Positions 1 through 64,000 of a stretch of DNA of 64,000 nucleotides are shown piece after piece. Below the pieces are notes generated by a model. That model made no database searches. It was not told the DNA's origin and saw only the letters and a program-made list of their open reading frames with translations. How positions within the stretch are numbered: the stretch's first letter is position 1; each line of letters begins with the position of its first letter. Position numbers and translations under genes: made by a program. Source of the stretch: Streptomyces sp. NA02950 (GTDB taxonomy: Bacteria > Actinomycetota > Actinomycetes > Streptomycetales > Streptomycetaceae); NCBI RefSeq assembly GCF_013364155.1, contig NZ_CP054916.1:558001-622000 (forward strand), given 5' to 3'.

Positions 1-1
1 G

Positions 2-3000
2 ACATCACAACCGCGCATTCCCACGCTGATCCTGGGCGGTGAGTCGCTGTCGCGATCCCTTGCCGCCGACCTCCTCGGCAACGATGTGGCCGGACGCGTC
101 GTCAACCACTACGGACCGACCGAGACGACCGTCGGAGCCACGTGCTTCATCGCCTCGGACACCACGGACATGCCCGCGGAAGAGGCGACGGTTCCCATCG
201 GCACCCCCATCGGCGCGGCCACGGTGCGCATACTCGATCCGGAAGGCGGGGAGGAGCGCGGCCAACGGCCGGGTGAACTGCTCATCGGCGGGGCGGGAGT
301 AGCTGTCGGCTACTACAACCAGCCCGACACGACGGCTCGCCACTTCATCGACCATCAGGGCGACCGCATGTACCGTACCGGTGACGTCTGTCGGCGCCGC
401 GCGGACGGGAACCTCGTCTTCATCGGCCGATCCGACCGCCAGGTCAAGATCCGTGGCTTTCGGGTTGATCCTTCGGAGATCGAGCGGGCCATCGACAGCC
501 ATCCGGATGCGCTGCAGTCGGCGGTGATCGTCCGCAAGGCCCCCGCAGGCGATCAACTGTTCGCGGCGGTACGGGTTTCCGGCAACCGCCCCCCTCATCA
601 CATCGTCGATCCACTGCGTACGTATCTGCGGGGCCTGTTGCCGGAGCACGCGGTGCCTGCCCAGATCATCGCTGTGCGGCGTTTCCCGGTCGGCCCGAGC
701 GGCAAGCTCGACACCGCGTCCCTGTCCGCGAAGGTGAACGAGATCATCGAACAGCGCGCCCGAGCACCGGTCGCCGCACTCGGCGGGACACCGCGTCGCG
801 ACACCGCGGACCTGGCGGAGGACCTGGCGAAGCTCTGGTCGGATGCGCTCGGCATCTCCGGACTCGGCACGGACGTCGACGTCTTCACGCTCGGTGGCGA
901 CTCGATTCTGGCGATGCGCACCGTCGCGTTCCTCCGTCGTCGCGGATGTGACATCACCGTCGAGGACGTGTACCGGAACCCCACCTGCACGCTCCTCTCC
1001 CAGGCAGCCCGCCGGTCCGGCGAGACTCCGCTCTCGCCCTCGCCGAGTTCCGCCGGTGACCGGACGTTGGCGCCGCCACAGCGATGGTTCTTCCGGCAAC
1101 CCATCCGGGAGCCACACCGCTGGAACCAGACGGTCGTGCTGCTGTGCCGCGAGTCGGTCGACCCACCCGCGCTGTCCGAGGCCATCGTGGCGGTGCTGCA
1201 CAAGCATCCCGTGCTGCGGCAACCGATCGGTGCGGCCGGCCCCATCGGCGATCCTCGGCGCGCGCCGGACTTGAACGTTCTGACCTTCTCGTTTCTGCCC
1301 GCAACGCCGACCGAGATCAGCGCTGCCGTGAACGAGATGGGCGGCGCCCTGCAAGACGGCCTGGACCTGGAGGCCGGGAGGCTCGTCCGGGGACATCTGT
1401 TCATCGGCGGTCGTGGCATCGACGACCGGCTCGTGATCACCGTGCACCACCTGGCTGTGGACGGCGTGTCCTGGCGCATCATCTTCAACGATCTCGCCGC
1501 GGCATACGCGCAGGCACGGGCAGGGCAGACGCCGCGCTTCACCTCGTCGGGTGACTACTACCAGTGGGCGAAGATCGTGACGCCGTCGCGCACCGCGGAC
1601 CTGAGTCCGCGCACGGTGCCACGAGCCGGCGGCCACGCACCGCGACCGGCCGCGCTGACCTGGGGGCTGGACGAGGTGGCCACCACCGTTCTCACCGCGC
1701 GGTGCGGGCAAGCACACGACCTGGAGGCAGTGTTGCTCGCCGCGTTCGGCGATGGCCTCAGGACGTGGAGCGCCCAACGCGAGGTGACCGTCGAGGTCGA
1801 GACGCATGGACGGGACGAAGCCGACTACATGGATACCGTCGGTTGGTTCACCGCCGTCAAGCGGGTGAGAATCGACCTCGTCGGCGCGGACGAGGCCCAC
1901 GACCGCACGCGGGACATCGAGCGAGGCGTCCACCAGGCGCCGCAACTGCCGATGGATACGGCAGGCCCCCGTCCGAACGTCGGCTTCAACTTCCTGGGAA
2001 CCTTCCGCTTGCCGGAGGAACAGTCGTTGCGGTGGACCGTCGCCACCGAGACGGCAGGCGCCGCACGCTGTCCCAGTGGTGATCCGCTCTACGATGTCCG
2101 GCTCACGGCTCGTATCATCCACGGCAAACTCGTGACCGATCTCGTGTACGACGAGTCGAAGGTTGCCGCAGACCGGGCGGAAGGAATCTTCACCGCCTTC
2201 AGCCACGGAGTCGCGGCACGGGCAGGTCTGGCCGAGGTCCCCCCACTCGTGGTCTCGCCGATATCCACCTCCGGAGCGGTCCTGCACCTGGGCACCGTCG
2301 CCCAGCAGCAGCCGCGCCTCGAGGCGGTGCACGAACCGGTACCGGTGCTGCTGACGGGAGCCACCGGTTACCTGGGGGGACATGTGCTGACCGAGTTGGT
2401 CAGCCGAGGCGCCCATGTGACGTGCCTGGTCCGTGGCGAGCGGGACGAAGCCATGCGGCGCGTCGAGCCGCTCCGCGGAGCCGTGGACATCGTCGTCGGT
2501 GACATCACCGAGGAGAACCTGGGACTGTCCCAGGCGGAGGCCGCAACCGCTCGCGACGCCCGGGTGATCGTGCACGCGGCGGCGGATGTCCGACTGGTGG
2601 CCCCACCCGCTGAACTGGAGCGCACCAACACCGAGGGCGTACGCCGCCTCCTGTCGTGGATCGACGCGGGGCGGGCGGATGTGCGGCTGCACCACGTCTC
2701 GACGCTGGCGGTGGCCGGTCACGTCGACGGTTCCGTGCGTCGCTTCAGCCAGGCTGATCTCAGCATCGGGCAGTCCTTCCGCAACCCGTACGAGCGCACG
2801 AAGTACGACGCGGAGGAGCTGATCCGGTCCTGGACGGCGCAGGGCCGTCAGGTGTACATCCACCGCAGCGGCCATGTTGCGGCGCACAGCCGAACCGGCG
2901 CCTTCCAGCACAACATCGACAACAATCGGATCTACCAGATCATTCACGACTACGTCCAGGCCGGCGTGGCGCCGCACCGGCCGTCGGTGACCTTCGCCTT

Positions 3001-3382
3001 CTCCCACGTCGACACCGTTGCGGCAGCGATGACCGCGATCGCACTGCATCCGTACGCCGCTCCGGGCGTGTACCACATCGAAACACCGCACGAAGTCCAC
3101 CATGACGAACTCGTGCGGTGGCTCGTCGACTACGGCTACCCCGTGCGTTTGGTGGACGAATCCGCCTTCGGCGCCACCACCGGACTGGCCGCACTGTGGT
3201 CCCAACTCGAGAGACAGAACGTCGTCATCGAACGCACCCGCACGGCCTCGGCGTTGGAGCGGCTGGGTGTGCGGTTCGCCGAGCCCACCCGCCAGTGGTG
3301 GTCCGCCGCACTGGACTGGGCGGTCGACGTCGGTTTCCTCCCGCCGCCGCACGGCGCGGATTCAGCGCAGTTCTCCGCCTGA
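2..3382 (+). CDS. NRPS terminal module A-T-E-R (5' end outside window)
   Basis: The frame is open from the left edge, so this is the 3' part of a larger nonribosomal peptide synthetase gene. Counting codons from base 2, the C-terminal half of an adenylation domain comes first (YGPTETT near 37, then MYRTGD, KIRGFRVDP, and GPSGKLD near 235). A carrier domain follows (LGGDSI, phosphopantetheine Ser about 301). Next is an epimerisation-type condensation domain: PPQRWFF, HHLAVDGVSW near 482, ETHGRDE near 601, TVGWFTAV near 613, GFNFLGTF near 662. Last is a thioester reductase with TGATGYLG near 785 and YERTK (Tyr about 930, Lys about 934). R domains use NAD(P)H to release the tethered peptide as an aldehyde or alcohol. 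There is no thioesterase. The downstream aminotransferase fits an aldehyde product. Substrate specificity residues lie outside the window. Confidence 0.93.
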   Translation, partial: TSQPRIPTLILGGESLSRSLAADLLGNDVAGRVVNHYGPTETTVGATCFIASDTTDMPAEEATVPIGTPIGAATVRILDPEGGEERGQRPGELLIGGAGVAVGYYNQPDTTARHFIDHQGDRMYRTGDVCRRRADGNLVFIGRSDRQVKIRGFRVDPSEIERAIDSHPDALQSAVIVRKAPAGDQLFAAVRVSGNRPPHHIVDPLRTYLRGLLPEHAVPAQIIAVRRFPVGPSGKLDTASLSAKVNEIIEQRARAPVAALGGTPRRDTADLAEDLAKLWSDALGISGLGTDVDVFTLGGDSILAMRTVAFLRRRGCDITVEDVYRNPTCTLLSQAARRSGETPLSPSPSSAGDRTLAPPQRWFFRQPIREPHRWNQTVVLLCRESVDPPALSEAIVAVLHKHPVLRQPIGAAGPIGDPRRAPDLNVLTFSFLPATPTEISAAVNEMGGALQDGLDLEAGRLVRGHLFIGGRGIDDRLVITVHHLAVDGVSWRIIFNDLAAAYAQARAGQTPRFTSSGDYYQWAKIVTPSRTADLSPRTVPRAGGHAPRPAALTWGLDEVATTVLTARCGQAHDLEAVLLAAFGDGLRTWSAQREVTVEVETHGRDEADYMDTVGWFTAVKRVRIDLVGADEAHDRTRDIERGVHQAPQLPMDTAGPRPNVGFNFLGTFRLPEEQSLRWTVATETAGAARCPSGDPLYDVRLTARIIHGKLVTDLVYDESKVAADRAEGIFTAFSHGVAARAGLAEVPPLVVSPISTSGAVLHLGTVAQQQPRLEAVHEPVPVLLTGATGYLGGHVLTELVSRGAHVTCLVRGERDEAMRRVEPLRGAVDIVVGDITEENLGLSQAEAATARDARVIVHAAADVRLVAPPAELERTNTEGVRRLLSWIDAGRADVRLHHVSTLAVAGHVDGSVRRFSQADLSIGQSFRNPYERTKYDAEELIRSWTAQGRQVYIHRSGHVAAHSRTGAFQHNIDNNRIYQIIHDYVQAGVAPHRPSVTFAFSHVDTVAAAMTAIALHPYAAPGVYHIETPHEVHHDELVRWLVDYGYPVRLVDESAFGATTGLAALWSQLERQNVVIERTRTASALERLGVRFAEPTRQWWSAALDWAVDVGFLPPPHGADSAQFSA

Positions 3383-3411
3383 CCGCAATCGCGAAGAAGT
3401 GAGGGTAAAAG

Positions 3412-4692
3412 GTGGCACAACTGTCCCCGGTACTCAAACAGGCCGTACCGATCGTGGCGACGCGGGGCGAGGGCATGTACCTCTTCGACGCCGACGATCG
3501 CCGTTTCCTCGACTTCACCGCCGGTGTGGGAGTGACCAGCACGGGGCATTGCCATCCCCGCGTCGTGGAAGCCGCGCAAGCCCAGGTCGCGAAGCTGATC
3601 CACGGACAGTACACGACGGTGCGACACGAGCCGCTGCTCGCGCTGACCGAGCGGCTCGGCACGGTGCTGCCGGCGAACCTGGATGCGCTGTTCTACGTCA
3701 ACTCCGGCAGCGAAGCGGTCGAAGCGGCGCTGAGACTCGCCAGGCACGCCACGGGCCGGCAGAACGCCGTTGTCTTCTCCGGCTCGTTCCACGGCCGGAC
3801 CATGGGGGCCGCCGCGCTGACCACGGCGGGCACCCGGTTTCGCGCGGGCATCGGTCCCCTCATGCCCGGCGTGGCCGTGGCACCGTTCCCGCACGCGTTC
3901 CGCCTTGGCATGACCCAAGAGCAGGCCGTCGCTTTCGCATTGCGGGAACTGGACACCGTTTTGGCCAGCGAGAGTGCGCCCGAGGAGACAGCGGCGTTCT
4001 TCGTTGAACCGGTGCTGGGCGAGGGCGGCTACGTCCCCGCTCCACCCGCTTTCCTCGCCGGACTGCGCGAACGCGCCGACAGACACGGAATCCTGCTGGT
4101 GCTGGACGAGATCCAGACCGGGGTCGGCCGCACCGGAAGATTCTGGGCACATGAACACAGCCCTGGCACGACACCGGACGTGCTGGTCACGGCGAAAGGG
4201 CTCGCCAGCGGCTTCCCCCTGTCGGCGATCGCGGCCTCCGCCACGGTGATGGAACGCGCTTGGCCGGGGTCGCAGGGCGGCACCTACGGCGGCAACGCGG
4301 TGTCGTGCGCCGCCGCGCTGGCCACGCTCGACGTCATCGAGGACAACAAGCTCGTGGACAACGCCGCGCGGCAAGGCAGCAGGCTGGTCGAGGGGTTGCG
4401 CGGTGTCGCCGCCGAGCACTCCGCCATCGCGGATGTCCGCGGACTGGGCCTGATGGCTGCCAGCGAGTTCTGCCATCCCGACGGCTCACCGGACCCCGCG
4501 ACGGCGCGGAGTGCTCAGCAGGCCGCGGCGGAACTCGGCCTGGTGGTGCTCACGTGCGGCGTGCACAGCAACGTGGTCAGGATGATGCCGGCCTTGATCG
4601 TCACAGCCGGGCAGATCGACGACGCGGTGGCGGTGTGGTCGCGGGCCGTCGCGCAAGCCCTGCGGGCGACGAGGGCGGGGGGCCATGAATAA
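3412..4692 (+). CDS. Class III PLP-dependent aminotransferase
   Basis: This 426-aa protein is a fold-type I class III aminotransferase of the ornithine/4-aminobutyrate group. It shows YVNSGSEAVEAALRLAR for cofactor phosphate binding, LVLDEIQTGVGRTG with the cofactor Asp, and the PLP lysine K262 in VTAKGLASGFP. The GTG start follows GAGGG with a 6-nt spacer, 29 bp after the NRPS stop. Placed directly behind a reductase-terminated NRPS, it probably converts the released aldehyde to a primary amine, the logic known for myxochelin B, where an NRPS reductase works with the aminotransferase MxcL. An alternative is a role in making an amino acid building block such as a diamino acid. The 3' end overlaps the next gene by 8 bp, indicating translational coupling. 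Confidence 0.9.
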   Translation: MAQLSPVLKQAVPIVATRGEGMYLFDADDRRFLDFTAGVGVTSTGHCHPRVVEAAQAQVAKLIHGQYTTVRHEPLLALTERLGTVLPANLDALFYVNSGSEAVEAALRLARHATGRQNAVVFSGSFHGRTMGAAALTTAGTRFRAGIGPLMPGVAVAPFPHAFRLGMTQEQAVAFALRELDTVLASESAPEETAAFFVEPVLGEGGYVPAPPAFLAGLRERADRHGILLVLDEIQTGVGRTGRFWAHEHSPGTTPDVLVTAKGLASGFPLSAIAASATVMERAWPGSQGGTYGGNAVSCAAALATLDVIEDNKLVDNAARQGSRLVEGLRGVAAEHSAIADVRGLGLMAASEFCHPDGSPDPATARSAQQAAAELGLVVLTCGVHSNVVRMMPALIVTAGQIDDAVAVWSRAVAQALRATRAGGHE

Positions 4693-6343
4693 GGCCAAGC
4701 CGCCGCTGCCCTTGCCCTCATTGGAGGCCAGTTGCCGGCAGTACCTGCGGGCGGTCCGCCCGCTGCAGACCGATGAGCAGCACCGTAGGACGAGCACGTT
4801 GGTGGAGAAGCTCCTCACCGGGGACGGGCCCGCTTTGCACGAAGCCCTGGCGGCGTGGGGCCGGACCACGGGATCCGGCTGGCTGGAACCGCTGTGGGTG
4901 GAGACGTACCTGGAGGACCGGCGTCCGCTGCCCGCATGCCAGAGCGCCGTCCTGGTGCCAACCCAGATCCTCCGGCCGACCGGTGTCGGCTACGCCCGGT
5001 GGGTCGCGGCCGTGGCGCTCGCCGCGGTCGAGTACACGCTGCGGGAGGGGGAAGACGACCACGGCGACCCCGCACTCCTCCGCGCGACCCGGATACCGGG
5101 ACTCAAACGCGACACCATCGCCGACCATCCCGCATCCGATTATTTCGTGGTTCTGCGCGCCGGCCGTATGCACCGCGTCCGCGCCCGATGGGGCAGTCGA
5201 GGCCCGCATGAGCTGGAAGAGATCATGAAGGAGATCCTCCGGCTTCCGCCCGCCACGCATACGCCGATCGCGGCGCTGACCGCGGCGCGGCGAACGGAGT
5301 GGGCGGTGTGGCGGGACGTCCTGGTCGACAGTGGCCCCCACAACGCGCACGTTCTTCAGACGGTGGAAACGGCGATGTTCGTGCTGTGCCTCGACGACGC
5401 CGAGGGACAGAGCGTCGCGGAGGCCGCTCATCGCTTCATGGTCGGCAATCCAGCCAGTCGGTGGCACGACAAGGCGGCGCAGATCATGCTCGACCTCGAC
5501 GGGCGCATCGGCTTCAGCTTCGAACACTCCCGCGGGGACATGGCGAGCTTCCAGGCGCTCACCGCACATGTCCGGGAAAAATCTCCGGAAATCGCGGTGG
5601 CCCCGCAGGGCGGCCGGTCCGATGTGCGGCGCGAGGAACTGTGCTGGGACGACGTCGGCCCCGTGTTGGAGCGGGCCGCGAGCAAGGCGCAGCAGTTCGC
5701 CTTGGCACAGGAGAGCAGATTGACCACGGTTGCCGCCCGTGTGGAGAACGCGGGCACGGAGACCTGTGGGCTCCTGGCCGACGCCGTTGTCCACGTGGCG
5801 GCACAGTTGGCTCACGTCGGGCTACGAGGAAGGCCGGCCTGGGCGTACCAGCCGGTTGACATGTCGCGCTATGCGGGCGGTCGGATCGAAGTGATGCGGC
5901 CGGTGTCGCCGGAGATGCTCGAGTTCATCCGGCTGGAGGGTGAGAACGCGTCCGCGGAGGACCGGCGCGCGGCCCTGATTCGTACCGCCACCGAACATCG
6001 CCGTCGGCAGACCGAGTGCATAACCGGCTCGGCTTCGGAGCGTCACCTCTTCGCGTTGAAGACATTTGGCGAGCACATTTTTGGTGACCATGCGGAAATG
6101 TTCGACGACGTTGCATGGGAGCGACTGCATTCCCGGCTCGAGCTGTCAACGACCTCGGTGCCGAGGATGGGGGTTGTTCCCTTCAGCCCCGGTTCGGTCG
6201 ACGGTTACGGATTGGCCTACGACATCGGATCGACCGGGATCTTCTGCACTGTGATCACTCAAGAGAGCAGTGCTTCGGACTATTTGGTCACGCTGGCCAA
6301 CGAAATCAACAGGGTCGCGGCGTTGTTGCACAACCGGAGGTGA
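4685..6343 (+). CDS. Choline/carnitine O-acyltransferase family protein in NRPS operon
   Basis: This 552-aa protein matches the carnitine acyltransferase fold by motif order. It has WLEPLWVETYLEDRRPLP near residue 66, NPASRWHDKAAQIMLD near 255, the presumed catalytic histidine His281 in SFEHSRGD, and a C-terminal LSTTSVP...VDGYGLAYDI block that corresponds to the STS and acyl-acceptor region. Family members move acyl groups between CoA and a hydroxyl acceptor. They are common in mitochondria and rare in bacterial secondary metabolism. The ATG lies inside the aminotransferase gene (8-bp overlap). Its place in the operon suggests acylation of the NRPS product, on an alcohol or on the amine created upstream, but the acceptor is an inference. 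The usual DG after the catalytic His region is replaced by DM, which may reflect an unusual substrate. Confidence 0.75.
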   Translation: MNKAKPPLPLPSLEASCRQYLRAVRPLQTDEQHRRTSTLVEKLLTGDGPALHEALAAWGRTTGSGWLEPLWVETYLEDRRPLPACQSAVLVPTQILRPTGVGYARWVAAVALAAVEYTLREGEDDHGDPALLRATRIPGLKRDTIADHPASDYFVVLRAGRMHRVRARWGSRGPHELEEIMKEILRLPPATHTPIAALTAARRTEWAVWRDVLVDSGPHNAHVLQTVETAMFVLCLDDAEGQSVAEAAHRFMVGNPASRWHDKAAQIMLDLDGRIGFSFEHSRGDMASFQALTAHVREKSPEIAVAPQGGRSDVRREELCWDDVGPVLERAASKAQQFALAQESRLTTVAARVENAGTETCGLLADAVVHVAAQLAHVGLRGRPAWAYQPVDMSRYAGGRIEVMRPVSPEMLEFIRLEGENASAEDRRAALIRTATEHRRRQTECITGSASERHLFALKTFGEHIFGDHAEMFDDVAWERLHSRLELSTTSVPRMGVVPFSPGSVDGYGLAYDIGSTGIFCTVITQESSASDYLVTLANEINRVAALLHNRR

Positions 6344-6349
6344 TGTGCT

Positions 6350-7168
6350 TTGTTCACCGAACAGGATACGGAGCAGTACTACGACCACAAGGACGATCTG
6401 TACAGGTCCTTCTGGGATCCGGCGGGAGGCTTGCATTACGGCTACTTCCCCGATCCAACCGCTGAGCGGTCACAGAGCACAGCCGAGCAGCTCCTCACCG
6501 CCTTCCGCGACTGGGATGAGGAGTTGCTCGCGCGGAGCGGGATCACCGGGAGCTCCACCGTGCTGGACGTCGGTTGCGGAAACGGCACCACGTCGGTCTG
6601 GCTGGCGCGGCACACCGGGTGTCAGGTGACCGGCATCGACCTCAGTCAGGTCCGGACCGACAACGCACGACGCCTGGGCGAGACGAATCCCGATGCACGG
6701 GTGACGTTCCGAAAGGCGTCCGCGACGGACATCCCGTACTCCGACGGGGCGTTCTCGCACGCGTGGAGCCAGGCCACCCTCTACCACGTGCACGAGCGCT
6801 CGCGTGCGCTCGCGGAGGTGCACCGCGTGCTCCGGGACGACGGTGTGTTCGCCTTCGACGACCTCACCACGCCGCGAACGCCGGTCGGCCCCACGTCCCA
6901 GCGGCTCATTTACGATCGCCTGCTCTTCGAGCCGACGTTCAGCGCGGAGCAGTACGTCGCGCGCCTTGCCGGTGCCGGATTCGAGGTGGAGGACACCATC
7001 GACCTGAGCCGGCATCTCAAGGGCACCTACGAGCTGCTGGTGAAGCAGGTGACCGCATTGGCTCCCGAACTCGCGGTCCCGTACCAGGCCATGATCGACG
7101 GGATCGACGCGGGAGAAGTCGGATGGTCCGGCTTCACATGCCGAAAGGTGGCCCGACATGCCGCGTAG
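6350..7168 (+). CDS. SAM-dependent methyltransferase, class I
   Basis: The 272-aa protein has the class I SAM-binding glycine loop VLDVGCGNG (residues 71-79) followed by the acidic ribose-binding segment VTGIDLS. The N-terminal stretch YYDHKDDLYRSFWDP and the overall length resemble small-molecule N- or O-methyltransferases of the sarcosine/dimethylglycine and UbiE-like type. The start is TTG at 6350, 9 nt behind GGAGG and 6 bp after the acyltransferase stop. It overlaps the next methyltransferase by 11 bp. Within the NRPS operon it is a likely tailoring enzyme, perhaps for N-methylation of the new amine. The target position cannot be read from the sequence. Confidence 0.85.
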   Translation: MFTEQDTEQYYDHKDDLYRSFWDPAGGLHYGYFPDPTAERSQSTAEQLLTAFRDWDEELLARSGITGSSTVLDVGCGNGTTSVWLARHTGCQVTGIDLSQVRTDNARRLGETNPDARVTFRKASATDIPYSDGAFSHAWSQATLYHVHERSRALAEVHRVLRDDGVFAFDDLTTPRTPVGPTSQRLIYDRLLFEPTFSAEQYVARLAGAGFEVEDTIDLSRHLKGTYELLVKQVTALAPELAVPYQAMIDGIDAGEVGWSGFTCRKVARHAA

Positions 7169-7796
7169 CGTCGATGAACTCCTCTCCTGGATCTATGAGC
7201 CGGTGGAGCGCGACGTCCTCGCGGAGAAGTACGACACATGGGCGTCCACCTACGACGACGACCTTGGGGCCGGCTATCGCGTCTCACCGATCGCGGCCGC
7301 ACGCGCTCTCGCTCGCGCACTCCCCGGTCGGGACAGCCGTATCCTCGACGCGGGTGCAGGCACGGGATTGTGCGGAGAGGAACTGCACGAGCTCGGCTGG
7401 ACGAACGTCGAAGCGGTGGACATGTCCGCCGAGATGCTCGCGGTGTCACGTCGCAAAGGTGTGTACCGCGACTACCACCGCTGCGACTTGGAGGAGGACG
7501 CTGAATTCTTCCCGGCCGCGAGCTTCGACGGAATCGTGACCACGGGCGTCATCACGCGCAACCACGCGGGACACCGTTCAGTGCGCAACATGGACAGGTG
7601 GTTGAAACCGGACGGGGCCGTGGTCGTCGCGATCCTGCGGGACTACCTCGAGTCACAGGAAGAACTCCGTGAAGTGTTTACGACGGTGCCTTGGACCCTC
7701 GAAACGGTCAATACCGTCACGATCTTCGACTCCACCGAAGTCGGCATCTACACCTACCGCAAGAGGAAGCCAGGACCCCAGGATGCGGAACGCTGA
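7158..7796 (+). CDS. Second SAM-dependent methyltransferase of the NRPS operon
   Basis: A 212-aa class I methyltransferase with the SAM loop ILDAGAGTG (62-70) and an acidic segment VEAVDMSAEML. The N-terminal KYDTWASTYDDDL and the DAGAGTG variant recall the METTL27/WBSCR27-like group rather than UbiE proteins, so it is not a recent duplicate of its neighbour. It begins 11 bp inside the preceding methyltransferase gene and is the last gene of the five-gene run, followed at once by a short GC hairpin. Two methyltransferases of different subfamilies in one operon suggest two separate methylations of the final product. Confidence 0.82.
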   Translation: MPRSVDELLSWIYEPVERDVLAEKYDTWASTYDDDLGAGYRVSPIAAARALARALPGRDSRILDAGAGTGLCGEELHELGWTNVEAVDMSAEMLAVSRRKGVYRDYHRCDLEEDAEFFPAASFDGIVTTGVITRNHAGHRSVRNMDRWLKPDGAVVVAILRDYLESQEELREVFTTVPWTLETVNTVTIFDSTEVGIYTYRKRKPGPQDAER

Positions 7797-7799
7797 GTC

Positions 7800-7817
7800 C
7801 CCCGCTACCAGGCGGGG
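7800..7817 (+). terminator. GC hairpin after the NRPS operon
   Basis: CCCCGC and GCGGGG form a 6-bp stem with a 6-nt loop, starting 3 bp after the methyltransferase stop. There is no T-run, as is common in streptomycetes. It is a plausible end of the NRPS transcript. Confidence 0.45.
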
Positions 7818-8255
7818 CCGACGCTGCGCTCGACTGCCTGCGCACGCGATGGAGCACCTTTTCGCACCCTCCGACCGGCGGCCACCCGGGTCACCGGGCG
7901 GGCGCGGACGGTGGGGTGGTCGCTGGTGTGGCCGGCGCTGGTCGAGACCAGGCCGGCCTGCGGCAACGCCCGGGGCGCGCTCGACGTCGCCCTGGGCGAC
8001 CAGCCTCCGATCGGCGCGGCGCCGACCCTGATCTTCCCCCTCACCCGCGCCGAGGTGGCTGGGTGCTGGTCCGCGCCGAGCCGGCCGCGGGCACGCGGGA
8101 GCGTGCGCCGGGTTGGCCCGACATGCTCGACGCCCTCGGCCCGCGCGGGTGTCGCCGGCGTGGTCGCCCGGTATCCGGCCACCACGGGCGAGGTTCTCTC
8201 GACGACCGTCCGATCACCCTTCTTCCTGCCCCGAGACGACCATCGGAGTCGTAGC
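7818..8255. other. Intergenic stretch, no gene recognised
   Basis: About 440 bp between the NRPS operon and the antiporter. The antiporter frame stays open upstream to about 7911, but the peptide is Arg/Pro/Gly-rich and unlike a membrane protein, so I do not include it. No promoter or binding site stands out. Confidence 0.5.
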
Positions 8256-9557
8256 ATGTCCGACGTACTGCGCTGGACCGTGTTCGCGGTCTTGGCGCTG
8301 ATCATCGTGCTTGCCACCGCGCGCCTCGGTGCCTGGCTGGCCCGGCTGCTGCGCCAGCCGGAGGTCGTCGGGGAGATCTCCCTCGGCCTGCTGGCGGGTC
8401 CGTTGCTGGTGTGGGCGGGAGGAACCGGGCTCCGCCACGTTCTGTTCGGCGACGGCAGATGGGATGCGCTGAACCTGGTGGCGCACGGCGGGCTCGTACT
8501 GTTCATGGTCGGCGTCGGGCACGAGCTCACATCCGGTGCCACCGCACCGAGGGCACGCCCGCTGGTGAGCACGGCGATCGGCGCACTGCTGGCGCCCGCC
8601 GCGCTCGGCGTGGGCATGGCCGTGTGGTTGCAGGGGCAGGGCAGCGCCTTGCGCGGTACCGCCCCCACACCGGCCTTCACCCTGGTGCTGGCGGTCTCGC
8701 TGAGCGTCACCGCGGTGCCGGTGCTGGCCAGGATTCTCATCGAGCGTGGGCAGGTGCACACCGCGGCGGCGCGGCTGGCCCTGGGCGCGGGAGCGCTGAT
8801 CGACCTCGTCGCCTGGGCTGTGCTGGCGCTGGCCATCGCCATCGCCGGTGGTGGGTCGGTGCCGGCGGTGCTGGGTCGGATCGGCACCCTGCTGAGCATC
8901 GGACTGCTCGCCGCGCTGCTGGCGGTCGCGCTGCGCCGGGTCCCCGGTGGGCGGTCCAGGACGCTGAGCGCCGTGCTCATCGGGGTGGTCGCCCTCGGAT
9001 TGTCGTTGGTGGCCAAGGTGTTGGGCGTCAACGAGATTCTGATGGCCCTGGCGCTGGGGCTGGCGATTCCCCACGACGGCCGCGGGGGTGCGTGGTGCGC
9101 CGCGGTGGAGCCGGTGACGCGGGTGGGCCAGGCGCTGGTGCCGGTGCTCTTCTTCGTGACGGGTACCGGCGTGTTCACCTCGGAGATCGACGTCCTGCCG
9201 TGGCTCGCGACCGGGGTCGCGCTCGTCCTCGCCATCGTCGGCAAAGTCGGCGGCACCTACCTCGGTGCCCGCGCGGGCGGCTGCTCCCCGCACGCCGCGC
9301 TGGAACTGGGGGTGCTGCTCAACACGCGCGGCCTGACCGAACTGGTCGTCCTGCAGGCCGCCTACGCGGCGGGGATCCTGCCGCCCGCCCTGTACCTCGC
9401 ATTGGTGCTGATGACGCTGGTGACCACTGCGATGACCGGCCCCCTGCACGCCCGCATGACGCGTGGCGAGACGGCCGGGACCGAAACGACCGGGACCGAA
9501 ACCACCAGGACCGAAACGACCGGGGCCACGACGACGAAGCGGGAGACAGCGGCATGA
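8256..9557 (+). CDS. CPA2-type cation:proton antiporter
   Basis: The 433-aa protein has about twelve hydrophobic segments and the hallmarks of the Na+/H+ exchanger (KefB/CPA2) family: RQPEVVGEISLGLLAGP near the N-terminus, SLSVTAVPVLARIL in the middle, and GVLLNTRGLTELVVL in the C-terminal bundle. The ATG at 8256 begins a peptide that enters a membrane helix at once. The C-terminus ends in a hydrophilic Thr/Glu tail made by a 15-bp tandem repeat. The stop overlaps the next start (ATGA), so it is coupled to the MFS gene. Antiporters of this type sit at the edges of several actinomycete antibiotic clusters, for example glycopeptide clusters. A role in self-protection or ion balance is inferred. 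Confidence 0.85.
   Translation: MSDVLRWTVFAVLALIIVLATARLGAWLARLLRQPEVVGEISLGLLAGPLLVWAGGTGLRHVLFGDGRWDALNLVAHGGLVLFMVGVGHELTSGATAPRARPLVSTAIGALLAPAALGVGMAVWLQGQGSALRGTAPTPAFTLVLAVSLSVTAVPVLARILIERGQVHTAAARLALGAGALIDLVAWAVLALAIAIAGGGSVPAVLGRIGTLLSIGLLAALLAVALRRVPGGRSRTLSAVLIGVVALGLSLVAKVLGVNEILMALALGLAIPHDGRGGAWCAAVEPVTRVGQALVPVLFFVTGTGVFTSEIDVLPWLATGVALVLAIVGKVGGTYLGARAGGCSPHAALELGVLLNTRGLTELVVLQAAYAAGILPPALYLALVLMTLVTTAMTGPLHARMTRGETAGTETTGTETTRTETTGATTTKRETAA
9477..9536 (+). repeat. 15-bp tandem repeat encoding a Thr/Glu tail
   Basis: Three near-perfect copies of GGGACCGAAACGACC (9477-9491, 9492-9506, 9507-9521) and a degenerate fourth copy. The unit is a multiple of three, so the frame is kept and gives a GTETT-type tail on the antiporter. 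Confidence 0.85.
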
Positions 9558-10801
9558 GCACCGAACACGCACCCACTGCGGCCACCCGGCACATCGGACT
9601 CGATCCGGTGCGCGCGGCGCCGGCGAGCTATGGCGAGGTGCTGGCGCTGCCCTCGATCCGGGCGCTCTACGGGGTGGCCTTCGCCGCCCGATTACCGCTC
9701 ACCGCGACCAGTGTCGTGCTCACGCTGCACGTCGCGGTGGGCCACGGTCGCGGGTTCGCCGTGGCCGGGATGGTCGGCGGCGCGTTCGCCGGAGGCATGG
9801 CGGTCGGCGCCCCGGGGTTGGGCCGGATGGTGGACCACTTCGGGTTGCGCCCGGTGCTCGCGCTGTGCGGGTGCGCGGATGCGGTGTTCTGGGGCGTCGG
9901 CCCGTTCCTGGACCCCAGGTGGCTCGCTCTCGCCGCCATCGCGGCGGGGGCGTTGACGCTGCCGGCGTTCTCGGTGGTACGCCAAGCGCTCGGGGCCATG
10001 ACCACCCCCGCGCACCGCCGCCCCGCGTTCGCCCTGGACGCGATGTCGGCCGAGGTGTCCTACATCGTGGGGCCGGCCCTCGGCAGCGCCGCGGCTCTCA
10101 CTCTGCCGACGACGGTGGCGATGTGGCTGGTCGGCGGCGGGTTCCTGGTGACCACGCTCGCGCTGTGGCTGCTGGACCCGCCCACACGCGACCTGTCCGG
10201 GCCCGGCGGCACCGCGGCCGCGCCCCGCGTGCGGAGCTGGCTGGGCCGCCCCATGGTCGCGGCGCTCGCCGGGGCGGCGGCGGCGATCCTGCTCCAGTCG
10301 GCCACCGAGTTGTCGGTGGTGGCCACGCTGACCGGGCGTGGCGAGACCGGGTGGTTCGCGCTGACGAACGCCGTCTGGTGCGCGGCGTCCCTGGTCGGCG
10401 GCTTCCTGTACGGCGCCGCAGCGCGCCCGCTTCCGCTGCCGGTACTGCTCGGGCTGTTTGCGGCCGGGCCGGTGCCGGTGGCGCTCGGCGGACCGTGGTG
10501 GTTGATGACGTTGCTACTCATGCCCGCCGGATTCTTCTGCGCGCCCGCACTCGCCGCCGCCGCCGAAAGAGTCGGGCGGCTTGCCCCGGACGCGGCCCGC
10601 GGGACGGCGACGGGGCTGCACAGTTCGGCGATCATGGCCGGAGGGGCGGTCGCGGGCCCGCTGACCGGTGTGCTCATCGAAACCGCCTCCCCGGCGGTGG
10701 CGATCCTCGCGGCCGCCGGAGCCTGCGCGCTCGTGGCGGCGCTGGCATCGATCGCGGACCGTGGTCCCACCGGGCCAGTGGGGCGACGCCCGCACCGCTG
10801 A
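9554..10801 (+). CDS. MFS transporter
   Basis: A 415-aa protein with twelve predicted hydrophobic segments in two halves, and an MFS loop 2-3 motif variant GLGRMVDHFGLRPV near residue 95. The ATG overlaps the antiporter stop by the ATGA arrangement, so the two are expressed together. It resembles drug/metabolite efflux MFS proteins of actinomycetes. Export of the NRPS product is the obvious reading, but only from position. A GC hairpin lies 120 bp after the stop. Confidence 0.82.
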   Translation: MSTEHAPTAATRHIGLDPVRAAPASYGEVLALPSIRALYGVAFAARLPLTATSVVLTLHVAVGHGRGFAVAGMVGGAFAGGMAVGAPGLGRMVDHFGLRPVLALCGCADAVFWGVGPFLDPRWLALAAIAAGALTLPAFSVVRQALGAMTTPAHRRPAFALDAMSAEVSYIVGPALGSAAALTLPTTVAMWLVGGGFLVTTLALWLLDPPTRDLSGPGGTAAAPRVRSWLGRPMVAALAGAAAAILLQSATELSVVATLTGRGETGWFALTNAVWCAASLVGGFLYGAAARPLPLPVLLGLFAAGPVPVALGGPWWLMTLLLMPAGFFCAPALAAAAERVGRLAPDAARGTATGLHSSAIMAGGAVAGPLTGVLIETASPAVAILAAAGACALVAALASIADRGPTGPVGRRPHR

Positions 10802-10920
10802 TCCCCGTCCCTTTCGATACGGGCCGAACTCGAGCGTGCGTCCCCTGACCGGTGGCAGGAGCGTTCGTCCCGGGCCGGGGCCGCGCCGGCAGCGAAGTGA
10901 CGGCGCGATCGGTTCCCCGA

Positions 10921-10941
10921 GCCCTGCGCCCGGCGCAGGGC
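10921..10941. terminator. Hairpin downstream of MFS gene
   Basis: A 9-bp perfect stem (GCCCTGCGC / GCGCAGGGC) with a 3-nt loop, between the MFS gene and the converging 25-aa gene. It could end transcription from either side. No T-run is present. Confidence 0.5.
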
Positions 10942-11036
10942 CGCTCCACGTTCACTGACGGGTCTCCCCAGCACGCGGGCCAGTGGCCCCAGATGCTCGG
11001 GGGGCCCGTCGGTGTCACTCGGTAGAGCGCCTCCGG

Positions 11037-11114
11037 TCAGGACTGGGGGCGGCCACCGTGGTGGGCTCCGTCCTTGCGTCGGGCCTTCCTCTTGCGACGT
11101 CGGTTCGACGACAT
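11037..11114 (-). CDS. bL37-like 25-aa ribosomal microprotein
   Basis: A 25-codon minus-strand gene that begins MSSNRRRKRKARRKDG and ends HHGGRPQS. The very basic N-terminus and the (N/H)HGxRP ending match bL37, the tiny actinobacterial 50S protein seen in mycobacterial ribosome structures, which ends NHGKRPN. The ATG is preceded by GGAGAGGAG with a 5-nt gap, a near-ideal ribosome site for a gene this short. Here the usual Asn is His and the penultimate Asn is Gln, so it may be a divergent paralogue rather than the main copy. It is too short for standard gene callers. Confidence 0.7.
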   Translation of the reverse strand: MSSNRRRKRKARRKDGAHHGGRPQS

Positions 11115-11541
11115 GTCGACTCCTCTCCAGCGATACTTTCGCCCCATCCGCACCGATCACATCGGCGTCTCATTCCGTGATCATGACGCGCGGACCAGCT
11201 GCACCACTCGTCATCCTGTCTCGTGACGCACCTCCACGGCCCTCCCTCCGGCGCGGTCGGAGCCTCCGGCTCGGCGGTTCGATGCCTGCACCTCGTCCTC
11301 GATGACGCGGACCGGGAGCTGAACCGGGACGCCACACACTCCCGCCGCCCCGGCCGGCCCCGGCCGTACCAAGGCCCTGGTCACGGGCCGTCATCACCCA
11401 TTCGGCCCCTCCAGGCTGCCGCCGGGTGCCGGAGAGGACAAAGTGGAGCCGTGGCGCGGCCCGCCGAGCGCACAGGCGCCGGCCTTATCCCTGCGGCCAT
11501 CGGGTCCCTCCCACCGGCCCAGGCAGGTCAGGAGACCGCTC
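11115..11541. other. Intergenic stretch, no gene recognised
   Basis: About 430 bp containing the divergent upstream regions of the bL37-like gene and the methyltransferase-like gene. Long open frames run through it but give Pro/Arg-rich peptides with no recognisable domain. Confidence 0.5.
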
Positions 11542-12411
11542 ATGGCAGCAGGAGCGAGCAACATCACCGCGAACGCCGACTGGGGCAAAGCAAACTTCAA
11601 CGACATCTACGACTGTCCCGACCCACGCCCGTACTTCGCAACCCTGCGATCCCTCGAGTACCAGATACCCCACCATGGCCAGGCCGTCTTCCAGGCACTG
11701 GCCCACGCCCTACGCTGCCTTCACCCCGACCGGACGCCACTGAACGTGGTGGACCTGTGCTGCTCCTACGGGATCAACACAGCTCTCCTCAACCACCGTG
11801 TCACTCTGCCGGACCTGTACACCCGGTACACCTCCCACCACCTCTCCGCCCTGCCGACCCGGCACCTCGCGGCCGAGGACCGGACCTTCTTCGCGGAGCG
11901 CCGCCGCCCGGAAGCCGCAACGGCCACGGGCATCGACTCGGCAGCCCGAGCCGTCGGATACGCCCGCGCCGTCGGCCTGCTCGACCACGCCTTCGCGGAG
12001 AACCTCGAAGTCACCGAACCCAGCCCCGCCCTGCGCCGCACACTGGCGGGCACGGACCTCATCACCGTCACGGGCGGCGTCGGCTACGTCTTCACCCGCA
12101 CCTTCACCAGGCTTCTCGACTCCATGCCGACCCCGCCGTGGGTCGCGGCTTTCGTACTGCGCACCGTGCCCTACCAGCCGATCGCCGATCTGCTCGCCCG
12201 CTCGGGGCTGGTGACGGAGAAACTGTCCACCCGCACCTTCCGGCAGCGCCGCTTCGCCAACAGCGCCGAACGACACGCGGCGTTCGACACCCTGGCTGCG
12301 AACGGACTGCACACGGCAGACAAGGAAGCGGACGGCTACTACCACACCGACCTGTATGTCTCCCGGCCCGCTCCCGACATCGCGGCGCTGCCTCTCACAC
12401 GCCTGCTGTAA
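11542..12411 (+). CDS. SAM-methyltransferase-like protein
   Basis: The 289-aa product carries VVDLCCSYGINTALL near residue 73, which reads as a class I SAM-binding motif with the usual GxG replaced by CCSYG. This form occurs in a set of streptomycete proteins annotated as class I methyltransferases. The start is an ATG 8 nt after GGAG. The N-terminus (NFNDIYDCPDPRPYFATLRSLEYQIP) places a conserved YDxPDPRxYF block before the fold. It stands alone, with no operon partner. The catalytic role is uncertain because the motif is atypical. Confidence 0.6.
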   Translation: MAAGASNITANADWGKANFNDIYDCPDPRPYFATLRSLEYQIPHHGQAVFQALAHALRCLHPDRTPLNVVDLCCSYGINTALLNHRVTLPDLYTRYTSHHLSALPTRHLAAEDRTFFAERRRPEAATATGIDSAARAVGYARAVGLLDHAFAENLEVTEPSPALRRTLAGTDLITVTGGVGYVFTRTFTRLLDSMPTPPWVAAFVLRTVPYQPIADLLARSGLVTEKLSTRTFRQRRFANSAERHAAFDTLAANGLHTADKEADGYYHTDLYVSRPAPDIAALPLTRLL

Positions 12412-12735
12412 CCCGAGGCGCGACGGCGAACCGTCGGTGCCCGGCAGGAACACCGGCGCTGACGCCGGCCCGACATCCCCAATCCGCACCTGCTGATCAA
12501 CGACGCCAACTCGAAGAAGCACCCGTCCACGGCCCCGACCCGCTCCACCTCGCCCCGCTCCGCGAACTCCCGTATGCCGCTGTGCCGGTCAGCTTTGGGG
12601 AAGGGTCGCCGTTGGCGGCTCCCGGGAGCGGAGGCAGCAGGCTCCGGGCGGCGTTCGCTGTCACAGCCAGCCGTTGCGGCGGAAGGCCCGGTACAGCAGT
12701 CCTGCCCCGAGGGCCATCACGGCGAGCGCGCACGG
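12412..12735. other. Junction region with a minus-strand remnant
   Basis: No intact gene. At 12661-12732 the minus strand reads ALAVMALGAGLLYRAFRRNG then a stop, which looks like the last helix and tail of a membrane protein. It ends abruptly where the plus-strand MFS fragment begins, so a deletion or insertion joint lies near 12733. Confidence 0.4.
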
Positions 12736-13589
12736 GTATCGGCGGCTTCTGGTCGATCGGTGCGGGGTTGGCGGAACGACTGGTGCCACCGGCCTCGGTC
12801 GGCAGGGCTACTGCTGTGATCTTCTCTGCCGTCCCGCTGGGATCCGTCCTCGGCGTGCCGACTGGCACCCTCATCGGAGATCTCGCCGGATGGCGAACGG
12901 CCTTCACCCTCATGGGAGCGCTGACGGTCGGCGTACTGATCATGCTGCTCTTGCTCGTGCCGCCGCTTCCTCCGGTCCGGGACACACGGCTGGGCGTCCT
13001 GGGCGGCATGCTCCGCAGCGTCAGCATCCGCTTCGCGCTCTTGCTGACGTTCCTTGTTGTGCTGGCTCACTTCGGCACCTACACCTACGTGACACCATTC
13101 TTGGAGCAGGTCACCCACGCCAGTGGCGGTCTGATCACTACATTCTTGCTGCTCTACGGTGCCGCCGGGATCCTCGGCAACTTCCTGGGCGGCGCCTGGG
13201 TGGCCCGGTATCCCCGGACCATCTTCGGGCTCGCGGCCGGACTGATCGCCACGGTGACCCTCCTGCTTCCAGCGCTGGGCCGCTGGGAGACCGGCGCAGT
13301 GATACTGCTGATCGTATGGGGCATGGTGTATGGCGCCGTGCCAGTCGCGTCGCAGACCTGGTTCTCCAAGGCCGCACCGCATGCCCCGGAAGCGGCATCG
13401 GTCCTGTTCACCGCCTCCTTCCAGGCAACCTTCTCTATTGGTGCACTCGTAGCGGGAGTCATCCTGGACCGCACCTCTCCATCCGCGGTCATGCTGTTTG
13501 GCGGATGCACCGCGGTTCTCATGGTCCTGGCAGTAGGGGCTCGCTTCGCCCAACGCCTCACCGGTCCGGACTGCGAGGAGCGATCCTGA
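12736..13589 (+). pseudogene. MFS efflux permease lacking its N-terminus
   Basis: The frame encodes about 284 residues of a DHA1-type (arabinose/purine efflux-like) MFS protein, starting at IGGFWSIGAGLAERLVP and continuing through the central loop and the C-terminal six helices to the natural end. The first three helices, which carry the start codon and the RxGRR motif, are absent. No start with a ribosome site precedes the homologous part. The break coincides with the remnant of another membrane gene on the opposite strand. Confidence 0.75.
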
Positions 13590-13695
13590 ACGCATTGAAA
13601 CGCGCCCACAGTTGCTTCTGTCGAACGCTTGCCACATCGTCCCTCACCCCTGCTGCTTGGTCAGCCACTGACCATTCGGCTCATTGTGTTAGCCG

Positions 13696-13711
13696 TTCTG
13701 AGAGCTCGTAA
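13696..13711 (+). repeat. 16-nt motif, left copy
   Basis: TTCTGAGAGCTCGTAA here and TTCTGTGAGCTCGTAA at 15069-15084 differ by one base and have the same orientation. The right copy lies 16 bp outside an IS5-type transposase fragment, so both may be insertion-sequence end remnants. They bracket the GNAT-infA pair. Confidence 0.5.
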
Positions 13712-13800
13712 ACTGCTGCCCCTGGAGCTGAGGTTCGGCTCGGGCCAGAGCTGCTGGCGGCGGCTGGAGTGGTGGCGCCGCGGCCGGGCGCGCCATCATC

Positions 13801-13837
13801 GGGGTCCCGGTCACGGAAACGCCGCGACCGGGACCCC
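13801..13837 (-). terminator. Terminator hairpin after infA paralogue
   Basis: A 12-bp perfect stem, GGGGTCCCGGTC and GACCGGGACCCC, with a 13-nt loop, 35 bp beyond the infA stop on the minus-strand side. Confidence 0.65.
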
Positions 13838-13871
13838 AGGATCAGCTACCGCGGAAGGCGCCCGACCGCCG

Positions 13872-14096
13872 CTAGTTCCGGTACCGGAACACGATCCGGC
13901 CGCGCGTCAGGTCGTACGGCGGGAGCTCCACCAGCACCCGGTCTTCCAGCATGATCTTGATGTAGTTCTTGCGGATCTTCCCGCTGATGTGCGCGAGCAC
14001 TTGGTGGCCGTTCTCGAGCTCCACGGTGAACATGGCGCTGCGCAGGCACTCGACGACCTTGCCCTCGACTTCGATGACGTTCTTGTTCTTCGTCAT
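13872..14096 (-). CDS. infA: Translation initiation factor IF-1 paralogue
   Basis: The 74-aa protein is a full-length IF-1: [16 protein letters not shown], then the OB-fold core ([20 protein letters not shown]) and the typical end [17 protein letters not shown]-1 binds the 30S A site during initiation. The housekeeping copy in actinomycetes sits in the ribosomal-protein region between map and rpmJ. This one is instead coupled to an acetyltransferase gene, its ATG overlapping that stop as ATGA. The core differs from the usual sequence at several places ([16 protein letters not shown]), so it is probably a specialised paralogue. A strong hairpin follows. Confidence 0.93.
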
Positions 14097-14884
14097 CGCA
14101 CCAGCTCCAGGTTGCTGCTCATCGGCCGGGCGCCGATGCCCTCGAACAGCGCCGAGGCTGCTTGGTTGGACTCCTGGACTTCGGTCCGGGCCGCGGGGAA
14201 CCCGGAGCGGTGCAACGTCCCCAGCGCGTGGGCCAGCAGCGCCCGCGCGATGCCGCGGCGCTGCTCGCCGGCCCGGACCGCGACCAGCCCGATACGCGGC
14301 CGGCTCACCGTCACCACCCGGATCAGACCCAGGTAGCGGTCCGGCGCCGCGGCCACCGCGTACTTCGACGGATCGACGATGGTGTCGCCTTCGGGGCGGG
14401 GAATTACCTCCGCGGGCATCGACTTCCACCCGACCGTCGCCGCGACTTCGTCACGGATCGCGCGGTCCACCGCCCGCAGCAGACTCTCGTCCGCCTGACC
14501 GGCGGGCACGATCGTCACGCCCGAAGGCAGCAGGACTGCTTCGAGCCCCGTGCCCCGCGGGTCGGTCGGCACGACGTACTCCCACTCGCGGCGCCCGATC
14601 GTGAAACCGGCCCGCCGCCAGCCGGCCGTCAGCTCGACGTCGGCTTCGTCGACCACCGTGTACAACGGCGCTGGCAGTTCCGCCAGCATCGCCTCGGCGA
14701 GCCGGTCGAAGGTGGCGTCGTGCCAGGCGTCGATGCTGACGAACAAGCGTCCGTCGGGCCGGTGCTCCGCATGCCCGCGGCCAACCACCAGGTCGTCATC
14801 CAGTGCATGCCATTGCCTGTCCGCAACGCGCGTGATCATCACCGCGTTCTCGCTCAGGCCAGATGTGAAAGGCTTCGTGTTCAT
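14093..14884 (-). CDS. GNAT acetyltransferase coupled to infA
   Basis: The 263-aa protein ends in a GNAT domain with the acetyl-CoA-binding motif [13 protein letters not shown] and the following [20 protein letters not shown] segment typical of the fold. The N-terminal half (residues 1-110) lacks a familiar motif and may be a degenerate second GNAT half. The ATG at 14884 follows AAGGAG by 7 nt. The stop overlaps the infA start, so the two proteins are made together. Acetylation of a translation component or of an antibiotic is a possibility, but the substrate is unknown. Confidence 0.8.
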
Positions 14885-15068
14885 CGGAGTCTCCTTCCAG
14901 GAGTGCCTCGATCTCAGGCGCTCCTGGCGACACCGAACGTCAGCCGCCGGACCGTGACGGGTTGAGGGAGCACCCACGGGTAACTGTGTTCACGGGGCTC
15001 ACCTCCATACGACGACTTCACGGTCCACCACGAAACTAGCAACGGGGCGCCGCCTCGCTCAAATCCTT

Positions 15069-15084
15069 TTCTGTGAGCTCGTAA
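15069..15084 (+). repeat. 16-nt motif, right copy
   Basis: Partner of the 13696-13711 copy with one mismatch, adjacent to the transposase fragment. A possible insertion-sequence end. Confidence 0.5.
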
Positions 15085-15099
15085 TGCCCTTGCGGGCGA

Positions 15100-15303
15100 T
15101 CACGCCTGGATGCGGCGGCGTCGCAGCTCACCGCGCAGAGCCTTCGAGTCGTACGCCTTGTCGCCCAGGAGGGGCTTCGGCCACCGTCGGGGCCGACCGG
15201 GGTCGTCCGGCGACGGGGCGAGATGCCGTCGTACGAGGTTGACGGTCAGGATGATGTCGTTGACGTTGGCGGCGCTCGTGATGACATGCAGCAGGGTGCC
15301 CAC
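15100..15303 (-). pseudogene. IS5-type transposase fragment
   Basis: About 67 codons match the middle of IS5-family DDE transposases of streptomycetes: LLHVITSAANVNDI, GRPRRWPKPLLGDKAYDSKALRGELRRR. The segment includes the second catalytic-Asp region (GDKAYDS). The parts before and after are missing, and an early stop follows RRRIQA. Confidence 0.8.
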
Positions 15304-15325
15304 CAGGCACGAGCGGACCCCCCAC

Positions 15326-15460
15326 GCTCCGCGTCTTGTGCCGGTTGTCGTAGCGGGCGTCCCCTTCCACGGTGTCGCCTGTCGTGGAGTCGATGGCGGC
15401 CTTGCGGTAGTGGGTGACCCAGCGACCGTTCGTCCGGAACTGGTAGCGGATCTGCGTGAT
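15326..15460 (-). pseudogene. Fragment of an unrecognised conserved protein
   Basis: One frame reads ITQIRYQFRTNGRWVTHYR, then DTVEGDARYDNRHKTR, with low-complexity sequence on both sides. The composition looks like genuine protein rather than a shadow frame, but I do not know the family. It runs into the transposase fragment, so it is likely a piece caught between rearrangements. Confidence 0.3.
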
Positions 15461-15754
15461 GGCGCCGGCCCGCCCGCAACCTGCTCGAGCGGACCAGCTC
15501 GGTGTGCCCGGCAGCCCCAACCACCAGGCGCACCAGGGACAAGCCGGCCACGGCCGCCGCAACCCGCCAGACCGCGCCCTACCGCTCACCCATACAACCG
15601 CGGTCAAACCCCGCAGCACCGCGTCCGGGGTGGAAAGCAGGTCACACCCCCTGCCCTGAACTCCCCGGTTCTGGGTACTCGCGCGCTCGTCGGATGGTCG
15701 GGCGCAGGACACAGCCCGGCCCACAGGATCCCAGAGGGACGGGAGGTGACCGCC

Positions 15755-16192
15755 GTGTCGAGCACGCAGCCGCACTATTCCGGATCCGGCCACAGCACGG
15801 ACCAGCCGGGCCAGGCGCCGGTGAGCGAGCTGGTGCAGCGCGCCTCGCAGCAGCTGACCGAGCTGGTGCGCGGCGAGATGAAGCTGGCGCAGGCGGAGAT
15901 GAAGGAGAAGGGCAAGCGCTACGGCAAAGGCGGTGGTCTGTTCGGCGGCGCCGGCATCGTCGGCTTCCTGATGCTGCAGGCGCTGGTCGCCACCGCGATC
16001 GCCGCGCTGGCCGTGCCGCTGCCGGTGTGGGCGGCGGCGCTGATCGTCACGGCGGTGCTGGGTGTGATCGCCGCGGTGATGGCCATGAGCGGAAAGAAGC
16101 AGGTCGACCAGGCCGCACCGCCCGCGCCCGAGCAGACGATCGAGAACGTGAAGGCCGACGTGGCCGAGATCAAGGGGAGTGCCCACCGATGA
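15755..16192 (+). CDS. Phage-holin-family (DUF1469) membrane protein
   Basis: A 145-aa protein with a soluble N-terminus (VSELVQRASQQLTELVRGEMKLAQAEM), two hydrophobic segments (about 65-87 and 90-110) and a charged tail. This layout is that of DUF1469/actinobacterial holin-superfamily III proteins, named for hydropathy rather than proven holin activity. The GTG start is 8 nt after GGGAGG. It is the first of three genes whose protein families commonly occur together in actinomycetes. The stop overlaps the next ATG. Confidence 0.8.
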   Translation: MSSTQPHYSGSGHSTDQPGQAPVSELVQRASQQLTELVRGEMKLAQAEMKEKGKRYGKGGGLFGGAGIVGFLMLQALVATAIAALAVPLPVWAAALIVTAVLGVIAAVMAMSGKKQVDQAAPPAPEQTIENVKADVAEIKGSAHR

Positions 16193-16668
16193 CCCAGTCG
16201 CCTCACGACAAGCCCACCGCCGCCGGCACCGAGGAGCTGCGCGAGCAGGTCGAGCAGACCCGGACCAAGCTCGGGCAGACGGTCCAGGAGCTGGCGACCA
16301 GGACCGACATCAAGACGCGCGCCCAGGAAAAGGCCGCCGAGGTCAAGGGAGAGGCTGCCGCAAAGGCCGACGAGCTGAAGGAGCATGCCGCGGTCAAGGC
16401 CGGCGAACTGAAGGCGAAGGCCGCCGACCTCGCACACCAGGCGCAGGACAAGCTGCCCGACCCGGTCAAGGACAAAGCCGCGCAAGCCGCCGAGCAGGCC
16501 CGTGCGAGTGCGATCCAGGCCGGGCTGATCTGGCAGGAGAAGGCGCCGGAGCCTATGCGACAGAAGGCAGCCCAGGGAGCACGGCTGGCGCGGGGCAACC
16601 GCAAAATGCTGCTGGCGGCAGTGGGTGCGGCCGTTCTGGTGTGGCTGGCCCGCCGCCGGAAGGGGTGA
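16189..16668 (+). CDS. DUF3618 family protein
   Basis: The 159-aa product starts with a helical ELREQVEQTRTKLGQTVQEL segment typical of DUF3618. It continues with a long Ala/Lys/Glu-rich amphipathic coiled-coil stretch (repeated AAxKAxELKxxAA) and ends in one transmembrane helix (MLLAAVGAAVLVWLA) followed by RRRKG. It is probably a tail-anchored membrane protein with the helical part in the cytoplasm. The repetitive region resembles LEA-type stress proteins. The function is unknown; it is coupled to the DUF1469 gene before it. Confidence 0.8.
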   Translation: MTQSPHDKPTAAGTEELREQVEQTRTKLGQTVQELATRTDIKTRAQEKAAEVKGEAAAKADELKEHAAVKAGELKAKAADLAHQAQDKLPDPVKDKAAQAAEQARASAIQAGLIWQEKAPEPMRQKAAQGARLARGNRKMLLAAVGAAVLVWLARRRKG

Positions 16669-16673
16669 GTCGG

Positions 16674-16940
16674 GTGAAGGCAGCGAAGATCGCCTACAAG
16701 CCGGTCGGTCTGGCGCTCGGTGCCGTCAGCGGGATGGCCGCGAGAGCGGCGTTCACGCAGATGTGGAAGATGCTCGGCCACGACGAGGACGCCCCGGACG
16801 CCACCGACGAAGAGCGCTCCTGGCGCGAGGTGCTGCTCGCCGCCACGCTGCAAGGCGCACTCTTCGCCGCAGTCAAAGCGGCCGTTGACCGCGCCGGCGC
16901 CACGGCCGTCCGCCGCCTGACCGGAACCTGGCCCGGCTGA
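16674..16940 (+). CDS. DUF4235 family membrane protein
   Basis: An 88-aa protein beginning KIAYKPVGLALGAVSGMAARAAFTQMWKML, with a glycine-rich hydrophobic first segment, an acidic middle (DDEDAPDATDEERSW) and a second helix (VLLAATLQGALFAAVKAAVDR). This is the DUF4235 pattern. The GTG is 5 bp after the preceding stop. The DUF1469-DUF3618-DUF4235 trio is recurrent in actinobacteria and probably forms a membrane-associated unit, function unknown. Confidence 0.8.
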   Translation: MKAAKIAYKPVGLALGAVSGMAARAAFTQMWKMLGHDEDAPDATDEERSWREVLLAATLQGALFAAVKAAVDRAGATAVRRLTGTWPG

Positions 16941-17397
16941 CGGGCACGAGGAAGTGGGAGGCCGGTACGACACCGATACCGGCCCTTCCACCTCAGACCA
17001 GTACCCGCACGAGGGGCCCTCACGGCCACCTCCGATCAGCACGCGGCTGCCGCACTGACAGGCGCAGCGTCATCGCCATGATCCTGGTCGCCCGCGCAGT
17101 GGTCCTCCACCAGGGCGGCCGACGACACGCGGGCACCGACGGGTTCGCGGCCCGTGCCGCTGGTGGGTGGGGCGGACGCGGTGCGGCTGCGCCCAGGACG
17201 CGGCGCGGACCGGCCTGGTGCAGGGCGGTGCGGGCGAGGCCGACGCCGCACCGACCGGTGGCATCGCCAGCGGCGACCTCGCAACAAGGCGAGCCAGTTC
17301 TTCACACACATCGCGCGCGTCCTTGGGAGGGGTCCCAGAGTCGGCGGGTTAGAAATGCCCAAACGGGATCAACCCCTCAAAACAGGAGGTCCAGCGG
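16941..17397. other. Intergenic stretch, no gene recognised
   Basis: Both strands have open frames giving Arg/Pro/Ala-rich peptides without a recognisable domain or good ribosome site. The last 40 bp hold the AGGAGG site of the next gene. Confidence 0.5.
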
Positions 17398-17772
17398 ATG
17401 AATGTGGGCATGTGCCGGCGAGCCGCGACGACTGTGGTGACGCTGACCCTGGCGGGGACACTGGGTTTCGGCCTTATGACGCAGGCGGCGTCTGCCGCCA
17501 GTAACGGCCCCTGCTACGACGGGCGGTGCAAAACCTCCGTCTCAGCGCCCAGGACCCTCAAGGTCAACAGCCGCACGTTCGGATTCGGCAAGTTGAAGAT
17601 CACGCACGTCAGTTCCCGGTCCGTGAAGATGGCGACCGTCACCACGGGCGGAGCGCACCTGAGCAGCAGCACCAGTCCGGGCGGCACCGTCATGTTCAAC
17701 AACCTGAAGATCTGGGTGAAGTCGGTCTCCGGCCGCAAGGCCAAGCTCCAGCTGTCCCCCACGTCCCACTGA
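17398..17772 (+). CDS. Small secreted protein
   Basis: A 124-aa protein with a clear Sec signal peptide (RRAATTVVTLTLAGTLGFGLM, cleavage probably after TQAASA near 33). The mature part is about 90 residues with a CYDGRC pair near the start that could form a disulphide, followed by a Ser/Thr/Lys-rich, beta-rich sequence. I do not recognise the family. The ATG follows CAGGAGG with a strong ribosome site, and a 14-bp hairpin ends the transcript, so it is a well-delimited single-gene unit. Confidence 0.75.
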   Translation: MNVGMCRRAATTVVTLTLAGTLGFGLMTQAASAASNGPCYDGRCKTSVSAPRTLKVNSRTFGFGKLKITHVSSRSVKMATVTTGGAHLSSSTSPGGTVMFNNLKIWVKSVSGRKAKLQLSPTSH

Positions 17773-17783
17773 GACTGTCGTCG

Positions 17784-17812
17784 AACCCTGGCGCGCATTG
17801 CGCGCCAGGGTT
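17784..17812 (+). terminator. Strong terminator hairpin
   Basis: AACCCTGGCGCGCA and TGCGCGCCAGGGTT form a nearly continuous 14-bp inverted repeat around one base, 11 bp after the secreted-protein stop. Confidence 0.8.
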
Positions 17813-17905
17813 CGTTCCCGGCTCGTCCCCCGGAGGCCCCATGGCGCCAGCTATCCGCGCCCCTCGCCGACCGCGCGGACGGGTGTCCGGACGAGCAACG
17901 CAACC

Positions 17906-18576
17906 TCAGTCCACCGAGTCCGCCGTAGGTGCTGACGGCGCGGCGGGCCGCCGCCCCCGGCGCCTCAGCAGCTCCTGGAGCTTGACCGTCGCCGGGGCGG
18001 CTGCGAGCGGGGCCACGAGGCCGCCCAGCGCCGCATGGCCGACCGAGGGGTACTCGCTCCGGAGGAAGACGGCGAGGCTGTCCGAGCGGGTGGTCCCCTT
18101 GCCCTCGAGCGTCGTCGTCACCACGACCAGGCCGACGGTGCCCAGCAGGCCGCTCCCCGCCGCGAGCACCCCGTGACCGCCGCCCTGGCGATGCGGCGTG
18201 GCCCTGGTCTCCGCCGCCATCCCGTGACGTCCTCGAAGAGGCCGCCCAGCCCTACGACGACACCGGTCACGCACGGGAAGAGTACGAACCCGGCCGAGGC
18301 CGCGAAGCCGTACCCGCCGCCGGGCCACTGCGGAGCGAGGTCACGCCACATGTCTTCCAGCAGTTGCGAGAAGGCCAGTAGCACCGTCCCGCCGATGAGC
18401 ACCAGCAGGACCAGCACGCCGACCACCTACCAGAGGTTCCCGCGCAGCTTCCCCCGGCGTTTCTCGCCCTCGCCGCCGGGCGCGGCCCGCTTCGCCGCCA
18501 GCCTCGCTTCCTCGGCCCGCTTCGCCTCCCGTGCGCGCCGCGCTTCTCTGGCCTTTGCACCGGACCGGCGTGCCAT
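17906..18576 (-). pseudogene. Broken two-helix membrane protein gene
   Basis: The ATG at 18576 starts a charged Arg/Ala/Glu-rich helix (MARRSGAKAREARRAREAKR) that reaches GKLRGNLW and then meets an in-frame TAG at 18427-18429. The frame continues directly with VVGVLVLLVLIGGTVLLAF, a transmembrane helix, and FVLFPCVTGVVVGLGGLF. Near 18190 the coding sense shifts to another frame (GVLAAGSGLLGTVGLVVVTTTLEGKG...) ending at 17906. Nonsense plus frameshift make it a pseudogene unless these are sequencing errors. The family is not recognised. Confidence 0.65.
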
Positions 18577-18711
18577 GTACGCCCAACCCCCTCGTAGATC
18601 GTGGTGGAGATGGTCTCACCGAGCGCCCCGGCTGAGGGCGGGAGGGGCCGTCACGGCGACGACGGTCACCGAGGCGCCCGGCCACCGCCGCACGCGGACC
18701 CGTCGCGATCA

Positions 18712-19788
18712 TCACCGACCGCCGCTGCGAACCCCTCCCCCGCCTCCGCGACGACCTGCCGAAGGTCGCCCGTTCTGCGGGGGTCCCGTCGGTGTGGTGG
18801 GCTGTTGCGCAGGGCTGCGGGTGGTACCCGTGGCCGGCCGGAACCGGTCCGTGGCCGTCAACACGGCATGTGTGGTGGCCTCCCCTGACAGCCCGTGTCC
18901 CTCCTCGCTGATCAATACGAGCTCCGCGTCCGGCCACACCTGTGCCAGCCGCCACGCCACGTCCGGCGGCCCGCTGATGTCCATCCGTCCGTGGACCATC
19001 ACGCCGGGAATGCCTGCGAGTCTCTCGGCATTGCGCAGCAGCACACCGTCCTCGAGGAAGCCGGCGTGCCGCCAGTAGTGCGTGACGAGGCGGGCGAAGC
19101 GCAGCCGGAAGCGGGGGTCCTCGTAACGGGGATCGGGTGTGTACCCCCGGTGGGTGGACACGTGCACGTCCTCCCACCGGCACCACTCCCGTGCCGCCTG
19201 CTCCCGTACATGTGGATCGGGATCCGCGAGCATCCGGGCGTATGCCTCTACCAGGCTGCCGTCGCGCTCCCGCTCCGGCACGGTGTCACGGAACCTGGCC
19301 CATTCCTCGGGGAAGATCCGCCCCATGTCCCGGGTGATCCACTCCACCTCACGGCGACTGGTGTTCGTGACGCTGAAGAGCACCAGCTCGGATACGCGTC
19401 CGGGGTGCCGCTCGGCGTATGCCAGCGCGAGGGTCACGCCCCAGGAGCCGCCAATGACCTGCCATTTCTCAATGCCGAGGCGCTGCCGCAGCAACTCGAT
19501 ATCGGCGATCAAATGCTGCGTGGTGTTGGCCGCGAGCGAGGTCTGCGGATCGGCGGCATCGGGCGTGCTCCGCCCACACCCCCGCTGGTCGAAGAGCACG
19601 ATGCGGTACGCCGCGGGGTCGAACAGCCGACGCCAGAACGGTCCTGCGCCGGAGCCCGGTCCGCCGTGCAGGACAAGGGCGGGCTTGCCCGTGGGATTCC
19701 CACAGGTCTCCCAGTACACAAGGTTGCCGTCGCCGACATCGAGCACGCCGTGTTCGTACGGCTCGATGGGGGGATAGAGCTCGGCCAT
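18712..19788 (-). CDS. pip: Proline iminopeptidase
   Basis: The 358-aa protein is an alpha/beta hydrolase of peptidase family S33 and removes N-terminal proline from peptides. It has the oxyanion HGGPGSG (41-47), DQRGCGRS (68-74), the nucleophile Ser115 in GGSWG, Asp270 in HGRMDI and His298 in EEGHG. Family members usually end near residue 315-320. Here about 40 extra Pro/Gly/Arg-rich residues follow, possibly read-through past a lost stop. It is transcribed divergently from a MarR gene with only 48 bp between the starts, where a perfect palindrome sits, so MarR control is likely. Confidence 0.9.
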   Translation of the reverse strand: MAELYPPIEPYEHGVLDVGDGNLVYWETCGNPTGKPALVLHGGPGSGAGPFWRRLFDPAAYRIVLFDQRGCGRSTPDAADPQTSLAANTTQHLIADIELLRQRLGIEKWQVIGGSWGVTLALAYAERHPGRVSELVLFSVTNTSRREVEWITRDMGRIFPEEWARFRDTVPERERDGSLVEAYARMLADPDPHVREQAAREWCRWEDVHVSTHRGYTPDPRYEDPRFRLRFARLVTHYWRHAGFLEDGVLLRNAERLAGIPGVMVHGRMDISGPPDVAWRLAQVWPDAELVLISEEGHGLSGEATTHAVLTATDRFRPATGTTRSPAQQPTTPTGPPQNGRPSAGRRGGGGGVRSGGR

Positions 19789-19811
19789 GGGGCACGCACC
19801 CTCCTGTTCAT

Positions 19812-19827
19812 CTCACAGCGCTGTGAG
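19812..19827. promoter_or_regulatory. Perfect palindrome, candidate MarR operator
   Basis: CTCACAGCGCTGTGAG is a 16-bp perfect palindrome in the 48-bp gap between the divergent pip and marR genes. The size and place fit a MarR dimer site controlling both promoters. Confidence 0.7.
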
Positions 19828-19836
19828 TTTAACGGG

Positions 19837-20316
19837 ATGAGGAAGACCCCGGACCCCGTTGCCGTCGGGACCCTGCTCCGCCACGTCCTCGAGCTTCTCG
19901 ACGGAGACGTGGCCAAGGTCTACGAGGAGCAGGGTCTCGCCGGGTACCGGCCCCGCTTCTCCCCCGTCGTACGCGCACTGCTGACGGAAGGTCCACTCTC
20001 GGTCCGTGACCTGGCTTCCGCAGCGGGGGTCACGCACTCGGCCGCAAGCCAGACGGCGACCCAGAGGGCCCGCGCGGGCCTGGTCACCCACACGCCCGAC
20101 CCGCGAGACGCACGCCGCCGACTGATCGAGCTCACACCGAAGGCCCACTCTCTGCTGCCCCAGATCAAGGCGGAGTGGTATGCGACGAACTCGGCCATGG
20201 CAGAGCTGGACGCAGAGCTCGCGCTGCCGCTGGGGCATCTGCTGACGGAGGTAGCAGAAGCCGTACACCGACGTCCGTTCCGGGATTGGATCGCGGCGGC
20301 CTATCGGCGCTCCTGA
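19837..20316 (+). CDS. MarR-family regulator
   Basis: The 159-aa winged-helix protein contains YRPRFSPVVRALLTEGPLSV, then VRDLASAAGVTHSAASQTATQ as recognition helix and a DPRDARRRLIELTPKA beta-wing with the DxRxxR signature of MarR proteins. The ATG at 19837 follows GGG and begins a typical N-terminal dimer helix. It is divergent from pip and probably represses both genes through the palindrome between them. The ligand is unknown. Confidence 0.88.
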   Translation: MRKTPDPVAVGTLLRHVLELLDGDVAKVYEEQGLAGYRPRFSPVVRALLTEGPLSVRDLASAAGVTHSAASQTATQRARAGLVTHTPDPRDARRRLIELTPKAHSLLPQIKAEWYATNSAMAELDAELALPLGHLLTEVAEAVHRRPFRDWIAAAYRRS

Positions 20317-20581
20317 GGTTTCCGTCCGGGGTCACGTCACGGTCGGACCGCGATGAGTCCGGTCTCGGTGATGCATCCGTCGGGCAAGCCGGGTGGAGAC
20401 TGCATCCGTGTCAGGCGCGTGCGGGCAGCGCGGCGTCGAGGTGGAGAGCCGCAGGTAGCAGCAGCCCCAACTACCCACTACTGACTCACGGTTGAGTATT
20501 CGCCCCATCAACAGCATACTGAGCCGGGGGAACAGGATGTTCCCCTTCCTTTTTGATCAACCTCTCTCATGTGGGGGAAAG
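20317..20581. other. Leader region of the subtilase gene
   Basis: No gene recognised. The subtilase frame is open upstream to 20492, but the signal peptide begins at GTG 20582, preceded by GGGGGAAAG. Confidence 0.5.
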
Positions 20582-23500
20582 GTGCGCAAAAATGTAAGGA
20601 AGTTATGGACTGCTGCGGCGGCCGGGGCTGCGACCGTGGCACTGACAGCCGGGATGACCACCGCATCGGCGGTGGCCCAGAACCGAGGAGCGGCTCCGGC
20701 CACCGAAGGGAAGCCGGCAGCCGGCGGAGAACCGGGAGCCGCCCAGGCAGGAGCCGCCCGGGCCGACACCGGCATGCTGGGAAACACTCAGGCCCCCGTC
20801 GCAAAGGCTGACGCCGGAAAGCCGCCAGCCGTCAAGCACTGGATCACGCTGATCACCGGTGACCGGATCGCGGTCGACGCCAGGGGCCGACCGGCCGGCC
20901 TGACGCGGGCCAAGGGGCGTGAGCGCATACCCATACAGTTCCAGCAGGTCGACGGCGACTTCTACGCCGTGCCACTGGACGCCGCACGGCTCATCAGCAG
21001 CGGGCGCGTCGACCGGCGCCTGTTCGACGTCACCTCGCTCAGCAAGCCCGCCTACCGCGCGTCGCAGCGCAAAGGGCTCAAGCTCATCGTCCGCTACCAG
21101 GGCGAACAACCCGCTGCCAGGGTTGGCTTGCGTACCGCCGGTGCCACCAAGGTGCGGCACAGCTTCACGCGCCTGAACGCCGACGCCGTCATCACGCCGC
21201 CTCAGGGCGCCACGGCGGTCTGGAACGCCCTCACCAGCACGCCGCGGGACGCCGGGCCCTTCCGTGCGGCGGCGGCCGGCATCGACACGGTATGGCTGGA
21301 CGGCATCCGTACGGCGAGCCTGGACAAGAGCGTGCCGCAGATCGGCGCGCCGGAGGCCTGGGCAGCCGGGTACGACGGCAAAGGCACGAAGATCGCCGTG
21401 CTGGACACGGGCGTCGACCAGACCCACCCGGACCTGGCCGGCCAGGAGATCGCCGAGAAGAACTTCTCCAGCGCCCCGGACAACAACGACCGTGTCGGCC
21501 ACGGCACCCACGTCGCCTCCATCACTGCCGGTACGGGCGCGAAGTCCGGCGGCAAGTACAGGGGCGTGGCGCCGGGCGCGAAGATCCTCGACGGCAAGGT
21601 CCTCGACGACACCGGCTCCGGTGAGGATTCCGGCATACTCGCGGGCCTGGAGTGGGCGGCGGCCGAGAAGGCCGATGTCGTCAACCTCAGCCTCGGCGGC
21701 GAGGACACCCCGGAAACCGACCCGCTGGAAGCGGCCGTGAACAAGCTCTCGGCGGACACCGGCACGTTGTTCGTGATCGCGGCGGGAAACGACGGCCCTG
21801 ACTCGGGCACAATCGGCTCGCCCGGCAGCGCGGACGCCGCGCTCACCGTGGGCGCCGTCGACAAGGAGGACAGGCTCGCGGACTTCTCCAGCACCGGCCC
21901 GCGCATCGGCGACGGCGCGGTCAAGCCCGATGTGACCGCGCCCGGCGTGTCCATCGGCGCCGCGGCCGCGCCCGGGAGCCTCATGGAACGCGAGGGCACC
22001 CCGGTCGCGGACGGCTATGTCGCCCTCTCGGGGACGTCCATGGCGACCCCGCACGTCGCGGGAGCCGCCGCGATCCTCGCCCAGCAGCACCCCCGTTGGA
22101 GCGGTGATCAGATCAAGGCCTTGCTGACCGGCTCCACCACGCCCGGCAAGGGCTACAGCCCCTTCCAGCAGGGAACCGGACGGATCGACCTGCGCAAGGC
22201 AGTCAAGCAGACGGTCCTCGCGAAGCCCGGCTCGGTCTCCTTGGGCAAACAGCTGTACCCGCACACCGACGACAAGCCGGTCACCAAGAAGATCACCTAC
22301 CGCAACCTCGGTACCAAGCCGGTCACGCTGACTCTCGCCATCACGGGGACCGGGCCGGACGGAAAGCCCGCGCCGAAGGGGTTCTTCACCCTGGGGAAGA
22401 AGCAGATCACCATCCCGCCGAAGGGCGAGAAGACCACGTCCATCACCGCAGACACGCGGCTCGGCGGCGATGTGAACGGTACGTACAGCGCGTACATCAC
22501 CGCGACCGGCGGCGGGCAGACGGTCCGTACGGCTGCCGGGGTGGAGCGCGAGATCGAGTCGTACGACGTGACCGTCACGCATCTGGGCCGGAACGGCCGG
22601 GCAGCCAAGAACTACACCACCGATCTGGTGGGACTCACGGGCGCCGCCGAGGGCCAGCAGTTCTCCATCACCAGCGAGGGCGGCGACAGGAAGGTACGGG
22701 TCCCCAAGGGGCGGTACATCCTCAGCGGCACCGTTCTCGTCGATGGGATCGACGACGACTGGAAGGGTGCGGACTGGATCAACCAGCCCACCCTCCAGGT
22801 CACCAAGGACACCGCCGTGATGGTCGACGCGCGCACCGCCAAGCCCGTTGACATCACGGTCCCGAACGCCGCGGCGACCCCCGGACTCGCCTCTGCCGAC
22901 GTCATGGTGTCGGTCGGGGACTACAGCATGTCCACCACCTGGAACCTGGATTCCTACCAAGGCTTCCGCACCGCTCATCTCGGGCCGAAGGCGGCGCCCG
23001 GAGAGCTTCGCGAGCAGTTCCAGAGCAACTACCGGACCGCTGGGAACGGCCCGGAGTACTTCGTGACCTACGGCCGGAGCGAGACGAGGTTCGCCACCGG
23101 CTTCACCCGGCACGCGGCCCAGGGTGACTTCGCGAAACTCACCGCGAAGCTGGGCGCCTCGGTCGCGGGCAAGCGCGGCTCCATCGCGGCGTTCGGGGAA
23201 ACGGGTGTCGGCATCGCTCGCGCCGCGGTCGTCCTCCGCAAGCTGCCGTATACCGGCACGCTGTATGTGAACGGCAAAGGTCCGCGGTGGGCGTTGTCGT
23301 TCGAGCAGGTCGATGCCAACGGCGATGCCGAAGTCGCGCACGACACCGGCTACGCGGTCTACCAGCCAGGCAAGGCGTACGCGAAGGTCTTCAACGTCGG
23401 CGTCTTCGGCCCCAAGCTCGGGTCTGAGTTCGGACTCTTCCGCGACGGCAACGAGATCACCGGCACTGTGCCGCTCTTCGCCGACGGCGCACATCACACC

Positions 23501-24028
23501 GGCGGTTCGGTCTACGACAAGGCGAAGACGACGCTCTACCGCAACGGCGTGCAGGTCGGGTCCAACGACGATCCCATGACCGGCACTCTCCCGTTCAAGG
23601 TGCCGGCTGCGCGGGCCGACTACAAGCTCACGACATCGGTCACCCGTAGCAAGGTCGCCTCGGTCTCCACCAAGATCGCCGCCAGCTGGAGCTTCCCCTC
23701 CAAGAAGGTCACGAACGCTACGAAGCTCCCGGCTTCGGTCGTGTGCTTCACGCCATCGCTCAGCCTCGGCAGCACCGGCAAGGCGGGCGCTACGGTCAAG
23801 GTCCCCGTCAGCGTGCAGGGCTCGGCCGCGGGCGGCAACCTCACGTCACTCGCCGTGTATGTGTCCCGCGACAATGGGGCGCACTGGAAGAAACTCAGCG
23901 TCACCGCGGGCAAGGTGACGGTGAGGAACCCGGCGGCGGGCAAGGCCGTCTCGTTCCGGGCCCACGCCGTGGACAAGCAGGGGAACGCGGTGGACCAGAC
24001 GATCTACAACGCCTACCTCACCAAGTAG
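20582..24028 (+). CDS. Large secreted subtilisin-like serine protease (S8)
   Basis: The 1148-aa protein begins with a Sec signal (RKNVRKLWTAAAAGAATVAL...ASAVAQ, cut near 33), an Ala/Gly/Pro-rich linker and a pro-region. The S8 catalytic domain follows, with Asp275 (VLDTGVD), His307 (GHGTHVASI) and Ser486 (GTSMATPHVAGA); the whole triad is intact. About 600 further residues include Fn3-like beta-rich segments. Such proteins are common streptomycete exoproteases that degrade extracellular protein. The GTG start was chosen because it opens the signal peptide directly. A few upstream ATG/GTG codons in frame would add 15-30 residues ahead of the signal and are less likely. Confidence 0.92.
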   Translation: MRKNVRKLWTAAAAGAATVALTAGMTTASAVAQNRGAAPATEGKPAAGGEPGAAQAGAARADTGMLGNTQAPVAKADAGKPPAVKHWITLITGDRIAVDARGRPAGLTRAKGRERIPIQFQQVDGDFYAVPLDAARLISSGRVDRRLFDVTSLSKPAYRASQRKGLKLIVRYQGEQPAARVGLRTAGATKVRHSFTRLNADAVITPPQGATAVWNALTSTPRDAGPFRAAAAGIDTVWLDGIRTASLDKSVPQIGAPEAWAAGYDGKGTKIAVLDTGVDQTHPDLAGQEIAEKNFSSAPDNNDRVGHGTHVASITAGTGAKSGGKYRGVAPGAKILDGKVLDDTGSGEDSGILAGLEWAAAEKADVVNLSLGGEDTPETDPLEAAVNKLSADTGTLFVIAAGNDGPDSGTIGSPGSADAALTVGAVDKEDRLADFSSTGPRIGDGAVKPDVTAPGVSIGAAAAPGSLMEREGTPVADGYVALSGTSMATPHVAGAAAILAQQHPRWSGDQIKALLTGSTTPGKGYSPFQQGTGRIDLRKAVKQTVLAKPGSVSLGKQLYPHTDDKPVTKKITYRNLGTKPVTLTLAITGTGPDGKPAPKGFFTLGKKQITIPPKGEKTTSITADTRLGGDVNGTYSAYITATGGGQTVRTAAGVEREIESYDVTVTHLGRNGRAAKNYTTDLVGLTGAAEGQQFSITSEGGDRKVRVPKGRYILSGTVLVDGIDDDWKGADWINQPTLQVTKDTAVMVDARTAKPVDITVPNAAATPGLASADVMVSVGDYSMSTTWNLDSYQGFRTAHLGPKAAPGELREQFQSNYRTAGNGPEYFVTYGRSETRFATGFTRHAAQGDFAKLTAKLGASVAGKRGSIAAFGETGVGIARAAVVLRKLPYTGTLYVNGKGPRWALSFEQVDANGDAEVAHDTGYAVYQPGKAYAKVFNVGVFGPKLGSEFGLFRDGNEITGTVPLFADGAHHTGGSVYDKAKTTLYRNGVQVGSNDDPMTGTLPFKVPAARADYKLTTSVTRSKVASVSTKIAASWSFPSKKVTNATKLPASVVCFTPSLSLGSTGKAGATVKVPVSVQGSAAGGNLTSLAVYVSRDNGAHWKKLSVTAGKVTVRNPAAGKAVSFRAHAVDKQGNAVDQTIYNAYLTK

Positions 24029-24369
24029 CGCGCCCTCAGGGTCTGGCACCTGACGCCGGCCTGGCACCCCACCGCTGTCCGGCCCGCTTTCCCGGCCCGT
24101 GTTCGGCCGTGTTCCGCCGTGTTCGGCCCGTCGGAGCGAATCGCTGTTTCGACGGGCCGTTGGCCTGGCGGCGGGCCCGATCACAGGACGCTTCGAGGAA
24201 AGCCATGGACTCGTTCATCCCCCTGCTCCGGGCGGGCAGCGGGCAGACGTCTTCGAGCGGGGGCCTGGCGGTGCGGCGCGGAGTGAGGTGGCTGATCAGC
24301 GGCGAACCAGGTCCTCGCCGCAGGTGCCCTGCTCGACGGCGGAGCGCGGGCCCGCGAGCACGTCGGCGT
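24029..24369. other. Intergenic stretch after the subtilase
   Basis: No gene. A 10-bp unit resembling GTTCGGCCGT occurs three times in tandem near 24101-24130. Confidence 0.5.
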
Positions 24370-24670
24370 GCTGCTGGTGACGGTGCAGAAGCAGGATCCT
24401 CGGCGAGACGGCCGCCTCAGCGCGGTGATCGACTTCGGCGGGCTCGGCATCGGCGCCCCGGCCTGCGACCTGACGATCGCCTTCACCCTGATGTCCGCCG
24501 GACCCCCGGGCCGCCTTCCGCGCCGCGCCCGGCGTGGACGACGCCACCTGGACTCGAGGACGCGGCTGGCCTTGGCCACCGCCCTGAACGCCCACACTTC
24601 CTATGCCGCCGGCAACCCCCGGGGGCGCCGAGCAGACACCCCTCTGCAGGAGGCCCTCGTGATCCACCGT
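24370..24670 (+). pseudogene. Aminoglycoside phosphotransferase-type remnant
   Basis: One frame reads RRDGRLSAVIDFGG followed by PACDLTIAFTLMSA, the C-terminal metal-binding DFG and PACDL motifs of APH-fold kinases. The frame then shifts near 24525 (GVDDATWTRGRGW in a second frame) and returns for LALATALNAHTSYAAGNP. The N-terminal lobe and catalytic HxDxxxxN loop are missing. Confidence 0.7.
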
Positions 24671-24704
24671 GTAACGCTTCCGCGGCCTGCCCGACCCGTG
24701 CCGA

Positions 24705-24740
24705 CCTCAGGGACTCCACGCGTTCGTGGAGTCCCTGAGG
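24705..24740. terminator. 16-bp terminator hairpin
   Basis: CCTCAGGGACTCCACG and its exact complement flank a CGTT loop, 27 bp beyond the stop of the minus-strand beta-helix gene. Confidence 0.8.
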
Positions 24741-24767
24741 GGCGAGGGGAAGGAGCAGGGACGGGGG

Positions 24768-26009
24768 TCAGTGCTCGTATTCGAAGGCTCCGATGTCGCA
24801 CGCCGGGCCTTGAGGCCTCAGCACGCCGCGCTGGTCGGCGGACGGGCAGTCAGCGCCGCCGTCGATGGCGGGACTGCCGGACAGCAATGCCACGGTGTCC
24901 GTCGGCCCGCCGTTTGCGCCGAGGGGCCCGAGGTGGGGATCACGGCTGGGGAGATCGCCTTTGGCCGTGAGATGGCAGTTGTTTCCGCTGTCGAGGTTGC
25001 TGCCTCGTGACTCGATGGTGGCGAAGACGTTCTTGCAGTCGCTGGTGGCCTCGCCGATGGTGTTCTCGGCGATGATGGTGTTCTTCAGGGCGAGGTGACC
25101 CAGCGGCAGGTTGATGGGGTCGGTTATGGGTCCCGGCAGGCTGTCCAGGTAGGCGGGGGCGATGTTGATCCCGCCGCCGCCGTCGGTGGCGGTGTTGCCG
25201 GTGATCGTGGAGTTGCGGATGTCCACCAGGCCGGTGCCGCGTATGTCGATGCCGCCGCCGTATCCGGACAGGCTGCCCGGCCGGTCCCAGTCGTCGGTCA
25301 CGCGGTTGTCCGCGATCGTCGAATTGACCACGGTGCCGGTGTCGTCGAACCGGATGCCGCCGGCTTCGCCCGAGATGTTGCGGCTGACGGTGCTGTCGAT
25401 CAGGGACAGGTGGGAGTTGGGGATGTTGAAGATGCCGCCCCCGTAGCCGGCGCGGTTCCCCGTCACGGTCACCCGGCGCAGCGTCATGTTCTTGCTGTTG
25501 GCGATGCCGCCCCCGCCAGGGTCGGTGATGGGCACCTCCCGCTGCTTGGCGTCTCCTCCGGTGATGGTGAGGTCGGACAGCTGCGTGTCGGCGCCCATGC
25601 GGAAGACCCGGTCGATGTGGTCGGCGTCGATGATGGTCTCCCGCGCCCCGGCCCCCCGGATGGTGGTCGGCTCGAGGATGTTCAGGTCGCCTTTGGTCGG
25701 GTCGGCGGTGCGCCCGTTGAGCTGGTCGGGGTCGGGGGGAATGGTCAGCCGGTAGTGGGCGGCGGACAGCTCGATCGTGCTGCCGGGCTGGGCGTTCGCG
25801 GCCATGACCGCCGCGCGCAGGGTGCAGGTGCCTCGGGCGGTGCGGCAGACACCGTCGGACGCGTCCGCATCCACGGCGTCTTCGGTGGAGTCGACCGTAA
25901 AGGTCGTGGCCGCGGAGGCCGCTTGCGCAGAGGCCGGGGCGGCGGCCACGATCCCTGCGAGGGCCGCCAGCGAGGCGGTCAGCGCCGAAAGGGCAGTCGA
26001 ACTTCTCAT
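24768..26009 (-). CDS. Secreted right-handed beta-helix protein with CSLREA-type domain
   Basis: The 413-aa protein has a Sec signal peptide (about 1-30), then the CSLREA-like start FTVDSTEDAVDAD with TCTLRAAVMAAN. A run of parallel beta-helix turns follows (ITGG, VTVTGNRAGYGGGIFN, STITGNTATDGGGGIN). The C-terminus has the choice-of-anchor-Q-like pattern LGPLGANGGPTDT, GSPAIDGG and CDIGAFEYE. Such proteins are extracellular, often polysaccharide-binding or lyase-like, and the enzymatic role is unproven. It is divergent from a TetR gene across 68 bp that hold a 10-bp inverted repeat, so TetR control is likely. Confidence 0.82.
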   Translation of the reverse strand: MRSSTALSALTASLAALAGIVAAAPASAQAASAATTFTVDSTEDAVDADASDGVCRTARGTCTLRAAVMAANAQPGSTIELSAAHYRLTIPPDPDQLNGRTADPTKGDLNILEPTTIRGAGARETIIDADHIDRVFRMGADTQLSDLTITGGDAKQREVPITDPGGGGIANSKNMTLRRVTVTGNRAGYGGGIFNIPNSHLSLIDSTVSRNISGEAGGIRFDDTGTVVNSTIADNRVTDDWDRPGSLSGYGGGIDIRGTGLVDIRNSTITGNTATDGGGGINIAPAYLDSLPGPITDPINLPLGHLALKNTIIAENTIGEATSDCKNVFATIESRGSNLDSGNNCHLTAKGDLPSRDPHLGPLGANGGPTDTVALLSGSPAIDGGADCPSADQRGVLRPQGPACDIGAFEYEH

Positions 26010-26029
26010 GGGGGTGCGCTCCTACTCGT

Positions 26030-26076
26030 AGTGAGAAACGCTTGCGTCTATAACGTGTACCAGAATGTTTCTCACT
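26030..26076. promoter_or_regulatory. Inverted repeat, candidate TetR operator
   Basis: AGTGAGAAAC (26030-26039) and GTTTCTCACT (26067-26076) are exact complements separated by 27 bp in the 68-bp gap between the beta-helix gene and the TetR gene. The right arm ends 1 bp before the TetR ATG. Confidence 0.65.
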
Positions 26077-26077
26077 C

Positions 26078-26776
26078 ATGAGAGAGCCAATCCCGCCGCT
26101 GCTGCAGCCGAGCCTGACCGACCTTCCCCGCGGGCCACACGGGCTCGCGCGGGAGCGTGTGACGGGTTCGCAGCGTCAGCGGCTGCTCTACGCGATGACG
26201 GTCGTGGTGGCCGAAAAGGGCTACATCGCCGCGACCGTGGCCGATGTGACGGCACGGGCAGGCGTGTCCCGCAAGACGTTCTACGAGCTGTTCGCGGACA
26301 AGGAGGAGTGCTTCATCGCCGCTGCGGAGACGGGCCGCGAGCTGATGGTCAAGCGGCTTGAGGCGTCGTTTGCCCGCTCGTCGGCGCAGTCGCTCTCCCG
26401 TGTGGCGACGCTTCGTGCCTCGATCCGTGCCTTTCTCGGGCTGATCGCCGAAGAGCCGGAATTCGCCAGGGCGTTCTTCCTGGAGACGGCGGCGGCCGGC
26501 GGCCGGGCGCAGGAGCACCAGGACTCCTGCCGCTCCTGGTTCGCCGAGTCGATGCGCGCCTGGCACACCAGGGTTCCCGGTCACCGCCGTGTCCCCGATG
26601 AGACCTACATGGCCGCGGCTGACGCCACACACGAAGCCGTCTGCCGCTGTCTGCGCCGCGGGCGCATCGGCGAGGTCCCCGCCCTGGAGGACGCCGTGCT
26701 GCACATCTGTCTCGCCCTGCTGGGCGTGGTCAATCCGGCAGAGGACGCCGGAGAGGGTGAGCCGGGAGAGGTGTGA
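26078..26776 (+). CDS. TetR/AcrR-family regulator
   Basis: The 232-aa protein has a TetR DNA-binding domain after a 25-residue extension: RQRLLYAMTVVVAEKGYIAATVADVTARAGVSRKTFYELFADKEECF, with helix-turn-helix at about 55-75. The C-terminal half is helical and ligand-binding, ligand unknown. It is divergent from the secreted beta-helix gene, its probable target along with itself. Confidence 0.9.
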   Translation: MREPIPPLLQPSLTDLPRGPHGLARERVTGSQRQRLLYAMTVVVAEKGYIAATVADVTARAGVSRKTFYELFADKEECFIAAAETGRELMVKRLEASFARSSAQSLSRVATLRASIRAFLGLIAEEPEFARAFFLETAAAGGRAQEHQDSCRSWFAESMRAWHTRVPGHRRVPDETYMAAADATHEAVCRCLRRGRIGEVPALEDAVLHICLALLGVVNPAEDAGEGEPGEV

Positions 26777-27037
26777 GCGCCGGGTTCCACCGGGTCTCCC
26801 CTGGCGTTACGGGGCGACCCGTCCCATCGATGACCTGCCGGTGGTCCCGCCACCCGCCACAACGCCCGTTGCTCACCGGCAAAAACGGCGCAGCCGTTCC
26901 CGCTCGGCATCCGGTGAGATCGCCCGCCCTTCACCGCGAACAACGACCCTGCCAACAGGCAGTCACATGATCCGCCGGACAGAACCCAATCGACCGAGGC
27001 TGAGGCACACCGGCCTCATGGGGCCATTCTTCGTCGC

Positions 27038-27325
27038 TCAACTCGTCAGCAACTTCAGTACCTGCCGTGTGTCGGAGAGGTCGTCAACCACAACCTCAGC
27101 TCCAGCCTCCCGCAGATCCTCCGTGCTGCTGCGCCCGGTCGCCACCGCCACCACACGCACGCCACCGGCCAGCCCACCCCTCACATCAGCCGGGGTATCC
27201 CCAACGAGCACAGCGCGATCCGCAAAAACGCATGCCCGCTCAAGAGCCGTACGCACCAACTGCGGGCGGTCGTCCGCGTCCTCGCCGAAGGCGCCGATCG
27301 CAAGGTCGATGTACCCCTGACCCGT
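27038..27325 (-). pseudogene. HAD-family phosphatase C-terminal fragment
   Basis: The frame encodes about 95 residues of a phosphoglycolate-phosphatase-like HAD protein: YIDLAIGAFGEDADDRPQLV, then VLVGDTPADVRGGLAGGVRVVAVATG with the motif IV acidic pair (GDTPAD). The N-terminal half with the nucleophile DxD is absent, so it is a truncated gene. Confidence 0.75.
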
Positions 27326-27582
27326 AGAGACCTTGAGTCAACAGAACCGACCGGCCCGCGTGTCCGTGCGATCCCAGGTGAGGCGGAGCCGTCCTCTCAG
27401 CTTCCCTACTGCATGGCCACCGGCCTTGCCCGGCCGCCCGGACAGGGTCGGCCCGGCTCTGAAATCATTTCACCCGGCTCGCCTGGTCCGGTACGATCGC
27501 GGGATTGTTTTCACTGCTGGGAGCCCATGAGGTTCGCGTGTGGTTTCCCTGGCAGTTCCCGGGCTGAGAGCAGGTTTCGTCA

Positions 27583-27963
27583 ATGGCATGTCGTATCAGT
27601 GAACTCGTCCTCGGTTGCCGCGACCCTGAGGTGCTGGCGCGGTTCTGGTGCGAGGTCCTGGACTTCGTCGTACTCGATCGCGAGGACGACGGCACGTTGG
27701 AGATCGGGCCGCGCGAAGGGTTCGGCGGTCCGCAGCCGACGATCATCCTCAGTCGCAGGGATGAGCCGGAGAAGGGGAAATCCCGGCTGCACATCGACGT
27801 CAACGCCACCGACCGCGATCAGGACGCCGAACTCGAACGCCTTCTGAAGCTTGGTGCGCGCCCGGCCGACATCGGTCAGACGGGGCAGGAGCAGTGGCAT
27901 GTCCTGACCGACCCCGAAGGCAATGAGTTCTGCCTGCTCAAGGCCCGCCTCAACCCACTTTGA
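27583..27963 (+). CDS. VOC-family (glyoxalase/bleomycin-resistance fold) protein
   Basis: The 126-aa protein has two beta-alpha-beta-beta-beta halves of the vicinal oxygen chelate fold: ISELVLGCRDPEVLARFWCEVLDF at the start and HVLTDPEGNEFCLL at the end. The presumed metal-side residues include His near 70 (LHIDV) and Glu in GNEFC. This short form is common in streptomycetes as 'VOC family protein' with no fixed substrate. No operon partner is present. Confidence 0.85.
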   Translation: MACRISELVLGCRDPEVLARFWCEVLDFVVLDREDDGTLEIGPREGFGGPQPTIILSRRDEPEKGKSRLHIDVNATDRDQDAELERLLKLGARPADIGQTGQEQWHVLTDPEGNEFCLLKARLNPL

Positions 27964-28101
27964 TGCCCATCGGTCACGCCTCGGCACCAGGTTTCTGGGG
28001 TCTGCCTCGAAGTCCGGTGTGACGGGCGTGTCGTGATGAGGTAAGTGAGGTCTCAGGAAAAGGGTTCATCGACCAAGAAAAACCTGAACACCGGAGACCT
28101 C

Positions 28102-28340
28102 GTGGCCACCCAAGCGGTGACGAGGCGGCTTTACCTGACCGATGAGCAGTGGACGCGGCTGAACCGCTGTTGCCTGTGCCCACGCGGTCGTGGTCGGCCG
28201 TCGGCGTGGACGAAACGGCAGCTCGTCGACGCGATCAGAGGGCGGGTGGGGTCGGTGCGCCCTGGCGCGACGTCCCGGACTGCTATCGCTCCTGGCGGGC
28301 GGTGTAGGTGCTGTTCCGGCGGTGGCAGCGCGCCGGGCCG
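28102..28340 (+). pseudogene. IS5-type transposase N-terminal remnant
   Basis: VTRRLYLTDEQWTRLNRC, then RGRPSAWTKRQLVDAIR, matches the N-terminus of IS5-family transposases. The frame shifts near 28250 to PWRDVPDCYRSWRAV, followed by a stop and VLFRRWQR. The catalytic domain is gone. Confidence 0.8.
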
Positions 28341-28357
28341 TCACAGCCGCCGGTGCC

Positions 28358-28513
28358 GAGCTTCAGCGCGCGGGCTTCGAGCTGGTGCACCAGGCCCGCA
28401 CCGAGCCGTGGGGCCAGACAGTTGCCAGACTTCTCACGGCGGACGGCTTGATCGTCGGGATCTCCTACGCCCCCTCCTTGCACAACCTGCAGGCCGGCCA
28501 GCGCCCCGGGTGA
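28358..28513 (+). pseudogene. VOC-family C-terminal fragment
   Basis: ELQRAGFELVHQARTEPWG, then VARLLTADGLIVGISYAPSL, is the C-terminal half of a bleomycin-resistance/VOC protein, fused directly to the transposase remnant. It has no start of its own. Confidence 0.65.
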
Positions 28514-28931
28514 GCCCGACCCGAGACCGGTGAAGGCGACGCAGATCCCTGGCGTACTCCTCGCCAAGGACAGCCGGCGTAGCATGCCCCACGTGGCAGC
28601 CGTACCCACTCCGCTGCTACCAACGGCCTGGTGATCTCCTACAGACGAACAGCCCGTCCGAAGCGATTCAGCTCCACACATCCCGCCCCCATACGAAGCC
28701 GAATGCCCCCTCGCCACATAGGACACCGTCTTAGCGGCGAGTTGACCATAAACCTTCAATGCTGTCGACATGTGGCCACTTTTGAAAGATCCAGAATCTT
28801 TATCACGCGACAGTTACGGATCTGCCAGACTGCTGTTACCGCACGGGGACCGTTCAAGCTTGCGCTCATCTGGCGCACATTCCTATGGTACTTCGGAAGG
28901 GGTCGTGATAACCGAGGTCCCAGGGGGAGCA
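28514..28931. other. Upstream region of the Ser/Thr kinase gene
   Basis: No gene recognised in about 420 bp. The stretch is noticeably lower in GC than its surroundings from about 28620 to 28900. The kinase frame is open upstream, but the peptide there is not kinase-like. Confidence 0.5.
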
Positions 28932-30470
28932 ATGACAGGACTAAGGAATTCCGCTAACTCGTCACCCGGACGACATTCTGAAGAATGGACCGTGCCCGGC
29001 TATGCCAACGTCCAGGAGTTGGGCAGGGGAGGCAACGGCCGGGTCGTGATCGCCCTGCACACGGCGACCGCCCGGCATGTCGCGATCAAGTATCTCAATG
29101 AAGAACTGGGCACGAGCACTGCATTTCGCACCGCCTTCCAGACCGAGGCCAAGCTCCTCAGCAGTTTGAACTCGCCTCATGTGACGCAGCTGTACGAGTA
29201 TGTCGAAGCGCAGCAGGGCGCCGCCATCGTCATGGAACTGATCGCCGGTGCTGCCCTGCGCGCGCTGCTGCGCCAGGAGGGCCCAACCGGACCCGAGGCC
29301 GCGCTGGTCGTACTCAAAGGGTCCCTCTTGGGCTTGGCCGCCGCTCACAGCGTGGACGTGGTGCATCGGGACTACAAGCCCGAAAACGTGCTGGTCAGCA
29401 TGGACGGCCAGTCCAAACTGGCGGACTTCGGTATCGCCGCGCGTACCGGTGACCACTGCAAGTACGGCACACCGGCGTACATGGCACCCGAGCAGTGGAG
29501 GCAGGAGTCCGCCACCGCGGCCACCGACGTCTATGCCGCCACCGTCACCTTCTACGAGTGTCTCACCGGCGTACGCCCATTCAACGGCACGACGTGGGAA
29601 CTCCTCGCGCAGCACGTCAACGCGCCGGTGCCGCTGGACGACGTGCCAGAAGCGGTGCGCAGCCTGGTACTGCACGGCATGGCCAAGGACCCGGCACAGC
29701 GACCGGAGAACGCCCTTGCCTTCCTCCAAGAATTGGAACGGGTCGCCGCGTCCGCGTACGGGCCCGATTGGGAAGAGCGTGGCCAAAGCCGCCTGGCCGC
29801 CCTAGCGGCCCTGCTGCCCCTGGTGTTCTCACACCTCAAGACGACCCCAGTAGGCGCTGCCGCGGACCTGGCCCTCACCGTGCTACCAGGAGGCCGCCGC
29901 ACACAACTCCTCAAGCGAGATGCCCTGATCGCCGGAGCGGCTGCCCTGGGGGTAGCTGCGATCATGAGCTTGATGCCAGGAGGCTGGGCCGGTCAGGAAG
30001 CGGCTCACGCGGAACAGACCGGGGCGCACGCACAAGCCGTCACCACCCTCAAGCCGGGCGACGACGACTCCAGCAGTCCTTCGGGGAGGACGGACACAGA
30101 CTCCAGGGAGGACACCTCTACAGACGACGGAGGTCGGGACACCGGGACACCACGACCATCACCGTCGGTAGGAGCTACCGCTCCCGAAGGACCGTCACGG
30201 GCGGGTTCGGACACGGGTGACGGGAATTCCGAGACTCCCACCCCCGGGCCGACGACTCCTGGTCCCGGCGATGATGGCGACCCCTCCGAGACTCCCACCC
30301 CCGGGCCGACCACCCCTGACCCCGGCCACCATGACGACCCCTCCGGGACCCCCACCCCGGGACCCACCACCCCTGACACCGGTCACCATGACGACCCCTC
30401 CGGGACCCCCACCCCCGGACCCACCACCCCTGACCCCAGCCACTCCGGGGTAGAGGGCGAGCCCGGGTGA
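28932..30470 (+). CDS. Membrane-anchored Ser/Thr protein kinase (Hanks type)
   Basis: The 512-aa protein has a complete kinase domain at about 24-272: GRGGNGRVV glycine loop, VAIK with Lys53, HRDYKPENV with Asp147, DFG (165-167), GTPAYMAPEQW and the final Arg near 257. A transmembrane helix lies at about 331-349 (DALIAGAAALGVAAIMSLM). The outer region is Asp/Ser/Pro-rich and ends in a 19-residue repeat (ETPTPGPTTPxPGxxxDPS) present about three and a half times, so there are no PASTA domains. The ATG follows GGGGGAGC. The next gene encodes a single-pass protein with repeated Thr-containing motifs, a possible partner. Confidence 0.9.
   Translation: MTGLRNSANSSPGRHSEEWTVPGYANVQELGRGGNGRVVIALHTATARHVAIKYLNEELGTSTAFRTAFQTEAKLLSSLNSPHVTQLYEYVEAQQGAAIVMELIAGAALRALLRQEGPTGPEAALVVLKGSLLGLAAAHSVDVVHRDYKPENVLVSMDGQSKLADFGIAARTGDHCKYGTPAYMAPEQWRQESATAATDVYAATVTFYECLTGVRPFNGTTWELLAQHVNAPVPLDDVPEAVRSLVLHGMAKDPAQRPENALAFLQELERVAASAYGPDWEERGQSRLAALAALLPLVFSHLKTTPVGAAADLALTVLPGGRRTQLLKRDALIAGAAALGVAAIMSLMPGGWAGQEAAHAEQTGAHAQAVTTLKPGDDDSSSPSGRTDTDSREDTSTDDGGRDTGTPRPSPSVGATAPEGPSRAGSDTGDGNSETPTPGPTTPGPGDDGDPSETPTPGPTTPDPGHHDDPSGTPTPGPTTPDTGHHDDPSGTPTPGPTTPDPSHSGVEGEPG
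30228..30451 (+). repeat. 57-bp in-frame tandem repeat in the kinase tail
   Basis: Three full copies and a partial fourth of a 57-bp unit encoding a Pro/Thr-rich 19-residue block. It makes an extended, probably wall-spanning stalk and is a likely site of copy-number variation. Confidence 0.85.
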
Positions 30471-30483
30471 TCAAGATGACCGA

Positions 30484-30517
30484 TGCCAGGCCGGGACAGG
30501 ACATTCCCGGCCTGGCA
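30484..30517 (+). terminator. Terminator hairpin after the kinase gene
   Basis: TGCCAGGCCGGG and CCCGGCCTGGCA form a 12-bp perfect stem with a 10-nt loop, 13 bp after the kinase stop. Confidence 0.7.
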
Positions 30518-30659
30518 CTGGCGCGCCCCATGAGTCATCGCCCGGGTCGGTGACGATCAGACAGCCATCATCAGCGATGTGATCAACAAGGGACCTAAGT
30601 GGAGCTGATCCTCTTGCGGCCGGCGCGAGAGAGGCCATGATGCACATGCGAGGGCTGAC

Positions 30660-31442
30660 ATGACGGACGGTGTCGAGGAATCAGGTTTGCCGTGGCACTT
30701 ACCGGACCCGGAACTGCACCCGACAGTGCCTGACCCGGATCTGCAGCCAACCGTGCCCGACCCCGACCTGCAAGAAACCGTACGAATCCACCCTCCAGCC
30801 CAGGGTGGAAACGTTGACGACGACGCCTACTGTGCCACCGCTCTCGACACTGCTTGGTCCAGCAGCCAATCAGGCGCCACCGAGGTACAGACCGAGAGCA
30901 TGCCCCCACCCATCGGGGCAACTCCCACGGCACATGAGTCCGGTGTGTTCCGCTTCGGCCCAGGCGTCCCCCCCTCGGGGGTGGGGGGTACCGCAGCTGA
31001 GGTCTGGCACGGCGCTGTGCCAGGCGCAGACCACAGCAAACGCCACGGTCGTCTGCGCTGGTTGCGGCGGTACCGTCTGGCGGCAGCGGTGCTGACCGCA
31101 GTCTTGATTTATTTGCTCTGGCCACGGGATACACCGGACATGCGGATCACTAAGGTGACAGCGCACACCAACGCGACCCTCACCTGTGACCAAACCGCGG
31201 AAGTGGTCGCCGTGGTAGGCACCAACGGGCAACCGGGAACGGTCACCTATCGATGGAACCGCAGCGATGGCACCTCATCAGGACCGCTTGAAGAACGCTT
31301 CGGCAAAGGGCAGCACGAGGCTCGACTGCGGTTGCTATGGACATTCCACGGCAGGGGAACGGACGACGCGAAGGCACAGCTGCTCATCACCTCGCCGGCC
31401 CCGCGTACCGTGTCCGTCTCCTTCACCTACACGTGCCGCTGA
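30660..31442 (+). CDS. Single-pass membrane protein with N-terminal TVPD repeats
   Basis: The 260-aa protein starts with three 9-residue repeats, PDPELHPTV (15-23), PDPDLQPTV (24-32) and PDPDLQETV (33-41), followed by a disordered stretch, a basic segment (KRHGRLRWLRRYR) and one transmembrane helix (about 139-154). By the positive-inside rule the repeats are cytoplasmic and the 100-residue C-terminal domain, with Cys near 176 and a final TYTCR, is outside. The Thr-Val-Pro-Asp units resemble pT-x-x-D sites favoured by FHA domains. With a Ser/Thr kinase gene just upstream, it may be a kinase substrate. The family is not recognised, and the ribosome site is weak. Confidence 0.7.
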   Translation: MTDGVEESGLPWHLPDPELHPTVPDPDLQPTVPDPDLQETVRIHPPAQGGNVDDDAYCATALDTAWSSSQSGATEVQTESMPPPIGATPTAHESGVFRFGPGVPPSGVGGTAAEVWHGAVPGADHSKRHGRLRWLRRYRLAAAVLTAVLIYLLWPRDTPDMRITKVTAHTNATLTCDQTAEVVAVVGTNGQPGTVTYRWNRSDGTSSGPLEERFGKGQHEARLRLLWTFHGRGTDDAKAQLLITSPAPRTVSVSFTYTCR

Positions 31443-31605
31443 AACCACTCAAGGCCCCTTGGATGTACGCCGCTCCCCTCTGTGGCCGTTGGGCCGTCGG
31501 CCGGATGGCCCGGCACTGACAACTCGCGGATGAGCACGCCGAGAACGCGCCGGCGCGCCAGAAGACCCTGACTGTCAGCGCAGCGTGCTTGTCGATGGCC
31601 TCAGC

Positions 31606-32295
31606 TCAGATGGTTTGCAGCTGGGTGAGCGTCTGCTGGAGCTCCTCCTTCAACCGACGCCCCGCCTCCTCGGCATCCCCCCGCGCGATGGCGTCGACGA
31701 GGGCGGCATGACTCTCGTCGCCGTGGTTCGGGTCGCCGGAGCGCAGGTTGAGCAATTCCACGAGGTCGATCAGTGCCTGCCGCAGCACGGGGAGGAATTC
31801 GGCGAACAGCGCGGTCAGCACAGGGTTGTGGGCCGCGGCGACGACTTCCGCGTGCAGCGCGATGTCGGCGTCGACGAACTCGGCGTCACTGCTTGTCGCC
31901 GCCTCACGGCGGCGGTCCAGGGCGGCATCCAGGGCAGCGAGGTCGTCTACGGTGCGGCGTTTCGCGGCCAGCTGTGCGGCCTCGACCTCGACAGCGATGC
32001 GGACCTCGTAGGCGTCGGTGACGGCGGCCTGGCGGAGCCGGGTCGACCAGTTCTCCTGGGGCTTGGTGGCGATGACGAATACACCGGCGCCATGGCGCGC
32101 CTGCACCAGTCCGGCCCCCGCGAGCGCGCGGAGCGCCTCGCGGACGGTGGAGCGGCCGACGCCAAGGATCTTGGCGAGGGAGGTCTCACCGGGGAGCTTC
32201 GTACCTACGGGCCACTCCCCGCCCGCGATCGCCTCACGCAGGCGGTCGGTGGCCTGTTCGACCAGGGGGGTTGGTCTCAGCGCGCTCAGTGGCAT
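31606..32295 (-). CDS. GntR-family (FadR/FCD) regulator
   Basis: The 229-aa protein has an N-terminal winged helix (LREAIAGGEWPVGTKLPGETSLAKILGVGRSTVREALRAL) and a C-terminal helical FCD ligand-binding domain with the metal-site residues Asp and His in DADIALHAEVVAAAHNP and the later HAALVDAI. FadR-type regulators usually sense organic acids or sugar acids. It is divergent from leuA, with a small inverted repeat just ahead of its start. Whether it controls leuA, itself or both is unknown. Confidence 0.9.
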   Translation of the reverse strand: MPLSALRPTPLVEQATDRLREAIAGGEWPVGTKLPGETSLAKILGVGRSTVREALRALAGAGLVQARHGAGVFVIATKPQENWSTRLRQAAVTDAYEVRIAVEVEAAQLAAKRRTVDDLAALDAALDRRREAATSSDAEFVDADIALHAEVVAAAHNPVLTALFAEFLPVLRQALIDLVELLNLRSGDPNHGDESHAALVDAIARGDAEEAGRRLKEELQQTLTQLQTI

Positions 32296-32314
32296 GGTCC
32301 TGCACCTTCTTACA

Positions 32315-32331
32315 CCTCAGCTTGTCTGAGG
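32315..32331. promoter_or_regulatory. Inverted repeat upstream of the GntR gene
   Basis: CCTCAG-CTTGT-CTGAGG, 20 bp ahead of the GntR start and 28 bp before the leuA leader peptide ATG. A candidate autoregulatory operator. Confidence 0.45.
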
Positions 32332-32358
32332 AGTTGGATCGAGGTTACCGTACCCGAC

Positions 32359-32406
32359 ATGCCGCTGCGCGAGCTTCTTCTCCTTGGCCGCCGCTGCGGG
32401 GCCTGA
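32359..32406 (+). CDS. leuA leader peptide
   Basis: A 15-codon frame, MPLRELLLLGRRCGA, with five Leu codons including a run of four (codons 6-9). It ends 72 bp before the leuA ATG. Short Leu-rich peptides ahead of leuA are the classic device for leucine attenuation: ribosome stalling at Leu codons changes the RNA fold downstream. The last codons overlap the left arm of a stable hairpin. Confidence 0.8.
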   Translation: MPLRELLLLGRRCGA

Positions 32407-32445
32407 CTCGACCGGCTCCCCGCAGCGGGGGCTTGGTGTGCCGGT
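32391..32445 (+). promoter_or_regulatory. leuA attenuator with competing hairpins
   Basis: CCGCTGCGGGG (32391-32401) pairs perfectly with CCCCGCAGCGG (32418-32428). The same right arm can instead form CCCCG-CAG-CGGGG (32418-32430), extended by ACCGGC (32411-32416) with GCCGGT (32440-32445). The two folds exclude each other, and the first overlaps the end of the leader peptide. This fits Leu-responsive attenuation of leuA. Confidence 0.7.
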
Positions 32446-32478
32446 CAGCTTCTGGCCCAGTGAAAGTAGTTCTGCCCC

Positions 32479-34275
32479 ATGACTTCCTCAGAGACCACGA
32501 CATTTCCCACGCTGCGCACTCCGTCCGCGCCACGCCCGGCCGGTGCTCCGGCCTGGAATCCGCAGCGGCCGAGCGCGATGCCGCACCACCGCTACCAGGC
32601 CGCGCACGAGCGGGTCGCCCTCCCCCTCAAGGGCCGGACGTGGCCGTCCCGCCGTCTGGAGCAGGCTCCGTTGTGGGTGCCCGTCGACCTGCGCGACGGC
32701 AACCAGGCGCTGGCCGAACCGATGGATACCGCGCGCAAGCGCCGGATGTTCCACCTCCTGGTCACGATGGGCTTCAAGGAGATCGAGGTCGGCTACCCGT
32801 CCGCCAGCCAGACCGACTTCGACTTCGTACGTCACCTGGCGACGAGCGGCGCGGTCCCCGAGGACGTGACCATCTCCGTCTTCACAGCGGCCCGCAATGA
32901 CCTCATCGACCGGACGATCGCCTCCATCGAGGGGCTCCCCCGCGTCGTCATCCACCTCTACACCGCCACCGCGCCGGCGTGGCGCAATGTCGTCCTGGGG
33001 CGCTCGCGCCCAGAGGTGCACCAGCTGATCCACGAGGCCGCGGCCTATCTGATGCGCCGGGCCGAGGAACAGCAGGGCGCCGATATCCGGTTCGAGTTCT
33101 CGCCCGAGGTCTTCAATCTGACCGAGCCGGACTTCGTCCTGGAGGTCTGCAACAACATCACCGAGCTGTGGGACGCCTCCCCCGACCGGCCGGTGATCCA
33201 CAACCTGCCGGCCACGGTGGAGATCGCCACGCCCAACGTGTACGCGGACCAGATCGAGTACATGCACCGCCACCTGGCGCGCCGCGACGCGGTGATCCTC
33301 TCGGTGCACCCGCACAACGACCGCGGCACCGGGGTCGCCTGCGCCGAACTCGCCGTCCTGGCGGGCGCCCAGCGAGTGGAGGGCTGCCTGTTCGGCAACG
33401 GCGAGCGGACCGGCAACGTCGACCTGGTCACCCTCGCCCTCAACCTGTACGCGCAGGGCGTGAACCCGATGGTCGACTTCTCCGACATCGACGCGGTGCG
33501 CGAGGTGGTCGAGCACTGCAACAGGCTGCCGGTCCACCCCCGCCACCCGTACGGGGGCGACCTCGTGCACACCGCGTTCTCCGGTACGCACCAGGACGCC
33601 ATCTCCAAGGGCATGGACCACCACGCCAAGCAGGCCGCCGTGGCAGGCATGGCTCCGCAGGAGGCGGCATGGGAGGTTCCGTACCTGCCGATCGATCCGG
33701 GTGACATCGGCCGCACGTACGAGGAAGTCATCCGGATCAACTCTCAGTCCGGCAAGGGCGGTATCGCGCACCTGCTCCAGACGCACTACGGCCTGGACCT
33801 GCCCAGGGGCATGCGCCCGGACTTCTCGCGCACGGTGCAGCGGGCCACCGACGCGAGCGGCCTCGAACTGTCGCACAGCGAGCTGTGGGAGCTGTTCCGC
33901 ACCACCTACATTGCCCCGGCCGACGACGGTCCGCTCGCCCTCACGTCCTGGGAAACCGTCCAGACCGGTCCCGGCGAGCACCAGTTCAGTTGTGTCCTGT
34001 GCGCCGACGGGCAGGAGCAGCGGCTGCGGGGCATCGGCAACGGTCCGCTGTCGGCGCTCACCCACGCACTCGGCAGCGTGGGGATGGGTGCCGACATCCG
34101 CCACTTCGCCGAGCATGCGACGACGGCAGGGCCCGGCAGCCCCGCCGTCGCCTACGTCGAGTGCGAAGTGGATGGCGCCACCTGGTGGGGTGCCGGCTGG
34201 GACACCTCCCCGCTCGCCGCTTCGGTCAACGCGGTCATGGCCGGAGTCAATCGCGCCCGGCAGGCCCGCTCGTGA
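32479..34275 (+). CDS. leuA: 2-isopropylmalate synthase
   Basis: The 598-aa enzyme condenses acetyl-CoA with 2-oxoisovalerate in the first step of leucine synthesis. The TIM barrel starts near residue 60 with [10 protein letters not shown] (metal Asp and catalytic Arg). It continues through the metal-binding [11 protein letters not shown] and [11 protein letters not shown], and the linker subdomain. The C-terminal part (about 490-590, [17 protein letters not shown]) is the leucine-binding regulatory domain. The length matches the long actinobacterial LeuA form. It is preceded by an Leu-rich leader peptide and attenuator, and its stop overlaps the start of an ABC ATPase gene. Confidence 0.95.
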
Positions 34276-35072
34276 ACGCGGCTCCCGTACTGCGGTTGCG
34301 CGACGTGGACTTCGTCCGCGACGGCAATCCGATCCTGCACGAGATATCCCTGACGGTGCGGCCCGGTGAGCACTGGGCGCTACTCGGCGCGAACGGCGCG
34401 GGCAAGAGCACGCTGCTCAGCCTGATGGGGGCGCTCACCCACCCGACCCGGGGCACGGTCGAGGTCCTCGGCCATGAGCTGGGCAGGGTCGATCTGCGTC
34501 AACTGCGCACGTACGTCGGCCATGTCGACCCGCGTCACGCACCGCGCTCCCCCCTACGGGTTCGCGACGTGGTGCTCACCGGACTGACCAGCACCATCGA
34601 GCCGGTGCCCCGTTGGCGCCCGGCGGACGAGCAGGTCACGCGGGCCGACCACCTCATTGGACTGCTCGGTCTCGGGGCCCGTCGCCAGGCACGGTGGCCG
34701 ACGCTGTCCCAGGGTGAGCGGGGCCGTGCGCTGATCGCGCGGGCGCTGCTGCCCGATCCGCGGTTGCTGCTGCTCGACGAGCCCGCCACCGGGCTTGACG
34801 TCGCCGGCCGCGAGCAGCTCATCGAACGGATCGACACACTGCAGCGCACCTTTCCGGAGCTGTCGTCGGTGCTGGTCACGCACCATATGGAGGAGCTTCC
34901 TCCGGGCACCACGCATGTGATGCTGCTGCGCGACGGCCGCGCTGCGAACTCCGGCCCCGTCGGCGAGGTTCTCACCAGCGATCAGGTCAGCAAGTGCTTT
35001 GACCACCCGATCCGGCTCACACGCACCGACGGCCGGTGGACCGTGCGCACGAGCCGCGCGCCCCTGCCGTAA
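34272..35072 (+). CDS. ABC transporter ATP-binding protein
   Basis: The 266-aa ATPase has Walker [10 protein letters not shown] (about 40-48), a Q-loop region, signature LSQGERGR, Walker [13 protein letters not shown] and the switch His in VTHHMEE. It resembles the YlmA/ModF-like stand-alone ABC ATPases. No permease or binding-protein gene is adjacent. The GTG start overlaps the leuA stop (GTGA), so its level follows leuA. The substrate, or even a transport role, is unknown. Confidence 0.88.
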
Positions 35073-35089
35073 CCCGGCCCTGGGCAGGT

Positions 35090-35123
35090 GGGGCGGTACC
35101 CGCCGACCGGCGCGTACCGCCCC
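35090..35123 (+). terminator. Terminator of the leuA-ABC operon
   Basis: GGGGCGGTAC and GTACCGCCCC form a 10-bp stem, with an inner CGCC/GGCG pairing in the loop, 17 bp after the ATPase stop. Confidence 0.7.
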
Positions 35124-35289
35124 CAGCCCCTCCAGCAACACAGTGGAGCGGTAGCGTCACGGCCCCCCGCTCCGCCCCGGGGCGGCATCCGCCGGCCGTG
35201 CGTTGGGGAGCCGGTCGGTAGAGGGAACCCCGTGACCTCGGGTCGTGCTGCTCCAGCCCGCCGCCGGGGCGCGGGACGCGGTGCCCCGG

Positions 35290-36246
35290 GCCACTCGTCC
35301 CGGCGAGCAGGTCCAGGCCGAGCGGGGTGCAGGAGTGCAGACGGCCTTGCCGTCGCGTTCGGTGATGATCAGCCGGGCCGCCCGCAGCGCCTTGGCGTGC
35401 TCGGAAGCCGAGGACTTGGCGGTGGACAGCTCGGCCCAGGTCGGTCGTGGTGCGCTGCCGGGTGAGCAGTGCGAGGGCGGCGCCCCGGGTGGACCCCAGC
35501 AGGGCGGCGAGCGGCTCGGCACTCGGCCCCTCGCCGAGCAGCGGCAGCGGGCTGAGCTCCGGGTAGACCAGGACGCTGGGCAGGCCGGGCCGCGGGGCCG
35601 GCATGGGCCAGCCGCTCCACACGGTGGTCGGCAGCAGCACCAGGCCCCGCCCGTCGAGTTCGAACACCGCGTCCTCTGGCCAGTCGAACGCCAGCGTCGT
35701 ACCGCGCCATCCGGGCCCCGGGGCCAGCCCGGCCAGGGCGGCCCGGATGCCCTCCTCGGCCAGCAGCCAGGTGCGTTCGGCGTCGAAGGCGGACCGGATG
35801 GTGCCCCATGCCTCCCCGAGCACGCGGTCGTACGCGGTGCGCGGGGAGCCGACCAGCAGCCGCCAGGCGTGGCGATCCTGATCGGCCAGGGCGCGAAGCC
35901 AGGGGGTCACCGGCCGAGCAGACCCGGTCGAGCCCCGAACGCACGTAACCGCCCGGCGTGGACAGGACTGCATCGAGTCCGTCGTCCAGCCCCCGGCTGA
36001 GCGGAACCATGAGCAGCGGCCCCCGGCCCGAGGGCGGCACCAGATCGAGCAGCGGCCGCGCCCCCGCGGCAGGGTCCGCCGCAGCGACCGCTGCCATCTG
36101 CCGAAGACGGGCGGTAGCCGGAGGCGCTGCATCGCGGCCAGGGTCACCCCCAGCTCCATCAGCGGCGCCGGCTCGCGGGCGAACGTCACCCGCAGCAGGT
36201 CAGTGGATTGCGAGGCATCCCACGGCCAACCGTCGTTCGGTCCCAT
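35290..36246 (-). pseudogene. Frameshifted ArsR/DUF5937-type regulator
   Basis: The protein sense moves through three frames. The ATG at 36246 starts LLRVTFAREPAPLMELGVTLAAMQRL. Near 36100 the sense moves to a second frame (LLDLVPPSGRGPLLMVPLSRGLDDGLDAVLSTPGGYV), near 35930 back to the first (LRALADQDRHAWRLL ... DGRGLVLLPTTVWSG), and near 35470 to a third (TASEHAKALRAARLI-type winged helix, seen as SSASEHAKALRAARLIITERDGKAV). This is the layout of actinobacterial DUF5937 regulators with an ArsR-like C-terminus. Either the gene is dead or the sequence has several single-base errors. Confidence 0.7.
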
Positions 36247-36259
36247 CACGGGCGATGCG

Positions 36260-37405
36260 TCAACCTACCCGGGTCGGCCGGGGCCGGTTCCCCGGTCCGG
36301 CGCTGTACAACTCCCGGGTGGCCGTGGTGAATCGGGCCAGGGCGTCCGGCAGCGGGGCGATGCCGATGCCGGGCGCGGTCGGCACGGGCAGGTGGCCGTC
36401 CCGCAGGACGAACGGCTCGGTGATGTCCTCGGCGAAGTACCGGCTGGAGGCCGAGGTGTCGCCGGGAAGGGTGCATCCGGGCAGCGCGGCGAGCGCCAGG
36501 TTGGGGGCCCGGCCGATGCCGGTCTCCAGCATGCCGCCGCACCACACCGGGACGCCGTGGGCGGCGGCGAGGTCGTGGATGCGGCGTGCTTCGAGGTAGC
36601 CGCCGACCCGGGCCGGCTTGACGTTGATGACCCGGCAGGCGTCCATCGCGATCGCTGCCGCGGCGTCACGCGCGGTATGGATGGACTCGTCCAGGCAGAC
36701 CGGGGTGGTCAGGCGCTGCTGCAGCAGGGCGTGGGCGTGGAGGTTGTTCTCCTCCAGGGGCTCTTCGATGAGCAGCAGGTCGAACGCGTCGAGTTTCCGC
36801 AGGTGTTCGGCGTCGGCGAGAGTGTACGCGGTGTTGGCGTCGACCTGTAGCGGCAGCGTGTCACCGAACCGGGTGCGCACCGCGCGCACCGGCTCCAGAT
36901 CCCAGCCCGGCTCGATCTTCAGCTTGATGCGGGTGTAGCCCTCGGCCAGGTACTTCTCCACGTCATCGAGAAGTTCGGGGAGGGAGTTCTTGATGCCGAC
37001 GGAGACCCCGGCGGGCACCCGCTCGTGGACCGAGCCGAGGAAGGCCGCGAGTGGCATGTCATGGGCCCGCAGCTCGGCGTCGAGCAGGGCGGTCTCCAGG
37101 GCCGCTTTGGCGAGCTCGTGCCCCTTGACCGCGGCCATGGCGGGCGCGAGGGCCGCTGTCGTCGGTTCACGGAGCGCGGTGACGCGCGGCAGCAGGAAGT
37201 CGCGGATCACGATCTCGGCACCGGCGACGAACTCCGAGCAGTACAGCGGCTCCGGGTCGGCGGCGAACTCGGACCAGCCCTCGGCCTCGTCCGTGACGAT
37301 GTGCAGGAGAAAGGTGTCCTTGCTGGTCATCGTCCCGAAGGAGGTACGGAAGGGGGTGACCAGCGGAAGGGAGACATGGAGCAGTTCGACCCGTTCGATC
37401 CTCAT
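36260..37405 (-). CDS. N-acylamino acid racemase / o-succinylbenzoate synthase-like enolase
   Basis: The 381-aa protein is an enolase-superfamily member of the OSBS/NSAR group. It has Lys161 and Lys163 in RIKLKIEP, metal ligands Asp189, Glu214 and Asp239, and the opposite base Lys263 (NVKPARVGG). These positions coincide with those of the Amycolatopsis N-acylamino acid racemase. It interconverts D- and L-N-succinylamino acids or makes o-succinylbenzoate for menaquinone. The menaquinone role is unlikely here because streptomycetes mostly use the futalosine route. Its start overlaps the stop of a GNAT gene, and a DapE-like deacylase and a permease lie nearby, which supports an amino-acid racemising role. 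Confidence 0.88.
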   Translation of the reverse strand: MRIERVELLHVSLPLVTPFRTSFGTMTSKDTFLLHIVTDEAEGWSEFAADPEPLYCSEFVAGAEIVIRDFLLPRVTALREPTTAALAPAMAAVKGHELAKAALETALLDAELRAHDMPLAAFLGSVHERVPAGVSVGIKNSLPELLDDVEKYLAEGYTRIKLKIEPGWDLEPVRAVRTRFGDTLPLQVDANTAYTLADAEHLRKLDAFDLLLIEEPLEENNLHAHALLQQRLTTPVCLDESIHTARDAAAAIAMDACRVINVKPARVGGYLEARRIHDLAAAHGVPVWCGGMLETGIGRAPNLALAALPGCTLPGDTSASSRYFAEDITEPFVLRDGHLPVPTAPGIGIAPLPDALARFTTATRELYSAGPGNRPRPTRVG

Positions 37406-38349
37406 GTGCGCGGGTCCTCCGAAGTGGCCTCGAGGGCAGGGGTGTCCGGGGTGGGGGACGTGTCCACGGTGTGCGGGGTGTGCGGGGTGTGCGGGGTGAG
37501 AAGGTACCAGCCGTCGCGTGACATCGCGGTCGCCCGGAAACCCTCTCCGTACGCGTCGGTGAAGACCTCCCGTACGGCGTGCCGCCAGCGCAGCGCCAGG
37601 GCCGGGTCGGCGGCGCGCAGCGCGACGATGTCCTCGGGCACCCGGCACCACAAGCGCCGGTCGTCCCGGAGGGCGAGCGGGCCGCCGTCCGGGGCGTGCC
37701 GGAAGACGGTGGCGTCCGCGCGGCCCTCGGCGGGGTCGGCAGCCCGCGCCGTCCCCGTGACGAGGTCCCAGTCGGCGGTGAGCCGGTCGCTCTCGTCGCC
37801 GTCGTTCACACCGTCGCTCATCGGTCCGTAGAGGTCGACCAGGTATTCGGCTCCGACGGCGCCCAGCTTGACCAGGTTGAACCGGGCGTTACGGCTGACC
37901 AGCGGGTCGAAGGTCCAGCGCATGGTGTGCGCCCCGCGCTCCAGCGCCCACGCCCGCTGGGCCTGCTTGACCGCGTAGCCGACGCCCCGGTCCGAGGCGG
38001 TGGCCGCCGCCACGAACGAGTACACGGCACGCTCGGCGGGCGGCCCGAAGACGGCGACCGACGCCCCGACCGGCCGCTCACTCCGCTGGTCGGCGGCGTA
38101 CGCGGCATGCACCGCGCCTCCCGCGTGGACGAGGCTGTGCAGCACCTCCGTCGGGTAGGGCGGGGTGGCGCGCGGAAGCTGCCACACATCGGCGAGGAAG
38201 TCGGCCACCGCCCGTATACCGGCCACGTCGTCCACGGTGCGGACGGTGACTCCGGCGGTGCGGGCGGCGGCGGAGGCAACCGCCTCGGCTTCGGCCGCGG
38301 GCGCCTCGTCCGGCGTGCGCCCCAGGTCGGAGATCGTCACAGATGTCAT
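37402..38349 (-). CDS. GNAT-family N-acyltransferase, partner of the racemase
   Basis: The 315-aa protein has an N-terminal GNAT-like fold (VYSFVAAATASDRGVGYAVKQAQRAWALERG, with the acyl-CoA phosphate-binding RGVGYAVK segment) and a C-terminal part that matches the 'predicted GNAT superfamily' acetyltransferases found beside NSAR genes. The tail contains TPHTPHTPHT from a 9-bp tandem repeat. The stop overlaps the racemase start. By analogy with the Geobacillus system, it probably succinylates D-amino acids so that the racemase can act on them. It is divergent from a PucR-type regulator. Confidence 0.78.
   Translation of the reverse strand: MTSVTISDLGRTPDEAPAAEAEAVASAAARTAGVTVRTVDDVAGIRAVADFLADVWQLPRATPPYPTEVLHSLVHAGGAVHAAYAADQRSERPVGASVAVFGPPAERAVYSFVAAATASDRGVGYAVKQAQRAWALERGAHTMRWTFDPLVSRNARFNLVKLGAVGAEYLVDLYGPMSDGVNDGDESDRLTADWDLVTGTARAADPAEGRADATVFRHAPDGGPLALRDDRRLWCRVPEDIVALRAADPALALRWRHAVREVFTDAYGEGFRATAMSRDGWYLLTPHTPHTPHTVDTSPTPDTPALEATSEDPRT
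37472..37498 (-). repeat. 9-bp tandem repeat
   Basis: Three direct copies of GTGTGCGGG on the plus strand, encoding the repeated Pro-His-Thr tail of the GNAT protein on the minus strand. Confidence 0.7.
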
Positions 38350-38383
38350 GTCCTTGAGTGTCCAGGGCCGTGACCTCATCCCT

Positions 38384-38401
38384 CTTGTCCATGAGTACAA
38401 G
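38384..38401. promoter_or_regulatory. Inverted repeat between GNAT and PucR genes
   Basis: CTTGT-N8-ACAAG in the 109-bp divergent gap. A possible PucR-type regulator site; the short arms make it tentative. Confidence 0.35.
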
Positions 38402-38458
38402 CGAGACCTAGAGTCCTGTTGCGATCAGCCAATCCGTGCGGACAGAAAGGGGCACGCC

Positions 38459-40054
38459 ATGGACGCCCGCACCCTCGGCGAGCTCCTCGACACTCTGGGT
38501 GAGTCCACGCTGCGGCTGCTCACCGCCCCGGCCGGTCTCGCCGCCCCCGTCACCGAGGTCCTGCTGTACGACGCCGAGGCCCCGCTTCCGGCTCGCGCGC
38601 CGGGCGCCCTGCTGCTGGCGGTCGGTGTGCGGGCGGGTGCCGCCGGACCGCTGGTGCGCGAGGCGGCGGGCGCCGGTCTGGCCGGACTCGTCGTACGCGG
38701 CAAGGACGAGCCTCCCACCGAGACACTCGCGGAGGCGGAGGAGCACGGGCTGCCCCTGCTCGCCGTCGACGAGGACGCCGCCTGGCACCACGTCCACCTG
38801 CTGCTGGCCCAGGCGATCGGGGCCCGGCCCTCTCCCACGGCCGGCGGTGCCGCGCTCGGCGACCTCTTCTCGCTCGTCAACGCCGTGGCCACGGCCGTGG
38901 GCGGCGCCACCGTCATCGAAGACCCGCGCCAGCGCATCCTCGCCTACTCCACCGTCCCCGGGCAGGCCGTCGACGAGCCCCGGAGACAGGGCATCCTCGG
39001 CCGTCAGGTGCCGGGCAGCCCCGGGAACACCGAGCAGTACCGCGTGCTGTTCGCCTCGCAGGGCCCCGTGCGCCTCGCCGCCCTCGGCGGTGACGAACTG
39101 CCGCGGCTGGCCATCGCCGTCCGGGCGGGCGGGGAGACCCTCGGCTCGCTGTGGACCGTGGACGACGGGACCCTCGCCCCCGACGCCGAGCAGGCCCTCG
39201 CCCAGGGCGCCTCCACGGCGGCCCTGCTCCTGCTGCGGGCGCGAGCGGCCGAGGAGCTGTCCCGGCATCTGACGGGTGATCTGCTGCGCCGGCTGCTGGA
39301 CGGCACCGCCGAGCCCGCCACCGCCGCCGACCGCCTCGGCCTGGCCCCCGGCAGCCCGGTGCGGGTGGCCGCGTTCGCGCTCGACGGTGCGGCCTCCGCG
39401 CCGGACGGCGAACAGGCCGCGCTGCGGCTGCTGGATCTCGTACGGCTGCAGTGCGAGGCGCGGTACGGGCGGCACGCGTGCGTCCTCGTCGACGGGGTGG
39501 TGTACGCGCTGCTGCCGGTGGCCGGCGAGCCGGGCGGGCGCGGTGGCGAGCGGCAGCGACGCCTCGCCGAGGACATCGTGCGGCGCGCCGGGAAGGCGCT
39601 GCGGGTGCCGGTGCGGGCCGGGATCGGCGATGTGGTGACGGGCCTCGCGGAGATACGCGGCTCACGGGACGACGCCGACCTGGTGCTGCGGGTCCTCGGG
39701 CCGGGCGAGTCGGTCGCGACGGTGGCCGAGGTCCGCCCCCGCGCCGTCCTGCTCCGGCTCGCCGAGGTCATCGGCGCCCGGCGGGAGTTGACGGCGGGGG
39801 GCTGGCGGGACGTCCTGGCGTACGACGCCGAACACGGCACGGACTACGCCAGGACTTTGGTGTGCTGGCTGGACGCCGGATGCGACATGGCCCGGGCGGC
39901 GAAACTGCTCGCCGTGCACCCCAACACTTGCCGCTACCGCCTCAGGCAGGCGCAGGCGCACGTCGGTATCGACATCGACGATCCGGATGAGCGCCTGGTG
40001 TTGTGGCTCCAGCTGCGGACGCTCGCCGGGCTGCGGGGTGACGAGTCGCCGTAG
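38459..40054 (+). CDS. PucR-family transcriptional regulator
   Basis: The 531-aa protein has the PucR layout: an N-terminal PucR-type domain (about 1-120, TLGELLDTLGESTLRLL), a GAF-like middle (LVNAVATAVGGATVIEDPRQRILAYST), a degenerate GGDEF-like domain, and a C-terminal PucR_HTH region (AAKLLAVHPNTCRYRLRQAQ, about 485-505). Family members activate amino-acid or purine catabolism genes in response to the substrate. It is divergent from GNAT-NSAR and converges on the deacylase with 5 bp between stops, so it is the likely switch for the whole set. Confidence 0.88.
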   Translation: MDARTLGELLDTLGESTLRLLTAPAGLAAPVTEVLLYDAEAPLPARAPGALLLAVGVRAGAAGPLVREAAGAGLAGLVVRGKDEPPTETLAEAEEHGLPLLAVDEDAAWHHVHLLLAQAIGARPSPTAGGAALGDLFSLVNAVATAVGGATVIEDPRQRILAYSTVPGQAVDEPRRQGILGRQVPGSPGNTEQYRVLFASQGPVRLAALGGDELPRLAIAVRAGGETLGSLWTVDDGTLAPDAEQALAQGASTAALLLLRARAAEELSRHLTGDLLRRLLDGTAEPATAADRLGLAPGSPVRVAAFALDGAASAPDGEQAALRLLDLVRLQCEARYGRHACVLVDGVVYALLPVAGEPGGRGGERQRRLAEDIVRRAGKALRVPVRAGIGDVVTGLAEIRGSRDDADLVLRVLGPGESVATVAEVRPRAVLLRLAEVIGARRELTAGGWRDVLAYDAEHGTDYARTLVCWLDAGCDMARAAKLLAVHPNTCRYRLRQAQAHVGIDIDDPDERLVLWLQLRTLAGLRGDESP

Positions 40055-40059
40055 GGATC

Positions 40060-41127
40060 TCAGCCGCCGAGCCAGTCCGTGAGCCGCCGCTCGCACTCGC
40101 GCAGCTGCGCGATGGGGACGTACTCCCCCGCGGTGTGCGCGAGGGTCGGGTCGCCGGGGCCGTAGTTGAGCGCGGGCGTGCCGAGCGAGGCGAAGCGGGC
40201 GACGTCGGTCCAGCCCAGTTTGGGCCGGGGTGCCACGCCCAGGACCTCGACCAGCGAGGCCACGGCGGGCCGGCCGAGGCCCGGAGCGGCGCCCGGTGTG
40301 ACCTCGGTGATCTCGACCTCGTACACGGGCTCGGGGAAGAGATCGCGGAGGTACGCCTCGGCCTGCTCGGGCGAACGACTGGGCGCGAACCGCAGATTGA
40401 CCGTGATCACGCACAGGTCGGGGACGACGTTGTCGGCGACGCCCGAGCGCACGGCGACGGCGCTGAGCCCTTCGCGGTATTCCAGGCCGTCGATGACGAC
40501 GCGCTCGGCGGTGTGGTCCTCCAACCGCTGGAGGACGACGGCGGCACGGTGGGCGGCGTTGACGCCCATCCAGGAGCGGGCGGTGTGCGCGCGCTCGCCG
40601 CGAACGGTGATGTCGGCCATCAGCACACCCTGGCAGCCCGCCTCGACACCGGCGTCGGAGGGCTCCATGAGGATCGCCAGATCGGCCTGGAGCAGGTCGG
40701 GGCGTTCGGCGGCGATCCGGGCGAGTCCGTTGCGGTCGCCGGAGACCTCCTCGCATTCGTAGAAGACGTAGGTGACGTCGCGCACGGGGGCGGTGAGCGT
40801 CGCCGCGAGACGGAGGGCGACCGCGACGCCGCCCTTCATGTCGCAGGCTCCGAGGCCGTGGAGGAGGTCCCCGTCGAGACGGGAGGGGAGGTTCCCGGCG
40901 GCGGGGACGGTGTCGAGGTGCCCGGCGATGATCACACGCTGGTCGCGGCGCGGGCCGGTGCGGGCCACGACGGAGTTGCCGATCCGCTCGACCGTGAGAT
41001 GCGGCAGGGCGCGCAGCGCGGCCTCGACGGCGTCGGCGAGTGCCGCCTCGTCACCGCTTTCGGAGGGGGTGTCGACCAGGGCGCGAGTGAGGGCCACGAC
41101 GTCGGTGGACGGGTCGAGACGAGTCAT
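40060..41127 (-). CDS. M20 deacylase (DapE / N-succinyl-amino acid desuccinylase-like)
   Basis: The 355-aa metallopeptidase has GHLDTVP (first zinc His and catalytic Asp), GACDMKGGVA (bridging Asp), ECEEVSG (catalytic and metal Glu pair), EPSDAGVEAGCQG, the dimer-domain GERAHTARSWMG, and a late His in TLAHTAGEYVP. It resembles actinobacterial DapE throughout. Streptomycetes carry a main DapE for lysine/DAP synthesis. This copy is coupled to an amino-acid permease gene and sits opposite PucR-GNAT-NSAR, so it probably removes the succinyl group after racemisation. The long frame continues in front of the start as a shadow of the permease gene and is not part of it. Confidence 0.85.
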   Translation of the reverse strand: MTRLDPSTDVVALTRALVDTPSESGDEAALADAVEAALRALPHLTVERIGNSVVARTGPRRDQRVIIAGHLDTVPAAGNLPSRLDGDLLHGLGACDMKGGVAVALRLAATLTAPVRDVTYVFYECEEVSGDRNGLARIAAERPDLLQADLAILMEPSDAGVEAGCQGVLMADITVRGERAHTARSWMGVNAAHRAAVVLQRLEDHTAERVVIDGLEYREGLSAVAVRSGVADNVVPDLCVITVNLRFAPSRSPEQAEAYLRDLFPEPVYEVEITEVTPGAAPGLGRPAVASLVEVLGVAPRPKLGWTDVARFASLGTPALNYGPGDPTLAHTAGEYVPIAQLRECERRLTDWLGG

Positions 41128-42620
41128 CGTGCGGTCTCCTCGGTGGCGGCGTCGGGGTCGGCCTGGCCGAGCTGTTGGAGCCTGGAGTGCCTGATGCCGT
41201 ACAGCCCGTAGACGGCCAGCCCCACGGCCATCCAGGCGCCGAACGCGATCCAGGTGTCGGCACCGAGCCCGTACATCACATAGCCGCAGCAGGCCACTCC
41301 CAGCAGCGGTGTCACGGGCGAGAGGGGCACCCGGAAGCTGCGCGGTGCCTCCGGGCTGCGGCGGCGCAGGATCAGGACGGCCACGTTGACCAGGGTGAAG
41401 GCGAAGAGGGTGCCGATGCTGGTGGCGTCGGCGAGCGCGCCCAGCGGCACGAGCGCGGCGAGGACCGTGACGAAGAGGGAGACGATGACGATATTGGCGC
41501 GTGGCACTCCGGTCCGCGGATGGACGGTGGAGAACACCGGTGGGACGAGCCCGTCGCGGGACATCGAGTAGAGGATGCGGGTCTGCCCGTACTGCACGGT
41601 GAGGACGACGCTCGTGGTGGCGACGACCGCGCCGGCGGACAGCAGGATCGGCCACAGCGCACCGCCGCCGACCGAACGGACCAGGACCTCGCTGAGCGTG
41701 GCCTCGGTGCCCTCGAACCGCTGCCATGGCATGGCCCCGACCGCCGCCAGCGCGACCGCGCAGTACAGAGCGGTGACCAGGCCGAGCGAGAGGATGATGG
41801 CGCGTGGCAGGTCGCGCTGTGGGTTCTTGGCCTCCTCGCCCGCCGTCGAGGCGGCGTCGAAGCCGATGTAGGAGAAGAAGAGCGAGGCGGCGCCCGCGCT
41901 CATGCCGGCCGTGCCGAGCGGGAAGAGCGGCTGGAAGTTCCCGGCGCGGAACGCGGTGAAGGCGACCGCGCAGAACAGCGCGAGTGCGGCGATCTTCACC
42001 GCCACCATGATGGTGTTGGCGACCGCGCTCTCCCGGGCGCCGCGCAGCAGCACCACCATGGCGAGGATGACGATCGCGGCGGCGGGGATGTTCAGCACCC
42101 CGCCCGTGCCGGGCGGTGCCGCGAGCGAGTCGGGCAGGGTCCAGTGGACGGTGAGCTGGAGCAGTTCGTTGACGTACTGACCCCAGCCGACCGCGACCGC
42201 GGCCACCGAGACGCCGTACTCGAGGATCAGACACCAGCCGCAGACCCAGGCGACCAGTTCGCCGAGGGTGGCGTAGGTGTAGCTGTACGAGGATCCGGCG
42301 CCCGGGATCATGCCCGCCAGCTCGGCGTACGAGAGGGCGGAAAACAGCGCTGTGACCCCGGCGAGCACGAAGGAGATCACGACCGCCGGACCGGCCTCCG
42401 GCACCGCCTGGCCGAGGACCACGAAGATTCCGGTGCCGAGCGTGGCACCGACGCTGAGCAGCGTGAGCTGGGTAAGCCCCATGGTGCGGCGCAGCGGGCC
42501 GCCGCTCGCGTCGGCGACCAGGCTCGACACGCTGCGTCGCCTGGTCAACCTGTTCTTGCCACCCGCGTCTTCCCCCGGGCTCTGCTGCCCGCCGCGCGGG
42601 TGTGTCCGCACACCGTCCAC
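41124..42620 (-). CDS. APC-superfamily amino acid permease
   Basis: The 498-aa protein has twelve or more helices and the APC motif GATLGTGIFVVLGQAVPEAGPAVVISF in the first helix pair, IPGAGSSYSYTYATLGE, and FSYIGFDAASTAGEEAKNPQRDLPRAI in the middle. It matches the cationic amino acid transporter (CAT/YfnA) branch. The GTG start at 42620 follows GGAGGGAGC. An earlier in-frame ATG at 42710 would overlap the sulfatase remnant. The stop overlaps the DapE-like start. It probably imports the amino acid handled by the neighbouring enzymes. Confidence 0.9.
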   Translation of the reverse strand: MDGVRTHPRGGQQSPGEDAGGKNRLTRRRSVSSLVADASGGPLRRTMGLTQLTLLSVGATLGTGIFVVLGQAVPEAGPAVVISFVLAGVTALFSALSYAELAGMIPGAGSSYSYTYATLGELVAWVCGWCLILEYGVSVAAVAVGWGQYVNELLQLTVHWTLPDSLAAPPGTGGVLNIPAAAIVILAMVVLLRGARESAVANTIMVAVKIAALALFCAVAFTAFRAGNFQPLFPLGTAGMSAGAASLFFSYIGFDAASTAGEEAKNPQRDLPRAIILSLGLVTALYCAVALAAVGAMPWQRFEGTEATLSEVLVRSVGGGALWPILLSAGAVVATTSVVLTVQYGQTRILYSMSRDGLVPPVFSTVHPRTGVPRANIVIVSLFVTVLAALVPLGALADATSIGTLFAFTLVNVAVLILRRRSPEAPRSFRVPLSPVTPLLGVACCGYVMYGLGADTWIAFGAWMAVGLAVYGLYGIRHSRLQQLGQADPDAATEETAR

Positions 42621-42694
42621 GATGCTGCTCCCTCCGCCGCCGCACTGTCCGGCCCCTGATGATGCGGAACGGAGCGCGCGGAGGGGTGTGCGCA

Positions 42695-43762
42695 TCAGCC
42701 AAGAAAGCAAGCTTCACTTTGCACAATCGGCCAAGAATGAGGCGGCCACTCGGAAGCCGATGTTCCCGGTGGAGCTGTCGGGCGTGGGTGGTCGCGGGTG
42801 TGGGAGGAGAGCAGCGACTTCCCGTCCTGCGAGTGGGTCGGGGTGATCCCGGCCGCGTCCAGGATGGTGGGCACAATGTCGATGTTGGCGACGATGCGGT
42901 TGTCGGTGGTCCCGGCGCCCAGGCCGCCGCCCGGCCAGGACAGGTAGAACGGCACCTCGTGGGCCGGGCGGTAGGCACCGACTTCTTGGTCCAGCCGTGG
43001 TCGGCCCAGCTGAAGCCGTTGTCACCGGTGTAGATGACAAGGGTGTTGTCCAGCTGTCCGAGGGCCTGGAGCTTGTCCTTGAACGCCTGCACCGCGTCGT
43101 CGACCGACAGCAGGGTTCGCAGCTGCTCCGCCCGGATCGTCTGGCCGTCGGCCGGCGTCCCGGTCGCGTTCCTGATGTACGCCGGCTTGTCGTCCCGGTT
43201 GTTCTCGGGCACGGAGGGCCGTCCGTTCCAGTCCGGCACGGCCGTGCCCGCGTCCTTGGCCTCGGGCGTGCGCGGGCCGTGCGAGGCGTACGGGGTGACG
43301 TACGCGAACCAGGGGCGGGGATCCGTGACGGCCTTGTCGATGAAGTTCAGGGTCCGGTTCTTGACGACGGTGTGGTGTAGCCGTTGATCGTCTGGACGGT
43401 GCCGTTGACGTTCCACTGGGCGTCGACGTACCCCGGCTGCAGCAGCGCGAACTCCTCGAAGTGCGGTGGGTTGTCCGAGAGAGTCCAGGAGTTGAGGTAC
43501 TTGCCGAACAGGCCGCTGCGGTACCCCGCCTGCTTCAGGTAGCGCTGCACCGTGGTGCTCTGGTCCAGCTGGCAGGAGGCCTTGTTGTTGCGGACCCCGT
43601 GGTTGTGGGCGTAGCGGCCGCTGAAGACCGATGACCGCGACAGCAGGATGTTCGGGCGGGTGGCGGCAGCAGCGGAACCGGCGGCCGCCACCTGGGCTTC
43701 GCGGGAACCCCGGCCGTGGCTGCGGCGGCCGCCGTACCCGCGAGAAAGCCACGCCGGCTCAC
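42695..43762 (-). pseudogene. Sulfatase gene with deletion and frameshifts
   Basis: A twin-arginine-like start (SRRGFLAGTAAAAATAG, GTG at 43762) leads through a frame change to RPNIL, which is joined directly to SRSSVFSGRYAHNHGVRNN. The stretch between these, with the first metal Asp pair and the formylglycine Cys of the CxPSR motif, is missing. Further frame changes near 43390 and 42970 separate TLNFIDKAVTDPRPWFAYVTPYASHGP and LVIYTGDNGFSWADHGW from the C-terminal DIVPTILDAAGI. The enzyme cannot be active. Confidence 0.85.
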
Positions 43763-43816
43763 CTGCGGTCCTCCCCGGTCACGGCGACATAGACGGCGAC
43801 ATAGTGCTTTCCGGCA

Positions 43817-44077
43817 TCAGCCGACACCTGCCCATTCGGGTGTCCAACTGGTGTCCACAGGTTTCACCCGTACGCCAAGCTGCATCCCCGGTTCGGTCGT
43901 CACGAAGTCCTTGCCCGGGAAGTCCGCGAACTTGGTGTACCTGGACTGCGAGGCCACCGGTGACGACTCCGTGCTGGTGGGCGGCCCGTCGCTCTTGGCG
44001 TCATCACCGCCGTCCGAACATCCCGCGACGAGTACAAGAGAGCCCACGGCAAGCGCCGTCAGCATGCGAGTCGACAC
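43817..44077 (-). CDS. Small lipoprotein
   Basis: The 86-aa product has a lipoprotein signal (LTALAVGSLVLVAGC, lipobox VAGC with Cys20), an acidic Asp/Ser/Pro linker and a short domain ending WTPEWAGVG. The start is GTG at 44077 behind GAGAGGG. It may be a shortened gene, since the folded part is only about 45 residues. It faces away from the secreted nuclease gene, with 211 bp between them. The family is not recognised. Confidence 0.6.
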   Translation of the reverse strand: MSTRMLTALAVGSLVLVAGCSDGGDDAKSDGPPTSTESSPVASQSRYTKFADFPGKDFVTTEPGMQLGVRVKPVDTSWTPEWAGVG

Positions 44078-44288
44078 GTGAATCCCTCTCGGACCGGAAA
44101 CGGAGCCGCATCATAGCGAGCGGGACCGAACACGCATGCCCCAGCACAGGGCAGCATGCCCCGCCGATAACGCTGGGCTACGAGGCTTTCACCTGTTGTC
44201 ATGACTCGGTCACGCAGTGGCGACCGGGCGGCCATCCGGACGCCCCACAGTCACAGGCACCATCCCTTCCGCCTACGGGGAGGCTCCT

Positions 44289-44942
44289 GTGTTCCGTGCA
44301 CCCACCCTGCAACGCCGACGCCGACTTGGCCTACTGATGGCGCCGTTGAGCGCCATCGCGCTGTCCTTGACCGTGCTTTCTCCCGCGGCCGCCACGCCGC
44401 CCAACATCCCCAGCGCCTCCACCGCACAGACCGAGCTCAACACGCTGACCGTGGCATCCGAGGGGTCGATGACCGGGTACTCCCGCGACCTCTTCCCGCA
44501 CTGGATCACCATCTCCGGAACCTGCAACACCCGCGAGACCGTGCTCAAGCGGGACGGTACGAACGTGGTCGTCGACGGCTCCTGCTACCCGACCTCGGGC
44601 AGCTGGTACAGCCCGTACGACGGCGCCACCTGGTACGCGGCCTCCGACGTGGACATCGACCACGTGGTGCCGCTGGCTGAGGCCTGGCGCTCGGGGGCGA
44701 GCAGCTGGACCACCAGCAAGCGGCAGTCCTTCGCCAACGACCTGAGCTACCCGCAGCTGATCGCGGTCACCGACAACGTCAACCAGGCCAAGGGCGACCA
44801 GGACCCCTCCACCTGGCAGCCCTCGAGAACCACTTACCGATGCACCTACGCCAAGATGTGGGTCCACGTGAAGTACCACTGGGGGCTCAAAGTGCAGTCC
44901 TCGGAGAAGTCGGCCCTGCAAAGCATGATCAACACCTGCTGA
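44289..44942 (+). CDS. Secreted HNH-family nuclease
   Basis: The 217-aa protein has a signal peptide (FRAPTLQRRRRLGLLMAPLSAIALSLTVL...AAA, cut near 36) and a DUF1524/HNH-like core with DIDHVVPLAEAWRSGA near 120, where His is the catalytic residue, and NQAKGDQDPSTW for the second metal/His-Asn part. Four cysteines (CNT, SCY, RCTY, INTC) could pair outside the cell. Streptomycetes secrete such enzymes for nutrient scavenging from DNA. The GTG start was chosen for GGGGAGG 6 nt upstream. A strong hairpin follows. Confidence 0.85.
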   Translation: MFRAPTLQRRRRLGLLMAPLSAIALSLTVLSPAAATPPNIPSASTAQTELNTLTVASEGSMTGYSRDLFPHWITISGTCNTRETVLKRDGTNVVVDGSCYPTSGSWYSPYDGATWYAASDVDIDHVVPLAEAWRSGASSWTTSKRQSFANDLSYPQLIAVTDNVNQAKGDQDPSTWQPSRTTYRCTYAKMWVHVKYHWGLKVQSSEKSALQSMINTC

Positions 44943-44982
44943 CACCACCCCACCCCTTCTCGCCTCACACCTCGAACAGGCC

Positions 44983-45028
44983 GAGGAACCCCGGGTCCGG
45001 AAAGCACGTTCAGGACCCGGGGTTCCTC
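44983..45028 (+). terminator. 16-bp terminator hairpin
   Basis: GAGGAACCCCGGGTCC and its exact complement enclose a 14-nt loop, 40 bp after the nuclease stop. Confidence 0.85.
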
Positions 45029-45199
45029 GACCTGGACGCTTACGTCGCCCATGGGTTCGGAGCCCGCTTCCTCCCAGGCGGCGAAGGCCGCCTGCGCATG
45101 TCGCTGTCGCGTGGTCCAACATCCCGCCGGTGCGGGTCACCACGGGTTCGCCTGAGCCGGATCTGGACAGGTCAAGCGACGGCCCGCTAGTGTCGCCGC

Positions 45200-45215
45200 T
45201 AGTTAACGTTAACTA
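45200..45215. promoter_or_regulatory. AT-rich perfect palindrome at the P450 promoter
   Basis: TAGTTAACGTTAACTA, 16 bp, perfect, 20 bp before the P450 ATG. In this GC-rich DNA it stands out strongly and resembles TetR-type operators. No TetR gene is adjacent. Confidence 0.7.
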
Positions 45216-45235
45216 ACTACCCGGCGAAGGAGCAC

Positions 45236-46510
45236 ATGATGGTCGGCGGTGTTGCCCCAGGCATCGACCAGGAGAGCGAGCTCGCGCTCCTGGATCTCCT
45301 CGGGACGGCCTTCGTCACCGACCCGTTTCCCACCCTGGGGACTCTGCGGGACTCCACACCGGTTCACCACGACCCCGGCACCGGCCTGTGGCTGATCAGC
45401 CGGTACGCCGATGTGCGTCGAGTGCTGCTGGAACCGGAATCCTACCTTCCGGACAACGCTCAGAAGGCGATCTCACGTCTGTCGATACCGGCCCTGCGCA
45501 CTCTCGCCGAGGACGGGTTCGCACTGCCGCCGGCCCTCGCCAACAACGGCGGCCCCAGCCACACGGGGCTTCGACGGCTGGTGACGCGGTTCTTCGCCCC
45601 ACACCGGGTAGCCGCCGCGGTACCCCTGATCGAGCAGTGTGCTCGGGAGCTGCTGTCCGAGGCACAAGCCCATGTCACGGCGCACTCCGTGTACGACCTC
45701 TCCGCCGGGTACGCACGGCAGCTGCCCTGCAGGGTGATGATGCGGGTGCTCGGAATCGAGGACGTCGAGCCGCGACTGCTGGTGTCCTGGAGCGACGCGG
45801 CGCTGGAACTGTTCTACGGCCGACCCCGGCTGGAGCGCCAGGTCCACCTGGCCGAGCAGGTGGGAGCCTTCTACCGGTGGCTGATGGCACAGGCCGACGA
45901 TGCCTCCGTGGGCGGTCTGTTCGGCGCACTGCGCGAGCATCGCCTGCCGGACGGCGATGTGCTCGATCGGAGGACCGCCGTGGCCGCGTGCTTCTTCGTC
46001 CTGATCGCCGGCCAGTCCACGACCGGTCAGTTGATCTCCACCGTGCTGCGCAGAGCGGCAGCGGACCCGGACATCTGGTCGCGGGTGGCCACGGAAGACG
46101 GTTTCAGCGAACGGTGGGTGGAGGAAGTCATACGCCGCGAGCCACCGGTCACGACCTGGCGGAGAGTGGCCGCACGGGACGTGGAACTGTCGGGGGTACG
46201 GATTCCCGCTGGGGACGAGCTCCTCTTGATGCTCATGGGAACGGGTTCCGACCCCGAGGTCTTCGCCGACCCCGCAGAGCTCTGTCCGCACCGGCCCAAC
46301 GGCCGACAGCATTTGTCGTTCGGCCTCGGCCGCCATCTCTGCCCGGGGGCGCACATGGCTCGTACCGAAGCAGCCGTGGCGCTGCGCATGGCCGCGTCCC
46401 TGCTTCCGGACGTGGAGCTCGCGGAGGTGGAGTCACCCCCGATGCTGGGCCTGCTGTCGTTCCGGGCACCGGAGCGGGTGACGGTACGGCGTCGACGTCC
46501 AGGAAGATGA
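45236..46510 (+). CDS. Cytochrome P450
   Basis: The 424-aa class I bacterial P450 has the I-helix oxygen motif AGQST (259-263), ExxR in EEVIRR (Glu297, Arg300), and the heme loop FGLGRHLCPGAH with the thiolate Cys369. Such enzymes hydroxylate or epoxidise small molecules. No ferredoxin gene adjoins it. ATG 45236, or the second ATG 45239, follows GAAGGAG. The palindrome just upstream suggests repression by an unlinked TetR protein. Confidence 0.93.
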   Translation: MMVGGVAPGIDQESELALLDLLGTAFVTDPFPTLGTLRDSTPVHHDPGTGLWLISRYADVRRVLLEPESYLPDNAQKAISRLSIPALRTLAEDGFALPPALANNGGPSHTGLRRLVTRFFAPHRVAAAVPLIEQCARELLSEAQAHVTAHSVYDLSAGYARQLPCRVMMRVLGIEDVEPRLLVSWSDAALELFYGRPRLERQVHLAEQVGAFYRWLMAQADDASVGGLFGALREHRLPDGDVLDRRTAVAACFFVLIAGQSTTGQLISTVLRRAAADPDIWSRVATEDGFSERWVEEVIRREPPVTTWRRVAARDVELSGVRIPAGDELLLMLMGTGSDPEVFADPAELCPHRPNGRQHLSFGLGRHLCPGAHMARTEAAVALRMAASLLPDVELAEVESPPMLGLLSFRAPERVTVRRRRPGR

Positions 46511-47006
46511 CGCGTGCCGACGCGTTCGAGTGTGTCGGCACCGATGCGCCGGTTCAGCAGACCGCCCGGGGAAGCTTGGCCGGGGTGACGGTGGTGACAT
46601 GCCGTTCCGTGCCGTCGGCGAAGCGCGCGATGACCATGCGGCCACCGGCCCTCGCGTGACATTCGCCCGTCCATGTCGTCCGCCCGCACCTCAACGCGAT
46701 TGTGATCTCACACCCTCGCGATGCGGATCTCAATACCCCGCCCCCCGTCTGGGGCACGCACGCTGATGTCACCGCACGCCTGAGCCCGCACGGGTGGGAA
46801 GAGACCTCCTGGCGAAGGTGCCCCCGAGCCGCTGACCGGCCACGCCTTTCCGGGCGTGGCCGGTCGGCGGCTGGTGCGATGCTCCGGAAAGCGCGATCTT
46901 GAAGGCCGCGATTTCCGGCCATCAGCGCTGCGAACCGCTCTGGCATGGGCGGCCACCTCTGGAAGCACGTCAGGCACGGCTCACGTTGACGGCCCGGTGG
47001 CCGACC
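46511..47006. other. Intergenic stretch with a terminator-like hairpin
   Basis: No gene recognised between the P450 and methyltransferase genes. A minus-strand frame ending at 46554 reads MVIARFADGTERHVTTVTP, possibly a small protein or remnant. A 12-bp hairpin lies at 46835-46864. Confidence 0.45.
46835..46864. terminator. Terminator-like hairpin
   Basis: ACCGGCCACGCC and GGCGTGGCCGGT form a 12-bp perfect stem with a 6-nt loop. Confidence 0.65.
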
Positions 47007-47747
47007 TCAGGTTGGCTTGCGCCACACGGAGATGTGCTTCGCGGAGTCCTGGGTGAACGGCCCCCCGCCCCAATCCGCGACGCGACGTTCCAGCTCGAGC
47101 CCTGCGATCCGAGCCATCAGGTCGAGCTCCGTCGGCCAGGCGTACCGGTGCCGGGAGTTGCCGCGGCGGTAGCGGCCGTCGTCGCCGTCGCGGGTGAAGT
47201 GGTGCGAGACGAGAATCTGCTCGACCAGGTCGAAGGTGTCGAAGCCAAGATGCTGCTCAGAGACGTCGAACGGCACCGCGACCTGGCCAGGCGGCAGGAA
47301 CCGCACCGGCGGCACGCCCAGCTCGATGACAAATCGGCCGCCAGGCTCCAGATGACGCGCGGCGTTGCGGAAGCACTCGACCTGCTCGTCCTGCGTGAGC
47401 AGGTTCGTGATGGTGTTGTAGACGAGATAGACCAGGGTGAACTCTCCGGGGACGACGGTGGTGGCCATGTCCCCGATGACTACCGGGAGCGTGTCCTCGT
47501 CGATCTTGCGCCGCAGTACCGCTGCCATGTGCTCGGACAGTTCGATGCCGACTACCGGCACGCCGCGTTCCCGGAGCGGGACGCCCACTCGTCCGGTCCC
47601 GATGGCGAACTCCAGTGCCCGGCCGTCTCCGGCGAGCTCGGCGAGGAAGGCGAGAGTCGGTCCGAGAACGGCGGCCGAGGACATCTCGGTCTCCTCGGCG
47701 TCGTACCGGTCGGCGGTCGCACGGGTCCACAACTCACTGCTTGTCAC
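47007..47747 (-). CDS. SAM-dependent methyltransferase
   Basis: The 246-aa class I methyltransferase has LEFAIGTGRVGVPL as SAM loop and VGIELSEHMAAVL as ribose-binding strand, followed by GDMATTVVPGEFTLVYLVYNTITNL. The middle FNTI/NTITNLLTQDEQ pattern is shared by many actinomycete class I methyltransferases of unknown substrate. The start is probably GTG 47747. An earlier ATG at 47804 adds a Pro/Arg-rich 19 residues. No close partner is present. Confidence 0.82.
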   Translation of the reverse strand: MTSSELWTRATADRYDAEETEMSSAAVLGPTLAFLAELAGDGRALEFAIGTGRVGVPLRERGVPVVGIELSEHMAAVLRRKIDEDTLPVVIGDMATTVVPGEFTLVYLVYNTITNLLTQDEQVECFRNAARHLEPGGRFVIELGVPPVRFLPPGQVAVPFDVSEQHLGFDTFDLVEQILVSHHFTRDGDDGRYRRGNSRHRYAWPTELDLMARIAGLELERRVADWGGGPFTQDSAKHISVWRKPT

Positions 47748-48048
47748 GGGCGGCCACCTTGCCAGGTGCCGAGGGGCGCTGTCGACGCCTTTACCGTCCA
47801 CCAACTCCGATCACCACCCACAGCTCGTCGTCGACTTCCCATGGCTTCGCAAGCCTGTTCCCCAGCGACTTTGAACGTGGCACGGGGAGATGTACACGGT
47901 CCAGCACCACTTCAGCCACATGCGCCGAGGACCGGTACGAGGACGGGAGTCTCGGTCTTCCACCGGGAAGTGGACGCCTGCACCCGAGCCGTGTTCGTCG
48001 ACGAAGTCGTGTTGTGCGCGCTGGGTGGTCGAGTCGCGGTCCGCACCT
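47748..48048. other. Intergenic stretch, no gene recognised
   Basis: About 300 bp between two minus-strand genes. No domain or hairpin was found. Confidence 0.45.
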
Positions 48049-49086
48049 TCAGCGTCGCGCTCGAGCGCTTCGCGGCTCGACGAGGCGGTCGCCGGACACG
48101 AGTGTGCCGGCCTGCTTGATCTGCTGGAGCAGAGGAGAGACCTCCATGCTCTCGAGTCCGGACAGAGACCCGATGCGCTCCGCAGTGAATTCGAACAGTT
48201 CATCGAGATCGTGGCAGTGCGCCACGGCATGAATGTTGTAGGGGCCGGAGACGGCCGCGGCGAAGGCTATTTCGGGTTCCCGCGCGAGTGTGCGTCCGAC
48301 GCTCTTGACTGCCGACGGGTGCACGCGGAGCCAAAGGTTCGCCCGAGCGTGATAGCCGAGTGCTGCTGCGACGATCTCGACATCTACGTGGACGACCCGG
48401 AGCCGGAACAACGCTTGAAGACGGCGTGATGCGCGCCCAGGCGTGAGGTCCGCCGCTGCGCCGAGATCGACAAGGCTGGCGCGACCGTCCGCCGCGAGAA
48501 GGTCGAGCATCTTCTCGTCCTCGGGGGTGAGGCGCACCGGATCGCGAGCGACAACCGGGGATTCCATGAAAGGGGTGCCATCGCTCCCGAGCATCGACTC
48601 TTGCTGTGGGGTCAGCGTGCCGTGCAGAGCGGCCCAGTAGTGGCCGCGGCCTCCGACAAACTGACGGAGCATCGCGGACGCGTTGATGTCGATGACGGCT
48701 GCGGTGCGCGGAAGTCGCTGACCGAGCAGGTCCTCGCGCTGTTCCCGAGTCCGCGACCGGACCGCGCAGGTGATTTCCGAGCCCGCGGCGCCCAGGGCCA
48801 CCCAGCTGACGTCGTCGCGCTTCGCCAGTGCGTCGGCGATCGCCGTAACGCTGCCGGGGCGGCACCGCAGTCGCACCAGCCACCTGCTCTGTCCCAGCGC
48901 CCCCGGATCGACGACGCCGACGACGCGGATGACGCCATCGGCGCGCAACCGACGAAAACGGCGGCTGACGGCGCCTTCGGTGAGGCCGAGCACAGCCGAG
49001 ATCGAGGCGAACGAGGCCCGCGGAGCCACCTGGAGCGCACGAATGACACGCACATCGTCCGGCTGCACAGCGGCGGATTCAGCCAT
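48049..49086 (-). CDS. Lrp/AsnC-family regulator with two DNA-binding/RAM units
   Basis: The 345-aa protein is about twice the usual Lrp length. It has a first helix-turn-helix (VRVIRALQVAPRASFASISAVLGLTEGAVSRRFRRL), an effector-like domain, then a second unit (EDEKMLDLLAADGRASLVDLGAAADLTPGRASRRLQAL) and a final RAM-like domain. Such double Lrp proteins are frequent in actinomycetes. ATG 49086 was chosen because the first HTH begins soon after. It is divergent from the SDR gene with 216 bp between, so it may control the SDR/amidohydrolase pair. Confidence 0.87.
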   Translation of the reverse strand: MAESAAVQPDDVRVIRALQVAPRASFASISAVLGLTEGAVSRRFRRLRADGVIRVVGVVDPGALGQSRWLVRLRCRPGSVTAIADALAKRDDVSWVALGAAGSEITCAVRSRTREQREDLLGQRLPRTAAVIDINASAMLRQFVGGRGHYWAALHGTLTPQQESMLGSDGTPFMESPVVARDPVRLTPEDEKMLDLLAADGRASLVDLGAAADLTPGRASRRLQALFRLRVVHVDVEIVAAALGYHARANLWLRVHPSAVKSVGRTLAREPEIAFAAAVSGPYNIHAVAHCHDLDELFEFTAERIGSLSGLESMEVSPLLQQIKQAGTLVSGDRLVEPRSARARR

Positions 49087-49302
49087 GAACACTCCAGTCA
49101 CGTGGGCAATCGTACAAATCCACGCCCCGGACGTGCCCCGAGGGCGGCGTGGCGGAAACACTTCGAGCGCATCGGGGTGCCGCTCGCGGCGGTTGGCACT
49201 CCGATGGCGACCTCGACGCCGGCGGACGCCGTCTCGGGTCGCGACACGTTCACGACGAAGCTCGCTGTGAGCTCAAAACTCGAAGTAGGGGGATGACGCC
49301 AA

Positions 49303-50019
49303 GTGTCATCGACTGACGCGGACCGGCACACGCCGACCGCTCTCATTGTTGGGGCATCCCGCGGTCTCGGGTACGCGATGGCCGCCGAATTTCTCGACCG
49401 AGGATGGAACGTCATCGGCACGGTCCGAGACGCAACTGCTCGAACCCTCTTGCACGATCTCGCGGACCGCTCCGACGGGCGCGTCTCCGTCGAGCATCTC
49501 GACATCAACGAGCCCCCACAGTTGGCGCCCCTGCACGAGCGTCTCGCGCAACGACGACTCGACGTGCTCTTCGTCAACGCAGGGACCACGAACAACGAGC
49601 AGACGCCGATCGGTGCGGTTCCGACGGACGACTTCGTGGAGGTGATGGTCACTAACGCGCTCAGCCCCATGCGCGTCATCGGAACACTCGAAGGCCTCGT
49701 GTCTCCGACTGGACTCATCGGGGTGATGTCCTCCGGACAAGGCAGCATCACGAACAATACGACCGGATTGCGCGAGGTCTACCGGGGTAGCAAAGCGGCC
49801 TTGAACATGTTCATGCGCAGCTTCTCGGCCCGGCAGTCCGAAACGCAGCGCGCATTCGCACTCATGGCGCCCGGCTGGGTCCGCACGGCCCTGGGGGGGC
49901 CGGATGCGCCACTCACCATCGACGAGAGTGTGCCGCGGGTGATGGACGTTCTGCTGTCGAGGCTGGGGAAGCCTGGTCTCGAGTATCTGGATCGTTTCGG
50001 TCAGACCGTCCCGTGGTGA
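49303..50019 (+). CDS. Short-chain dehydrogenase/reductase
   Basis: The 238-aa SDR has the nucleotide motif VGASRGLGYAMA, the strand-4 NAG (FVNAGTT), the catalytic Ser in VMSSGQGS and YRGSK with Tyr and Lys four apart. It reduces or oxidises a small carbonyl or alcohol with NAD(P). The GTG at 49303 follows GGGGGA. An amidohydrolase-family gene comes 180 bp later. Both may belong to a degradative pathway under the Lrp or GntR regulators next to them. Confidence 0.88.
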   Translation: MSSTDADRHTPTALIVGASRGLGYAMAAEFLDRGWNVIGTVRDATARTLLHDLADRSDGRVSVEHLDINEPPQLAPLHERLAQRRLDVLFVNAGTTNNEQTPIGAVPTDDFVEVMVTNALSPMRVIGTLEGLVSPTGLIGVMSSGQGSITNNTTGLREVYRGSKAALNMFMRSFSARQSETQRAFALMAPGWVRTALGGPDAPLTIDESVPRVMDVLLSRLGKPGLEYLDRFGQTVPW

Positions 50020-50200
50020 AACCCACCGACCTGGACGGCCCCGCCGCGCGCCTGACGACCGGCCGGAAACATCCCTGGGCGCGATCGACACGATCGAGGC
50101 CCAGGCCGCCAGGGGCGGACCGCGATACCCGGACCACCAGAATGAGGGCGTCCGTTGGTAGCGCATGCGGTCCGCCACTGACGGCCCGGAGGACATCAAC

Positions 50201-51205
50201 GTGAAGATCATCGCGATCGAAGAGCACTGGAACAGCGTCGATATCCGCGACGCGCTCGAGCGCCTTCAGCACGATGCCCGGGACGAAAGCATCGCCTTCA
50301 ACACCACAGGCGACAACCAGGCCCGGCTCGAGGACATCGGCCAGGGACGCATCGAGGCGATGGACGCCGCCGGGATCGACGTCTCGATCCTGTCGGTCGT
50401 CACGCCCGCCACCCAGGCACTCCCCGCCCGGGAGGCCATCGCGCTGGCCCGGGAGGCGAACGACGAGGCCGCCGAGGCCGTCGGCGCGCATCCGGCCCGC
50501 TTCCGCGCGTTCGCGACCCTGCCGACCAGCGATCCGCAGGCCGCGGCCGCAGAACTCGAACGGTGCGCCACCCGGCTGGGTCACGTCGGCGCGATGATCC
50601 ACGGCCGGACGGGCACCCGTACGCTGGATGATCCCGCCTACGACGACCTGTTCGCCACCGCGGCCCGCTTGCACCAGCCCATTTTCATCCACCCGCAGAT
50701 CCCGTCGAACGAGCTGCGCGATGTCGCGTACCGAGGCCTGGATCCACTGACCGACCTCGGTCTGGCGACCTTCGGCTGGGGCTGGCACGTGGAGGCGGGC
50801 CTGTCCGCGCTGCGGCTGATCCTGCGTGGCACGTTCGACCGCCACCCCGACCTTCAGCTCGTCCTCGGACACTGGGGCGAGATGCTGTTGTTCTGGATGG
50901 ATCGGGCCGACGGCCTCTCCGCGATGGCGAAGCACCTCGAACGCCGGGTGTCGGACTACATCACGACCAACATCCACATCACCAGCAGCGGGATGCTCCA
51001 GGAGCGACTGCTGCGCCACGCTCTCGACTTCACCGGTGCCGACCGGGTGCTGTTCTCCACCGACTACCCCTTCCACCGGCCCGGCGCGGCGGCGGTCGAG
51101 CGGTTCTTCGACGCCATCCCCGGGCCCTCGGACCGATCCAAGATCGCTTCCGGCAACGCGGAGGCACTGTTCCGGCTGGACTGGCCTGACGCTCCCGGTC
51201 GCTGA
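50201..51205 (+). CDS. Amidohydrolase-2 family protein (ACMSD-like decarboxylase/hydrolase)
   Basis: The 334-aa TIM-barrel protein carries AIEEHW near the N-terminus (in place of the HxH pair of many relatives), IFIHPQIP with His at strand 5, LVLGHWGEMLLFW with the later His, and FSTDYPF with the active-site Asp. This is the pattern of the ACMSD/2,3-dihydroxybenzoate decarboxylase group, where the Glu-His start coordinates zinc or manganese. The GTG start at 50201 is 7 nt after GGAGGA. An earlier ATG at 50165 has no such site. A GntR gene converges 42 bp downstream. Confidence 0.86.
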   Translation: MKIIAIEEHWNSVDIRDALERLQHDARDESIAFNTTGDNQARLEDIGQGRIEAMDAAGIDVSILSVVTPATQALPAREAIALAREANDEAAEAVGAHPARFRAFATLPTSDPQAAAAELERCATRLGHVGAMIHGRTGTRTLDDPAYDDLFATAARLHQPIFIHPQIPSNELRDVAYRGLDPLTDLGLATFGWGWHVEAGLSALRLILRGTFDRHPDLQLVLGHWGEMLLFWMDRADGLSAMAKHLERRVSDYITTNIHITSSGMLQERLLRHALDFTGADRVLFSTDYPFHRPGAAAVERFFDAIPGPSDRSKIASGNAEALFRLDWPDAPGR

Positions 51206-51247
51206 ATGCGGCCGGTGCCGAGGAAGACGCAGCAGCGCCCGTTTCTT

Positions 51248-51991
51248 CTACCGCTCGTGGTCGAAGCCCGGTGGCTGCTCGCCGCGCGAGCCTTCCTTCG
51301 AGGGTTCGTGGTCGGTGCAGCCGGTCAGGACGGCCGCGGTCATGGTGAGGTGCTGGGCCAGCACCTCAGCCGCGGTATCGGCATCGCGGGCCAGCGCCGC
51401 CTCCTCCAGGCGGCGGTGCTCGACAACGCCGTCCCGGTCGGGGTTGCGTCGCGCCGACCAGCGGCGAGCCAGCTCGCTCGCGGTCCACATGCGGTCGAAG
51501 GTCTCCAGCAGGACGGGGTTGCCGCAACCCTCCAGCAGGGTGCGGTGGAAGACCCGGTGGGCTTCGGACCATGCGCCGCTGTAGTACTCGCCCTCCTGGG
51601 GCACGTACGCCGGGGTGCGGGCCAGACGGTGGTGGGCGGCTCGTACCCGGGCCTCCCAGTCGATGTCGCCGCGTTCGATGGACATGCGCAGCACGACCGG
51701 TTCGATGGTCCGGCGAGCCTCCGCGATCTCCTGCCAGCGGCGGTCGGAGAAGGCCGGGACGGCGAAGCCGCGGTTGGGCAGCCGGTCGGCGAGGGCCTCG
51801 CCGACCAGCCGCACGAGCGCCTCGCGCACGACGGCCAGGCTGACGCCCTGTTCCTTGGCGAGGTCCTGCGGTTTGAGGGCGTCTCCGGGGGCGTAGTCCC
51901 CGCGCATGATCGCGTCCCGCAGGTGTGCGTAGACCTGCTCGGAGAGCATCTGCTTCCCCGACGAGGTCGAGGTGTGGGCCGTCTCTGTCAT
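51248..51991 (-). CDS. GntR-family (FadR) regulator
   Basis: The 247-aa protein has a winged helix (LRDAIMRGDYAPGDALKPQDLAKEQGVSLAVVREALVRL) and a C-terminal FCD domain with metal-site residues in EAHRVFHRTLLEGCGNP and EHRRLEEAAL. It converges on the amidohydrolase and starts opposite the PEBP gene. An AT-rich 14-bp palindrome lies 25 bp ahead of its ATG, a probable self-regulatory operator. Confidence 0.9.
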   Translation of the reverse strand: MTETAHTSTSSGKQMLSEQVYAHLRDAIMRGDYAPGDALKPQDLAKEQGVSLAVVREALVRLVGEALADRLPNRGFAVPAFSDRRWQEIAEARRTIEPVVLRMSIERGDIDWEARVRAAHHRLARTPAYVPQEGEYYSGAWSEAHRVFHRTLLEGCGNPVLLETFDRMWTASELARRWSARRNPDRDGVVEHRRLEEAALARDADTAAEVLAQHLTMTAAVLTGCTDHEPSKEGSRGEQPPGFDHER

Positions 51992-52015
51992 GCCTCCAGC
52001 ATAGACGATCCAGCG

Positions 52016-52029
52016 AATAATCGATTATT
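52016..52029. promoter_or_regulatory. Perfect palindrome, candidate GntR operator
   Basis: AATAATCGATTATT, 14 bp, perfect and strikingly AT-rich here, in the divergent gap between the GntR and PEBP genes. Confidence 0.6.
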
Positions 52030-52150
52030 GATGCTATGGTCGATCGACAGGCGATGAAAGCGACGGCAGTGCCCGCCGCTACGCGACGCTGCGGGCCCTC
52101 CGCCGACCGCATCACCGCCCCCCACAGCACGACTTGAAAGGAACGACGCG

Positions 52151-52684
52151 ATGAGCGCCAACGACCCCTTCGCCCGTCTCCCCGAGGCGGCCCCCTTCCC
52201 CGTTACCAGCACCACCGTCACCGACGGCGCCGCCTGGTCACCCGAGCAGTTCTCCTCCGGCGTCCCCGGCGGGAAGGACGTCTCCCCGCAGCTGTCCTGG
52301 AGCGGCGCGCCGGAAGGCACCAAGGGCTATGCCGTCACCGTCTACGACCCCGACGCCCCCACCGGGTCCGGGTTCTGGCACTGGGCGGTCGCCGACATCC
52401 CCGCCACCGTCACCGAGTTGCCCGAGGGCGCCGGTGACGACACCGGCTCGGGCCTGCCCGAGGGCGCCTTCCAGCTGCCGAACGACGCCCGCGCAGCCCG
52501 CTTCATCGGCGCCGCCCCGCCGGCCGGGCACGGCCCGCACCGTTACTTCGTCGTGGTGCACGCCCTCGACGTCGAGTCCATCGGCATCCCGGCGGACGCC
52601 ACCCCGGCCGTCCTCGGCTTCACCATGGCCGGCCACATCCTCGGCCGCGCGGTCCTGACCGCCACCGCCGAGACCCCGGCCTGA
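52151..52684 (+). CDS. YbhB/YbcL-type PEBP-family protein
   Basis: The 177-aa protein has the bacterial PEBP motifs: SPQLSWSGAPEGTKGYAVTVYDPDAPTGSGFWHWAVADIP (the DPDAP and HW ligand-site residues) and PAGHGPHRYFVVVHALDV. PEBPs bind phosphorylated or small ligands, and the bacterial function is poorly defined. The ATG follows GAAAGGAAC. A DtxR-type regulator follows after 8 bp, probably in the same transcript. Confidence 0.88.
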   Translation: MSANDPFARLPEAAPFPVTSTTVTDGAAWSPEQFSSGVPGGKDVSPQLSWSGAPEGTKGYAVTVYDPDAPTGSGFWHWAVADIPATVTELPEGAGDDTGSGLPEGAFQLPNDARAARFIGAAPPAGHGPHRYFVVVHALDVESIGIPADATPAVLGFTMAGHILGRAVLTATAETPA

Positions 52685-52692
52685 CGAACAGC

Positions 52693-53385
52693 ATGTCCCG
52701 ACTCATCGACGCCACGGAGATGTATCTCCGCACCATCCTGGAGCTCGAGGAGGAAGGTGTGGTCCCCATGCGCACTCGCATCGCCGAGCGCCTGGACCAG
52801 AGCGGCCCCACCGTCAGCCAGACCGTCGCCCGTATGGAGCGCGACGGCCCGCTGCACATCGCCGGCGACCGGCACCTGGAACTGACGGAGCAGGGACGGC
52901 GGATCGCCACCCGCGTGATGCGCAAGCACCGGCTCGCTGAGTGCCTGCTGGTCGAGGTGATCGGGCTGGAGTGGGAGCAGGCCCACACCGAAGCCTGCCG
53001 CTGGGAGCACGTGATGAGCGAGGCCGTCGAACGCCGCGTCCTGGATCTGCTGCGGCACCCGACCCAGTCGCCCTACGGCAACCCGATCCCGGGCCTGGAG
53101 GAGCTCGGCGAGAAGAGCACGGTGCGTCCGTTCCCTGACGAGACCATGGTCAGCCTCAGCAACCTGGAGCCCGGGCCGAACGGCGCGAGCGCGGTCGTAC
53201 GGCGCATCAGGGAGCCGATCCAGACCGACCCCCGGCTGATGTACACCCTGCGGCGCGCCGGAGTGCGGCCCGGCGCGGTCGTGAGCGTGACGTCGTCGCC
53301 TGGCGGTGTGATGGTCGGCTGCGGTGGGGAGACCGCCGAACTCCCCACGCAGAGTGCCGCACACGTCTTCGTGACCAAGAGCTGA
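52693..53385 (+). CDS. DtxR/IdeR-family metal-dependent regulator
   Basis: The 230-aa protein keeps all metal ligands at DtxR numbering: Met10, His79, Glu83, His98, Cys102, Glu105 and His106. The helix-turn-helix is at about 27-50 (TRIAERLDQSGPTVSQTVARMERDG), followed by the dimer domain and a C-terminal SH3-like domain (about 145-230). It should bind Fe(II) or Mn(II) and repress iron or manganese genes. It sits 8 bp behind a PEBP gene rather than near iron-uptake genes. It may be a second copy beside a housekeeping DmdR/IdeR. Confidence 0.92.
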   Translation: MSRLIDATEMYLRTILELEEEGVVPMRTRIAERLDQSGPTVSQTVARMERDGPLHIAGDRHLELTEQGRRIATRVMRKHRLAECLLVEVIGLEWEQAHTEACRWEHVMSEAVERRVLDLLRHPTQSPYGNPIPGLEELGEKSTVRPFPDETMVSLSNLEPGPNGASAVVRRIREPIQTDPRLMYTLRRAGVRPGAVVSVTSSPGGVMVGCGGETAELPTQSAAHVFVTKS

Positions 53386-53434
53386 GCCCCGCCGCGCGCA
53401 CGCCCGTTGCCGTGGCCCGTGCGGGCACGCGGAT

Positions 53435-53464
53435 GGCTCTCGACCACGATCGTGGTCGAGAGCC
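53435..53464. terminator. Perfect 30-bp palindrome, bidirectional terminator
   Basis: Left arm GGCTCTCGACCACGA, right arm its exact complement, no spacer. It lies between the converging DtxR and nitronate-monooxygenase-like genes and can serve both. Confidence 0.8.
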
Positions 53465-53520
53465 ACTTCTTTGATTCAGCGGAAGGAGTGCACGAGCTCG
53501 ACCGCGACGTGGACACAGCC

Positions 53521-54519
53521 TCAGGGTGTCCGCATCCGCCCCATGAGGGCTGCGGCACGAGCGGCGATGTCGGCCACGATGCGGCCCGCCGGGGCGGTGT
53601 CGTGGACGAGCCCGGCGCTCTGGCCCGCGTAGAGGGCGAGGGCCTCCAGGTCGCCCGACATGCCGGGCACCGGGACCATGTCCTCGTAACGCGGCCAGGC
53701 CCGTCCGTCGGCGCCGCGCGCCACTACGGCGCCTTCTCCGGGACGGTTCGGCGCGGCGGGACGGTCCGCGGCCTCCCAGGCGCTGAGCGTGGAGTTGCGC
53801 AGTGCACGATGCGGGGCGTCGGGCCAGCCGCCGTCGAAGCAGCGCGTGTGCACCGCGTCCTGCGGCGCCGCCCGGATCACGGCTTGGCGGTAGACCTCGT
53901 GCGTGGCCGCCTCGCTTGCCGTCAGGAATCGGGTGCCCAGCCATCCGGCCTGGGCCCCGAGAGCCAGTACGGCGGCGAGCCCGCGCCCGTCGGCAATGCC
54001 GCCGGCGGCGATGACGGGCACCGGGTGCACGGCGTCCACGACTGCGGGCACGAGCGCCATCGTGGTGGTCTCCCCGCGCACATGGCCGCCCGCTTCACAC
54101 CCCTGGGCCACGATCACATCGACCCCTGCGGCAACGGCGCGTTCGGCCTCGGAGACGGAACCGACGGTGTGGAGGTGAACGGCGCCGGCCGAGCGCACGC
54201 GTCCGGCGACGGCCGAGGGGTCACCCCAGAACGTCGAGATGACCGGCACCCGTTCCGCCAGGCAGGCGTCGAGAAGCTCGTCGACGGGGAAGTCCAGCAC
54301 CAAGTTCACGGCGAAGGGCCTCGGCGTCAACCGCCGGACCTCCCGGATCCGGCGCACCGCCTCTTGGGCGGTGACCCACGTCAGGGCGAGGGTGCCGAGC
54401 CCGCCCGCGTCCGCCACCGCAGCCACCAGGTCCGTGGTGACCGCAGACCCGATGGGTGCCTGCACCACGGGCACCTCGATCCCCAACTGCCGGCACACCG
54501 GTGTGGTCAACGCCGTCAT
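53521..54519 (-). CDS. Nitronate monooxygenase / NPD-family flavoprotein
   Basis: The 332-aa TIM-barrel flavoprotein has the N-terminal PVVQAPIGSAVTTDLVAAVADAGGLGTLA, the conserved VIAQGCEAGGHVRG flavin/active-site segment (VIVAQGCEAGGH) and the phosphate-binding VPVIAAGGIADGRG and LGTRFL. Members oxidise alkyl nitronates or act as FabK-like enoyl reductases. It is divergent from an HxlR gene across 110 bp with two matching operators, so HxlR control is very likely. Confidence 0.88.
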   Translation of the reverse strand: MTALTTPVCRQLGIEVPVVQAPIGSAVTTDLVAAVADAGGLGTLALTWVTAQEAVRRIREVRRLTPRPFAVNLVLDFPVDELLDACLAERVPVISTFWGDPSAVAGRVRSAGAVHLHTVGSVSEAERAVAAGVDVIVAQGCEAGGHVRGETTTMALVPAVVDAVHPVPVIAAGGIADGRGLAAVLALGAQAGWLGTRFLTASEAATHEVYRQAVIRAAPQDAVHTRCFDGGWPDAPHRALRNSTLSAWEAADRPAAPNRPGEGAVVARGADGRAWPRYEDMVPVPGMSGDLEALALYAGQSAGLVHDTAPAGRIVADIAARAAALMGRMRTP

Positions 54520-54536
54520 GCTGCCCCCCACGTGGA

Positions 54537-54590
54537 GTGTTTCGGATTCCGAATCACCAAGCGATGCTAGTGTTTCGGAAACCGAAACAC
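54537..54590. promoter_or_regulatory. Twin HxlR operators
   Basis: GTGTTTCGG-ATT-CCGAATCAC (54537-54557) and GTGTTTCGG-AAA-CCGAAACAC (54570-54590) are two copies of a 21-bp palindrome, 33 bp centre to centre (about three helix turns), in the divergent gap. Confidence 0.8.
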
Positions 54591-54629
54591 CAGGGGCTGT
54601 GGATCCGCCGGAGCACAAGGAGGGCCGCG

Positions 54630-55016
54630 ATGGTCACACCGACACCAGGACGGCCGGTACGTGGCTCGACCACCGGACGCCCTCTCATGGCCGCGCTCGA
54701 TCTGTTCGGCCGGCGATGGAGCCTGCGAGTGGTGTGGGAACTGCACGAGGGCGCCCTGGGCTTCCGAGCCCTTCGAGGACGCTGCGGGGACATGTCCTCC
54801 AGCGTGCTGCGTCAACGCCTCGTCGAACTGATCGAGGCACGTCTGGTGCACCAGACCCCGGACAGCCACTACGCCCTCACCCCGCTGGGACGACAGGCCT
54901 ACACGGCACTCAGCCCCCTCGTCGACTGGTCGGCCACCTGGGCCACCGAACTCGCCGAGCACTCCCCCGACCCCGGCACCCCGGGCACCCCCGACACGGG
55001 ACAGGAACGGACCTAG
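54630..55016 (+). CDS. HxlR-family regulator
   Basis: The 128-aa winged-helix protein has MAALDLFGRRWSLRVVWELHEGALGFRALRGRCGDMSSSVLRQRLVEL, the HxlR DNA-binding core, and a wing HYALTPLGRQAYTAL. The usual N-terminal Cys of redox-sensing HxlR proteins is absent. The ATG at 54630 follows AAGGAGGG. It is divergent from the nitronate-monooxygenase-like gene and probably represses both genes through the twin sites. Confidence 0.9.
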   Translation: MVTPTPGRPVRGSTTGRPLMAALDLFGRRWSLRVVWELHEGALGFRALRGRCGDMSSSVLRQRLVELIEARLVHQTPDSHYALTPLGRQAYTALSPLVDWSATWATELAEHSPDPGTPGTPDTGQERT

Positions 55017-55068
55017 GGGTTTTCGTTCGGATCATCGGCGCACCAGAGGACGATGGATCGGAGCCCGG

Positions 55069-55430
55069 TCACCGGGTCGGCGGAATGTGTTGGACAGCGG
55101 CCGTACGAGGATCCTGCCGCCCTGTGGCATCCGTCAGCCAATACGGGCGCACGAGTGGCAGGGTGCCCTCCCCCGCCGAGATGTCGGTGACGGGCAGCCA
55201 CACCTCGAAGCGTGCTCCGGGGCGCCCGTCGGGGCGGTCCCCTACGGTGATCCGGCCCTGGTGCAAGGCGATCTGCTGGGCGACCAGCGTCAGGCCGAGG
55301 CCGGAGCCGGAGCTGTTCGGGCCCCTTCGGAAGCGTTCGAAGACTTCTTCGCGCCGTGTGGTCGGGACACCGGGCCCGTGATCGTCCACCGTGAGCAGCA
55401 CTGCCGGACGATCCTGACCGCGGGACGGGT
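55069..55430 (-). pseudogene. Histidine kinase C-terminal fragment
   Basis: The frame reads LLTVDDHGPGVPTTRREEVFERFRRG, then GSGLGLTLVAQQIALHQGRITV. These are the G1, F and G2 boxes of an OmpR-partner histidine kinase ATPase domain. The sensor, DHp and N box parts are missing, so it is a truncated gene. Confidence 0.8.
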
Positions 55431-55559
55431 GCTCGCTTTCCGCAACGCGGAACCCGTGCTCCCGGGATGGTCCAGCCCGGGATTCGTGCTCCTGGTGGCA
55501 GGGATGCTGGCCAGTCTCGTCCGCTTTCTGCCACTTTCTGCCACTGCGGCCGGTCTCCA

Positions 55560-56022
55560 GCCGGGACCGGGTGACAGAACTGCGGGCCGCTCAGGGGGAG
55601 GCCACGCGCCGCGCCGTCGAGAAGGAGCGTGCCCGCATTGCCGCCGAACCGCACGACGTGGTGACCCACAATGTGAGCGTGATGGTGATCCAGGCCGGCG
55701 CGGCCCGCACAGTGGGGTACACGGCGCCCGAGCAGCCCAAGGAGGCATGCTGGCCGTCGAGGCGGGCGGTCGGGCCGCCATGGCCGAACTCCGCCACGTG
55801 ATGGGCCTGCAGGCCGCACCGGACCACGAGAGGCCCGACGGCCTGGAGCCCCAGCCGGGGCTCGCACAGCTCGGGGCGCTCGTCGCACGAGTACGCGCCG
55901 CCAGTACGCCCGTGAGCGTCGGGGTGTCGCTGCCGCCGGATCCGCTGCCACCGGGGGTGGACCTCGCGGCGTATCGCGTCGTACAGGGGGCACTGACCAA
56001 CACGATCAAGCACGCGCGACCT
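55560..56022 (+). pseudogene. NarL-type histidine kinase fragment
   Basis: VEKERARIAAEPHDVVTHNVSVMVIQAGAAR is a HisKA_3 phospho-acceptor region (His in EPHDVV). The sense shifts frame near 55735 to AVEAGGRAAMAELRHVMGLQ and ends at AAYRVVQGALTNTIKHARP, the start of the ATPase domain (N box). The rest is deleted. Confidence 0.75.
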
Positions 56023-56225
56023 GTCCGGCCTGACCCCGCGCGAGCTCGAGGTGCTCCGCCTACTCGCGACGGGCCTCAGTCATGCCGAACTCGCCTCCCG
56101 GCTATTCCTCAGCCCGACCACGGCCAAGAGCCACGTCGGCGGCATCCTGTCGACGCTGGACCTGCGCGACCGCGTCCAGGCTGTCGTCTACGCCTACGAG
56201 AGGGGGCTGATCGCCCCGGGCGGGG
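56023..56225 (+). pseudogene. NarL/LuxR response-regulator C-terminal fragment
   Basis: DLSGLTPRELEVLRLLATG, then AELASRLFLSPTTAKSHVGGIL, is the GerE helix-turn-helix of a NarL-type regulator. It is joined directly to the kinase N box, so one deletion removed the end of the kinase and the receiver domain of its partner. Confidence 0.8.
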
Positions 56226-56229
56226 GCGC

Positions 56230-56497
56230 AGAGAAGGCTGGCGAGTTGGGGCTCGGTGCGGTTCTCGACCCGGCCCGGCCAACTGCCCTCAGAGCCGCAG
56301 CGCCCGTCGGTCTCGGTGCCTTGTGTGGATGCGCCGGCGAGGAGAGTTCCGATGCCGCCCTGGAGCGGATGGCGCAGGAGCGCGACCGGTTCTCCCAGCA
56401 CATCACCGACCTCATGGGGACGCGGGAGACACTCGATGAGCTGATGGCCATGGCCCGAGCGCACCGGGAGATGCTGCGCACGGCAGTGACCGACTGA
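56230..56497 (+). pseudogene. MerR-type regulator tail fragment
   Basis: In the same frame as the LuxR fragment, the sequence continues ALERMAQERDRFSQHITDLMGTRETLDELM, the coiled-coil tail typical of MerR regulators. The MerR DNA-binding part is missing. Confidence 0.5.
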
Positions 56498-56588
56498 TCC
56501 GTTCGCCTCCCTCTCCCCCGGCCGCCTACCGGCGGGTTCCGCCACCCACCGGAGCAGCACCTCGCCACTCACGGGCTCGGCGTCGACA

Positions 56589-57185
56589 TCAGGATGACCG
56601 CGGTCGCCGCAGTCCCTGAAGGAGCAGTTCAACCAGACGACGAGGGTCGTACCGGGGATCGCTGTCCCGTCCGATGCAGAGGTTGCCGATACCCCGCATC
56701 AGTTCGTAGGCGTGCGTACCGGGCCTGATTTCACCAGCGTTGACCGCGGCGTCGAGCAACTGCTCGCAGACGGGCACCAAGCGGTCGAGGAAGTAGGCGT
56801 GCAGGGCGTCGAAGCCGCTGCTGTCCGATTGCAGCGCGTTCGCAAGTCCGTGCTTCGTGACCAGGAAATCCACGAAAAGGTCGATCCACTGACGGAGTGC
56901 CGCGAGCGGAGAGTCGGCACTGTCCAGCAGGTTCGGGCCGGCCTCGGCGCAGGCCTCGACCTGGTGACGGTAGACAGCGACGACCAGATCCGCCCGATTC
57001 GGGAAGTGGCGATAGATCGTCCCCATCCCGACCCCCGCCCTGGCCGCGATCTCACGGATCGGCGCGTCGACGCCGGAGGTGACAAACACCTCGGCGGCAG
57101 CGGCGAGCAGAGTCCGCTGGTTGCGCAGCGCGTCGGCCCGCTTGCTTCGGGACGGCACCTCCCCGGACTGGCCTGTGGTGGGCAC
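56589..57185 (-). CDS. TetR-family regulator
   Basis: The 198-aa protein has NQRTLLAAAAEVFVTSGVDAPIREIAARAGVGMGTIYRHFPNRADLVVAVY, a complete TetR DNA-binding domain, and a helical C-terminal ligand domain. The GTG at 57185 lies behind AAGGAGAGC. The frame is open further but without a site. It is divergent from an alpha/beta hydrolase gene; a repeated 13-bp motif in the gap is the likely operator pair. Confidence 0.9.
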   Translation of the reverse strand: MPTTGQSGEVPSRSKRADALRNQRTLLAAAAEVFVTSGVDAPIREIAARAGVGMGTIYRHFPNRADLVVAVYRHQVEACAEAGPNLLDSADSPLAALRQWIDLFVDFLVTKHGLANALQSDSSGFDALHAYFLDRLVPVCEQLLDAAVNAGEIRPGTHAYELMRGIGNLCIGRDSDPRYDPRRLVELLLQGLRRPRSS

Positions 57186-57217
57186 CGCGCTCTCCTTCCG
57201 ATGGCCGTTGACAAAGC

Positions 57218-57255
57218 GGAACACTGCTCCGTTATATTAAATGGAACAACGCTCC
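57218..57255. promoter_or_regulatory. Repeated 13-bp sites, candidate TetR operators
   Basis: GGAACACTGCTCC (57218-57230) and GGAACAACGCTCC (57243-57255) are direct near-copies, each roughly palindromic, 25 bp apart around an AT-rich TTATATTAAAT. Confidence 0.6.
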
Positions 57256-57349
57256 GCTTTCAGTTTAGTCGAAGCCGGACGCTCCTGTCCGCCTCCCCCA
57301 CCGGCCGCATGAGACCGGCTGCGGAGGCCATTGAAGGGACATACGCATC

Positions 57350-58309
57350 ATGAGTGCACCGACTCACCCAGGCGGCACCTTCCGCTCGCCCACTCCCGTC
57401 CTCTCGGTCAGTCCGGTCGTGCTGCCGGCTCCCGGCCGAGCCGTGGACCTGAAGGTGCGAGTCTCCGCGCCCGTGACCGGGGACGACCTGCCGATCATCC
57501 TCCTCTCGCACGGCCAGGGGCCCTCGAACAACCTCTCCTCACTGAACGGCTACGCCCCCCTCGCCAACTTCTGGGCGGCACACGGCTTCGTCGTGATCCA
57601 GCCGACCCATCTGAGCTCCAGGACGCTGAGCCTGGCTCCCGACACCCCCGGGGCGCCTTTGTACTGGCGATCACGAGCCGAGGACATGCAGCGCATCCTC
57701 GACCGGATCGACGTGATCGAGGCCGCCGTCCCGCAGCTCCTCGGACGCCTGGACCAGAGCAAGGTCGCCGTAGCCGGGCACTCGATGGGCGGGCACACCG
57801 CGAGCCTGCTGCTGGGTGCCCGGCTCACCGATCCGGACGACGGGACCGAAGTGAACCTGGCCGAGCCCCGGATCACGGCGGGTGTCCTGCTTGCCGCGCC
57901 CGGCAGGGGCGGCGACGCCCTCACCGAGTTCGTGGCCGAGCATTACTCCTTCTTCTTGACCACGGACTTCTCCAAGATGACGACGCCCGCGCTCGTGGTC
58001 GCCGGCGACAAGGACACCTCTGCCCACCTGACGGTTCGGGGCCCGGACTGGCACACCGATCCCTACGTCCTCTCCCCCGGCCCCAAGTCCCTGCTCACCC
58101 TGTTCGACGCGGAGCACGGGCTCGGCGGGGTCTCCGGATACGACGTCGCCGAGACCACGGACGAGAACCCCGGGCGAGTGTCCGCGGTCCAGCGGCTCAC
58201 CTGGGCCTACCTCCGCAGCGAGCTCTACCCGGGGGATTCCGCCTGGCAGGCGGAGCGTGACGCGCTGGCCGCCGACCCCGACCCGCTCGGACGAGTCGAA
58301 TCCAAATAG
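57350..58309 (+). CDS. Alpha/beta hydrolase (chlorophyllase/PAF-acetylhydrolase-like)
   Basis: The 319-aa hydrolase has the nucleophile elbow GHSMGG near 145, an oxyanion segment LLSHGQGPSN, an acid residue in VVAGDKD and His in DAEHGLGG. The sequence PLANFWAAHGFVVIQPTH is typical of streptomycete chlorophyllase-like hydrolases. The ATG follows GAAGGGAC. It is divergent from the TetR gene, its likely regulator. The substrate is unknown. Confidence 0.85.
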   Translation: MSAPTHPGGTFRSPTPVLSVSPVVLPAPGRAVDLKVRVSAPVTGDDLPIILLSHGQGPSNNLSSLNGYAPLANFWAAHGFVVIQPTHLSSRTLSLAPDTPGAPLYWRSRAEDMQRILDRIDVIEAAVPQLLGRLDQSKVAVAGHSMGGHTASLLLGARLTDPDDGTEVNLAEPRITAGVLLAAPGRGGDALTEFVAEHYSFFLTTDFSKMTTPALVVAGDKDTSAHLTVRGPDWHTDPYVLSPGPKSLLTLFDAEHGLGGVSGYDVAETTDENPGRVSAVQRLTWAYLRSELYPGDSAWQAERDALAADPDPLGRVESK

Positions 58310-58387
58310 GCCGCGCGAGAGACAGGGGGCGGCGTCGCGGTGCGCCTCGACGACGGCCGCAGCGTCCGGCGCGGCCGACTCCGGAAT

Positions 58388-58777
58388 TCACCGCGCCGGA
58401 TCGGTGTCATAAGCCGTCCGCGCCCGCCCGACTCTCTCCGTGGTGTCGACGGCCCATTCGGTGAGGTGGGCGAAGAGCGGACCGAGGCTGCGCCCCAGCT
58501 CACTGATCTCGTATTCCACCCGCGGGGGAACCTCGGGGTGATACGTCCGCACGATCGGTCCGTCCCGCTCCAGTCGTCTGAGCCGCTGGGTGAGCACCTT
58601 CGGAGTGACCCGGGTGATCCGCCGTTCCAGCCCGACGAACCGCTGACGGCCGTAGGTGCGCAGGGCCCACAGGATCGGTGTGGTCCACCGGCTGAACACG
58701 ATGGCCACGACCGGACTGACCGGGCAGGCGACTGGCGACCCCACCCCCGCCGAACAGCGGATCGGTCCCGATGTCAC
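58388..58777 (-). CDS. HxlR-family regulator
   Basis: The protein has an HxlR core: CPVSPVVAIVFSRWTTPILWALRTYGRQRFVGLERRITRVTPKVLTQRLRRLERDG and wing VEYEISELGRSL. The Cys before PVSPVV could be a redox-sensing residue. The start is uncertain: GTG 58777 gives 129 aa, but the frame is open to 58900 and no good ribosome site was found. The upstream neighbour is a fragment, so the 5' end may be disturbed. Confidence 0.75.
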   Translation of the reverse strand: MTSGPIRCSAGVGSPVACPVSPVVAIVFSRWTTPILWALRTYGRQRFVGLERRITRVTPKVLTQRLRRLERDGPIVRTYHPEVPPRVEYEISELGRSLGPLFAHLTEWAVDTTERVGRARTAYDTDPAR

Positions 58778-58859
58778 TCCCGATGTCGAACGAGTCCTCG
58801 GCCGCGCACCCCAGAACTTCGGCGGATGGGTGCGGAGACACCTCTCGGCCTTCCGCTGA
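58740..58859 (+). pseudogene. NmrA-type NAD(P)-binding protein C-terminal fragment
   Basis: The last about 40 residues read DVERVLGRAPQNFGGWVRRHLSAFR then a stop, the usual end of NmrA/SDR-atypical NAD(P)H-binding proteins, which often lie divergent from HxlR genes. The front is missing, so a deletion has removed most of the target gene. Confidence 0.6.
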
Positions 58860-58869
58860 GGCCTCCCGG

Positions 58870-59250
58870 CAGGGAAACACCGCACTGGGCCGGTGAACAC
58901 CCCGCCCGCGACGCCCGGTCATGAGGGCGGGGTCGATGTCGATGCCGGTCCACAGGCCGCGGCATCGGACCGCGACGGCACCGTGCCCGACCAGGGCTTC
59001 CAGCCGACCCTGGAGCGGTTTGCCGAGTTCGGCCGCCCGCGCCTGCTGCTCACCGCGTCGAAGGTGACGTCCTCGGCGTCGCAGGCGAACGTCGTGCCGG
59101 TGCGGCCCGGTCCTGGCTGGATCTCGTTGGCGATGAAGAGCAACCTTCACGCGACCCCCTTCTGCTCGGAGGTACGTCCGCGGAACCGCTCGGTGTCATC
59201 GCGTCCATCATCCGGCGCCCTCACGGGAGCCAGACCTCCGTGATGGCCCG
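58870..59250. other. Stretch with no intact gene
   Basis: Both strands have open frames. A minus-strand reading, LFIANEIQPGPGRTGTTFACDAEDV, could be a remnant, but I do not recognise it. Confidence 0.4.
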
Positions 59251-60036
59251 TCAGGGTTTGCGCGCGACCCCGCCATAGGCGGCGATATCGCGCACCCCGG
59301 CCAGCTCAGGATGCGGTCGGCGCCAGTGCGTGATTTTCCCGAAACCAGGCTCGAGCAGCTCGAGACCGTCGAAGACGGCGCGCAGCTGATCCTGCGTTCG
59401 CGGGATATAGGGCACACCACCGGACTTGGCGTACTCCTCACACATCCGCACGTAGTACGGGCTATCGGTGGTGCCGTCCCAGTAGACCAGATGACTGCCC
59501 GGTGGTACCGCGGCCAGCACCGTTCTCGCGATGCGCAGCAGGCCATCGTAGGTCTCGACATGTCCGAGCACGCCCATGAACATCACGCCGACCGGCTGAG
59601 TGAGGTTGAGGATGCTTCTGACCTCCTCAAGGATGTGCTCGGGGTTGTTGAAGTCGGCCTCTACGTAGGTGGTGACACCCTCGTCGGTCGTGCTGGTCAG
59701 CAGGGCCCGCGCGTGGGTCAGCACCAAGGGGTCGTTGTCGACGTAGACGACGCGGGCGTCGGGGACGATGTCCTGAGCCACCTCGTGGGTGTTTCGCATG
59801 GTGGGTAGACCCGTGCCGATGTCGAGGAACTGCCGGATACCGACCTCGCCGGCCAGATGATCGACGGCGCGGATCAGGAATTTACGGCTCTCGGTCGCCA
59901 TCTCTCCGATGTCGGGGTCGATCTCCAGGGAGGCGTCGCCGACCTGACGGTCGATGTCGTAATTGTCCTTACCGCCCATCCAGTAGTTCCAGATCCGCGC
60001 GGAATGCGGGATGTCGGAGCGGATCTCGTCAGCCAC
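59251..60036 (-). CDS. DUF574-family SAM methyltransferase
   Basis: The 261-aa protein has the family signatures ARIWNYWMGGKDNYDIDR and QFLDIGTGLPTMRNTHEVAQ (SAM loop) and VVYVDNDPLVLTHARALL. This group is hugely expanded in streptomycetes and mostly of unknown substrate. The GTG at 60036 was chosen because GGAGG lies 9 nt upstream and the length is normal. An ATG at 60075 would add 13 residues without such a site. Confidence 0.9.
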   Translation of the reverse strand: MADEIRSDIPHSARIWNYWMGGKDNYDIDRQVGDASLEIDPDIGEMATESRKFLIRAVDHLAGEVGIRQFLDIGTGLPTMRNTHEVAQDIVPDARVVYVDNDPLVLTHARALLTSTTDEGVTTYVEADFNNPEHILEEVRSILNLTQPVGVMFMGVLGHVETYDGLLRIARTVLAAVPPGSHLVYWDGTTDSPYYVRMCEEYAKSGGVPYIPRTQDQLRAVFDGLELLEPGFGKITHWRRPHPELAGVRDIAAYGGVARKP

Positions 60037-60192
60037 GGCGATGGACCTCCAACGTTGTCGATCACGGACATTCATCATCCAACTACCCTGCGCGCACAGC
60101 CCGCAACAGCCGGACGAGTGGCTCAAACGTCCATCACACCCGGTGACCGTAGCGACAGCAGGCAGCATCTGCCCCTGAACTGCGAAATCTCC

Positions 60193-60261
60193 ATGATTCG
60201 TTCAGTCGACGGGGCAGCCGTTGCCTTCGACCGGCTTCAGGAGGCAGGCCAAGTTGAGTAG
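60193..60261 (+). pseudogene. Alpha/beta hydrolase N-terminal remnant
   Basis: MIRSVDGAAVAFDRLQEAG resembles the first strand of many streptomycete alpha/beta hydrolases (VxSxDGTxIAFDRLGxG). A stop follows after 22 codons and no hydrolase continues. Probably a leftover 5' end. Confidence 0.4.
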
Positions 60262-60455
60262 GGCTGGCCCGGCAAGGTCGCCGCGATCGAGGCCAGGCCT
60301 CGCCGCGCAGAAGCTCGCCGCCATACGCGGCCCCGCGGCCCACCACACCGCCGTCCGCCTCGGCAGGCCCGATTTCCGTGGCGCCCTCGCGCGCGTCGAC
60401 CCAGAGCAGCGGAACGGGGATGCGAGGCAGCAGTCCTGAGCGCTACAACGAAGGG

Positions 60456-60941
60456 ATGACCGTCTTCCTCTGTTCCAAGTGCGGCGCCACGATCACGCCG
60501 GATCTGGCCGAGCTTGCCGCCGTCCCCGACGTCTCGGACGACGAACGCGACCGGGACGAGAAGACACGCCGCGCACGTTCCACCGTTCCGCGCGGCCACT
60601 ACGCGATCGACCCTGAGCCCTGGGGACCTCCCTACGTCGTGCAGGACGATCAGGATGACCCGAAGCCGGCTCAGTCACGCGGACCTGTGGTCTGCCGCGC
60701 AAAAGGCTTCGTCATCTCGGCGGGCACGCGACACACGGTGCTGGTCCATCCCGACGACGCCGCCGATCTCCAGCCGCTGCCCCACTGGGAGAACAGCAAT
60801 GGGTGCTGCGGGCCGGCAGGCAACGAGGGGCTCAACCGGGCCTGTCCCTGCGGCGCTCCGGTCGCGACCCTCACGGCCGACTGCTTCGGGCCCTACGAAC
60901 TGCACGTCGACCCCCTGCGGACCTACGCGTTCTCCCGGTGA
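60456..60941 (+). CDS. Conserved cysteine-rich protein of unknown function
   Basis: The 161-aa protein begins FLCSKCGATITPDL, a CxxC zinc-ribbon half, and has NGCCGPAGNEGLNRACPCG near 115-133 and a later Cys (TADCFGPYE), so it probably binds zinc. An acidic, charged stretch (DVSDDERDRDEKTRR) lies between. Proteins of this type occur in streptomycetes without known function. The ATG follows GAAGGG. No operon partner is present. Confidence 0.7.
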   Translation: MTVFLCSKCGATITPDLAELAAVPDVSDDERDRDEKTRRARSTVPRGHYAIDPEPWGPPYVVQDDQDDPKPAQSRGPVVCRAKGFVISAGTRHTVLVHPDDAADLQPLPHWENSNGCCGPAGNEGLNRACPCGAPVATLTADCFGPYELHVDPLRTYAFSR

Positions 60942-61216
60942 GACCGCGAAGCGCGCGTGGACCACGCGCGCGACACATCTGATGGAGCGCGTGCACCCAG
61001 CTTCTTCACGACCAGCCAGGCCAGCGCGCGGATGGGCAGCAGCCCGTAACCCGACAGGGCCCAGCAGGCCGTCAGCAGTACCCGCTCCCCAGGGCCGGCC
61101 GGCGTGGTGGCGGCGCATCTCGCATTCGCCGAAGCCGGGCGGGCGGTCGGCACCGTCGTCCGCCCTCGCCTCGCCCGCTGCGCAGCATCCCAGGGGAACC
61201 AGCCTGCCTGCTCCGG
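60942..61216. other. Intergenic stretch, possible minus-strand remnant
   Basis: A minus-strand frame reads GERVLLTACWALSGYGLLPIR, then LAWLVVKKLGARAPS, which looks like a membrane-protein tail, but no start or family can be supported. Confidence 0.35.
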
Positions 61217-61846
61217 TCAGAGATCAGGGGCCGGAAGCGTGCGATGCCAGATCTCCGTGCAGGTTCGCGCCGCCGCCGGAAGCTGTTCGGGGGATTGGAC
61301 AAAGGCCCGGTAGAAGGTTCGCTCCGTCATCCAGCACAGCGCCTCGGCGAGGGCCGGCGCGTCCGTGGGAGCGGGGCCGTCCGGCAGGCCGCCTTGGAGC
61401 AGGATCGCGGTCATGCCCCGGCCGAAGTCGTCGACCGTGGACGACCACAGGGCGCCGATCTCGGGGATGGCGGCCGAGTAGTCGACGGCGGTGCGCATGA
61501 CCCGGCCGTGTTCCCGCCACATGCGCTCGGTTCCGCGAACTGCCCGCGCGATGGCGTCGCGAGGGGCCAGGGTGGCGTCGGTCGTCGGAAGGAGTGCTCC
61601 CCTGCGCAGGGTGTCGAGGGTGCGCGCGACCAGCGCGGTGAGTACGTCCTTCTTCGAGACGAAGTAGAAGTAGAGCGAGCCGCGGGAGATGCCGGCGCCC
61701 GCCGCGATGGCCTCCACGGTCATCGCCTCCACTCCCACCTTCTCCAGGAGCGCCTCCGCGGTGTCGAGGATCGCCTGCTCACGGAGGTCTCCCTTGCGCG
61801 GTGCCTCCCGCTGCCTCCTGCCCGTCCGGGGCCTGTCCGTCACCAT
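61217..61846 (-). CDS. TetR-family regulator
   Basis: The 209-aa protein has DLREQAILDTAEALLEKVGVEAMTVEAIAAGAGISRGSLYFYFVSKKDVLTALV, an EthR-like TetR DNA-binding domain after a basic N-terminal tail, and a helical ligand domain. It is divergent from the truncated SDR gene. Two 15-bp near-palindromes 21 bp apart in the gap are probable operators. Its natural target gene is broken. Confidence 0.9.
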   Translation of the reverse strand: MVTDRPRTGRRQREAPRKGDLREQAILDTAEALLEKVGVEAMTVEAIAAGAGISRGSLYFYFVSKKDVLTALVARTLDTLRRGALLPTTDATLAPRDAIARAVRGTERMWREHGRVMRTAVDYSAAIPEIGALWSSTVDDFGRGMTAILLQGGLPDGPAPTDAPALAEALCWMTERTFYRAFVQSPEQLPAAARTCTEIWHRTLPAPDL

Positions 61847-61875
61847 GGGCCCAGGTTATCGCCCACTCACGAAAA

Positions 61876-61911
61876 TCTACGTGACGCAGAAGAAAATCTG
61901 CACTGTGTAGA
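61876..61911. promoter_or_regulatory. Two phased 15-bp near-palindromes, candidate TetR operators
   Basis: TCTACGTGACGCAGA (61876-61890) and TCTGCACTGTGTAGA (61897-61911), 21 bp apart, both with TCT...AGA ends, just ahead of the SDR remnant and 30 bp from the TetR ATG. Confidence 0.65.
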
Positions 61912-61920
61912 GTAGCGGGC

Positions 61921-62447
61921 ATGGCGGTGCCGCGGCCACGATCCAGGCGGTGCTGCCGGGCATGCGGCGACGCGGGCGCGGACATGTCCTTGCCGTGACG
62001 TCGATGGGCGGGCTGATGACCGTGCCGGGGATGTCGGCGTACTGCGGAAGCAAGTACGCCCTGGAAGGCATTCTGGAAGCCGTCGGCAAGGAAGTGGCGG
62101 GCTTCGGCATCCACGTGACGGCGATCGAGCCGGGTTCCTTCCGCACCGACTGGGCGGGCCGTTCCATGGTGCGGGCGAAGCGTTCGATCAGCGACTACGA
62201 CCAGCTGTTCGATCCGATCAGGGCGGCCCGCCAGGCGGCCAGCGGCAACCAGCTCGGCGATCCGGCCAAGGCGGCCGCCGCCGTGCTGACCGTGCTGGAC
62301 TCTCCCGAACCGCCGGCGCACCTCGTCCTCGGCTCCGACGCCCTGCGTCTGGTCACCACCGGCCGTGCAGCCGTCGACGAGGACATCCGCACCTGGGAGG
62401 AACTCTCCCGCTCCACCGACTTCCCCGACGGCGCCCAGATCCGCTGA
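61921..62447 (+). pseudogene. SDR gene lacking its nucleotide-binding N-terminus
   Basis: From about 61930 one frame reads AATIQAVLPGMRRRGRGHVLAVTSMGG, then AYCGSKYALEGI (catalytic Tyr and Lys) and on to a natural end. The first 80 or so residues, including TGxxxGxG and NAG, are missing. The ATG at 61921 is in a different frame. The deletion fuses promoter and operators almost directly to the second half. Confidence 0.8.
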
Positions 62448-62704
62448 CGGCGGGCCACTTTGCGTTGGGGATGTGGTGCCCGCGCCGAAGTCCGCTCCAG
62501 CGCTGGTGGGATGCGGTCCGTGCTGAGCGCGATCACGCTCGGCACGGACCGCACGATGTCCGTACCAGGGGGCCGTTTCCCCCCTCCCCCGTGGGCGGCC
62601 CTCTCGGACGCCGGGCTGGTCAACCCCGAACGACCGCTGACCGCCGATGCCGGACCGACCGGGGTCCTCCGGTCGTCCGTCTCATCATCCTGGTTGCCAG
62701 TGGG

Positions 62705-63373
62705 TCACCCCTCCTTGGCGAACACCGCTTTTCCGCTGGCTTCGCAGGACGACTTCTCCGCCTCGGTCATCGGACGGCTCCGGACCACGACCGCGCTGTT
62801 CTTTCCGCCGGTTCCGTTTTCCGCCGGGCTGGAAATGGTGTCCGGAACGAACCAGAAGTAGTGATCCCACTTGGGGCTGTCGTAGTGCGTCTGCCACGTA
62901 CCGGAGACATCACGCATCAACTGGGCACGGGAGATCCACGCAACTTCCCCGGGCTTTGCCGTCACGTTCTGCTCGTCCGACGCCAAGGACTCCCTGGTCC
63001 AGGTGTGGCCGTAGTTCGCCGTCACACTGATGTCGACGATGCCCATGATGTTTCCGCCGGCGGTGATGGAGACTCCGACGGAGTCGGTCGAACCGACCTT
63101 CTGCGTCCAGCTCAGCTTCTTGGTGCTGTCCGAAGTACTGCAGTTGTAGAGCGTGTCCGAGACCTGCTGGAAATTACCGAGGTACGGCTCACTGATCTGA
63201 GGGGAGTTGAAAGTGCATTTTCCCTCCCCGGATTCGCAGTCCGCCAGGAGCTGCTCACGCGTCGGCTCATCAGCCGCGGACGCGACAGCCGTACCCGCCG
63301 TCGCGAGTCCGCACATCGCTAGGGATATCACTAGGATCCGGCTCGCGTTCCGTGTTCTGTGGCGCAGGGCCAT
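62705..63373 (-). CDS. Secreted protein with aerolysin/ETX-like beta-rich core
   Basis: The 222-aa protein has a signal peptide (RNASRILVISLAMCGLATAGTAVASA, cut near 32). A Cys-containing segment follows (LADCESGEGKCTF), then Ser/Thr-rich alternating strands, KLSWTQKVGSTDSVGVSITAG and VDISVTANYGHTWT, then KPGEVAWISRAQLMRDVSGTW. Alternating polar Ser/Thr strands around a Gly-rich turn, followed by 'Q.....V.G.W', are reminiscent of aerolysin/ETX-MTX2 pore-forming proteins. The assignment is tentative. ATG 63373 was chosen at the signal peptide, with AAGG upstream. No partner gene. Confidence 0.6.
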   Translation of the reverse strand: MALRHRTRNASRILVISLAMCGLATAGTAVASAADEPTREQLLADCESGEGKCTFNSPQISEPYLGNFQQVSDTLYNCSTSDSTKKLSWTQKVGSTDSVGVSITAGGNIMGIVDISVTANYGHTWTRESLASDEQNVTAKPGEVAWISRAQLMRDVSGTWQTHYDSPKWDHYFWFVPDTISSPAENGTGGKNSAVVVRSRPMTEAEKSSCEASGKAVFAKEG

Positions 63374-63638
63374 ATGAAAGCACCTTTCTCTTGCCATCCG
63401 ATGGCACGCCAACAGACCACCACCAACAACGGGGAGGGAGGAGGCGTACGACCTCAGGTGAATGACGGAGACCACGGAAGAAGACCCCCCGCGTGGAAGG
63501 AGTTTCTACCATGAACATGCTGAAGGGCGGAAGCATGTGTTGATTTGACGCACCGTCAGTCATTTCGATGCGAGGGGCAATTGAATAGCCTTCAACGATG
63601 CGTGCGCCGACGAAATGAAGACCACCCAAGCTCGCTGA

Positions 63639-63956
63639 TCAGCCCTGCCGATCGGCCGGCTGGCCGATCCCGAGCAGCCCCAGCGGGTGCTGACCGGATG
63701 GAACGACAGCGGGAGTGAGCCCACAGAGCCGGTCGTCGTCGAACCCGGCGACGAGGGCCGCACCCAGTCCGACCTCGGCGGCCTGGAGGGAGATGTTCTG
63801 GCTGGCGTGCCCGGCCTCCAGCCACACGTACCGCTGTCCCCGACGCCCATGCGGCGGCTGATCGGCGCAATGCTGCGTGGTCGCGTCCATGTCACCGCTG
63901 AGCAGCAGCAGCGCCGCCGCCTGTTGCAACCAGTGGTGGTCGGCAAAGGTGCTGCC
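63639..63956 (-). pseudogene. SagB/ThcOx-type nitroreductase C-terminal fragment
   Basis: QRYVWLEAGHASQNISLQAAEVGLGAALVAGFDDDRL, then PLGLLGIGQP, is the C-terminal flavin-binding half of SagB-type nitroreductases, which oxidise azolines in peptide natural products or act alone. An in-frame stop lies just upstream (near 63958), and the sense there is lost, so it appears truncated. The rest of the region runs off the window. Confidence 0.65.
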
Positions 63957-64000
63957 GGCTCAGCCGACCGCCGAGCCCGCTCACCCGCAACGGGCAGTCG

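Follow-up and report, generated by a model that had tools for sequence, protein, structure and literature searches.

The cluster described here lies at the left end of a 64,000-nucleotide stretch (the window) of the genome of the soil bacterium Streptomyces sp. NA02950, and its operon (G000:C1:552738-565796) begins approximately 5 kb upstream of the window edge, where four extra genes were found. The genes and features of the locus are as follows (positions without a prefix are those of the window):

G000:C1:552738-556989: carrier protein, SDR, AMP-ligase and halogenase genes, in this order
-886 (ATG; G000:C1:557114) to 3382, + strand: single-module NRPS (A-T-E-R, 1,422 aa), whose C-terminal 1,126 codons (2..3382) lie in the window
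NRPS domains in the window, + strand: remainder of A to ~740; T, ~821-985; E, ~1064-2324; R, ~2345-3379
3412..4692, + strand: class III PLP aminotransferase, GABA-aminotransferase-like (Pfam Aminotran_3, 398.5 bits)
4685..6343, + strand: carnitine/choline acyltransferase-fold protein, CAT (Pfam Carn_acyltransf, 311.8 bits; comparison of active-site residues)
6350..7168, + strand: class I SAM methyltransferase 1 (MT1), proposed N-methyltransferase (Pfam; nearest structure MitM)
7158..7796, + strand: class I SAM methyltransferase 2 (MT2) (Pfam; nearest structure methyltransferase-like 27)
8256..9557, + strand: Na+/H+ antiporter, probable accessory gene
9554..10801, + strand: MFS transporter, probable export gene, whose start overlaps the antiporter stop (ATGA)

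The first-pass annotation, made from the window alone, had called the NRPS, the aminotransferase, the CAT and the two methyltransferases, and all of these calls were borne out by Pfam matches above the cut-off. The overlaps or gaps of 6-29 bp that it gave agree with the coordinates (spacings of +29, -8, +6 and -11 bp from the NRPS to MT2), the CAT gene starting within the end of the aminotransferase gene. It had also expected further NRPS modules upstream, but the leftward extension revealed one complete module, preceded by a cassette of the cmlMJKS type, and the idea of an incomplete NRPS lacking upstream modules was rejected. Two facts that decide the likely product, an aspartate-type A-domain code and a CmlS-type halogenase, lay beyond the view of that annotation.

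Within the window part of the NRPS (2-3382), AMP-binding, PP-binding, Condensation-type and NAD_binding_4 domains were found above the Pfam cut-off. The Condensation-type domain carries HHLAVDG, ETHGR, TVGWF and FNFLG, which we take to be epimerase motifs, and it gave a weak match to the post-condensation model TIGR01720 (27.3 bits, with a cut-off of 74.2). The R domain retains GATGYLG and YERTK, and the motifs of both the E and R domains are intact. The A-domain code, DLTKIGHVG(K), read by alignment on GrsA, is of the aspartate type. In the part of PMC12283262 that deals with it, the code DLTKVGHVGK is assigned to Asp and Asn, Asp being favoured in most sequences, and it has also been reported for OH-Asp (in the corresponding part of PMC10391617); from the code alone, Asn is a possible substrate. 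The pattern DLTK[LIV]GH[VI]G was present in 111 of the 120 homologues listed (out of 907 at E 0.001, with the present NRPS counted). Judging from these sequences, the family of A-T-E-R proteins with an Asp-type code is widespread, and the present NRPS has both of its features, the code and an A-T-E-R architecture of ~1,400 aa.

The halogenase scored 975.5 bits against the NCBIfam CmlS equivalog NF033113, above the cut-off of 900. The order carrier protein-SDR-ligase-halogenase was kept in all 10 loci found with the halogenase, to which the cassette proteins are 49-58% (carrier), 64-66% (SDR), 56-60% (ligase) and 64-70% (halogenase) identical, and it matches the cmlM-J-K-S order given for the chloramphenicol cluster in PMC4249514 (gene table). 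Because the halogenase passes the equivalog cut-off and the cmlM-J-K-S order is present, the four upstream genes very probably form a dichloroacetyl cassette. The resemblance to the chloramphenicol cluster extends to a reductase-terminated one-module NRPS and a nearby Na+/H+ antiporter; in contrast, an E domain is present in the NRPS studied here and its code is of the Asp type, and the accompanying genes encode an aminotransferase, a CAT and methyltransferases.

Further chloramphenicol genes, those for p-aminophenylalanine among them, were sought in the 60 kb around the operon with the 12 called ORFs of the M. carbonacea ATCC 39149 locus (L040, whose genes we named by their position in the published order; cmlB was included only in part, and cmlC, D and E were outside the query set). 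Four of the 12 were matched, namely the SDR, ligase and halogenase over their full length and the NRPS CmlP over the A domain only (29%), while the cmlA-, cmlI- and cmlH-position genes had no match in these 60 kb (at E 0.01 for the last). The cmlH-position gene was found in nine of the 10 cassette loci, where copies other than that of L040 itself are 60-67% identical to the L040 one; its lack here means that a different acyl-transfer enzyme could be needed. PMC4249514, in the sections concerned, calls the making and transfer of dichloroacetyl obscure and leaves the function of cmlH unsettled, and the absence may thus have another meaning. An amidase gene (window -9069..-7618) was considered as a CmlH candidate and rejected, as none of the 10 cassette loci contained a counterpart of it at E 1e-4. 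Three loci (L033, L039 and L041) were at first taken as users of the cassette outside chloramphenicol because a full CmlP was absent from the stretch examined; this was dropped, since a cmlH-position gene lies at their edges and L041 also has a partial CmlP, and they could well be clusters of the chloramphenicol type into which other genes have been inserted. Among the 10 loci, only L038 shares with the present operon the lack of both the cmlH-position gene and CmlP.

As regards the aminotransferase, 197 PDB sequences were matched, the best 11 of them being GABA aminotransferases, and a homologue with 58% identity adjoins an annotated GabD fragment; no NCBIfam cut-off was reached among the 25 models listed. 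The aldehyde of GABA aminotransferases, succinic semialdehyde, is D-aspartate alpha-semialdehyde minus the amino group. Release of the myxochelin B type, in which an R-domain aldehyde is followed by an aminotransferase, offers a parallel, but here there would be a single amino acid and no catechol, D-configured by the E domain and then acylated and methylated (the match to the MxcG model was 280 bits, with a cut-off of 2300). MT1 matched a sarcosine/dimethylglycine N-methyltransferase model weakly (81.4 bits), so far below the cut-off of 550 that N-trimethylation is a guess. No diagnostic family match was obtained for MT1 or MT2 in the NCBIfam and PDB sequence comparisons, and MT2 gives no hint of its substrate.

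Carn_acyltransf (PF00755) covers positions 1-564 of the 574 residues of the CAT, in which the catalytic His is kept (in FEHS). Of the residues Tyr452, Thr465 and Arg518 (CrAT numbering), presumably the carnitine carboxylate site, the first and last are kept and Thr465 is replaced by Ile; Glu453 and Ser454 are changed to Gln and Pro, respectively. As a consequence of the changes at 465, 453 and 454, the acceptor need not be carnitine-shaped. Lys419 and Lys423, which hold the 3'-phosphate of CoA according to PMC11852590, are replaced by Thr and deleted, respectively, with the same gap in the phmmer alignment. In ten other actinomycete CATs compared, Lys419 is also absent (Ser or Ala) and Lys423 is kept, so the loss of one lysine is not peculiar to the present protein. 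No close relative of the CAT was found in 13 genome-contig stretches or in plasmids, and in a protein database (7,996 candidates scored) it matched only itself and one animal protein (25%). At E<=1e-20, the 297 family genomes included 26 with a match and the 394 class genomes 41 (the own genome being in both sets and some genomes shared between them), those in other genomes all at 30-36% identity.

What was directly observed is which genes are present and in what order, the motifs of their domains, the CmlS status, the A code and the CAT residues. From these the following pathway may be inferred, every reaction of which is a prediction: (i) the CmlM/J/K/S-like proteins would assemble the dichloroacetyl group on the stand-alone carrier protein, in line with the proposal for chloramphenicol; (ii) the A-T-E-R protein would load and epimerise L-aspartate, the R domain releasing D-aspartate alpha-semialdehyde (3-amino-4-oxobutanoate); (iii) the GABA-type aminotransferase would convert this into (R)-3,4-diaminobutanoate; (iv) one or both methyltransferases would methylate the terminal amine, three methyls giving (R)-aminocarnitine (emeriamine); (v) the CAT-fold enzyme would acylate the 3-amino group with dichloroacetyl taken from the carrier protein (or CoA); and (vi) the MFS/antiporter pair would export the product. 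Steps (i) to (iii) are the firmest, and full trimethylation and the acyl donor the least certain. We give roughly even chances to the operon making a derivative of (R)-3,4-diaminobutanoate that carries dichloroacetyl. The acylated, methylated amine formed through an aldehyde and transamination, as proposed in the first-pass annotation, remains the best reading, whereas the word "peptidyl" in it is not supported, the NRPS being a single module.

More tentatively, and less likely than not, the product may be N-dichloroacetyl-(R)-aminocarnitine, in effect a chlorinated emericedin of bacterial origin, made with a carrier-dependent N-acylating CAT and with the cassette serving as a portable module outside chloramphenicol. 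Emericedins are N-acyl forms of emeriamine (aminocarnitine) from the fungus Emericella, and emeriamine has the (R) configuration. The predicted core, N-acylated (R)-3-amino-4-trimethylammoniobutanoate, is shared with them, but the source here is bacterial and the predicted acyl group is dichloroacetyl. By the CIP rules (worked by hand), D-Asp gives an (R) centre, and this agreement with emeriamine would explain the E domain; the scaffold of (R)-aminocarnitine is also one to which a carnitine acyltransferase fold could bind. The changes at Thr465, Glu453 and Ser454, the lack of a diagnostic family match for either methyltransferase and the assignment of the Asp-type code also to Asn (PMC12283262) would suit a 3,4-diaminobutanoate (as such or as an amide or lactam) that bears dichloroacetyl and is methylated on O or only once on N, and hence is not a trimethylammonium betaine, the CAT being a plain acyltransferase with a changed acceptor site. 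We hold this to be rather unlikely, as without a betaine there is little to account for a carnitine acyltransferase fold beside a predicted carnitine-shaped diamine, and Tyr452 and Arg518 are kept.

The proposed role of the CAT, shifting dichloroacetyl from the carrier protein to an amine, has a parallel in the cAT domains of fungal PKSs (LtbA, Tv6-931), in which, as described in the part of PMC10901484 on these domains, a CAT fold offloads carrier-bound acyl groups to a non-carnitine acceptor; in contrast, the present enzyme is free-standing and bacterial, its proposed acceptor is an amine, and the carrier protein stands alone. Table 3 of PMC4249514 contains no CAT among the chloramphenicol genes, which implies that dichloroacetyl can be transferred without one. 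Another enzyme might then place it here too, as must happen in chloramphenicol, and the CAT might use CoA as the donor of an additional acyl group of another kind. This seems improbable, given that both CoA 3'-phosphate lysines are absent, that the cmlH-position gene went unmatched and that the other L040 matches were confined to the SDR, the ligase, the halogenase and an A domain. Carnitine acyltransferases are inhibited by aminocarnitines (PMC11852590), and the CAT could be pictured as a resistant stand-in for the target, conferring self-resistance and having no biosynthetic part. This is very improbable: its gene overlaps the aminotransferase stop, its carnitine and CoA sites are both altered, and the only match in the own genome at E<=1e-20 is the cluster gene itself, leaving no second CAT to protect.

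If the proposed (R)-aminocarnitine pathway is correct, the locus would supply the genes for making aminocarnitine and a bacterial origin for inhibitors of carnitine acyltransferases, and the making and transfer of dichloroacetyl could be studied in a compact system; a carnitine acyltransferase fold would act as an amide-forming biosynthetic enzyme, and the product of the widespread Asp-type A-T-E-R family would become testable. The chlorination genes of the chloramphenicol pathway appear joined to a short enzyme line that would turn aspartate into a carnitine look-alike, and the outcome would be a chlorinated metabolic inhibitor. A partial search found neither a second cluster with this gene combination nor a known cluster with the same gene order and an amine-free product. 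Our literature search, thin in subscription journals, found no paper on this combination, on such a chlorinated inhibitor or on emericedin or aminocarnitine biosynthesis.

Three genomes that have chloramphenicol-type loci encode antiporters ~16 kb away from cmlS, to which the present antiporter is 35-37% identical, and among 150 same-genus genomes (own counted) it was matched at E<=1e-100 in its own genome only. The MFS gene also has matches in these three genomes, but they lie away from the cml loci, and its identification as CmlF is not supported. The methyltransferase-like gene at window 11443-12411 was considered as a cluster member because CAT homologues elsewhere adjoin a homologue of it in 17 of 19 and 16 of 18 loci (34-41% identity). 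It was rejected: the gene is widespread in Streptomyces (in 36 of the 150 same-genus genomes, own counted, at E<=1e-60), it is 93% identical in genome G782, where the cluster halogenase is matched at best partially and at 35%, and the four homologue loci read, that of G782 among them, contain no CAT within 18-20 kb.

The sequence under study lies on a 9.6 Mb contig of Streptomyces sp. NA02950, and 40 kb of left flank was added to the window (G000:C1:558001-622000). The NRPS, aminotransferase, carnitine-type acyltransferase (CAT) and two methyltransferases (MT1 and MT2) recognized in the first-pass annotation were borne out, with spacings of +29, -8, +6 and -11 bp, and the leftward extension that it had proposed revealed that the operon continues to G000:C1:552738, with four cassette genes before the NRPS. 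The gene order is carrier protein, SDR, AMP-ligase, halogenase, NRPS, aminotransferase, CAT, MT1 and MT2, of which the first five are:

First gene, from G000:C1:552738: stand-alone carrier protein, 108 aa, assigned by homology to cassette loci
Second gene: SDR, 232 aa
Third gene: AMP-ligase, about 469 aa
Fourth gene: halogenase, 604 aa as called, with homology from residue 36
Fifth gene: NRPS, ATG at window -886 (5' of the window start), GAGGAGG upstream

The carrier protein had no Pfam or NCBIfam match. Spacings within the cassette are -4 (carrier-SDR), -4 (SDR-ligase) and +9 bp (ligase-halogenase, listed GTG start), and a +124 bp gap separates the halogenase from the NRPS. A LysR-type regulator gene is located immediately upstream of the operon (L010, about 13529-14440), and to its left there is a fragment with a sub-threshold match to a DDE transposase domain (25.9 bits, under the cut-off of 28.6).

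The halogenase carries a CmlS_C domain and matched the chloramphenicol-biosynthetic CmlS model NF033113 with 975.5 bits (cut-off 900). Used as a query against the species-genome collection, it produced 26 pattern stretches. Relatives are encoded in 10 of these (L032-L041), and in all ten loci the carrier protein, SDR, ligase and halogenase genes are ordered as in NA02950. A full-length CmlP-type NRPS is present in six (L032, L034-L037 and L040), those of L032 and L034-L037 sharing 66-72% identity with the protein of L040, the Micromonospora carbonacea ATCC 39149 locus, which is cited as a chloramphenicol cluster in a passage of PMC4249514. The L040 gene at the cmlH position has counterparts (60-67%) in 8 of the 9 other loci, including L033, L039 and L041, and none in L038; within 60 kb around the NA02950 operon it had no match at E 0.01. 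Nine of the ten loci thus resemble chloramphenicol clusters or near variants of them. Employment of the cassette beyond that pathway is suggested only by L038 and the NA02950 locus, to which the several non-chloramphenicol homes considered for it were cut back. L033, L039 and L041, apparently rearranged chloramphenicol-type clusters, have extra genes between cmlM and the cmlH-position gene (permease-like; 448-453 aa), with an antiporter-like one also inserted in L033 and L039. L038 (1648-11722, Actinocrinis puniceicyclus), possibly another dichloroacetyl pathway, has 424- and 823-aa ORFs before the cassette and lacks, over the DNA covered, any homologue of CmlP or of the cmlH-position gene. 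Passages of PMC4249514 place cmlM, J, K and S among genes proposed for dichloroacetylation, their roles being termed obscure, and part of a review (PMC8407142) implicates CmlS in dichloroacetyl group formation, with a malonyl substrate proposed. In 394 class genomes (E<=1e-100) the halogenase matched only its own genome and one interrupted partial sequence, L071 (G380:C1:2713307-2714221; 60% over query residues 271-573, one internal TAG), probably a decayed copy.

The nine variable A-domain code positions of the NRPS, aligned on GrsA, spell DLTKIGHVG, a code unrelated to those obtained in the same alignment for six further A domains of the genome and for four domains of CmlP type. With the T-E-R part as query, 907 homologues passed E 0.001, and of the 120 listed (NA02950 included) 111 have DLTK[LIV]GH[VI]G. 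In two papers DLTKVGHVGK is associated with Asp, Asn or OH-Asp (PMC12283262, PMC10391617). The T serine and the E and R motifs were all found; the E-domain assignment rests on motifs, since the TIGR01720 match falls under the model cut-off. The large family of Asp-type A-T-E-R homologues (P0124-P0235) bears names from Streptomyces, Kitasatospora, Nocardiopsis, Nocardia, Amycolatopsis and mycobacteria. Another homologue (34%; Asp-type code read by eye), on Rhizobium leguminosarum plasmid p3 (L098:13992-18215), adjoins two annotated NRPSs, a TPP enzyme, a TauD-like dioxygenase and serS, which might mark a seryl-tRNA synthetase-directed compound.

GABA aminotransferases took the first 11 places among the 197 PDB sequences matched by the aminotransferase, with scores from 298 to 247 bits; those of ornithine aminotransferases were about 183 bits. 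This supports, and does not prove, a GABA-type enzyme, because none of the 25 NCBIfam models shown reaches its cut-off, the top one describing a broad subfamily. The predicted substrate would differ from succinic semialdehyde solely by one amino group.

CAT residues carry CrAT numbers, and the alignment, in which Tyr452, Thr465 and Arg518 occupy their expected positions, supports this numbering. His343, Tyr452 and Arg518 are retained, while Thr465 is changed to Ile, Glu453 to Gln, Ser454 to Pro and Lys419 to Thr; Lys423 is missing, within a three-residue gap placed identically by MAFFT and phmmer. In all ten other actinomycete CATs compared, Thr465 and Lys423 are conserved and position 518 is Gln; Lys419 is absent there too (Ser in nine, Ala in one). 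According to a passage in PMC11852590, Lys419 and Lys423 engage the CoA 3'-phosphate; as both are absent, one natural reading of the sequence would be an acyl donor other than CoA, a role that the operon's CmlM-like carrier protein may fill. Elsewhere in actinomycetes, a conserved trio (L042-L051; L013-L031; L052-L069) combines a CAT with a HalD/BesD-like Fe/2-oxoglutarate enzyme and a methyltransferase-like protein; members of the oxygenase family are encoded in all ten 20-kb loci, and the trio CATs have Gln at the Arg518 position (10/10 compared).

The chances that the operon yields a dichloroacetylated diaminobutanoate amine, with CAT as acyltransferase, appear evenly balanced, and N-dichloroacetyl-aminocarnitine as the exact product is a tentative, rather doubtful proposal. 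The proposed chain of reactions through aminocarnitine would give a single explanation for finding methyltransferases and a carnitine-type acyltransferase in one operon with an E domain and a GABA-type aminotransferase. It is weakest at the methylation pattern and at the CAT acceptor, the latter because three residues of the site are changed. The reduced number of non-chloramphenicol cassette homes and the missing cmlH pull the odds of these readings in opposite directions and leave them unchanged.

MT2 is followed, after 459 bp, by an antiporter gene with an overlapping MFS gene. The MFS gene was rejected as CmlF, not being CmlF-like, and the methyltransferase at window 11443-12411 was rejected as lying outside the cluster. 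In three genomes that carry chloramphenicol-type loci, an antiporter encoded about 16 kb away from cmlS (linkage judged by contig number and position) shares 35-37% identity with the NA02950 antiporter; this cmlS-linked one is the genome's best match in two, and second best and stop-interrupted in the third. A passage of PMC4249514 reports that antiporter gene deletion lowered chloramphenicol production by about 60%.
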